From: Phycisphaerales bacterium
GTDB lineage: Bacteria > Planctomycetota > Phycisphaerae > Phycisphaerales > SM1A02
DNA: 32,675 nucleotides
Direction of reading: 5' to 3'
NCBI GenBank assembly: GCA_028823105.1
Contig: JAPKCC010000032.1
Span: 1-32,675, forward strand
Shown: positions 1 through 32,675 of the stretch, one piece after another
How positions within the stretch are numbered: the first letter of the stretch is position 1
Layout: the number at the start of each line of letters is the position of its first letter
Position numbers and translations under genes: made by a program
The notes under the pieces: generated by a model
What the model was told of the DNA's origin: nothing
The model's input: the letters and a program-made list of their open reading frames with translations, nothing else
Database searches by the model: none

Positions 1-2271
1 GATCGTTTCACCATCGAGCAACTCGCCGGCGATCTGCTCCCCGACGCCGGACAAGATCAGTTCATCGCCTCCGGCTACAACCGTCTACTCCAGACCAGCC
101 ATGAAGGCGGTGTGCAACTGATGGAGTATCGCGCGATCTACATGGCCGATCGGGTACGCAACGCGTCGGAGGTCTGGATGGGCGCGACGCTTGGATGCGC
201 CCAGTGCCATGACCACAAGTACGACCCGTTCACCACCCGTGACTTCCATACCTTTGGAGCCTTTTTCGCCGACGTCGACGACGAAGAGCATCTCCGAAAA
301 CCGTACGACGGCCTCAATTCGACACCGACGCGGCGCAGCCCCGAGATGCAGGTTGTCAACGACGACGCTCAGCGACGCCTCCATGCTCTTGAAGCCGCGG
401 TCGCCACCGCAGAGCGACACCTAGAAACAGAGACCACCGAACTCGAGGCTCACCAGGAGGCGTGGGAGCGTGACCTGAGCGCCCGACTCGCGAATCAAAC
501 ACCGGTCGAGAAGATCTGGGTCGACGACGTCCTGGATACCGGAGGCAGGTTGCAGGGCGATTGGTCATTCGATCGGCTCCCCGAACTCGAACCGATTCGC
601 GGCGAGTCCTATCGACGCCAGTCGAGCAAAGGGCTCACCCAGCACTACACGGTAGACACGACTCGGACGATCGCCGTCCAGCCCGATGATCGAATCATGG
701 CGTGGGTCCATCTTGACCCCTCGGACCCCCCAAAGTCCGTCATGCTTCAGGTGAACATCGCGGGGAACTGGGAGCATCGAGCGGTCTGGGGCGGCGATCA
801 GATCGCCTACGGACACCAAGCCGAAGACCATGACGGATATCGCCGAATGGGCGACCTTCCAAATCTCGGCGAGTGGGTGCGGCTCGAAGTCTCCGCAAAC
901 AGACTTGGCATCGGACCCGGCGAAGAGATCAACGGTATCGCGTTCACGCAGTTCGGGGGGGTCGTCCACTGGGATGCCTGCAGCATCATGGCGGACACCG
1001 TCGCACCGGCGGCCGTGATCGAGGCACTGGCCACCCCACCATCGCAACGCACCGACGAGGCGAAGCACACGCTTCGAGCCCGGCATGCGAGCGAAGCTCC
1101 ATCCGTGCTGGAAGCCGCCAACCGCCATCGAGTTTCGCTTGCGGAGGTCGCGTCGTTTGACGCGATGCTCCCCCGCACGCTCTTCACAAGGTCGCTTGAG
1201 ATCCCGCGCGAAGTTCGGATCTTGCGACGAGGCGACTGGATGGACGAGTCAGGCGAGATCGTGCAGCCCGCGGTCCCGGCATTTCTGGGCGATCTGAAAC
1301 CTGACGGCCGCGCGGGCAGACTGCATCTCGCCCGCTGGCTGGTCACGCCGACGGCCGAAGGCGGCATCGGCGAACTCACCGCGAGAGTCTTCGTCAATCG
1401 GATCTGGGCAATGCTCCTCGGCGAAGGCCTCTGCCCCTCGGTCGAGGACTTCGGCGGTCAGGGACGTCCTCCCGGAAATCTGGAACTCTTAGATCACCTC
1501 ACCCTCCAATTCATCGACTCGGGCTGGAATATCAAGGCGTTGGTTCGCGAAATCGTGACCTCCGATACCTACCGAAGAAGTTCCATTCCGACCCCGACCC
1601 AGTTCGACGTCGACCCGGAGAACTTGCTCTTTGCCCGGCAGAGCCGTCACCGACTCTCCGCGGAAGCGATCCGGGATACCGCGTTGTCCGTCGGAGGAAT
1701 CCTCGTCGATCGGACCGGGGGTCCGAGCATCAAGCCCCCTCAGCCCGACGGCTACTATCGACACCTGAATTTTCCGGTACGGCGATATCAAGCTGCCGGC
1801 AACGAAGACCAATGGCGGCGTGGGGTCTACGTTCATTGGCAACGCCAGTTTCTTCATCCGATGCTCAAGGCCTTCGATGCCCCAACTCGCGAAGCCTGCA
1901 CCGCTCGCCGAGAAGCTTCGAACACGCCGCTTGCCGCCCTCGTCCTGATGAACGATCCCGTCTTTTTGGAGGCGGCCCGAGGACTCGCGCAGCGACTACT
2001 CGCCGCCGAGAATTCACCAGACGACCAACGACTGGATCTCGCCATGCGACTGGCCACCTCACGGCATGCCGATCCCGAGGAGATTCGAGTTCTGAGAGAC
2101 GTTCTTGAGCGGGCCCGTCGGAATTTCGCCGAATCCCCCACGTCGACCGCGGCATTCATCGGAATCGGCGCCTCGCCGATCCCCACCAACCTCGACCCGA
2201 TCGAACTGGCCGCCTGGATGCAGGTGAGCAGGACGATCCTTAATCTGCACGAGACTTTTAATCGTGAATGA
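1..2271 (+). CDS. DUF1549/DUF1553 (PSD1-type) planctomycete protein, 5' partial
   Basis: The reading frame is open from base 1, so the N-terminus lies outside the window; 756 residues are visible. The first visible residues, DRFTIEQLAGDLLP, and the CAQCHDHKYDPF segment (visible residues about 66-77) are hallmarks of DUF1549. The C-terminal part has the DUF1553 signature: LHLARWLVTP, then TARVFVNRIW, VEDFGGQG, SGWNIKAL and IVTSDTYRRSS. Between the two lies a beta-rich stretch of roughly 130 residues that resembles a LamG/concanavalin-like insert. Members of this family are usually exported and encoded beside a DUF1501 protein, as here; their biochemical role is unknown, although they often sit near sulfatases and glycosidases. 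CAQCH looks like a haem c motif, but this part of DUF1549 is not proven to bind haem. The stop overlaps the next start by 8 nt, indicating translational coupling. Confidence 0.93.
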   Translation, partial: DRFTIEQLAGDLLPDAGQDQFIASGYNRLLQTSHEGGVQLMEYRAIYMADRVRNASEVWMGATLGCAQCHDHKYDPFTTRDFHTFGAFFADVDDEEHLRKPYDGLNSTPTRRSPEMQVVNDDAQRRLHALEAAVATAERHLETETTELEAHQEAWERDLSARLANQTPVEKIWVDDVLDTGGRLQGDWSFDRLPELEPIRGESYRRQSSKGLTQHYTVDTTRTIAVQPDDRIMAWVHLDPSDPPKSVMLQVNIAGNWEHRAVWGGDQIAYGHQAEDHDGYRRMGDLPNLGEWVRLEVSANRLGIGPGEEINGIAFTQFGGVVHWDACSIMADTVAPAAVIEALATPPSQRTDEAKHTLRARHASEAPSVLEAANRHRVSLAEVASFDAMLPRTLFTRSLEIPREVRILRRGDWMDESGEIVQPAVPAFLGDLKPDGRAGRLHLARWLVTPTAEGGIGELTARVFVNRIWAMLLGEGLCPSVEDFGGQGRPPGNLELLDHLTLQFIDSGWNIKALVREIVTSDTYRRSSIPTPTQFDVDPENLLFARQSRHRLSAEAIRDTALSVGGILVDRTGGPSIKPPQPDGYYRHLNFPVRRYQAAGNEDQWRRGVYVHWQRQFLHPMLKAFDAPTREACTARREASNTPLAALVLMNDPVFLEAARGLAQRLLAAENSPDDQRLDLAMRLATSRHADPEEIRVLRDVLERARRNFAESPTSTAAFIGIGASPIPTNLDPIELAAWMQVSRTILNLHETFNRE

Positions 2272-3703
2272 ACTTCCCCGCCACATCCTCCAAGAGATCG
2301 AACGAGTCAACCGACGGCAGTTCCTCGGATCCCTCTCGATGGGAGTCGGCGCCGCCGCACTCTCCCAATGGTTGCCGGGCTTCGGGTCTCCGAGCGCGAC
2401 TGCCGACGGCCTGCTTCTACCTGGCCGAATCCCCCGCGCAAAACGGGTGATCTTCCTCTGCATGGCGGGCGGACCAAGCCATCTCGAGACCTTCGATCCC
2501 AAACCACAGCTGAGCGCACTGGACGGGGAAGCGATGCCGGCATCCTTCACCGAGGGCATGCCGATCGCACAGTTGCAGGGAGCGGATCTTCGATGCCTCG
2601 GATCCCGCGCCACCTTCTCGAAGCATGGCGAGAGCGGCCAGACGATCAGCAACTTCCTTCCCCACATCGCGACCTGCGCCGACGACATCGCCATCGTCAA
2701 TTCGATGGTGACCGAGCAAATCAATCACGATCCCGCCCACACGTTCATGAACACCGGAACGATTGTCCCGGACCGCCCCAGCATGGGGAGTTGGGTGAAT
2801 TACGGACTCGGTTCGATCAATGAGGATCTTCCCGGCTTTGTCGTCCTCACTAGTGTCGGCGGCCGAAATCCCCAACCGATTGCGGCTCGACAATGGTCGA
2901 GTGGGTTTCTTCCCAGTCGACTTTCCGGGGTCGAATTTCACGGCCAAGGCGACCCTGTCCATTACGTGAGTAATCCCCCGGGCATCACCTCCGACTGCCA
3001 ATCACATTTGGTCGACGCCGTTCGGGATCTCAATCGCCTTCGCGCCGAGACCACCCACGATCCGGAGATCGACTCCCGAATCGCCCAGCATGAATTGGCG
3101 TTTCGAATGCAGACGTCGATCCCCGACCTCATGGATATCAAAGATGAATCCAAGGAGACGCTGGAAATGTACGGCGCGGTCCCGGGTGACGGATCTTTCG
3201 CGAGCAACTGCCTGCTTGCCCGCCGACTTGCCGAGCGGGGCGTCCGCTTTATTCAGCTCTATCATCGTGGCTGGGACCACCACGGCGGCCTGAAACAGTA
3301 CATGGATATCTGTTGTCGAAACTGCGATCAGCCGACCGCGGCGTTGATTCAAGATCTCAAGCAACGCGGCATGCTCGAAGACACCCTGATCGTTTGGGGC
3401 GGCGAATTCGGTCGCACGCCAATGTCCCAGGGTGGCGGTGCGGATCCGGGCCGCGACCATCACATCAAGGGCTTTTCCATGTTCCTCGCGGGCGGCGGCG
3501 TCAAAGGCGGCGTGACCCATGGCGCCACCGACGAACTCGGCTACAACGCGGTCGATGATGTCGTCCACGTCCGCGATCTTCATGCCACCATGCTGAACCT
3601 GCTCGGACTCGATCACCAGCGACTGAGCGTTCCGTATCAGGGCCTCGACGTCCGCCTCACCGGCGTCGAATCGGCCCGAATCGTCCGCGAGATCCTCACA
3701 TGA
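2264..3703 (+). CDS. DUF1501 domain protein with Tat-type signal
   Basis: A 479-residue protein of the DUF1501 family, which has an alkaline-phosphatase/sulfatase-like fold and is the standard partner of DUF1549/DUF1553 proteins in planctomycetes. The N-terminus carries NRRQFLGSL (residues 16-24), a twin-arginine motif followed by a short hydrophobic stretch, so export by Tat is likely. Family landmarks are RVIFLCMAGGPSHLETFDPK near residue 60, WDHHGGL near residue 340 and GGEFGRTPMSQGGGADPGRDHH near residues 380-400, the last being His/Asp-rich as expected for metal binding. The GTG start at 2264 lies inside the end of the upstream gene, and the stop overlaps the downstream ATG (ATGA), so the three genes probably form one operon. 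The substrate is unknown. Confidence 0.93.
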   Translation: MNELPRHILQEIERVNRRQFLGSLSMGVGAAALSQWLPGFGSPSATADGLLLPGRIPRAKRVIFLCMAGGPSHLETFDPKPQLSALDGEAMPASFTEGMPIAQLQGADLRCLGSRATFSKHGESGQTISNFLPHIATCADDIAIVNSMVTEQINHDPAHTFMNTGTIVPDRPSMGSWVNYGLGSINEDLPGFVVLTSVGGRNPQPIAARQWSSGFLPSRLSGVEFHGQGDPVHYVSNPPGITSDCQSHLVDAVRDLNRLRAETTHDPEIDSRIAQHELAFRMQTSIPDLMDIKDESKETLEMYGAVPGDGSFASNCLLARRLAERGVRFIQLYHRGWDHHGGLKQYMDICCRNCDQPTAALIQDLKQRGMLEDTLIVWGGEFGRTPMSQGGGADPGRDHHIKGFSMFLAGGGVKGGVTHGATDELGYNAVDDVVHVRDLHATMLNLLGLDHQRLSVPYQGLDVRLTGVESARIVREILT

Positions 3704-4479
3704 CCGCATCGGCAAACGCCACCACGAACCCGAAATCGCCCCCGACCGCACCGCCTCTCCCGCCTTCGACGCGAACCCCCGAGCCGGCGGATCGCCTCTC
3801 GACCCGCGCGACGCTCCGACGATGCATCCTCTGGGTGGTGATCGCGTACGTCGCGGGAACCACGAGTTTTTTCCTTGGATTGACCGCGAACGAAGCCTCG
3901 CCGACCGCGATGCTCCTCGGCATCCTGCTCTACGGCTGCTTCATCGGCCTGGTCAGCAGCAGTGGCGGATTTCAACGACGCCTGCAACAACCGTTCGTCG
4001 CGCGGGCGTTCAAGATCGGGTACGGGATCCGCCTTGCTGCCTGCATCGTCCCCGGCGCCGCGATGGCCGTCGACATGTTCCCGGGAATGCTCGCGGTGAT
4101 CGCCGGTGAGACGCTCGAACGTGAAGTTGGATTCGGCAACTTCGCGTCCACGCTGGGGTCGACGCTCGTCCAAGGGACGCTGATCAACATCCTCATCCTC
4201 CTCGTGGTCACGTTCGTCTGGCTCCTGCAGAAGATGTCCATGGAATGGAGGCCTCCGGTACGCGACGTCAGGGCCTGCGCGGGCTGCGGCTACCACCTCG
4301 AGACGCTCGCGGCGGACACCTCCGCGATCTGCCCCGAATGCGGGCGGACCAACGAGGGATTGAACGATCGGCGAGCCTGGATCGATCGAGCATCCTGGCT
4401 GAAGTTCCTCCTCGTGGTGATCGCCTCGGGAATCGGCGGGATTCTGGTCCAGGGTGGTACGTTCTTCGTCTTCGGTTGA
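3700..4479 (+). CDS. Membrane protein with C-terminal zinc ribbon, function unknown
   Basis: A 259-residue protein not recognised as a named family. After a Pro/Thr-rich N-terminal tail (residues 1-35) come four likely membrane segments (about 41-62, 68-87, 111-135, 158-177). These are followed by a zinc-ribbon-like CxxC...CxxC (C193/C196 and C211/C214, in CAGCGYHL and CPECGRTN) and a fifth hydrophobic segment (about 236-258). Small membrane proteins with a CxxCGYxL ribbon are common in planctomycetes and have no assigned function. The ATG overlaps the stop of the DUF1501 gene (ATGA), the usual sign of coupled translation, so it is probably co-expressed with the two upstream genes. The pairing may be fortuitous; I know of no functional link. 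Confidence 0.75.
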   Translation: MTASANATTNPKSPPTAPPLPPSTRTPEPADRLSTRATLRRCILWVVIAYVAGTTSFFLGLTANEASPTAMLLGILLYGCFIGLVSSSGGFQRRLQQPFVARAFKIGYGIRLAACIVPGAAMAVDMFPGMLAVIAGETLEREVGFGNFASTLGSTLVQGTLINILILLVVTFVWLLQKMSMEWRPPVRDVRACAGCGYHLETLAADTSAICPECGRTNEGLNDRRAWIDRASWLKFLLVVIASGIGGILVQGGTFFVFG

Positions 4480-4567
4480 AATCACCGATACGGCGAGAAG
4501 GACCTGCTCACGATCCTCGAGACCGGGAGGCGACATCCATCTCTCTGTAAACCGAGGTCAAGGCCTC

Positions 4568-4768
4568 GAACCCGAAATCGGGCCCACCGGAGCCGCCCCC
4601 GGGCGTCTCCCTTGGATCGACCGCGCCTCGTGGACCGAATTCCTGCTCCGCGGAGTACTCGCGATCCTGCTCTTCGGCGTCGTGCAGGTCGTTCTCATCG
4701 ACGTGTTCGCCGGATCCTTCGGCCGTTGGTGCCGAGAACGACCAGCCCCGTGGTCCACCCGATCGTGA
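4568..4768 (+). pseudogene. Degenerate paralogue of the zinc-ribbon membrane protein tail
   Basis: In a different frame from the upstream gene, the translation contains PEIGPTG followed by WIDRASWTEFLL and a hydrophobic segment (GVLAILLFGVVQVVLIDVF). This lines up with the tail of the intact gene: PECGRTN, WIDRASWLKFLL and its last membrane segment. The seven residues WIDRASW are identical, while the zinc-ribbon cysteines of the second CxxC are replaced (CPEC became EPEI). The copy has no visible start, ribosome binding site or N-terminal membrane domain. I read it as a remnant of a tandem duplication. It could instead be translated as a short protein from an upstream in-frame codon, which I consider unlikely. 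Confidence 0.55.
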
Positions 4769-4775
4769 TCGGGTG
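4756..4775. terminator. Palindromic hairpin between convergent genes
   Basis: CACCCGATCGTGATCGGGTG can fold into an 8-bp stem with a CGTG loop. It lies 38 nt beyond the end of the minus-strand gene that stops at 4814, and also beyond the plus-strand operon. There is no T-run on either side, so it is at best a Rho-independent-like or stabilising hairpin usable on both strands. Confidence 0.4.
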
Positions 4776-4813
4776 AAGCGGGTTGGTTGCCGCGCGATCT
4801 CGTTCCGCCGCGA

Positions 4814-6301
4814 TCAATCGGGACAGACGCCCCAGGCACCGATCATCAGCCCGAGATCGGCGCCATCGATGGACGCATCGTCGTTGAGATCCCCGATACC
4901 GGTCGACCCCCATCCGCCGATCAACAGTCCGAGATCCGCACCGTCGACGACCAGATCCCCGTTCAAGTCGCCGACGCAATCGGGCTGCGGCTCGGGAATG
5001 AAGTCGAACGCCGTGATTTCGATCGACTGCTCCTGCCCGTTCATCGGGGCATTGCCATTGACCAACCAGAGGTTGAGATGCACGCGGGCGAGACCGGGCC
5101 GCGGCTGATGCGGACCGAAGTAATCCCATTCGTGAACCAGTCGCTTCGGAGTGGGTTCATCGGCGTGACCGACCCAGGACTTGCAGTAGACGCCGTCCGA
5201 AGTCCATCTGAACTCATGGGTCATGTCCTCCGGCGCCGGATCCGGGAGTGCGAAACGACTGACGTTCCCGCCCCACCAGTACGGCTGCGCCAAGAACTGC
5301 CCTACGTCGTTACCCGGTTGTCCCCACCGACTGAACTCAATGTCGAATTCATTCGGCGGATTCCACCACATCACTTCATCCGCGTAGCACTCGGCATACT
5401 CCCAGAGGAAGAGACCAAAGACGACGTTCGGATCGAGAAGGTCGAGTCGGCCTCTGGTCTTGAATCGATAGGTGCCGTACCCAAGCACGTCTTCAACCAC
5501 CACTTCAGAGCAACGCCACTGGCCGCCGGTCTGAGTGATCCCCAGCCGCAGTGAGCCGTCGGCGCTCACCGTCGCGTTGTCCGCCGATGCGGAGAACGAA
5601 TTCGGCCCGGGACCGGTATAGGCCGATTTCACCCGCCAGATCCGCTCGTCGAACTCGAGCGCCGTCGAACCAAAGTCGCCCCACTGGTAGACAGAGGGAT
5701 TGACTCTCGACATGCGGAAGGCGTCAACGTACGCCCGGCCCGTCTCCTGGGCTGCGGTCTGAAGAAACGAAAACTCGAGTCGCATGCTGACGGTACCGCC
5801 CGGCGCAGGATCAAAGAGCTCGTTGGTCTCGATCATTTCGTTGACCGGCGAATCGGCATTCAGGAGAATCACCGAATCCGCCCCGAGCGATGATCCGGAG
5901 CCATCGAGCCAGGTCACGGTAAACGCCGCACGAGCGGCGCCGACCAACGCATCGGCACCCCGATGTCCAGCCGACACTTCGAGTCGATGCTGCCAACCGG
6001 ATGTGCATTCGACGGTGAGATACAGACGCGACCTTCCCGCATTGCCGTCGAACGGGCCGAAAAGCCACGCGGCCCAGCTCCCGTGCGCCGTCAATCCATT
6101 GCCTCGCCCAACATTGCCGCTGTTGGACCAACCGGCAACCGGTTCGCCATTGTCGCCCGGCCCGATTTCAAAGCTCGGGTTGTGGGCGGCACAGGGCCCA
6201 TCGTCGCCTCCGACAGCCAAGGCCGTCGCAGCAAATGCTGCAACGGCCGTGGTCTGAAGAACTCGGAGGGAATGACGAATACAGTCAGTCTGAATCATCA
6301 T
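4814..6301 (-). CDS. Secreted GH16-like glucanase with N-terminal CBM-like and C-terminal dockerin-like domains
   Basis: A 495-residue exported protein. The N-terminal signal peptide (residues 1-31) is followed by a beta-sandwich of CBM4/9 appearance starting NPSFEIG (residues 41-198). A GH16-type jelly roll follows (about 205-437). Its core is NEFDIEFSRWG (residues 317-327), fitting the clan GH-B pattern ExDxE with E318 as probable nucleophile, D320, and E322 as acid/base; VLGYGTYRFKTRG just before is also typical. GH16 enzymes cleave beta-1,3/1,4-glucans or related galactans, and the exact substrate cannot be read from sequence. Residues 441-494 form two dockerin-like calcium loops (DLNGDLVVDGADLGLLIGGW and DLNDDASIDGADLGLMIGAW) flanked by Cys442 and Cys493. 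Two tandem ATGs mark the start, preceded by AGGGATG. It follows the gene at 7844-6333 by 31 nt, probably one transcript. Confidence 0.85.
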   Translation of the reverse strand: MMIQTDCIRHSLRVLQTTAVAAFAATALAVGGDDGPCAAHNPSFEIGPGDNGEPVAGWSNSGNVGRGNGLTAHGSWAAWLFGPFDGNAGRSRLYLTVECTSGWQHRLEVSAGHRGADALVGAARAAFTVTWLDGSGSSLGADSVILLNADSPVNEMIETNELFDPAPGGTVSMRLEFSFLQTAAQETGRAYVDAFRMSRVNPSVYQWGDFGSTALEFDERIWRVKSAYTGPGPNSFSASADNATVSADGSLRLGITQTGGQWRCSEVVVEDVLGYGTYRFKTRGRLDLLDPNVVFGLFLWEYAECYADEVMWWNPPNEFDIEFSRWGQPGNDVGQFLAQPYWWGGNVSRFALPDPAPEDMTHEFRWTSDGVYCKSWVGHADEPTPKRLVHEWDYFGPHQPRPGLARVHLNLWLVNGNAPMNGQEQSIEITAFDFIPEPQPDCVGDLNGDLVVDGADLGLLIGGWGSTGIGDLNDDASIDGADLGLMIGAWGVCPD

Positions 6302-6332
6302 CGAAGGTCATCCCTTGGAGAGGGTGAAGGAA

Positions 6333-7844
6333 TCAGGGACCGGCACAGCCGTTGCACACCTCGTCGGCGATGGTCGCACACACGGAATCCCAACCGAACT
6401 CGCAGCAGATCGGATCGACGTTGCACACGGCCTCAGTACAAGTCGCATCCGTGCAACTGGTGTTGCCATTGGCTTCGCAGCAATCGCACTCGGGGCAATC
6501 GCCGGGGTCGCCGGGATCACCGCCACCGGGGCAATCGCCCCAGACCGCGAGGAAAGCACCGACATCGACGCCGTTCACGACGTTGTCTTCGTTGAGGTCG
6601 GCGATACACCCGGGGCACACGCCCCACTCTGCGAACATGACACCGAAGTCGGCACCGTTGACCACATCATCGCCGTTGAAATCTCCGACGCAGGAGGTCG
6701 GCCCACCGCCGCCACTCTCAACGGCCAGATCGATGTTGTCGATTCGGATGGAACCGGTTCCGCAATCAGGCTGAACGATCTGGCACACGATCCGAATCGA
6801 GGTCGTGCCGGCCGGGGCCGCCCCCGAGATCTCGGCCGAGTACCACGTGTCATTGTTAAAAGCGCCGGCACCGTCAAGCACGACGCCCGCGACGAAGTCA
6901 ATCGGATTGCCGAGATCTGAGCCGAGGAATTCGATCTTCTGAAGGACATAGTTGTCCGTTCCCACGATCGAATCGAATGCGGGCGTCCAGGATGACATCG
7001 AAATCGTGACGAAGTCACCTTCGAAGACTCCGGGGATGACCTGGTTCAGACCGGACACGCCGCCTGGGTCGCAAGCGCCGTCGCCGTCATAGTCAGGAAA
7101 CGACCCGAACATCCCCGCCGAATGGGGAGGGGTCAGATAGTTGAAGTCATCAAAGAAGATGTTTCCGTACTGCTCGTCCCAGGCGTTGAAGATCACCGAG
7201 GTCTGATAGCTGTAATCGACGCCGTTATCGAATGACGCATTGATCAGCGGAGCCGCGGGATCTCGTTTATCCGCGGAGAAGTCCATGTCATCGGTCCAAC
7301 TCGCTCCGGGGTCGCTCATGCCAGCCTGAAGGAAGACGGGCACGACGGTCAGGCTTGTCGCGCCGACTGGGGCAACGGTCAGGAAACTCGCTTCCTGCCA
7401 AGCCCCGGTCACCATGTCCGGATCGCTTCCGACCAGAATTCGCTGTTCGGCGATGCTCACCACGGAGCCGCCCGCGTTCTTGAATTCAACCTTGATGCCT
7501 GACCAGTTATTGGTGCCGGCGATACTGTCGAAGTCCGGAGTGAATGCAAACGCCCCGACCCGGTAGACCTCGCCGGCCGACACCGAAACGTCGTAGACAG
7601 AGACCGCACCATTGCCGTTGTATTCCGCACAGAAGCACCCGAACGTCTTCAACGCAAAACCGGATCCCGCGTGGGTGATCTCGCTGCTTCGTTCGGCGTT
7701 CCCGAAGGTGGCGTAGGTGCCGCGAAAATTACTCTCAAACCCTGGGTTCTCGAGGAGGTTCGGTCCTCCGTCATCGGCCAGACTCGTTCCCATGGGAACA
7801 AGTGCGGCAGCAACAAGGCCGAGAGTCATGCTACGAATGGTCAC
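6333..7844 (-). CDS. Secreted two-module protein with dockerin-like repeats and Cys-rich tail
   Basis: A 503-residue exported protein of unknown function. Signal peptide at 1-23; then two related beta-sandwich-like modules, the first beginning NLLENPGFES (29-38). They share a landmark: TPDFDSIAGTNNWSGIKVEF at 102-121 and TPAFDSIVGTDNYVLQKIEF at 287-306, indicating internal duplication. They resemble carbohydrate-binding sandwiches and no catalytic motif is evident. Dockerin-like loops follow (about 385-438: DFNGDDVVNGADFGVMFAEW, then DLNEDNVVNGVDVGAFLAVW), then a Gly/Asp/Pro linker and a Cys-rich end with CC-x3-WD-x2-C-x3-A-x3-C (480-497). The GTG start at 7844 is supported by AGGAG seven to eight bases upstream; the later ATG at 7829 lacks this. 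It is the first gene of a probable pair with the GH16-like gene downstream, so a glycan-binding role is likely but inferred. Confidence 0.82.
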   Translation of the reverse strand: MTIRSMTLGLVAAALVPMGTSLADDGGPNLLENPGFESNFRGTYATFGNAERSSEITHAGSGFALKTFGCFCAEYNGNGAVSVYDVSVSAGEVYRVGAFAFTPDFDSIAGTNNWSGIKVEFKNAGGSVVSIAEQRILVGSDPDMVTGAWQEASFLTVAPVGATSLTVVPVFLQAGMSDPGASWTDDMDFSADKRDPAAPLINASFDNGVDYSYQTSVIFNAWDEQYGNIFFDDFNYLTPPHSAGMFGSFPDYDGDGACDPGGVSGLNQVIPGVFEGDFVTISMSSWTPAFDSIVGTDNYVLQKIEFLGSDLGNPIDFVAGVVLDGAGAFNNDTWYSAEISGAAPAGTTSIRIVCQIVQPDCGTGSIRIDNIDLAVESGGGGPTSCVGDFNGDDVVNGADFGVMFAEWGVCPGCIADLNEDNVVNGVDVGAFLAVWGDCPGGGDPGDPGDCPECDCCEANGNTSCTDATCTEAVCNVDPICCEFGWDSVCATIADEVCNGCAGP

Positions 7845-7906
7845 GAGGCTTCTCCTGATGTGAGGGAGCGGATGGGACGGGTCTTTTCAAAACACGGTGA
7901 ACATCT

Positions 7907-7919
7907 GAATCGACGATTC
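7907..7919. promoter_or_regulatory. Operator-like palindrome GAATCG-A-CGATTC
   Basis: A perfect inverted repeat with 6-bp arms around a single central base, 62 nt upstream of the minus-strand start at 7844. Its position in a divergent promoter region fits a repressor site, but 6-bp arms can occur by chance. Confidence 0.25.
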
Positions 7920-7955
7920 GATGCGTCCGAATACGGCGAGCTATCGAGCTATTGA

Positions 7956-7970
7956 GGATGAACTTCATCC
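7956..7970. promoter_or_regulatory. Operator-like palindrome GGATGAA-C-TTCATCC
   Basis: A perfect 15-bp inverted repeat (7-bp arms, one central base), preceded by a short direct repeat of GAGCTAT (7939-7952). It lies about 110 nt upstream of the minus-strand gene. It has the size and symmetry of a dimeric regulator site; the regulator is unknown. Confidence 0.35.
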
Positions 7971-8301
7971 GTTCAAAACTCCGTTACAAGCCGCATAGGT
8001 CTCCCAATGCTACGCCTAAACGTGACCTGATCCAGTCTTTCCATGCTCTTTTTCGATTTCCGGTTGATTTTCTCACAACCCTGACACCGTTGTCTGCGAA
8101 CCGCGCGAAAAAGACTCCAATTCGGATCTCTAATTCTGCAACTACGCCTCGGAATTCGGAGGCATTCCCGGAGCACCAACTCTTGATTTTCCAATTGCAT
8201 CTTCAAACATTGTCTCGATCAAGTTCATTGCGTATTCTCGATGATCTCTCCCCGCCTCCTGCCCAGGCAAGGCATCACGCGCCACTCGGAAAAGACACGA
8301 C

Positions 8302-10359
8302 ATGACGCTTCGTCCCTTTATCGCTCTCGGCCTGTTCGTGATCATGCTCGCCGCCGCGCCGATTGCAGCCTTCGCCGGAGATGCCACCGACGAACCCAGC
8401 GTCGTCGAAGTGAAACAGACACGGGAGGGTTGGCAGCTCTATCGGAATGGCGAGCCGTTCTTCATCAAGGGCGGATGCGTTGTCCGGAACAACATCAGCC
8501 CTGAGTTGAACGACCTCTTGGCGGAACTCAACGCCGCCGGGGGCAACTGCATCCGTCTCTGGGGAACCGGACCAGGAACGCTGGGGATTCTGGATGCCGC
8601 TCACGACCACGGGATTTCCGTGTTCCTCGGCCTCTGGATGGAACATCCGATCGGCCATGTCGACAGCGCCGGCGCGTTCTTTGACTACACGAATATCGCC
8701 GCGGTCAACAACCAGATCGATAACCTCGCCGTGCAGGTCGAACGCTACAAGGATCATCCCGCATTGCTCGCGTGGGGTGTCGGCAACGAACTCTGCCATC
8801 TCACGGCGGAAGCGGATGCCAATACCCAAGTCGTCCAGCTGATCTGGCGGGCCATCAACAACACCGCCGCGATGGTGAAGGAACTGGACCCGAACCATCC
8901 CACGGTCTCCGTGACCGCGGAGACCGGCGATTGGCACCAGGTTGACAATGGAACCCAACTGAGCGACTGGTGTTCGAACATCGACATCTGGGGTATCAAC
9001 GCCTACGAAACCATGCCTCTGATTCGAGCGAAGGTGGAAGCATCTCCGTGGGATCGTCCGTACTTCATTCCGGAATTCGGCCCCCAGGGCTGGTGGAGTT
9101 CGCCTCAAACGTCTTGGAACTCCCGACTCGAGCATTCAAACAAGGTCAAGTCCGACTGGTATCGAAGCGGATGGCTCGACGCCATCGTCGCCGAATCGGA
9201 TCGCTGTCTCGGCGGCTTCGCCTTCGCCTGGGACACTCTTGATTCACCAATCGACACCTGGTGGACGATGTTCGACCACGAAGGCCGACCGACCCAGTGC
9301 ATCGACGCCCTCTGGGAAGCGTGGAACGGAACGCCCCCCCGCAACCTCTCCCCCGTCGTGACCGGCATCAACGGCATCGAAGCCCAGACGGTGCAGCCCG
9401 GCCAGCTTCTGAATGTCGAGCTCCTTGCGGTCGATCCAGAAGGTGAAACGCTCCTCGTCGATTGGCTGGTCGGCCGCGACGTGTTCGATGCCAATGGCAA
9501 CTACCTGTGGGATACCACGGGGGCCTGTGATTTCCTCGCCCAAGACGCGGGCCTTCTCTATGAGTTGGAAGCGCCCTTGATTCCCGGCGGATACCGATTA
9601 GTCGGCTGGGCGCGAGACAGCGGTGGTCGAGCCGGCGTCGCCTCCGTCCCGTTCTTCGTGGACGGCGACATTCCCGACGGCCTCGTCGCCATGCCTTTCC
9701 CGCTCGATGACTACTTTGGCCCGAGCGGGTTCATGGGCGCCTCCTGGACGCTCAGCCGATCAGACATGGACTCACCCAACGGTGTCTGCGGTGGCGAGGG
9801 TCACCGATTCGTGTTCAACGCACCACCCATTGCCCTCTGGTGCGGGGTCGCGTGGCAGTATCCCACCAACAATTGGGGCACCGCCCCGGGACTCCAGATC
9901 ATGCCTGGCGGAACCTCCGTCGACTTTCTGGCGTGGTCCGATGTCCCCGGAACGACCCTCGACTTCTTCGTCGGCACCGACGGCTCGGATGGCTTTCAGG
10001 TCGAGTTGGCCGGGGTTGAGCTGCCGCTCGAACCCACCATGTTTTCGATCCCGCTTGAGGGAATCGAGTACGACGATGTCGTCATCGGATTCGGCTGGGT
10101 CTACTCACAGGGCGCCGGCCCCACGGATCCCACGAGAGAGATCTATATCTCTGACATCATCTGGGATGGCCCACCACCACCGCCTCCCTGCCCGATCGAC
10201 CTGAATGGCGATCGGTTGATCGACGGCTCGGATCTCGGTCTCGTCCTCATCAACTTTTATTCAACCACCGCCGGCGATATCGATGTGAATGAAGATGGAT
10301 ACATCGATGGCCAAGACATCGCGGTGATTCTCGCGAACTGGGGCCCGTGCCCCGAATGA
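8302..10359 (+). CDS. Secreted clan GH-A glycoside hydrolase with CBM-like and dockerin-like domains
   Basis: A 685-residue exported protein: signal peptide 1-26, TIM-barrel hydrolase about 32-345, an Ig/sandwich-like region about 350-455, a CBM-like sandwich about 462-622, and dockerin-like loops 630-684. The barrel has clan GH-A landmarks: GGNCIRLWG (80-88), LLAWGVGNEL (155-164) with E163 as probable acid/base, and YFIPEFGPQG (254-263) with E258 as probable nucleophile. The start FFIKGG...LNAAGGNCIRLWG resembles the barrel of GH2-like and GH5-like enzymes, so I do not assign a family number. A six-proline linker precedes the dockerin (DLNGDRLIDGSDLGLVLINF and DVNEDGYIDGQDIAVILANW, bracketed by C630 and C683). 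It is read divergently from the GH16-like pair and ends at a strong terminator. A role in beta-glycan breakdown with the neighbouring GH16-like protein is inferred. Confidence 0.85.
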   Translation: MTLRPFIALGLFVIMLAAAPIAAFAGDATDEPSVVEVKQTREGWQLYRNGEPFFIKGGCVVRNNISPELNDLLAELNAAGGNCIRLWGTGPGTLGILDAAHDHGISVFLGLWMEHPIGHVDSAGAFFDYTNIAAVNNQIDNLAVQVERYKDHPALLAWGVGNELCHLTAEADANTQVVQLIWRAINNTAAMVKELDPNHPTVSVTAETGDWHQVDNGTQLSDWCSNIDIWGINAYETMPLIRAKVEASPWDRPYFIPEFGPQGWWSSPQTSWNSRLEHSNKVKSDWYRSGWLDAIVAESDRCLGGFAFAWDTLDSPIDTWWTMFDHEGRPTQCIDALWEAWNGTPPRNLSPVVTGINGIEAQTVQPGQLLNVELLAVDPEGETLLVDWLVGRDVFDANGNYLWDTTGACDFLAQDAGLLYELEAPLIPGGYRLVGWARDSGGRAGVASVPFFVDGDIPDGLVAMPFPLDDYFGPSGFMGASWTLSRSDMDSPNGVCGGEGHRFVFNAPPIALWCGVAWQYPTNNWGTAPGLQIMPGGTSVDFLAWSDVPGTTLDFFVGTDGSDGFQVELAGVELPLEPTMFSIPLEGIEYDDVVIGFGWVYSQGAGPTDPTREIYISDIIWDGPPPPPPCPIDLNGDRLIDGSDLGLVLINFYSTTAGDIDVNEDGYIDGQDIAVILANWGPCPE

Positions 10360-10421
10360 GTCAAAGAACGCCCCGCGCCGGAACGATGGAAGACGCCGGT
10401 TCCAAATGATCAAGCCCCAGC

Positions 10422-10453
10422 GCACGGCCTCCGAGTGATTTCGGAGGCCGTGC
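10422..10453 (+). terminator. Strong intrinsic terminator of the GH-A gene
   Basis: A perfect 13-bp stem, GCACGGCCTCCGA paired with TCGGAGGCCGTGC, with loop GTGATT, followed by TCTTGTT. It lies 63 nt beyond the stop at 10359. The loop contains a GTG that opens the next reading frame, which argues against that codon as a start. Confidence 0.85.
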
Positions 10454-10521
10454 TCTTGTTCATCATCAGAGATCTCGGCAAAGCGGGATCGCGTGATTTT
10501 CGAACGGGTATCATCGTCGCC

Positions 10522-11109
10522 ATGAACGATGCCCTCACCACGTCCTCAGGCGACGCACCCCTCTGCACCGCAGATTTCGATACCAAGGCGATCCTTCGGT
10601 ATCAGTACTACTGCCTCATCCCACTGTGCCTACTCATCGTGACGATTCCGCTCGCCGTACTCATCGCCATCGGATATCGCATCATTCTTCGCCGGGTCGT
10701 GGCCAGCTGGTCAGCGACCCTGACCTCGAAGAGCCTCATTGTGAAAAAGGGCATCTTCAACAAAATCGAGAAGACCATTCCATTGGAGAAGATCACCGAC
10801 CTTTCCAGCGTCGAGGGGCCGATCATGCGATTCGCCGGCATCAAGCGGCTGGGCATCGAAACCGCAGGGCAGTCTGGAGCCGCAGGAGGCTCTCTGGTAA
10901 CTCTGCTGGGGATTGTGGACTCCGACCACTTCCGCGGCCTCGTCCTCGCCCAACGGGACGCTGCAGGCACCTCAGCCCGCGTGCCACATCCTGTCACGGA
11001 GAACGCGAGCAGCCCCGACGGGGCAGTCCTCCTTGAGATCAAGGATGCACTCGGCGAAATGGCCAACGACCTCCGTCGCGTCGCCGACCGCCTCGACGAG
11101 AGACCGTGA
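10522..11109 (+). CDS. Membrane-anchored bacterial PH-domain (DUF304/YdbS-like) protein
   Basis: A 195-residue protein. A hydrophobic segment at residues 30-52 is followed by a PH-like domain (about 60-145) with the family pattern SLIVKKGIFNKIEKTIPLEK, ITDLSSVEGPIMR, and GIKRLGIETAG. YdbS/DUF304 proteins are small inner-membrane proteins of poorly known function. The C-terminal 40 residues (EIKDALGEMANDLRRVADRL) look like an amphipathic helix. The frame is open further upstream to a GTG at 10435, but that codon lies in the terminator loop, so I place the start at the ATG at 10522. It is a single gene converging on the PEP-CTERM gene. Confidence 0.75.
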   Translation: MNDALTTSSGDAPLCTADFDTKAILRYQYYCLIPLCLLIVTIPLAVLIAIGYRIILRRVVASWSATLTSKSLIVKKGIFNKIEKTIPLEKITDLSSVEGPIMRFAGIKRLGIETAGQSGAAGGSLVTLLGIVDSDHFRGLVLAQRDAAGTSARVPHPVTENASSPDGAVLLEIKDALGEMANDLRRVADRLDERP

Positions 11110-11160
11110 GACTCCGTGGGAAAGCTCGGGCCAAGTTCCGAGCAAGAACCTGCGACTGCA

Positions 11161-11197
11161 TGCGATGGCATGCGATGGCATGCGATGGCATGCGATG
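11161..11197 (+). repeat. 10-bp tandem repeat TGCGATGGCA, 3.7 copies
   Basis: Three exact copies of TGCGATGGCA followed by TGCGATG, lying between two convergent genes. Each junction creates a GCATGC palindrome. It is non-coding in any supported gene and is a candidate variable-number repeat. Confidence 0.85.
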
Positions 11198-11209
11198 ACC
11201 ACCACAAAA

Positions 11210-11244
11210 AAGATGGCGGTACTGCCATGCAGCACCGCCATCTT
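11210..11244. terminator. Bidirectional terminator between convergent genes
   Basis: An 11-bp perfect stem (AAGATGGCGGT with ACCGCCATCTT) around a 13-nt loop. On the minus strand the stem runs into a run of T (AAAAAA on the plus strand), a good intrinsic terminator for the PEP-CTERM gene ending at 11286. On the plus strand it is followed by GATCATCTG and is weaker, but could serve the gene ending at 11109. Confidence 0.75.
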
Positions 11245-11285
11245 GATCATCTGATTCGAACTTGAGACGCCAAGAGGCGACTCGA

Positions 11286-11897
11286 TCAGTTGCGTCGGCG
11301 GCGCCGGCCAGCAAGGCCAGCAAGGCCCAGGAGGGCAAGTGCGCCTGGTGCTGGAACGACGTTCGCGTATGCGTCGTCCCAGATGATTGAGCCACTGCCT
11401 GATTCATCGTGCCATGGTTGATAGAAGATGATCACAAACTCGATGCGGGCAGCGCTTGCTGCACCAGCGTCGAGGGTGATACTGTTGGCGAATTGGTGGG
11501 TCTCGCCATCCATGTCGCTGTTGTCGACATTGTCAGTGGTGTGGTTGAACCACCAGTTGCCATCAGCGCCGAAGAAGTTCAGTGCGACGTAGCCAATGTT
11601 GTCGGCGAAGAGTTGGTTTTCCACGAAGGCATTGGCACCATAGTGGATGGTGTCGCCTTCCGACCACGTACCAGCTGCGATGTCTTGGCCAGCACCGCTG
11701 TAGCCGACGCCCCCCGTGAATGCGCCCCACGTTGCCAAGGCATTGCTTTCAAACGGGACGCTGGGGTTACCGGCGTAGTCATAGATGCCGGCGCCATTGA
11801 AGACGTTCCAGCCGATGTTGCCACCGTTGAAGTCGCCGTTCTCCAGTCCTGCTGAGGCGGCGCCTGTGATCGCGATCGCAAGAATACTAATTTTCAT
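11286..11897 (-). CDS. PEP-CTERM sorting-signal protein
   Basis: A 203-residue exported protein. An N-terminal signal (MKISILAIAITGAASAG) is followed by a compact beta-rich domain beginning LENGDFNGG, reminiscent of carbohydrate-binding sandwiches. The C-terminus has the PEP-CTERM arrangement: VPAPG, then a short hydrophobic stretch (ALALLGLAGLAG), then RRRRRN. In this system an exosortase is thought to process the tail for surface attachment or release; no exosortase is in the window. The start is set at the ATG at 11897 because AGGAG lies nine bases upstream; an in-frame codon 14 residues earlier lacks this. It is a single gene with its own terminator at 11210-11244. Confidence 0.85.
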   Translation of the reverse strand: MKISILAIAITGAASAGLENGDFNGGNIGWNVFNGAGIYDYAGNPSVPFESNALATWGAFTGGVGYSGAGQDIAAGTWSEGDTIHYGANAFVENQLFADNIGYVALNFFGADGNWWFNHTTDNVDNSDMDGETHQFANSITLDAGAASAARIEFVIIFYQPWHDESGSGSIIWDDAYANVVPAPGALALLGLAGLAGRRRRRN

Positions 11898-11941
11898 TTC
11901 TTCGAATCTCCTGTGGGTGTGACCAAGGGAATTGGCCACCG

Positions 11942-11955
11942 AAAAAAGGGGGGGG
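11942..11955. repeat. Homopolymer tract A6G8 in the PEP-CTERM leader
   Basis: Six A followed by eight G on the plus strand, so C8T6 in the leader of the minus-strand PEP-CTERM gene, about 45-58 nt before its start codon. A run of eight identical GC bases is prone to slippage and lies where it could alter promoter spacing or leader structure. Confidence 0.6.
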
Positions 11956-12076
11956 AACCTACTTCATCTAATTGTGCCGGATCAGCCATCTGAAACAAGC
12001 ATCGAATGCCAAATATCCAAGAATATCTTGCATTAACAGACAATAATCGCGTATCGGCAGGCAAACCCTCCTCCGA

Positions 12077-12114
12077 CGAAACAACTAAATCAGGACACTG
12101 ATTTCCTTGTTTCG
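12077..12114 (-). terminator. Hairpin downstream of the cytochrome c/monooxygenase-like gene
   Basis: Outer arms CGAAACAA/TTGTTTCG (8 bp), a 2x2 internal loop, then AAATCAG/CTGATTT (7 bp) closing a GACA loop. It lies 35 nt past the stop at 12149 of the minus-strand gene. No T-run follows on that strand, so termination efficiency is uncertain. Confidence 0.5.
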
Positions 12115-12148
12115 TTTCGTCACCTCGGCTTCGAACAACTCAGGTTGA

Positions 12149-13492
12149 TCATCGGCGCATCAATGACCGGGAAATCCGATCACCCGCAGACACCAGATCA
12201 TCGTCGAATGCGGGATCGACGGCCGCCACATGAATGATGACGTTCAAGATGCCCGTCCGGCGCCCACGCCGAATCGCTGCGGCTGGATCGTCGGGATTGC
12301 GAGGATTCCCAGAGGTGTTGTCGAGATCGAACGATGCGACCAAGGCAGTACCCGCGGGCAGTCGAATCGGCGAGACGGGAATGTAGGACTCCCGTTGATG
12401 ATGATCCCAGTCGGGAATATTCAACAGGCGGCGTCGGTCACCGGAAGGAAGCACCGCATCAACTCGCATGCTCGTGCAGATCTCAAGCGCCCGAGGCGAA
12501 AGACCCACGAGGTCGACGGCCCCTTCCAAGACGACCGTTTGTGATGTAAAAGTTGCCACCTGCTCGGCGTCGATCTCTACCCGACCCACGGCCAGCGGCA
12601 GCCATCGCAGCGCGGAGGATCCCTCATTCTCCGGGACGAATTCCAACTCGATTCGTTCTTTCAGACGTTCGACCTTCCCGGTCGGCTGATACTGAAATTG
12701 CACGAGCAGATCGCTTCCAGTCTCGACTGGAAGATGGAACCCGGCGGGCAATCGAAAGTCTCCCGATCCAGTCAGAATCACCCCGTCGGCGCCAACCGGT
12801 CGTAGACCGGCATCCCCTCCCATCAGAAAGCCCACCCGCGGATCCCGGTCATCGAGGTAGCGGGCCGCTCCGCTTGTATCGAAAGCGAACGCGGCGACTC
12901 GCATTGATTGCGGTGCTGCTGGAACATGCCGAATCGCACGAATCTTCAGGGGCTCGGAATTTCCGATCGGAAAGTTCACACCATGAACATCGAGTTCGCC
13001 GGAATGCCAGGCAGGATCAGACTCTTCCGGAATCTCGTACGCCGCAGGCATCTCCAGCACCAGCCCGGCTCGGAATTCTTCGTCCACCGCCGCGGTCAGC
13101 ACATCTGGCGGCCCTTCCCCGATCCGAGCGCCGCCCGCCATCCACCGTCGAATCGCAGAGACTTCTGCATCCGGGACGACTCGTTGATGCTGGAATTTTC
13201 CAGTCTTCGGCAGCCAAGGTGGCATTCGCCCCGCCTCGATCACGTCGATCAAGAAGGTGGCCCGATTTCGGACCGCTTCGATCGTGGTAAGAGAAAACGG
13301 ACCGCTTCGTCCCGGCGCGTGACACGTCACGCAACGGGTCTCAATGATCGCCCCGATCTGGCCATTCCAGGTCGGCGGATCGATCGTCAAGGTATCGGCC
13401 TCGGGCTCGGCATCCTGCACGGGTCGTCCGAGGATGACCAACATGGCGACCAGACCGAATCCGATCAAGGCGCCACCTTCTCGATCAGACAT
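12149..13492 (-). CDS. Cytochrome c + copper type II monooxygenase-like protein lacking copper ligands
   Basis: A 447-residue protein with an N-terminal membrane anchor or signal (residues 8-22), a c-type haem domain (CVTCH at 54-58, possible axial Met90 in GRMPPWLP) and a C-terminal region matching the planctomycete copper type II ascorbate-dependent monooxygenase-like fold. Fold landmarks are kept: FDTSGAARYLDDRDPRVGF (204-222), LLVQFQYQPTGK (262-273), LRLP-like SPIRLPAGT, and DNTSGNPRNPD (391-401). The expected copper ligands are not: the usual HH before the DTSG segment is VAA, the usual HYH is QYQ, the HxH of the second domain is missing, and the late Met is not evident. The ligand positions come from my memory of the family, so an alignment is needed. 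It overlaps the redoxin gene upstream by 28 nt, suggesting coupling; the three parts are often one polypeptide in relatives. Confidence 0.75.
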   Translation of the reverse strand: MSDREGGALIGFGLVAMLVILGRPVQDAEPEADTLTIDPPTWNGQIGAIIETRCVTCHAPGRSGPFSLTTIEAVRNRATFLIDVIEAGRMPPWLPKTGKFQHQRVVPDAEVSAIRRWMAGGARIGEGPPDVLTAAVDEEFRAGLVLEMPAAYEIPEESDPAWHSGELDVHGVNFPIGNSEPLKIRAIRHVPAAPQSMRVAAFAFDTSGAARYLDDRDPRVGFLMGGDAGLRPVGADGVILTGSGDFRLPAGFHLPVETGSDLLVQFQYQPTGKVERLKERIELEFVPENEGSSALRWLPLAVGRVEIDAEQVATFTSQTVVLEGAVDLVGLSPRALEICTSMRVDAVLPSGDRRRLLNIPDWDHHQRESYIPVSPIRLPAGTALVASFDLDNTSGNPRNPDDPAAAIRRGRRTGILNVIIHVAAVDPAFDDDLVSAGDRISRSLMRR

Positions 13493-14139
13493 CCGACCGC
13501 AGGCCGGCGGGTGATCGACACCGGACGACCAGAGACGATCTGAGAGATCACTTCTCGGGCATATGCCTGCGTCGCATTGCGTCGGCGGCGTCCGATCTCT
13601 GCGTAGAGATTGTCGAGTGGCCCCCGATAGCGGAGGGTCCAGGATTCACCTGAACGAGTCAGAATGAAGACCTCTGGAACAACCGTTCCCTTGAATTCCC
13701 GAACCAAACGCTGCTCGGGATCGAGGAGAATCGGCATTTCCAACCGCCGCTCCTTGGCGTGCGAGGCTGCTGATTCGGCGGTCGTTCCGAGCATGGGGTG
13801 GACGGCGACAAGGCGCCCCCCGACCTCCTTCACACCCTTATGAAGTCGTCGAATTTCCGGAACGCTGGCATTGGCGATCGGACATGTGGTGCTGAGGAAG
13901 GCCACCACAACCAAATCAGGGCCATCCGCGGCGAACACGATCCGCTTCGCACCAGTGACATCTTTCGCATCGGTCAATACAAACTCGGCAAGCCGGTCTT
14001 GAGTAAAGGTGGGAAGCGTTGATTCCCCGGACGACGGAGGCGTCTCCGCGATGGACGCTTCGTATCGAGCGGCCGCGGATGAGGCGGATGGCCCGGTCCC
14101 AGCCAGCAGGGCGGCGAGAAGAACGGTGGTGATGCCCAT
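13465..14139 (-). CDS. Exported redoxin (AhpC/TSA-like, thioredoxin fold)
   Basis: A 224-residue protein with a signal peptide (1-24) and a thioredoxin-fold domain. The active-site region is FLSTTCPIANASVPEI (81-96) with a single cysteine, C86, matching the planctomycete FLGTECPLA-type redoxins rather than a CxxC thioredoxin. Other landmarks are PILLDPEQRLVREF, VVPEVFIL and the late YRGPLDNLY. The C-terminus ends PAVGCLIEKVAP; the VGCLI element is the usual junction to the cytochrome c domain in fused relatives. The ATG at 14139 is chosen because AAGGAG lies eight bases upstream; the frame is open much further but contains no signal peptide there. It overlaps the downstream cytochrome c/monooxygenase-like gene by 28 nt. 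A role in envelope redox chemistry is inferred. Confidence 0.8.
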   Translation of the reverse strand: MGITTVLLAALLAGTGPSASSAAARYEASIAETPPSSGESTLPTFTQDRLAEFVLTDAKDVTGAKRIVFAADGPDLVVVAFLSTTCPIANASVPEIRRLHKGVKEVGGRLVAVHPMLGTTAESAASHAKERRLEMPILLDPEQRLVREFKGTVVPEVFILTRSGESWTLRYRGPLDNLYAEIGRRRRNATQAYAREVISQIVSGRPVSITRRPAVGCLIEKVAP

Positions 14140-14249
14140 GTGACGACTCCTTGCCATTTTCTCGACTTGCAACCCCGCTCGGGTTGAAAATAAAGAACGC
14201 GGCGGAACGGCATCGCCGACCCGCCGCATTCGATCAAACAGATTGAGGG

Positions 14250-15353
14250 TCAGCCGCCGCAGAACTGCATGGCGGCCTGCTCGCACGCTGCATCCCAGAC
14301 GTCGCAGCAGTATTCGAACCCTGGAAGGTTGTGCACGCAGTTGCAGACCGGAGGGGGGATCATGTTCGCCGCACAACCGGGACACCCGCCGCCACCGCCG
14401 CCACCGCCGCCACCGCCGCCACCGCCGCCGCCGCCGCCGCCGGCGAAGTTGGACGTTTCCGGCTCTGCGGCAAAGCAGCCGATGGTCCAGGGGAAGCCAT
14501 CGTCCGGAAGGTTGCGCTCGAGTGCCAGCTCGTAGGAGATCGCGTGATAGTGGTAGCCGCGGGCTTCATCAAAGTGCCCGTTGCAGGAGTCCAGCATCCT
14601 CTTGCCGTCCATTTCCGCCGCCAGAATCCCATCTTCTTCCCAAGGACCGTAGATGGGAAGTCCGTCGAATGCGTACCCCATCAGCCGGGAATGTCCACCC
14701 GAATATGGCTCGATGCAGGGCGAGTGCTGGTGATAGTGGTATCGAGTATCCGGCGAGGGGTGAGCGTTGCAGGCATCCATGCAGATCGTGTCAGGCGCGG
14801 TGGTGCCTCCGCCGTCGTACGGGTTGTAGAACGCCACTCCATTGACCATGACCCCGATCGGCCCAACCTGGACCAGCGAGTCGACCGCCGGCGTGCTCGT
14901 CATTTCCGGATCAAGCGGCAATCGCCAGGCGTCATCCTGGGCGCCGACCGAGTTTGGATTCCCGCACTCCCCGGGGAAGTTGCCGTACGCGTGATCGGGA
15001 ATTCCGTTCCCGGTCACCACGAGGAAGTCGCCGTCGATGGCAATCTGGACATTGCTGTGAAAATTGTGACAGACCGAGCCCCATTGGCTCATCAAGTAGC
15101 CGATCTCGTAACCGTTGGTATTGCCATCGTTATTGAAGTCGATGGATCCCGAACCCCACTCGGCGATCAACATTCCGAGATCGGCAGCGGTGACTTGGAG
15201 ATCACGATCAAGATCAGAGAGGCAGAAGACCCCGCCCGGCTGGGTGTCAACAGGCGTTTCAGCCCGGCCACCGCCTGCTGATGCGACGGATGCGACGGAT
15301 GCCGCAATCGTCAGGATGGTGGCGGTTGTGAGTCTCGAGTGATTCAGATACAT
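14250..15353 (-). CDS. Secreted YHYH-domain protein with N-terminal dockerin-like repeat and polyglycine linker
   Basis: A 367-residue exported protein. Signal peptide 1-26; dockerin-like loops at 44-95 (DLDRDLQVTAADLGMLIAEW and DFNNDGNTNGYEIGYLMSQW), here at the N-terminus rather than the C-terminus. The YHYH domain spans about 100-295 with RYHYHQHSPC (204-213), HSRLMGYAFDGLPIYGP (221-237) and a second GYHYHAI (266-272). Residues 305-323 are 19 consecutive glycines, followed by a Cys-rich end with CC-x2-WD-x2-C-x3-A-x3-C, similar to the tail of the protein at 6333-7844. YHYH proteins are widespread and lack a firm function; the paired His clusters suggest metal binding. The ATG at 15353 has GGAG seven bases upstream; an upstream extension to 15446 is not supported. 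Confidence 0.85.
   Translation of the reverse strand: MYLNHSRLTTATILTIAASVASVASAGGGRAETPVDTQPGGVFCLSDLDRDLQVTAADLGMLIAEWGSGSIDFNNDGNTNGYEIGYLMSQWGSVCHNFHSNVQIAIDGDFLVVTGNGIPDHAYGNFPGECGNPNSVGAQDDAWRLPLDPEMTSTPAVDSLVQVGPIGVMVNGVAFYNPYDGGGTTAPDTICMDACNAHPSPDTRYHYHQHSPCIEPYSGGHSRLMGYAFDGLPIYGPWEEDGILAAEMDGKRMLDSCNGHFDEARGYHYHAISYELALERNLPDDGFPWTIGCFAAEPETSNFAGGGGGGGGGGGGGGGGGGGCPGCAANMIPPPVCNCVHNLPGFEYCCDVWDAACEQAAMQFCGG
14385..14441 (-). repeat. (GGC/GGT)n microsatellite coding for 19 glycines
   Basis: Nineteen glycine codons in a row, dominated by GGC with GGT at every third position over most of its length and six consecutive GGC at its start. It links the YHYH domain to the Cys-rich tail. 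Codon-unit slippage would change linker length without shifting the frame. Confidence 0.9.
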
Positions 15354-15519
15354 GACGAACTCCGTGTTCAAACTTTGGTCATTCTCGCTCGAATGGAGCG
15401 GGATCCGTGATCTATTGTGCGACGACATGGCGTGCGGGGACATCAAGTCCCGGCAAATCAGCGTATTTCATCCGTGATTCTGCGATACGAGCGATGATCT
15501 CGCCCGCGGTAACGTCCGA

Positions 15520-16428
15520 TCACCAGCGAGGCTGAAAGTCGGTCGCTTCGAGATTGCCCGTCGCGCGGCGCGTGAAGGTGATCCGAGCCGGTGGCCCAGT
15601 CAGTCCGCCCATCTGATCTCGCGGGATCCCTCGCATCGATCGATCCCACTCAAGCACAAGCAGAGAGACTTCGTAGGTTTCGGCATCGAATTCCACTCGA
15701 ATTCGATCCGGCGACTTCTCGTCGACGGTGAACCGTTTCGTGGCCACGAGCGTGGGCGACATGGTCCGAGTGGTCGCGGCCACCAGGTCATATCCCTTTT
15801 CCACCCGTGAGAGCATCGCGGGAATCGCATCGATCAGCAGATCAAGCCCGCCACCGAGAATCCGTTCGCTCCATTCGGCACGCCTAAAACGACTCACCAA
15901 TCCTTGAGGCGTTGCTTCCCAGCCGCCCTGATCGTCCACCCCCCAGGCTTGCGCCTGATCGATGGGTTCAGAAACCTCGAACCGAAGAAGCGGATGGTTC
16001 TCTGGACGAGACAAGACCTCCACCCACCCCTCGCGATCGGGGAGTTCAAGATTCAACGGCGACTCGATGACCACGTCGAATCTCCGCGAATCGACATTCT
16101 CCGCCGCGATCTTCGCCCGCGCAATGATGCGTTCCGCTCGAACCTCCGATGGCTGCGAGAGAACCGTGATCGCAACCAACGCGGCGATCGATCCCACGCC
16201 ACCCAAGGCGGCGACCCACCATCGACCACGCCTCGATACGGCAGGCATGGTCGGCGCAGTCGATACGGTAGGCGCGGCAACTTCGGAGGCGCGAATGGCG
16301 TCCATGGCCGATTGAATTCGGCGTTCCTCATCGAGCCGTTCGGTGGCGTGGGTCGCCCGGAACATCGCCTCGATGATTCGCTCGTCTGCTTCTCGATTGG
16401 GATCATTTCGCGATTCGTCTGAGTTCAA
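15520..16428 (-). CDS. Probable anti-sigma factor, single-pass membrane protein
   Basis: A 302-residue protein: a cytoplasmic N-terminal part (1-66) rich in charged residues, one membrane segment (about 70-90, WWVAALGGVGSIAALVAITV), and a beta-rich exported domain (about 95-302) with AERIIARAKIAAENV at its start, reminiscent of LolA/MucB-type sensor domains. No zinc-type HxxxCxxC anti-sigma motif is visible. The TTG start overlaps the stop of the sigma factor gene (TTGA), which strongly suggests coupled synthesis and an anti-sigma or co-sensor role. That role is inferred from arrangement, not from a recognised family. Confidence 0.7.
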   Translation of the reverse strand: MNSDESRNDPNREADERIIEAMFRATHATERLDEERRIQSAMDAIRASEVAAPTVSTAPTMPAVSRRGRWWVAALGGVGSIAALVAITVLSQPSEVRAERIIARAKIAAENVDSRRFDVVIESPLNLELPDREGWVEVLSRPENHPLLRFEVSEPIDQAQAWGVDDQGGWEATPQGLVSRFRRAEWSERILGGGLDLLIDAIPAMLSRVEKGYDLVAATTRTMSPTLVATKRFTVDEKSPDRIRVEFDAETYEVSLLVLEWDRSMRGIPRDQMGGLTGPPARITFTRRATGNLEATDFQPRW

Positions 16429-17000
16429 GACAGCACCCCTTTCGTCCGAAGACAGTCCGCCAGTAGATGGCGAGCTCGTTGCAACCGTTTCTTCGCGGCT
16501 TCCAATCCCATCTCCGTCGCGGCCGCCACATCAGCAACCGAACGATCACCCCGGTACAGAATCTCCACCGCATCTCGATACCGCTCCGGGAGCCGGCCAA
16601 CGCAGTCTTGGAGGGTCTCGAGCGGATGATGCTCCATCCCCATCCAAGATCGTTCCAGTGCCTCGGCTCTCACTTCGATCGCCTCGACGACCGCGGAATC
16701 CACGTAGATCTCCCGCTTGCCCTTCCGGAACATCGCCAACGCGGTCAGGTGTGCGATGCCTCGCAGCCATGGACCGAACGGACGCTCTCGATCAAAGGAG
16801 TCAAAGCGACGCCATGCCACGAGCAGCGTCTCCTGAAAGACATCCTCTGCCAGGCTCTCGTTCCGGACCAGCGCCCGGATGAAGGCCATGAGATGTCCAG
16901 CGTTCTGACGCATGAGCACTTCAAAGACCTCCGTCGCCGAAGGATGACTCCCGCGTGGACTCTCCGATGAATGATCCAAGTTCAGTTTCATACCTCTCAT
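16425..17000 (-). CDS. ECF RNA polymerase sigma factor
   Basis: A 191-residue sigma-70 family protein of ECF size. Region 2 is seen in AGHLMAFIRALVRN (34-47), SLAEDVFQETLLVAWRRF (49-66) and PFGPWLRGIAHLTALAMFRK (74-93). Region 4 is seen in CVGRLPERYRDAVEILYRGD (133-152), RSVADVAAATEMGLEAAKKR and LQRARHLL, a helix-turn-helix that would bind the -35 element. It heads a two-gene unit with the probable anti-sigma factor and is read divergently from the esterase; 138 bp separate the two starts. The ATG at 17000 is used; an ATG three codons later is also possible. Targets are unknown; autoregulation is common for such pairs. Confidence 0.9.
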   Translation of the reverse strand: MRGMKLNLDHSSESPRGSHPSATEVFEVLMRQNAGHLMAFIRALVRNESLAEDVFQETLLVAWRRFDSFDRERPFGPWLRGIAHLTALAMFRKGKREIYVDSAVVEAIEVRAEALERSWMGMEHHPLETLQDCVGRLPERYRDAVEILYRGDRSVADVAAATEMGLEAAKKRLQRARHLLADCLRTKGVLS

Positions 17001-17138
17001 CTTGACGCCATTCGACGATTCGGGACTGTTCTCTTTTCGTTATTGTCCTCTAAAGGGCTTTCTCAACGCCATAAAACGCCCAGAATCCATGACTTGGCCC
17101 ACCCCCGACGGGCCCTCACTCTCCAGAGAATCAGACGA
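17001..17138. promoter_or_regulatory. Divergent promoter region, sigma factor / esterase
   Basis: 138 bp between the sigma factor start (minus) and the esterase start (plus), AT-richer around 17030-17090. Both promoters should lie here. I could not define a motif with confidence. Confidence 0.4.
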
Positions 17139-18131
17139 ATGCCACGATCACCTCAATTCGTGCTCCCTGATCCCCGGCCCGTCGATTCGGAACTTCAACG
17201 CCTCCTGACGATCATTCACGACGTCCAATCGCCGACGATCTCCAATATGACGCCGGCAGACGCCAGAGCGTGGTCACGCAATTTCGTCGATCCCGACCTC
17301 CCGCGTCGCCCCGTCACGAGCGTCCTCGATCGATCATTCCAAGGTCCGGGCGGCGACGTGCCGGTACGCCTCTACCACCCGAAGCCCGGCACCGTTCTTC
17401 CCATGCTCGTGTTTTTTCATGGAGGCGGCTGGGTCGTCGGGGACCTCGAGTCGGCCGACGATTCGATGCGTCGACTCGCGGCTGAAGCGGAGTGCCTCGT
17501 GATCTCCGTCGACTACCGCCTGGCCCCGGAATCACCTTTCCCCGCCGCGGTCGAAGATGCCATCGCTGCAGTGAAGTGGTCCGCCGATCACGCAATCGAG
17601 TTCGACGGTGATCCGACGCGACTGGCCGTCGGCGGAGACAGCGCGGGCGGAAACCTCGCCGCGGTGGCCGCCATTGATGATCGCCATTCCGGCGCCGGTC
17701 GAATCTCGTTCCAGTACCTCAGCTATCCGGTCACCGATGCGAATTTCAACCGGCCGAGCATGTTCCAGTTCGCGGAGAGGCTCCTGCTTGAACGGCAGGC
17801 CATGTCCTGGTTCTGGGATCACTACTGCCCCGATCTTCCGACTCGAAAGAATTGGAACGCGAGTCCCGTCCACACTTCCGATCTCTCCGGAGTGGCGCCG
17901 GCCTTCATCCACCTCGCAGCGCACGATCCACTGTTCGACGAGGGCTGCGAATTCGCCGATCGACTTCAGGAAGCCGGAGTCCGTACCGAATTACGAGTGG
18001 CGCCGACGATGGTGCACGGTTTCTTCGGACTCACCGCGGTCTGCAAGGCCGCGGAGCAGGAGATCCAGGAAGCTTGCCGAGTGGTTCGACGCGAGCTGCA
18101 TCGCCTGCCCTCGCAATCTCCGACTCGTTGA
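17139..18131 (+). CDS. Alpha/beta hydrolase, hormone-sensitive-lipase (family IV) esterase
   Basis: A 330-residue carboxylic ester hydrolase with no signal peptide, so probably cytoplasmic. The oxyanion-hole motif HGGGW is at 94-98, VDYRLAPE at 124-131, and the nucleophile motif GGDSAGGN at 165-172 makes S168 the catalytic serine. D263 (in AAHDPLFDEG) and H293 (in MVHGFF) complete the triad. All are standard for the HSL family, and the length is typical. The frame is open upstream to 16971, but that would overlap the sigma factor and place a non-conserved tail before the protein, so I use the ATG at 17139. A role in deacetylating oligosaccharides is possible from context but not shown. Confidence 0.88.
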   Translation: MPRSPQFVLPDPRPVDSELQRLLTIIHDVQSPTISNMTPADARAWSRNFVDPDLPRRPVTSVLDRSFQGPGGDVPVRLYHPKPGTVLPMLVFFHGGGWVVGDLESADDSMRRLAAEAECLVISVDYRLAPESPFPAAVEDAIAAVKWSADHAIEFDGDPTRLAVGGDSAGGNLAAVAAIDDRHSGAGRISFQYLSYPVTDANFNRPSMFQFAERLLLERQAMSWFWDHYCPDLPTRKNWNASPVHTSDLSGVAPAFIHLAAHDPLFDEGCEFADRLQEAGVRTELRVAPTMVHGFFGLTAVCKAAEQEIQEACRVVRRELHRLPSQSPTR

Positions 18132-18221
18132 TTGATTCGGCCTCGACCACCATGTGATTCAGAGGCTGCTCCACGAGCGGATGAGACTTCCGCTTGCGTC
18201 CCATGCCCTACCGAACACGAA

Positions 18222-18255
18222 ACCGCCCCGCCTTCGGACGCGAAGACGGGGCGGT
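18222..18255 (-). terminator. Hairpin terminator after the S9 peptidase gene
   Basis: A 15-bp stem with one mismatch (ACCGCCCCGCCTTCG against CGAAGACGGGGCGGT) and a GACG loop, starting 22 nt beyond the stop at 18278. On the minus strand TTCGTGTTCGG follows, a weak T-tract. It may also serve the esterase gene ending at 18131 on the other strand. Confidence 0.65.
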
Positions 18256-18277
18256 GCTGGTTCGAGATATTAAAACG

Positions 18278-20548
18278 CTACTCGGCAGCGGGAACCGGCT
18301 CCGCGGGCGATGCGGACTTCGCTGCCGCCACCCGACGTTCCAACTCGCCGAGCACGTACAACGCGATCGGACGCTCCGATTCCGGCACTCCGGCCATCTG
18401 ACCTTTCAACTGCATGATGATCATCGGAAGCATCTGACCCATCGCCTCGGCGGGAATCTGAGTCTCCAGTTGTTCGAGCATCATCGTGACCTCACGCTGC
18501 TGGGGCTCGGTCAGGTCGTCGAAGGAGACGGCCTTGAGCACCGGCGCCGGCGCGTCGTCTTCCTCCCAGGCCTTGGTATCGCCGAGATCGAGACCACCGA
18601 TCCGGCGCACCTGCGCCGAAGAGACGGCCACGTCGTCGCCGATCGGCTCGACTCGGCCACCGAGATGGGCCCCAAGGAAGGCCTCGGTGATGGCGTTAAA
18701 GGCCTTGTTGTTTTCCGGCCGGGCAAAACCGTGACCTTCATCCGGGAAGACCACGTAGGTGACGGGAATGTCTCCGGCATCCATCGCGGCAACGATCTGA
18801 TCGCTCTCGCTCAACTTCACCCGAGGATCGTTTGCGCCCTGACCAATCAAGAGCGGCCGATCGATTCGATCGACGTGCACCAGCGGCGAAATCTCATCGA
18901 GCCATTCGGTCTCGTCCGCACCACCAACCCGCTTCTCGAACATGACCTTGACCGGTTCCCAGTAGGCAGGAATCGTCGAGAGCAGGGTTCCGACGTGGGA
19001 GGGGCCGACGATGTCGACACCGCACGCCCAGAGTTCCGGATCGCGGGTCATGCCTGCGAGCGTCGCGTAGCCACCGTAGGAACCGCCCATGATCGCCAGA
19101 CGGTTCGGATCCGCCCACCCTTGATCGACGGCCCATTGCGCGGCATCGTTGATGTCATCCTGCATCGCCTTGTACCACTCACGATTTCCCGCATTCAGAA
19201 ACGCCTTGCCGAATCCGGTCGATCCGCGGAAGTTCACGCTCAGGACTGCATAGCCACGGTTGGCAAGCCACTGGTGATACGGGTTGTAGCCCCAGTTATC
19301 GCGGGCCCAAGGGCCACCGTGTACGAAGACGATCAACGGCACTCGCTCGCCCTTCTCGATGCCGAGCGGAAGCGTGAGATAACTCGGAAGCATCAAGCCG
19401 TCTCGAGCCGGAATCTCCACGCCCTTCATGTTCGCGAGCGGAAGTCCTTCGAGTGCTGGACGGTTCGAGAACAGATAACGGCCTTCCTGGGTGTCGCGAT
19501 CCCAAAGCCAGTACTGCACCGGACCGTCATCGACGAGGTATGCCGCAATCCACGTTCGATCGTCGCCGCTTCGATCAACGATGTTTAATTCGCCGTCGAC
19601 CAGTGTCGAGAGCTTCTCGAGATCGGGTTTCACCGCTGGATCAAGAATCGTCCACTTCGTACGAAGTCGGTTGACCGCGACCGCTTCGGGATGCTTGGTC
19701 AACGGGTTCATCATCACATCCGCGACATCACTCTCGTCGCTTTCAAAGATCGTATCTCGTTTGAAACTTCCATCGGGCTGAGGACGAATCTTCACGAACC
19801 TCGCCTTGTCACCGCCGCGGGCGTCACTCCCCCACATGACCCGGCCCGACTTGTCGAAACCGGCGGTGTTGGTGGCCATGGCATCCTCGAGACCCACGGT
19901 GTCCAGCGCTCGCCATTCGCCTTCGGGAGAATCCCGAAACTCGCTGGCGGTGCCGCCGTCCGGGGTCATCCGGGCGCGGATGCGAATGTTCCAATCATCA
20001 TCCGGCGTCATCCCCACGAAGCCTTCTTCGTTGAGGAAGATCGTCTCCTGCTCGCCGGTCCTGGTATTGATCTTGACCACATCCATGTGCCGAGGATCAC
20101 GGGCGTTGATCTGGCTGAGCACGAAATCGGGGCGATCGCGGTGTCCGCCCATCATCCCCGCCTTGACACCGTCGCCGGGCGTCAGATCGGTCGTCTTGCC
20201 ATCGGCGAGATTGACCGCATAGATGTGGGTGTCTTCGTTGCCGCCCTTGTCCTGCTCGTAGAGGATCTGTTCGTTGTTCCACGACCAGCTGTAACTCCGG
20301 ATCGGACGATCCGTCGACTCCGTGATCGCCGCGGCCTCGCCGCCCGCCACCGGCATCACCCAGACGTTGAGGACACCGTCCAACGGCGCGAGGTAGCTGA
20401 TCTGCGTGCCATCGGGCGAGATCTGAACGTTCGCACGCTCCGGATTGCCGAAGAGCGTCTCCCGAGGAATGAGCGGAACATCGCCTGCGAGGGCGGTGAA
20501 TCCAAGGACATGGCTGATCGAGGCAACAAGAAGAGTGCGAATGAACAT
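18278..20548 (-). CDS. S9 family serine peptidase (prolyl oligopeptidase type), exported
   Basis: A 756-residue protein with a signal peptide (1-21), a WD40/TolB-like beta-propeller (about 35-380) and an alpha/beta hydrolase catalytic domain (about 395-640). The catalytic triad can be read: S490 in GGSYGGYA, D574 in ANDPRV, H606 in DEGHGF. The S9 landmarks FVHGGPWARDNWG, RGYAVLSVNFRGSTGFGK and PENNKAFN are also present. Such enzymes cleave short peptides, often after proline or removing acylated residues; the subclass is not decided here. After the hydrolase come about 110 extra residues with a Gln/Glu-rich helical part (LTEPQQREVTMMLEQLE), unusual for the family. The ATG has GGAG nine bases upstream. 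It lies 120 nt from the upstream fucosidase gene on the same strand. Confidence 0.9.
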   Translation of the reverse strand: MFIRTLLVASISHVLGFTALAGDVPLIPRETLFGNPERANVQISPDGTQISYLAPLDGVLNVWVMPVAGGEAAAITESTDRPIRSYSWSWNNEQILYEQDKGGNEDTHIYAVNLADGKTTDLTPGDGVKAGMMGGHRDRPDFVLSQINARDPRHMDVVKINTRTGEQETIFLNEEGFVGMTPDDDWNIRIRARMTPDGGTASEFRDSPEGEWRALDTVGLEDAMATNTAGFDKSGRVMWGSDARGGDKARFVKIRPQPDGSFKRDTIFESDESDVADVMMNPLTKHPEAVAVNRLRTKWTILDPAVKPDLEKLSTLVDGELNIVDRSGDDRTWIAAYLVDDGPVQYWLWDRDTQEGRYLFSNRPALEGLPLANMKGVEIPARDGLMLPSYLTLPLGIEKGERVPLIVFVHGGPWARDNWGYNPYHQWLANRGYAVLSVNFRGSTGFGKAFLNAGNREWYKAMQDDINDAAQWAVDQGWADPNRLAIMGGSYGGYATLAGMTRDPELWACGVDIVGPSHVGTLLSTIPAYWEPVKVMFEKRVGGADETEWLDEISPLVHVDRIDRPLLIGQGANDPRVKLSESDQIVAAMDAGDIPVTYVVFPDEGHGFARPENNKAFNAITEAFLGAHLGGRVEPIGDDVAVSSAQVRRIGGLDLGDTKAWEEDDAPAPVLKAVSFDDLTEPQQREVTMMLEQLETQIPAEAMGQMLPMIIMQLKGQMAGVPESERPIALYVLGELERRVAAAKSASPAEPVPAAE

Positions 20549-20668
20549 GAACCGGAGCTCCTACTAGAGAATGATTGATCTGATCTTTGCGGCGGTCGGG
20601 GATCCCGACGTGAAACGTCAAAACAGGATTCTGGGATCGGAGAGTATCACCGAATCAAGGGCTTCCGG

Positions 20669-22513
20669 TCAACGTGTCGCTGATACCGGCTTGAGAACGA
20701 GGCTTCGGAGATTTCCCGCCGCTTCTCCGGGAATCGTGATGGCCTGAAGCGAGATCGGAATGCCGGCTTGGTCGGCCTCTGAGGGAATGTTGATCCGTCC
20801 GACGTCGATCCGGTCAAAGACGTCCCAGCCGCCGGTGGGCTCGAGGATTTGGATCTCCAGTACGGCCTCGCCGTAACGAAGCTCGAACCGACCGCCCTCG
20901 GCACCGTTCTTGACCGCAAAGTCCATTTGCACGTCGTAGGTCATCCCGGGCATCAGCCTTGCCGTCCAGTTGGCGGTCGCGGCAGGATCGGTCCAGTAGC
21001 CGAGGCTGGGAGTCGAGGAACCCGACGCGTCCGGATAGGACTCGACGCGAATCGCGGCCCCTTCCAGCGTCGCCGACGCCGCGGGAAGACGAATGGTGCC
21101 GGAGGCATCGGCATGAATCGAATCATCGACCTTCGGCGACCCATCCAGTTCGAGCTTGATCACCGTCGCATGTTCGAACGGATGGAGACCCGCGAGATCG
21201 ATGGTGACGCCGGGACCAATCGAATCCTCGACCCCAAGTTCGCGACCGTCACGACGATCACCCAGCATCGTGGCCCGACGAACGTCGTTGACCAGACCCG
21301 GAACCTCGAGCCGGTCGTTCTCCGGCCAGTCGAACACGTGCAGGTAGAGGCTGTCGCCTTTGACGGTGGCGCGGCCCCAGGAGAGATCGCGGAACGGGCT
21401 TTGACGCGTCCCCTTGATCGCCTCGCCGTTGACCGCCAGCCAGTCGCCGATTGCCAGAAGGCGATCGACCATGATCAGCGGAATCCGACCATCCGCGGTC
21501 GGCCCGATGTCGAGCAGGAGCACGCCACCGCGACTCACCAGATCGATGAGTCGTTGTACACACACCGTTCGAGAATCATAGATGTCGAAACCTTCGGCAC
21601 GATTGAAGGCGAATGAATGCCCCACCCCTCGGCATTCCTCGAATGGACGCGTCTTCCGCATCCCCTTGCCGCTCGAGTTACCGAGATTGTCGTATTCCGT
21701 GGTGGTGTAGTCACCGACCTGGCCCCGGAGCCCGCGCCCCCATCGGTCATTGACCACGATCTCGTCTGGGTTCGCGGCATTCTCATAGATCCACTCGAGG
21801 ATCTCGGGGCTCTTCCACAGGGTGTCGGGAAAGTCCCACTCGCCGTCCGGCCAGAACACCGCCGGCTGGTATCGCTCGATGAGATCCTTGATTTGCGGAA
21901 TCATCACCGTGTCGACGTACTCGCTCTTGTCCTCCTTGGAATACAGCGGACTCTCCCACTCCATGAATGAGTAGTAGAGGCCGGGCCGGACCCCTTCCTC
22001 CCGACACGCCTCGAAGAGTTCTCCGAGCAGGTCGCGTTTCGGTCCCGTCCGCATCGAGTCCCATGGATAGCCACGCACTTCGCTCGCGACATCACTCGGC
22101 CAGAGACAAAATCCATCGTGGTGCTTGCTGGTGATGACGATGTACTCGGCCCCCGCACGTTTGAAGATGTCGGCCCACTCCGCGGGATCCCACATCTCGG
22201 CCCGGAACATCGGCGCGAATTCGTGATACTTGAAATCTTCTCCGTAGTTCTCGGCGTGAAACTTCGTCACTTTTCCGCCATGCGAGTTGGTGTTCAGCCA
22301 GAGCTGGTACCACTCGCTATAGGTACTGGTGTCACAGAAACTCGGCACCGAATAGACACCCCAGTGAATGAAAATTCCGAATTTCGCATCCTCGAACCAC
22401 TCCGGCGTCGGGTGCGTCTCGAGCGACTCCCAATTGGGTTCGTAATTCACGGGCGGTTCCACCGCGACGCTGGCGGCGGCAACCACGAGACAGGGAAGGA
22501 CTGTGTGGATCAT
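20669..22513 (-). CDS. GH29 alpha-L-fucosidase, exported
   Basis: A 614-residue protein with a signal peptide (1-18) and a GH29 barrel (about 28-370). Landmarks are WFEDAKFGIFIHWGVYSVPS (39-58), SKHHDGFCLW (129-138) and PAVFWPDGEW (217-226), where D223 is the expected nucleophile of GH29 fucosidases. ECRGVGHSFAFN and GGVLLLDIGPTADG are also typical. The C-terminal part (about 400-614) is beta-rich and probably a carbohydrate-binding sandwich pair. The enzyme would remove alpha-L-fucose from glycans. The ATG at 22513 overlaps the stop of the sulfatase gene (ATGA), and GGAG lies seven bases upstream. The frame is open a further 168 codons upstream, but that part only mirrors the sulfatase gene in another frame. 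Coupling with a sulfatase points to a sulfated, fucose-containing substrate such as a fucan. Confidence 0.92.
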   Translation of the reverse strand: MIHTVLPCLVVAAASVAVEPPVNYEPNWESLETHPTPEWFEDAKFGIFIHWGVYSVPSFCDTSTYSEWYQLWLNTNSHGGKVTKFHAENYGEDFKYHEFAPMFRAEMWDPAEWADIFKRAGAEYIVITSKHHDGFCLWPSDVASEVRGYPWDSMRTGPKRDLLGELFEACREEGVRPGLYYSFMEWESPLYSKEDKSEYVDTVMIPQIKDLIERYQPAVFWPDGEWDFPDTLWKSPEILEWIYENAANPDEIVVNDRWGRGLRGQVGDYTTTEYDNLGNSSGKGMRKTRPFEECRGVGHSFAFNRAEGFDIYDSRTVCVQRLIDLVSRGGVLLLDIGPTADGRIPLIMVDRLLAIGDWLAVNGEAIKGTRQSPFRDLSWGRATVKGDSLYLHVFDWPENDRLEVPGLVNDVRRATMLGDRRDGRELGVEDSIGPGVTIDLAGLHPFEHATVIKLELDGSPKVDDSIHADASGTIRLPAASATLEGAAIRVESYPDASGSSTPSLGYWTDPAATANWTARLMPGMTYDVQMDFAVKNGAEGGRFELRYGEAVLEIQILEPTGGWDVFDRIDVGRINIPSEADQAGIPISLQAITIPGEAAGNLRSLVLKPVSATR

Positions 22514-25296
22514 GGGGAATCTCCGGAACGTTGGGGCCTCGGACGGTCGACCCCCGCCAGATGAAGAGGAAGCCGGCGTTCTCCCGTAAGAACGAACCGA
22601 CCATTGAGTTGCTGAATAGCGCCGTCGAGTGGGATCTCGAAGCCCGGCCTGAATCCTGGGACCGCGATGACTTGGACCACCGCACCTCCCAGGCCCCGAT
22701 GAGCCAGACCGCGGGGCAGGAGGACCAATGATCCGGCGTACAGCGGGATCGATTCGAACAGGCCGTCGAGTTCCGATTCGGAGAACCGCGAATACTCTTG
22801 GGACAACGCCACCGACCCACTGGCGACCAGTTGCTCGCGGTCCAATCGGGCGGTCTCGCGGCAGACCAGCAGCCGGGCGCCTTCCGGCGCCTCTTGGACG
22901 AGATAGAGCTCGTCCCATCCACCCTCGACTGGGTGGTAATGGGTGAACGAGTCGTCGATCCGTACCCGGTGACAGTTGAATCCTCGGTTCACGTACGGGC
23001 CGCGGGCCGGATCCCAAGTCAGAAGAAGACGACGGTACGCGCCCGGATCAGTGGCGCAACCGCCCGGCGTGTCGGTGAGTGCAGGATCGAAGTCCGGCCG
23101 AATGATCGACGGAACCGACTCGTCGAGCGGTTTCGAAATTCCGAAGCTCAGGATGTCCAGAGGCGAATCGAAGCGGGCGACGTCGCCCGGCCTCAGCGCC
23201 AGCAGATCACCGACTCGGAGTAGCGACGCGATGCGTCGGCCAACCTCGGTGATCACTTCTCCCTGGGTCTCGCCTCGCTGGACGAAGACCACGCGGTGCC
23301 CTTCATTCGCGAGCACAACCTCCGTCGAGGCGGTGAATTCGAGTGACGTGCCGGGATTGCGAGCCGCGAGGGTCTCGGCGAGATCCCGAAGACCGGGGCC
23401 GCCGGGAAGATCCAGCCTCGCTTCGATCGGCGGCGCCGCTTGGGCAGTCTGTCGGATCCGGGTCACTTCGCAACCGCCTTCCGGCCGCGGGACAACCTGA
23501 TAGTCACGACCTTCGACGGCCCGACCTTCTTCGGCCCTCATCTTCTTCGAATGCTTGCGCCTAAAATCGTCCGGCGTGTGCCGCTCGAGCACCAGCGCAC
23601 CACCCGCTTTTGTGAATCGAACCGTCGCGCCGTTCAACGGATCGCTCGGACCGCTGAGGGTGAGCGTGCCACCGTCGATGACCACCTCGACGTTCTTCAC
23701 AAACTGCTTCCGGACGACAAGACCGGGGCCGATCTCCATCACATCGACTGCCGGCTTCGGTTTCACGGGGGCGTCTTCGTTCCAACCGAAGTTCCATCCC
23801 GGCACCGCGGACACTGAATGTTCCTCCCGCATGATCTCGAGCATCCGTGCCGCGATCTCCGGGTGGTCGGACGCCACGTCAGAAGACTCGGTGGGGTCGA
23901 TCTCAAGGTCGTAGAGCTCAACCGGCGTGTCGGCATCACGATGCACACCGGCTCGAACGCCCTTCCATCGGTTCCACCGCACGGCCTGGAGTCCACCACC
24001 CGCGTGGTACTCCCAGTACAGATGATCACGCTCGGGCGCGGCTCCACGCCCCAGAAGCAGCGAAGAGAGATCGATCCCGTTCATTTTCGACTTGGAGGTG
24101 GTCCCTGCCACCGAGAGAATCGTTGGCATCAGATCCCAGTTTGCCACGGGCGTGGCATTACTCGAGCCTGCTTTGATCCGATTCGGCCAGGTCGCGATCA
24201 ATGGAACACGGATGCCACCCTCGTACAAATTGCACTTGTGACCCCGGAGTCCCCCCGTGCCATCGAAGAACGGCGGGTCATATCCGCCGATGCCGAACGT
24301 CGATCCGTTGTCACTGGTGACGATGACCAGCGTGTCATCGGCGACCCCCGCCTTCTCCAGCGCCGCCATCATCAACCCGACGTTGCGATCGAATCGTGAG
24401 ACCATCGCGGCATAGGTCGCCCGTGGGGTCGCATTCGGCAGGTAACCCTTCCCACCCTTGTATGGCGTCTCGTCCCATTTGCCTGCGTACGCCGCCAGCG
24501 AATCGTCCGGCACCTGCAGCGCCAGGTGCGGCACCGGCGTCGCGTAATAGAGGAAGAAGGGCTCGTCCGCATGCTCGCGAATGAACGCCGTCGCCCGATC
24601 GATCATCGGATCGGTGGAATACCGAATTCCGGTGAGCCCGCGATCGTTGCCTTCGAGCAACAGTTGTTCACCGTCTTCCACGATGTAGGTTGGATAGAAG
24701 TTGTGCGCATTGCGCTGGCAGAGATATCCGATGAACCCGTCGAAGCCGTGATCCGTCGGCATGCTCCCCAGCTTCGGCCCGCCCAGTCCCCACTTCCCTG
24801 CCATGTAGGTGGCGTAGCCTCGACGCTTCAGCGCGGTCGCGATGGTTTCGGTTCCTTCGACCAAGCCGCGTTGACCTCCCCACCAACCACCAGGCGGCGG
24901 CGCCGTCCAGCCGGACAGCTCCTCGGTTCCCGGTTCGCCCGGATCACCCGAGAAGTTCGGCGTCTCGCCGTTGTCACGAATCTGAGAAGCACCGGTATGC
25001 AGGCCGGTCAGCAGCGTGCATCGACTGGGGGCACAGACCGTCGAACCGGAATACGCCTGGGTGAAGAGCATCCCCTTCGCTCGAAGTCGATCGATGTTCG
25101 GCGTCTCGATGCGGGCACTTCCCGTACATCCCAGCTCGGCCAGACCGAGGTCATCGGCCATGATCAGGACCACGTTGGGCGGACGTCCCGATTTCTGGTC
25201 GCTCGCGACCTGCGCCGCTGCGAAGCCAAACGGGCCAGCTGATGCCGCGAGAATGAAGAGGAACGCGAAGGGACCGAGAATTTGACTCATGCTCAT
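22510..25296 (-). CDS. S1-type sulfatase fused to a C-terminal bicupin domain
   Basis: A 928-residue exported protein. Signal peptide 1-29. The sulfatase domain (about 38-505) has NVVLIMADDLGLAELG (41-56, metal-binding Asp pair) and the S1 signature CAPSR at 88-92, where C88 would become formylglycine. Also present are GKWGLGG (168-174), TSDNGSTF (327-334) and a late YWEYH. Sulfatases of this type usually stop at about 500-550 residues. Here about 400 more follow: a beta-strand-rich linker (525-640), then two cupin-like barrels (about 650-722 and 755-882). The second has a metal-type motif, HYHPVEGGWDELYLV (786-800; H786, H788, probably E796) and LPRGLAH with H866. The first has the strand pattern but no matching histidines. 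An anaerobic or FGE-type maturase is not in the window. It is co-transcribed with GH29 downstream. Confidence 0.85.
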   Translation of the reverse strand: MSMSQILGPFAFLFILAASAGPFGFAAAQVASDQKSGRPPNVVLIMADDLGLAELGCTGSARIETPNIDRLRAKGMLFTQAYSGSTVCAPSRCTLLTGLHTGASQIRDNGETPNFSGDPGEPGTEELSGWTAPPPGGWWGGQRGLVEGTETIATALKRRGYATYMAGKWGLGGPKLGSMPTDHGFDGFIGYLCQRNAHNFYPTYIVEDGEQLLLEGNDRGLTGIRYSTDPMIDRATAFIREHADEPFFLYYATPVPHLALQVPDDSLAAYAGKWDETPYKGGKGYLPNATPRATYAAMVSRFDRNVGLMMAALEKAGVADDTLVIVTSDNGSTFGIGGYDPPFFDGTGGLRGHKCNLYEGGIRVPLIATWPNRIKAGSSNATPVANWDLMPTILSVAGTTSKSKMNGIDLSSLLLGRGAAPERDHLYWEYHAGGGLQAVRWNRWKGVRAGVHRDADTPVELYDLEIDPTESSDVASDHPEIAARMLEIMREEHSVSAVPGWNFGWNEDAPVKPKPAVDVMEIGPGLVVRKQFVKNVEVVIDGGTLTLSGPSDPLNGATVRFTKAGGALVLERHTPDDFRRKHSKKMRAEEGRAVEGRDYQVVPRPEGGCEVTRIRQTAQAAPPIEARLDLPGGPGLRDLAETLAARNPGTSLEFTASTEVVLANEGHRVVFVQRGETQGEVITEVGRRIASLLRVGDLLALRPGDVARFDSPLDILSFGISKPLDESVPSIIRPDFDPALTDTPGGCATDPGAYRRLLLTWDPARGPYVNRGFNCHRVRIDDSFTHYHPVEGGWDELYLVQEAPEGARLLVCRETARLDREQLVASGSVALSQEYSRFSESELDGLFESIPLYAGSLVLLPRGLAHRGLGGAVVQVIAVPGFRPGFEIPLDGAIQQLNGRFVLTGERRLPLHLAGVDRPRPQRSGDSP

Positions 25297-25420
25297 GACA
25301 TTAGGGTACCCCCGCGCCGTGCTGTCGCGAAGGGGGAGAATCCCGTTATTCGGGGAACCTTCAGGCAATTCCCACGTCTAATTCAGCGTTCCGGCACATC
25401 ATTCACGTCTCGTAGCCACC

Positions 25421-25450
25421 ATGCCCACCATGCCCACCATGCCCACCATG
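25421..25450 (+). repeat. 9-bp tandem repeat ATGCCCACC over the start region
   Basis: Three exact copies of ATGCCCACC (25421-25447) followed by another ATG. Each copy supplies an in-frame ATG, so the downstream gene has four stacked start codons and an N-terminus (MPT)3. No Shine-Dalgarno sequence is evident. Confidence 0.85.
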
Positions 25451-27565
25451 TACTTCCCCATCCGAACACTCCTCATCATTCTCCTTGGGCTGGGAATGGC
25501 CGCGCCAGCTGCCGTCGCCTCCGCCCCGCCCGAAGGATTTTCCCGTACCGGCGCTCCCGGTGACTGGGGCGACATCGTCGGCATCGTTCCGGTCGGAGAC
25601 GGAAGGTTCGTCGCATGGGAACGAGCGGGCGTGGTCTGGATGTTGGGGCCGGACCTTGCGATGAGCATGGAACCGATGATTGACCTGCACGACGAAGTTG
25701 GAGGCTGGCGAGATCACGGCCTCCTCGGACTAGCGCTCGATCCGGACTTTCTCACCAACGGACGCGTCTACCTCCTCTACGTCGTCGACCGATACTTTCT
25801 GCTCAATTCCGAATCTCCCGACTACGACCCGGATGCCAACCTCTACTTCGAGGCGAGCATCGGCCGGATCACCCGATACGCCGCGACGCCCCGAAGCCAA
25901 TTCGCGACGATCGATCCGGAGAGCCGGACGATTCTTCTCGGGGACACCATCACCACTGGCCTCCCAATTCTCGGCCAGTCTCACGGCGTGGGATCGCTCG
26001 CCTTCGGAGACGACGGAACATTGCTCGCAAGCATGGGCGATTCCGCCAGCTACTTCGAAGTGGATACCGGCGGACCATTCGAAGGTGGATGGGTGGAGCA
26101 GGGGCTGGCCGACGGCATCATCACACCCGATCAGAACATCGGCGCGTTCCGATCCCAATACATCGACTCGCTTTGCGGCAAGATCCTCAGACTCGATCCC
26201 GAGACCGGCGACGGTATCTCGAGCAACCCCTGGTACGACGCCGATGCACCCCGATCGCCGAGAAGCCGTGTCTTCTGTCTCGGACTGCGAAATCCCTTCC
26301 GGATGTCGATCATTCCCGGAACTGGAAGTACCGACCCGGCAACCGCCAGACCCGGCGACATCTCTTACGGCGACGTCGGCTGGAACACCTGGGAGGACTC
26401 TGGTGTGGTCAGCGTTCGGGGAACGAACCTCGGATGGCCGCTCTTCGAGGGCCTCGACACCAACCAGGAATACTGGAACACCAACACCCTTCATCCCACC
26501 GCCGAGAATCCCCTCGCCGGGGAGAACGGATGCCCCGAGCGATATCGGTTTCGAGACCTGATTCTGCAGGACTCCCAGCCGCGAACCTATCCCGAGAATC
26601 CCTGTGATCCGGCATGGCAATTTCCAACCTCTTGGACCGGCCCGACCTTCAAAAACGAAGTCGGCGGATACACGGGTGAGGGGTATCTCGACTTCGGCTC
26701 TCGCATCGGCGAGGTGATTGACTTCAACCTCGACGTCGACGCCAACGGCGTCCAGCAACTCGGGCTCCGATTCGCCAACGGCGGTCCGGACCCGCGGCCG
26801 GTCGCCATCGACATTGACGGCATCCTGCAGACGACGCTCGACATCCCGCCGACCGGCGGTTGGGCAGAATGGCGGACCGCGTGGTTCACCGCCGACCTGA
26901 CCACTGGCTCCCACCAGATCCGCGTCCGAACCATCATCCCGACCGGACCGAACGTCGACCGACTGGACACACCCGATCTTCCGTCCACCCCAGTGGTCGG
27001 CACACCGGTCTTCAGTCACCAACGCCCAATGCTGGAATTCCGACACAGCATCACCGAAACCCGAATACCGACGTACACCGGCGGCGACGCCACCGAAGTC
27101 ATGATCGGATCGAGTTCGAGCCCCATCACCGGCTCGCCGTTCCGCGGAAACTCCGTCACCGGTGGCGTGATGCAGTCCCATCCGGCCTGGCCCGCTGAAT
27201 GGAGAGGGATCTTCATCGCCGACTTCCTGCACCAGTGGCTTCGAGTCCTCAAGTTCGATTCCGACGGCGTGCCGACCAGTATCGAAATCTTCGATCAGAC
27301 CGCCGGCCCGGTGGTCGCGCTCACGGTGGATCCGGTCACCGGGGATCTCTTGGCCATTCGTTGGAGCAGTCAGCCGATCCGCTACTCACCACCCGCCAAT
27401 CCATGCCCGGCGGACTTCAATGGTGATGGCATCGTCGGCGGCGCCGACCTGGGACTGTTGCTCGCGGCATGGGACAGTTCCCGCGGCGACCTCGACGGCG
27501 ATGGGACGACCAGTGGTGCCGACATCGGCCTCCTTCTTGCCGCATGGGGCGACTGCACGCCCTGA
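25421..27565 (+). CDS. Exported PQQ-type sugar dehydrogenase-like (GSDH) propeller with CBM-like insert and dockerin
   Basis: Up to 714 residues; the mature-looking signal peptide starts at Met10 (25448, YFPIRTLLIILLGLG), so the true start may be any of four ATGs. The beta-propeller (about 40-345 and again 525-655) has GSDH/sorbosone-dehydrogenase landmarks: HGLLGLALDPDF (99-110), SHGVGSLAFGDDG (187-199), GKILRLDPETG (253-263), GLRNPFR (288-294) and GDVGWNTWED (317-326). Enzymes of this type oxidise soluble sugars with PQQ; whether this one binds PQQ is not decided. A CBM6/35-like module (about 405-505, EGYLDFGSRIGEVIDF onward) is inserted before the last blades. Dockerin-like loops close the protein (665-709, between C662 and C712). 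It is read divergently from the sulfatase operon, 124 bp apart. Confidence 0.82.
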   Translation: MPTMPTMPTMYFPIRTLLIILLGLGMAAPAAVASAPPEGFSRTGAPGDWGDIVGIVPVGDGRFVAWERAGVVWMLGPDLAMSMEPMIDLHDEVGGWRDHGLLGLALDPDFLTNGRVYLLYVVDRYFLLNSESPDYDPDANLYFEASIGRITRYAATPRSQFATIDPESRTILLGDTITTGLPILGQSHGVGSLAFGDDGTLLASMGDSASYFEVDTGGPFEGGWVEQGLADGIITPDQNIGAFRSQYIDSLCGKILRLDPETGDGISSNPWYDADAPRSPRSRVFCLGLRNPFRMSIIPGTGSTDPATARPGDISYGDVGWNTWEDSGVVSVRGTNLGWPLFEGLDTNQEYWNTNTLHPTAENPLAGENGCPERYRFRDLILQDSQPRTYPENPCDPAWQFPTSWTGPTFKNEVGGYTGEGYLDFGSRIGEVIDFNLDVDANGVQQLGLRFANGGPDPRPVAIDIDGILQTTLDIPPTGGWAEWRTAWFTADLTTGSHQIRVRTIIPTGPNVDRLDTPDLPSTPVVGTPVFSHQRPMLEFRHSITETRIPTYTGGDATEVMIGSSSSPITGSPFRGNSVTGGVMQSHPAWPAEWRGIFIADFLHQWLRVLKFDSDGVPTSIEIFDQTAGPVVALTVDPVTGDLLAIRWSSQPIRYSPPANPCPADFNGDGIVGGADLGLLLAAWDSSRGDLDGDGTTSGADIGLLLAAWGDCTP

Positions 27566-27690
27566 CGCCCGACCTGGCCCGTCGATTCCCGCCCAAAGCC
27601 TGATTCAATTCGTGTGCGCGTGGATTCCCGCCGATGACTTCGACATCGACGTCAATTCACGTCGAAACCGGAGATTTCGCCATGGAAGCG
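27408..27690 (+). repeat. Duplicated segment, copy 1 (dockerin tail, 55-bp core, leader)
   Basis: Includes the dockerin coding tail of the propeller gene, then non-coding sequence with the core 27583-27637, then a GGAG and an ATG at 27682. The core is identical over 55 bp to 29206-29260. The core itself contains GATTCCCGCC twice (27584 and 27622). The outer parts are similar but diverged from copy 2. Confidence 0.85.
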
Positions 27691-27849
27691 AATCGACTGC
27701 TCACGGGCTTCTCGTCCCGCACACAAGATCTTCAATCAGAACATGGCATTCGAGACCGAAAACACGCGGCATGTCGATATCGCCGTTTGATCTCACGCAG
27801 GCTCTTACCTTCGACCACTGCCACGTGTTCTGTTACGCAATCAGACTAG
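27682..27849 (+). other. Short open frame behind the duplicated leader, probable truncated gene start
   Basis: The ATG at 27682 sits behind GGAG-ATTTCGCC, the same arrangement that starts the secreted protein at 29304 in copy 2. Only 55 codons follow, with no signal peptide and no recognisable product. I read it as a leader whose original gene was lost or displaced when the JmjC-like gene came in. It may be untranslated. Confidence 0.3.
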
Positions 27850-27861
27850 AGGATCTCTTTC

Positions 27862-28968
27862 GTGTTCCGACCCACAAAACCAAAATCGCCATTCGGCCGA
27901 GCTGATCGTCTGCAGTATGGGCTTGACCAGGTCACGCAGCATCTCTTTGGATCGGACCGCCTGAATAAAATCTTCAAGTCGCGTCCCCTGCGTCGCCGTC
28001 AACTTCTCGACCGGATGTACTCCAGCCTCAAGGCCTCGGAGCCCATTCCTCTTCAACCAGTTGACCGAGTCAAAGATATTTCCATCGCTGATTTTCGACG
28101 TGATTATCAGAAGACCGGAATTCCGGTTGTTCTAGAAGGCGCTGCACTTGATTGGCCATGTTGCAAGACGTGGAACCTCTCATTTCTCTCAGAAAAACAT
28201 GGCGATGATCTGGTCTTAGGTGATCGTGGCTTCTCAACCTTGAAAGCCAGCCTTTCGCGAATCGAGTCTGGATTTAACGACTATCTCCGTTTCTACGCAC
28301 TGCTACAGCGGCATCCAGAAAGACTCTGCGACCTCGATCTCAAATGGTTGCGAGCAAGACGTAATTCGAGCTCAATCAACATCGACCAGGGTTTTCAAAC
28401 TTTCATCGGAAACTCTGCGTCGCCCACGACCCATCTTCACAACGCCAATGATGCGAACCTCTTCATCCAAGTCACGGGCGAGAAGCACTGGATCTTCTAT
28501 CCCAGTGCCTTTACATCGGCCATCGATCCACCGGCGACCCGGAGCGAATATCGAACCCATCGAACGGACGAACCGTTCTTCGATCCGTTTGCGCCGAACT
28601 ACGATGCATTCCCGGTCTTCAAGCACGTTCCCGGATGGGAGACCGTGCTCAAGCCGGGTGACGTTCTTTGGAATCCACCGTACGTGTGGCATACGGTCCG
28701 GAACCTCAGTGATCCGACGATTGGCGTCGGTTATCGCTGGGTCTGCCCGACCGACTGCTTCCGCCGAGAGCCTCTCTACGCGTTCCTCGATTGCCTGGCC
28801 ACCACCCCTCCCATCTGGAAGTCCCTCCGTCAGTCAGACCGGGGATTTTTATTGGTGCTCTTGCAGCACTTTGAAGGGCACCGGCTGCCTAGATACGAGG
28901 AGTTCAATTCTCAATTGAACGCGTCGTACAAAGAATATCGGGCCATGAAAAAGAGACTTCTAAAGTAA
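27862..28968 (+). CDS. Cupin_8/JmjC-like protein with non-canonical metal site
   Basis: A 368-residue protein without a signal peptide, probably cytoplasmic. The double-stranded beta-helix is seen in PVVLEGAALDWP (88-99), TTHLHNANDANLFIQVTGEK (189-208), WIFYPS (210-215) and LKPGDVLWNPPYVWHTVRN (263-281). These match Fe(II)/2-oxoglutarate enzymes of the cupin_8/FIH type. In that family the first metal motif is normally HxD six residues before the conserved Asn. Here that position reads H193-N194-A195; H191-L192-H193 is an alternative. H277 is the distal histidine. The GTG start has AGAGGA eight bases upstream. The gene is clearly AT-richer, especially in its first half, and lies between two copies of a duplicated segment. 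Function is unknown; a hydroxylase acting on protein or small molecules is the family norm. Confidence 0.75.
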   Translation: MFRPTKPKSPFGRADRLQYGLDQVTQHLFGSDRLNKIFKSRPLRRRQLLDRMYSSLKASEPIPLQPVDRVKDISIADFRRDYQKTGIPVVLEGAALDWPCCKTWNLSFLSEKHGDDLVLGDRGFSTLKASLSRIESGFNDYLRFYALLQRHPERLCDLDLKWLRARRNSSSINIDQGFQTFIGNSASPTTHLHNANDANLFIQVTGEKHWIFYPSAFTSAIDPPATRSEYRTHRTDEPFFDPFAPNYDAFPVFKHVPGWETVLKPGDVLWNPPYVWHTVRNLSDPTIGVGYRWVCPTDCFRREPLYAFLDCLATTPPIWKSLRQSDRGFLLVLLQHFEGHRLPRYEEFNSQLNASYKEYRAMKKRLLK

Positions 28969-29029
28969 TACTGGTCGCCCGCGTGGTTGGCTCTGAGTTG
29001 CGAGTGAAAGCCCGGAACAAAAACCTGCT

Positions 29030-29190
29030 CGCCGACTTCGATGGTGATTGACCCGTTGGCAGCGTTGACCTGAGACTGTTACCCGCGGCCGATCGGACGG
29101 TCCCTGCGGCGCCCTCGACGGTGACAATCTCACCCGTGGTGCCGACATCGGCGTCCTGCTCTCCACACGAGGAGACGGCACGCCTCGACG
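29030..29190 (+). pseudogene. Degenerate dockerin-coding tail
   Basis: Nucleotide similarity to the dockerin end of the propeller gene is clear: GACTTCGATGGTGATTG against GACTTCAATGGTGATGG, GTTGACCTGAGACTGTT against GCCGACCTGGGACTGTT, and the exact GTGGTGCCGACATCGG against GTGGTGCCGACATCGG. The reading frame is broken by small indels and stops, and nothing upstream encodes the rest of a protein. It is the tail of a second, lost dockerin gene that once preceded the gene at 29304. Confidence 0.7.
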
Positions 29191-29205
29191 CCCGACCCTG
29201 CTCGA

Positions 29206-29260
29206 CGATTCCCGCCCAAAGCCTGATTCAATTCGTGTGCGCGTGGATTCCCGCCGATGA
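29206..29260 (+). repeat. Duplicated 55-bp core, copy 2
   Basis: Identical over all 55 bp to 27583-27637, 1,623 bp away. It lies 44-98 nt upstream of the ATG at 29304. The 10-mer GATTCCCGCC occurs at both ends of the core with CAAAGCCTGATTC between. Confidence 0.9.
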
Positions 29261-29303
29261 TGTCGATACCAACGTTCATTCGCTTCGAAACTGGAGTCCC
29301 GCC

Positions 29304-30632
29304 ATGCGATTCGATCGCCTCATCTGCCTCATCCGCACCGTCGTCATCCCGATCGGCCTCGCCACCGCCGCGAATGTCGCCACGGCCGCGGTTGACGACA
29401 AGGGAATCGTCGTCTGGAACAATACCGCGTTCGGACAGGCCGCAGAGCCAACATCGAATAACGCGTGGAAGGAGTTCAAAGATTTCATCGCTGATCCCGC
29501 CGCTGGGCTCGGCGGCACGATCTACAAGGACTGCAGCGACGGGTACTTCATTCACTACACCGATGGATTCACCGCCGCGATCAGGTACTTCGCGGGGCTC
29601 CCGACCACCGTCCGGGTATCGCCCGGATTCTCCATGATCGGGTGCACCGATCCCGACTGCGGCGTGGTGAACGCCCAAGCCATCGTCAATTACGTTGCAA
29701 ACCTCGATTCGTCTGATGCGAACTATCTCGCCTCGAAACTCGACGGCCACCTCGAAATGTGGATCGACTTCGAACCTACGACTCCCGCAGACGTCCCGGT
29801 CTACTTCACCGCACTGCAGACGATCCGCGGCATCGTCGATGCCCACAACGCCTCACGGGGTGCCAGACTACAGATCAGTCTCACGGCGTTTCTACCCATG
29901 CGACTCCACTCATCGACCCCTGACGATTTTCGTCTCCCTTGCCCACTGCCCGACGGGACCACCGAGTTGATGTATGTGTCGGACTGCCTCCAAACGCACT
30001 ATCTCGACGCCTCGATCCTGATGGCCTATCGGAATACCGCGTGCTACGAAACATCGTGCCATGCCCTCACCGATGGGAGCACCTGTCTTAGCTGCTGGAA
30101 TTCGCAGTCACACGACATGCATGGCTGCTTCGGAATGCTCGCGTGGTCCACGGTCTTCGCGGAAGGCGCGGCGGGCGGAAGCGGCGAGTTTTCCATCGCG
30201 ATCGAAACAGATCCGACGGTGGGCTCCGCCTGGGAGATCTCGTTTGGACAGCCCAACCTCCGCGGCAACATCGCCTACCTCGATTCCCAGGTGGATCTCA
30301 CGATCACGACGCTGCAGGGAAGCTCGTATGCGTCCTCACTCGCCCAAAATCCGGTCGTGGTCCACGATTACGAACACTTCTTCTGCTTCATGAATAATCA
30401 AATGCCAAAGGGCTTCACGGTCGATTGCCCCACCGGAACCGCGACGACGTGTGATCCGACCATGTCCTTCGAGCACGCCGATCTCAATTACGACGGAATC
30501 GTCAGCGCCGCCGATCTCGCGATCATCCATGCCGCGATGGGAAGCTGCGAAGGTGATCTCGACGGGAACGGATTCGTGGACGGTGGCGACGTCGGCATCC
30601 TGATCGGCGCCTGGGGCCCCTGTCTTCCCTGA
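29304..30632 (+). CDS. Secreted dockerin-type protein of unknown family
   Basis: A 442-residue exported protein with a signal peptide (1-29). I do not recognise the main domain (about 31-380). Strand-like segments HLEMWIDFEP (149-158), ARLQISLTAFLP (187-198), DASILMAYRN (235-244) and EFSIAIETDP (295-304) follow one another as in a TIM barrel. D155/E157 and the Met-Ala-Tyr strand recall GH18-like folds, but this is weak. Eight or more cysteines (for example 114, 119, 247, 252, 261, 264, 275) suggest disulfides and an extracellular location. Dockerin-like loops close the protein (DLNYDGIVSAADLAIIHAAM and DLDGNGFVDGGDVGILIGAW, 393-437) with C415 and C440. The ATG at 29304 is preceded by GGAG eight bases away; a longer frame from 29121 only crosses the duplicated leader. 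It is followed by the phosphatase gene after 24 nt. Confidence 0.8.
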   Translation: MRFDRLICLIRTVVIPIGLATAANVATAAVDDKGIVVWNNTAFGQAAEPTSNNAWKEFKDFIADPAAGLGGTIYKDCSDGYFIHYTDGFTAAIRYFAGLPTTVRVSPGFSMIGCTDPDCGVVNAQAIVNYVANLDSSDANYLASKLDGHLEMWIDFEPTTPADVPVYFTALQTIRGIVDAHNASRGARLQISLTAFLPMRLHSSTPDDFRLPCPLPDGTTELMYVSDCLQTHYLDASILMAYRNTACYETSCHALTDGSTCLSCWNSQSHDMHGCFGMLAWSTVFAEGAAGGSGEFSIAIETDPTVGSAWEISFGQPNLRGNIAYLDSQVDLTITTLQGSSYASSLAQNPVVVHDYEHFFCFMNNQMPKGFTVDCPTGTATTCDPTMSFEHADLNYDGIVSAADLAIIHAAMGSCEGDLDGNGFVDGGDVGILIGAWGPCLP

Positions 30633-30656
30633 ACCGACGCCTCGAAGAGAGAAATC

Positions 30657-31160
30657 ATGGGCGACCATCAACTCGAACTGCTTCTCCTCCGACATGCGAA
30701 GAGCTCCTGGGACGTCCCGGGCCTCGCCGATCATGATCGCCCATTGAACCCGCGGGGAATCCAGGCGGCAGCCAGGATGGGACGCTTCTGCGTCGAGTCG
30801 GGCCTTCGTCCCGATCGAATCGTCGCATCGGATTCGTGCCGGACCTCTGAGACCGTCGATCGACTCTTAGAGGCCACCGGATGGTCGATCCCCGTTCTTC
30901 GGACCCAAGATCTCTACCTGGCCACGCCGGAGACGATCGCTTCGATCATCGCCACCTCCGCCGCAGATGTCCGACGCCTTCTTGTCGTCGCGCACAACCC
31001 GGGAATCGAAGCGTTCTCAAGCGATCTCGCGGGACGACCACTCCGATGCCCGACCGCGACGCTCTCGAGTTTCCGGATCGACGCTTCGGACTGGTCTTGC
31101 TGGGCCGATGGGGATATCGAACATCTCGGAACCTGGCGACCGAAGGAACTCGATGACTAG
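30657..31160 (+). CDS. sixA: SixA-like phosphohistidine phosphatase (histidine phosphatase superfamily)
   Basis: A 167-residue protein of the length and pattern of SixA: LLLLRHAKSSWD (9-20, the RHA motif with the catalytic His), DHDRPLNPRG (25-34), ASDSCRTSET (57-66) and VVAHNPGIE (109-117). SixA removes phosphate from histidine in phosphorelay domains in E. coli; many bacterial relatives have unknown targets. There is no signal peptide. It starts 24 nt after the upstream secreted protein and may share its transcript. Its TAG overlaps the stop of the convergent transporter gene within the sequence CTAG. The gene symbol is by family only. Confidence 0.85.
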   Translation: MGDHQLELLLLRHAKSSWDVPGLADHDRPLNPRGIQAAARMGRFCVESGLRPDRIVASDSCRTSETVDRLLEATGWSIPVLRTQDLYLATPETIASIIATSAADVRRLLVVAHNPGIEAFSSDLAGRPLRCPTATLSSFRIDASDWSCWADGDIEHLGTWRPKELDD

Positions 31161-32675
31161 GCAGGGGGCTCGCGCGGCTCCGCAGTCTGTGAGCTTTTTG
31201 GCGTCCACCACAATGCCGCGATGGTCGCCAACGACGCGACGAGCCCGGCGATGATGAATCCCCACCCGATCCCGCGAGCGATCTCCGCGCGAACGAATGC
31301 GACGCATGCCTCGGGCGCTGATTCCACCAATTCCGCCAGTTCCTTGAGATTGCCTCGCGACGCCCGCGCGAGAAGCTCCGGATCGACGTCCGCACAGATG
31401 TTGGCCCCGTCTCCCGGCGATCGACGGCTCACGACCCCGATCACCGAGGTGGTCAACGCGATCCCCAACGTCGAACCGACCATGCGGAACGTCTGAAGGA
31501 CGCCGGACGCCTGGCCCCGATTCTCGCCTTCGTTCCGGCTCATGCCATCCGTGTTGGACGGCATGTTCACGAATGGAATTGCAGTTCCGAGCAAGATCAT
31601 CGCGGCGATCAGCAATCCCATCGACTCAAGAATCGCGCCGACCCCAAGTAGCACGACGGCGGATGAGGCTGCTATGGCCGCGGGAACGGCGAGCCGTCGA
31701 ACCCCGAAGCGGTCGTAGAGTCGACCCGAGACCTGCACGAACAACAACACCGGAATCATCAGCGGCAACGTCGCAATACCGGCCTGCTCCGGATTCAATT
31801 GGAAGGTCGACTGCAACATCACGGAGAGCTGGATGACGGTTCCGGTGAGGGCGAACTGCATCAGCCCCAGCATGAGCGCGTCGGCGAGGAACCCGCGATC
31901 GCGCAACAGGTCGAGATGGAAGACCGGGTCGTGCACACGTGCCTGCCGACGGAGGAACATCGTCAGACCCAAGAGCCCTCCAAAGATCATCCCGAGCACC
32001 AGCGGCTGATCGAGCCCCCACGAACCGGCCTGCTGTACGCCCCCGATCAACAAGGGAAGTGACACCACCAGCATCACCACGCTGAGGGCATCAATCCGGC
32101 GTTCTGCAGAGCGAATCGCCGGAGGTTTTGCGATGGCGGCCAGCACCAGCGCCAGTGCCGCGATCGGCAGATTGATGAAGAAGATCCAATGCCAGCCGAA
32201 CCGATCGGTGATCACGCCCCCAAGCACCGGCCCAATCGCCAGCGAGAGCATGGAGATTCCGATGTAGATCCCCATGGTCCGGCCCTCTCGGCCCGGCGTC
32301 GCGGTGGAGATGACAATGGCGCTTGACGCAGGCTGCATCAGCACCGCGCCCACCGCTTGAAGGACGCGAGCCGAAACCAACATCCAGCCGGAAGTCGACA
32401 GGCCACACCAGAGACTGGCTCCCGCGAAGATCACCACCCCGATCGAGAACGCTCGGTTCTTACCGATCATGTCGCCGACCCGTCCGCCCAGCGCGATCAA
32501 GGTGGCCATCGCGAGGAGATAGGCGTTCACGACCCACGCCAGACTCGATTCACCGAGTCCGAGATCACGGCCGATCGCGGCCAGTGCGACGCCGACCACC
32601 GTCGTATCCATCATGATCATGGACAGCGACCCGGTCATGGCCACCAGGATGAGCATGCGGCGTCGAGCGGAAAGC
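31157..32675 (-). CDS. MFS transporter, DHA2/EmrB-QacA type, 5' partial
   Basis: A 14-helix major facilitator, about 505 residues visible. The frame is still open at the right edge (LSARRR before the first internal Met), so the N-terminus is probably outside the window. Family landmarks are MDTTVVGVALAAIGRDLG, the motif-A-like GGRVGDMIGKNRAFSIG, ARVLQAVGAVLMQP, and GPVLGGVITDRFGWHWIFFI (motif C then D), all in the order expected for EmrB/QacA drug-proton antiporters. Substrate is unknown; export of drugs or metabolites is the family norm. A periplasmic loop late in the protein (about 420-460) contains two Cys. It converges on the SixA gene with a 4-nt overlap. Confidence 0.9.
   Translation of the reverse strand, partial: LSARRRMLILVAMTGSLSMIMMDTTVVGVALAAIGRDLGLGESSLAWVVNAYLLAMATLIALGGRVGDMIGKNRAFSIGVVIFAGASLWCGLSTSGWMLVSARVLQAVGAVLMQPASSAIVISTATPGREGRTMGIYIGISMLSLAIGPVLGGVITDRFGWHWIFFINLPIAALALVLAAIAKPPAIRSAERRIDALSVVMLVVSLPLLIGGVQQAGSWGLDQPLVLGMIFGGLLGLTMFLRRQARVHDPVFHLDLLRDRGFLADALMLGLMQFALTGTVIQLSVMLQSTFQLNPEQAGIATLPLMIPVLLFVQVSGRLYDRFGVRRLAVPAAIAASSAVVLLGVGAILESMGLLIAAMILLGTAIPFVNMPSNTDGMSRNEGENRGQASGVLQTFRMVGSTLGIALTTSVIGVVSRRSPGDGANICADVDPELLARASRGNLKELAELVESAPEACVAFVRAEIARGIGWGFIIAGLVASLATIAALWWTPKSSQTAEPREPPA

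Follow-up and report, generated by a model that had tools for sequence, protein, structure and literature searches.

What would an S1 sulfatase gain from a double cupin attached to its C-terminus, and is such an arrangement real? The question is raised by a minus-strand gene (22510..25296; 928 amino acids, ATG start) in the 32,675-nucleotide stretch of planctomycete DNA analyzed here (hereafter, the window). A sequence-only reading had described the product as an S1 sulfatase with a C-terminal bicupin, and this description is upheld by the sulfatase profile match (PF00884, E-value 1.2e-55), by a structural model with two barrels and by the matches of that model to bicupin folds. The protein starts with a hydrophobic stretch (residues 1-28; 25213..25296, minus strand) that, judged by eye, is a candidate export signal, and consists of the sulfatase, a spacer and the double cupin, an architecture that we consider nearly certain.

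Architecture of the fused gene

A continuous fused frame also occurs in three further genomes from this genus, G133 (locus L054), G127 (Phycisphaera sp. TMED9; L055) and G130 (L056), with whole-protein identities to the window fusion of 87%, 83% and 71%, respectively. In all six pairs of fusion genomes, dN/dS of residues 632-914 is 0.07-0.18, much like that of the sulfatase part (0.07-0.16), these values being approximate because dS is 0.6-1.7, near saturation. Purifying selection acts on the cupin part. With the frame shared by four genomes and dN/dS low, chance or misassembly is unlikely. The window does come from a draft assembly of 194 contigs, where an assembly or frame artefact could join a sulfatase to a cupin, but four genomes have the same join, at protein identities of 71-87%, the codons are constrained and the overlap with the downstream gene is conserved, so that the chance of an artefact is practically negligible. 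That downstream gene encodes a GH29 alpha-L-fucosidase (20669..22513, minus strand; PF01120, E-value 4.2e-113 on 20669-22489), the ATG start of which shares bases with the stop of the fused gene (overlap ATGA). The overlap is kept as ATGA in the window, G133, G130 and G129, and as GTGA in G132.

The sulfatase domain occupies residues 38-492 (23821..25185, minus strand): PF00884 matches residues 40-398 with 189.4 bits, against a curated cut-off of 25, and the alignment with solved sulfatases extends to residue 492. The C-x-P-S-R motif (CAPSR, C88; 25021..25035, minus strand) is intact and conforms to the formylglycine motif C/S-x-P/A-x-R; we take C88 to be the site of formylglycine formation, as in Cys-type sulfatases. 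The closest solved relatives are BT1622 (7ana/7anb, E-value 1.7e-100) and BT1636 (7an1/7oqd, E-value 2e-72), which rank as the top two among 84 solved sequences and again among the 11 in the alignment. The whole catalytic domain aligns with both, whereas the solved chains, of 503 and 510 residues, contain neither spacer nor cupin. H198, within CQRNAH (24703..24705, minus strand), aligns with the His of CQRQSH in BT1622 and of CQFQAH in BT1636; we presume that this conserved residue recognizes the axial O4 of galacto-configured sugars. In PMC10154620, BT1622 and BT1636, the two top solved relatives and the closest characterized ones, are both labeled S1_20, which makes the window sulfatase S1_20-like, and PMC10154612 describes S1_20 enzymes as recognizing the axial O4 through a His. 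The active site is of the Ser type in the solved S1_20 enzymes according to PMC13383068 (S75, S77), whereas it is Cys in the window sulfatase.

Following the sulfatase is a spacer of about 115 residues (514-628; 23413..23757, minus strand). The sequence-only reading had assigned the entire tail of about 400 residues to two cupin barrels. The assignment holds for residues ~632-914, whereas the first ~115 residues (514-628) belong to a distinct region, as became apparent when residues 514-928 were searched against 181 genomes of the family and the tail fell into these two parts. The spacer has no Pfam match; according to phmmer, it also terminates the cupin-less sulfatases of G132, G129, G040 and G042, and weak matches to it are present in further secreted planctomycete proteins of the family. 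Residues 500-928 have no match of their own in Pfam, NCBIfam or PDB sequences, residues 514-928 match no curated Pfam model, and no NCBIfam match was found in 10 members of the cupin family. In the sulfatase of G040 (L033), the short tail that follows the spacer resembles, by eye, the two cupin ends joined; if this reading is true, the sulfatase-cupin fusion would be older than the divergence of genera g1 and g8. A full-length model of the window protein was useless for domain packing (mean pLDDT 47.5).

Fold, metal set and relatives of the double cupin

The double-cupin module (residues 632-914; 22555..23403, minus strand) was delineated from free-standing homologs, the model and the fold matches. 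The model of residues 500-928, built from 8 sequences (mean pLDDT 63.7, pTM 0.62), contains two beta barrels, and the PDB folds that it matches belong to bicupins, namely oxalate decarboxylase, salicylate dioxygenase, quercetin dioxygenase, vicilins, KduI and IolB-like chains, so the cupin fold that had been suspected withstood structure prediction and fold search. Barrel 1 (residues 623-720; 23137..23430, minus strand) is modeled with pLDDT of 87-95 per ten-residue block over residues 620-719, and no HxH/E/H ligand set was found in it among the 28 members compared. Barrel 2 (residues 774-880; 22657..22977, minus strand), the putative metal-binding one, is less sure, with pLDDT of 45-90 by block over residues 770-879. 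Its predicted ligands are H786 and H788 of the HYH motif (22933..22941, minus strand) and E796 (22909..22911, minus strand), each present in 28 of 28 members, and H866 (22699..22701, minus strand), present in all 27 members that reach it, one member being truncated; the respective blocks have pLDDT of 59, 76 and 80. The four residues that had been named as a metal-binding set in the second barrel are accordingly in place and conserved. Membership in the cupin superfamily is supported by the two modeled barrels and with the HxH/Glu/His set of barrel 2; Pfam cupin matches are weak and occur in up to 5 of 10 family members, with none for the window's own cupin.

Conservation is uneven along the module. 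The inter-barrel segment (residues 726-773, PGGCATD...YRRLLLTW; 22978..23121, minus strand), marked by invariant residues and low model confidence, is the tightest part, with dN/dS of 0.03-0.07, and barrel 1 is the loosest (0.08-0.40). Besides the ligands, N774, H776, R777, R779, C747, Y754, R755, R756 and W761 are invariant in the members compared.

The module has the two-barrel fold in common with gentisate and salicylate dioxygenases, oxalate decarboxylase and vicilins, at low identity (8-16% among the matches listed), and a common bicupin fold does not imply a common function with any of these. A metal-dependent oxygenase, which might, for instance, cleave a sugar acid or a glycan-bound aromatic dioxygenolytically, is nevertheless one possible reading: the VIA fold list is topped by salicylate and gentisate dioxygenases (Z 13-14), the Foldseek matches include quercetin dioxygenase, and a His/Glu metal set also occurs in cupin dioxygenases. 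However, VIA matches that lie within 1 Z of each other count as ties, and KduI and IolB-like chains reach 12.6, such that the fold matches favor no single bicupin family or function; no aromatic pathway genes are found among the neighbor genes scanned by family; and the sole recognized profile relative is an isomerase. We consider an oxygenase quite improbable.

By sequence profile, barrel 2 is closest, among recognized relatives, to the catalytic barrel found in type I phosphomannose isomerase (PMI). All six of the scanned weak out-of-family matches of the bicupin profile are type I PMIs (PF20511), and hhalign of the family against these six gives 96.7% (E-value 4.6e-10), a score flattered by the selection of the six with the family profile itself. 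Against PMIs selected by PF20511, the score is 87.4% for 14 of 16 sequences, a set that omits L126 and L127 (QAHP motif), and 86.7% for all 16, with both restored; five non-cupin families used as controls give 0.1-1.6%. Single PMIs behave unevenly, with 8 of 16 at E-value <= 0.001 and two long-type ones at 0.8% and 0.2% alone. The best PDB sequence match is a PMI (1qwr, E-value 0.017), with vicilin at 0.021, and no PMI is among the 50 VIA matches listed.

The likeness spans the metal barrel: E796 aligns with the Glu in the K-x-E-A-W motif of PMI and H866 with the C-terminal His, that of S/W-G-x-V-H, and the Glu-to-His distance is 52-70 in the bicupin family and 58 in 18 of the 20 PMIs matching the pattern. 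The differences are equally concrete. The first ligand is His in the bicupin (H786-Y-H788-P) and Gln in PMI (Q-x-H-P), a correspondence of HYH with QVH that was made by eye and not aligned by hhalign; the His-to-Glu spacing is 7 in barrel 2 and 15-22 in PMI; and the bicupin has no equivalents of the PMI-conserved K and W (K-x-E-A-W) and E (AEVQ), with HYHP, DELY and VQVI where PMI has QxHP, KxEAW and AEVQ. PF20511 has no match in the window protein or in 10 family members, and the window protein, unlike type I PMI, carries a candidate export signal. Because several residues conserved in PMI are absent, the bicupin is not a PMI, and a PMI is encoded elsewhere in the window genome (G000:C181); the bicupin may work like PMI on another substrate.

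Other cupin isomerases, compared as small sets, showed no profile relation to the bicupin. KduI and IolB-like chains (PF04962) match the bicupin model at Z 12.6, and gave no Pfam match and 0.3% in hhalign with only two sequences; D-lyxose isomerase (PF07385) gave 0.6% with only three. As single sequences, these proteins reach 0.1-0.4%, against 0.2% and 1.4% for controls.

Distribution, fusion partners, gain and loss

As judged from profile searches, the bicupin is a distinct planctomycete family that is unnamed in Pfam and NCBIfam. With a profile of 10 members, it was detected in 18 of the 392 sampled Planctomycetota genomes, including that of the window; 20 genomes matched, two of which (G458 and G618) held only a PMI. 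In a class-level sample, the family is present in 4 of 397 genomes, along with one distant relative, the 11 matches comprising 4 family members, 1 distant partial match (G767) and 6 PMI-like proteins (three of them scanned: L120, L121 and L125). The G767 relative (L119, 1525-2082, minus strand; E-value 5.4e-19) has an HFHP motif and a conserved GHRG, with one in-frame stop in its stretch, and may mark a wider superfamily.

The 28 members compared include 4 sulfatase fusions, 2 fusions to DUF6807 (PF14100) and 22 apparent separate genes, the upstream parts of long frames (e.g., L057, L088 and L091) being counted as non-coding. Thus, the typical member is a separate gene of about 300 amino acids; several of these start, by eye, with an apparent export signal or lipobox, and L093 and L096 do not. 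In the DUF6807 fusions (L095, 5207-7042, and L097, 4880-6640, both minus strand), which form one clade and come from one other family of genomes, DUF6807 is attached to the C-terminus of the bicupin. One candidate member, L061, was rejected, as its frame reads by eye as a phosphatidylserine decarboxylase with one short stretch in common, which left 7 of the 8 loci of the homolog set.

The arrangement had been put forward as an unfamiliar one, and we did not find it already catalogued: the tail has no named Pfam or NCBIfam family, and no paper on a sulfatase-cupin fusion was found in the open-access PMC literature. The parts belong to known superfamilies; neither the architecture nor the bicupin family has a name in Pfam or NCBIfam.

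The four sulfatase fusions group as a single clade in the cupin tree (100/99), beside the free-standing gene of G068, a genome of the same family. Genomes with and without the cupin are intermingled in the sulfatase tree, with G130 (fused) next to G129 (not) and G133 (fused) next to G132 (not), and the fused or cupin-less label requires three changes, which fits, and by these trees implies, one gain and two losses of the cupin module within the genus. In G129 (L032), DNA matching both ends of the sister's cupin remains in the sulfatase tail, and the gene still overlaps that of GH29; this DNA scar indicates that at least the G129 case is a loss. No clear cupin remnant was found in G132. The bicupin is a transferable family, mostly a separate gene, that has been lost again in relatives.

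The module, dispensable in these relatives, could be a non-catalytic sugar-binding or oligomerization module that holds the sulfatase on the glycan, its metal set binding a ligand or stabilizing the barrel. An accessory role of this kind agrees with the sister genomes that carry the sulfatase without the cupin, with the faster evolution of barrel 1 (dN/dS 0.08-0.40), which lacks ligands, with the vicilin-type storage bicupins among the fold matches and with the f23 copies that adjoin a legume-lectin-like dockerin protein. Yet the bicupin is usually a separate gene rather than a tail, and the invariant ligands and inter-barrel segment suit catalysis better than binding; we find a non-catalytic role somewhat unlikely.

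Genomic contexts and proposed function

Taken together, the contexts of the bicupin genes point to carbohydrate metabolism, as judged from gene families, and not to one reaction. In the window, the GH29 gene is followed by a gene for an S9 prolyl-oligopeptidase-family peptidase (18278..20548, minus strand; PF00326, E-value 2e-44), and divergently, upstream of the fused gene, lies a gene for a glucose/sorbosone-dehydrogenase-like protein with CBM6 (25421..27565, plus strand; PF07995, 1.8e-12; PF03422, 6.2e-07), a neighbor also found in L054. A sulfatase gene (L099, 2754-4802, minus strand, in G453) is about 0.8 kb from a free-standing bicupin, with BLAST homologs in L098 and L100, and in L085 a bicupin lies near a legume-lectin-like dockerin protein. 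The cluster at L096 (1900-10325; cupin at 5622-6464, with no obvious export signal) includes Amidohydro_2, NAD epimerase, galactarate/altronate dehydratase, LUD and SSF-NANM genes, several of which have BLAST homologs in L093; it is possibly a cluster for the catabolism of sugar acids, perhaps of L-fucose, the association with a fucose pathway resting on gene families at this one locus and on the homologs in L093.

Some of these contexts suit a different metal-cupin sugar chemistry, that of an epimerase, mutarotase, lactonase or lyase, or a 3-keto-glycoside route with DUF6807 and Gfo/Idh/MocA proteins. DUF6807 is fused to the bicupin in 2 genomes and, in a further 6, encoded no more than 2.5 kb away (8 of the 15 genomes tested, all from two families, f38 and f62, with one to six copies each); a Gfo/Idh/MocA oxidoreductase is encoded near the bicupin in L094 and a 3-keto-disaccharide hydrolase in L058; and the Amidohydro_2, epimerase, galactarate/altronate dehydratase and SSF-NANM proteins of L096 can be read in the same way. 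In the other 7 of the 15 genomes, however, DUF6807 is on another contig, and the sets of neighbors vary between families; such chemistry is, in our estimate, unlikely.

Among the functions originally suggested for the bicupin (sugar binding, a second metal, an isomerase or a dioxygenase), an isomerase is the best backed, through the profile relation to type I PMI. We put forward, tentatively and at less than even chances, that barrel 2 is a metal-dependent isomerase-like sugar enzyme. Counted in its favor are the PMI relation, the invariant ligands, the sugar-gene contexts and the dN/dS of 0.07-0.18; counted against it are the unusual notion of an exported isomerase working before uptake, the loss of the module in relatives, the differing PMI residues, the uneven scores of single PMIs, the indecisive fold matches and the lack of a Pfam cupin match for the bicupin of the window protein.

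Under the isomerase reading, the protein would be an exported two-enzyme fusion acting on sulfated galacto- or fuco-configured glycans. The S1_20-like sulfatase would remove a 3-O-sulfate from a terminal galacto-configured residue, the GH29 enzyme would release L-fucose, and barrel 2, with one divalent metal, would convert the freed sugar, or its lactone or acid, in unphosphorylated form, by an aldose-ketose or epimerizing reaction resembling that of type I PMI; barrel 1 would be structural. The broadest form of this proposal is doubtful: that exported metal-dependent sugar isomerases, or enzymes of close chemistry, form a new family that occurs across Planctomycetota and is fused here to an S1_20-type sulfatase, such that one secreted protein both removes sulfate from a fuco- or galacto-glycan and converts the freed sugar prior to uptake, with DUF6807 as the other partner. 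If the isomerase reading is right, it would provide the first functional lead for the unnamed bicupin family of 18 of 392 sampled Planctomycetota genomes and, via fusion and neighborhood, one for DUF6807, which Pfam lists as a family of unknown function; extracytoplasmic processing of a desulfated sugar by some bacteria would then be suggested as well.

Two further proteins encoded near bicupin genes were observed. In L093, a MbnB/TglH/ChrH RiPP-modification protein (3342-4757, plus strand) is encoded about 1 kb from the bicupin gene. The window itself encodes a second cupin-type protein (27862-28968, plus strand; Cupin_8, 7.2e-22; JmjC_2, 4.1e-06), which is unrelated to the fusion.
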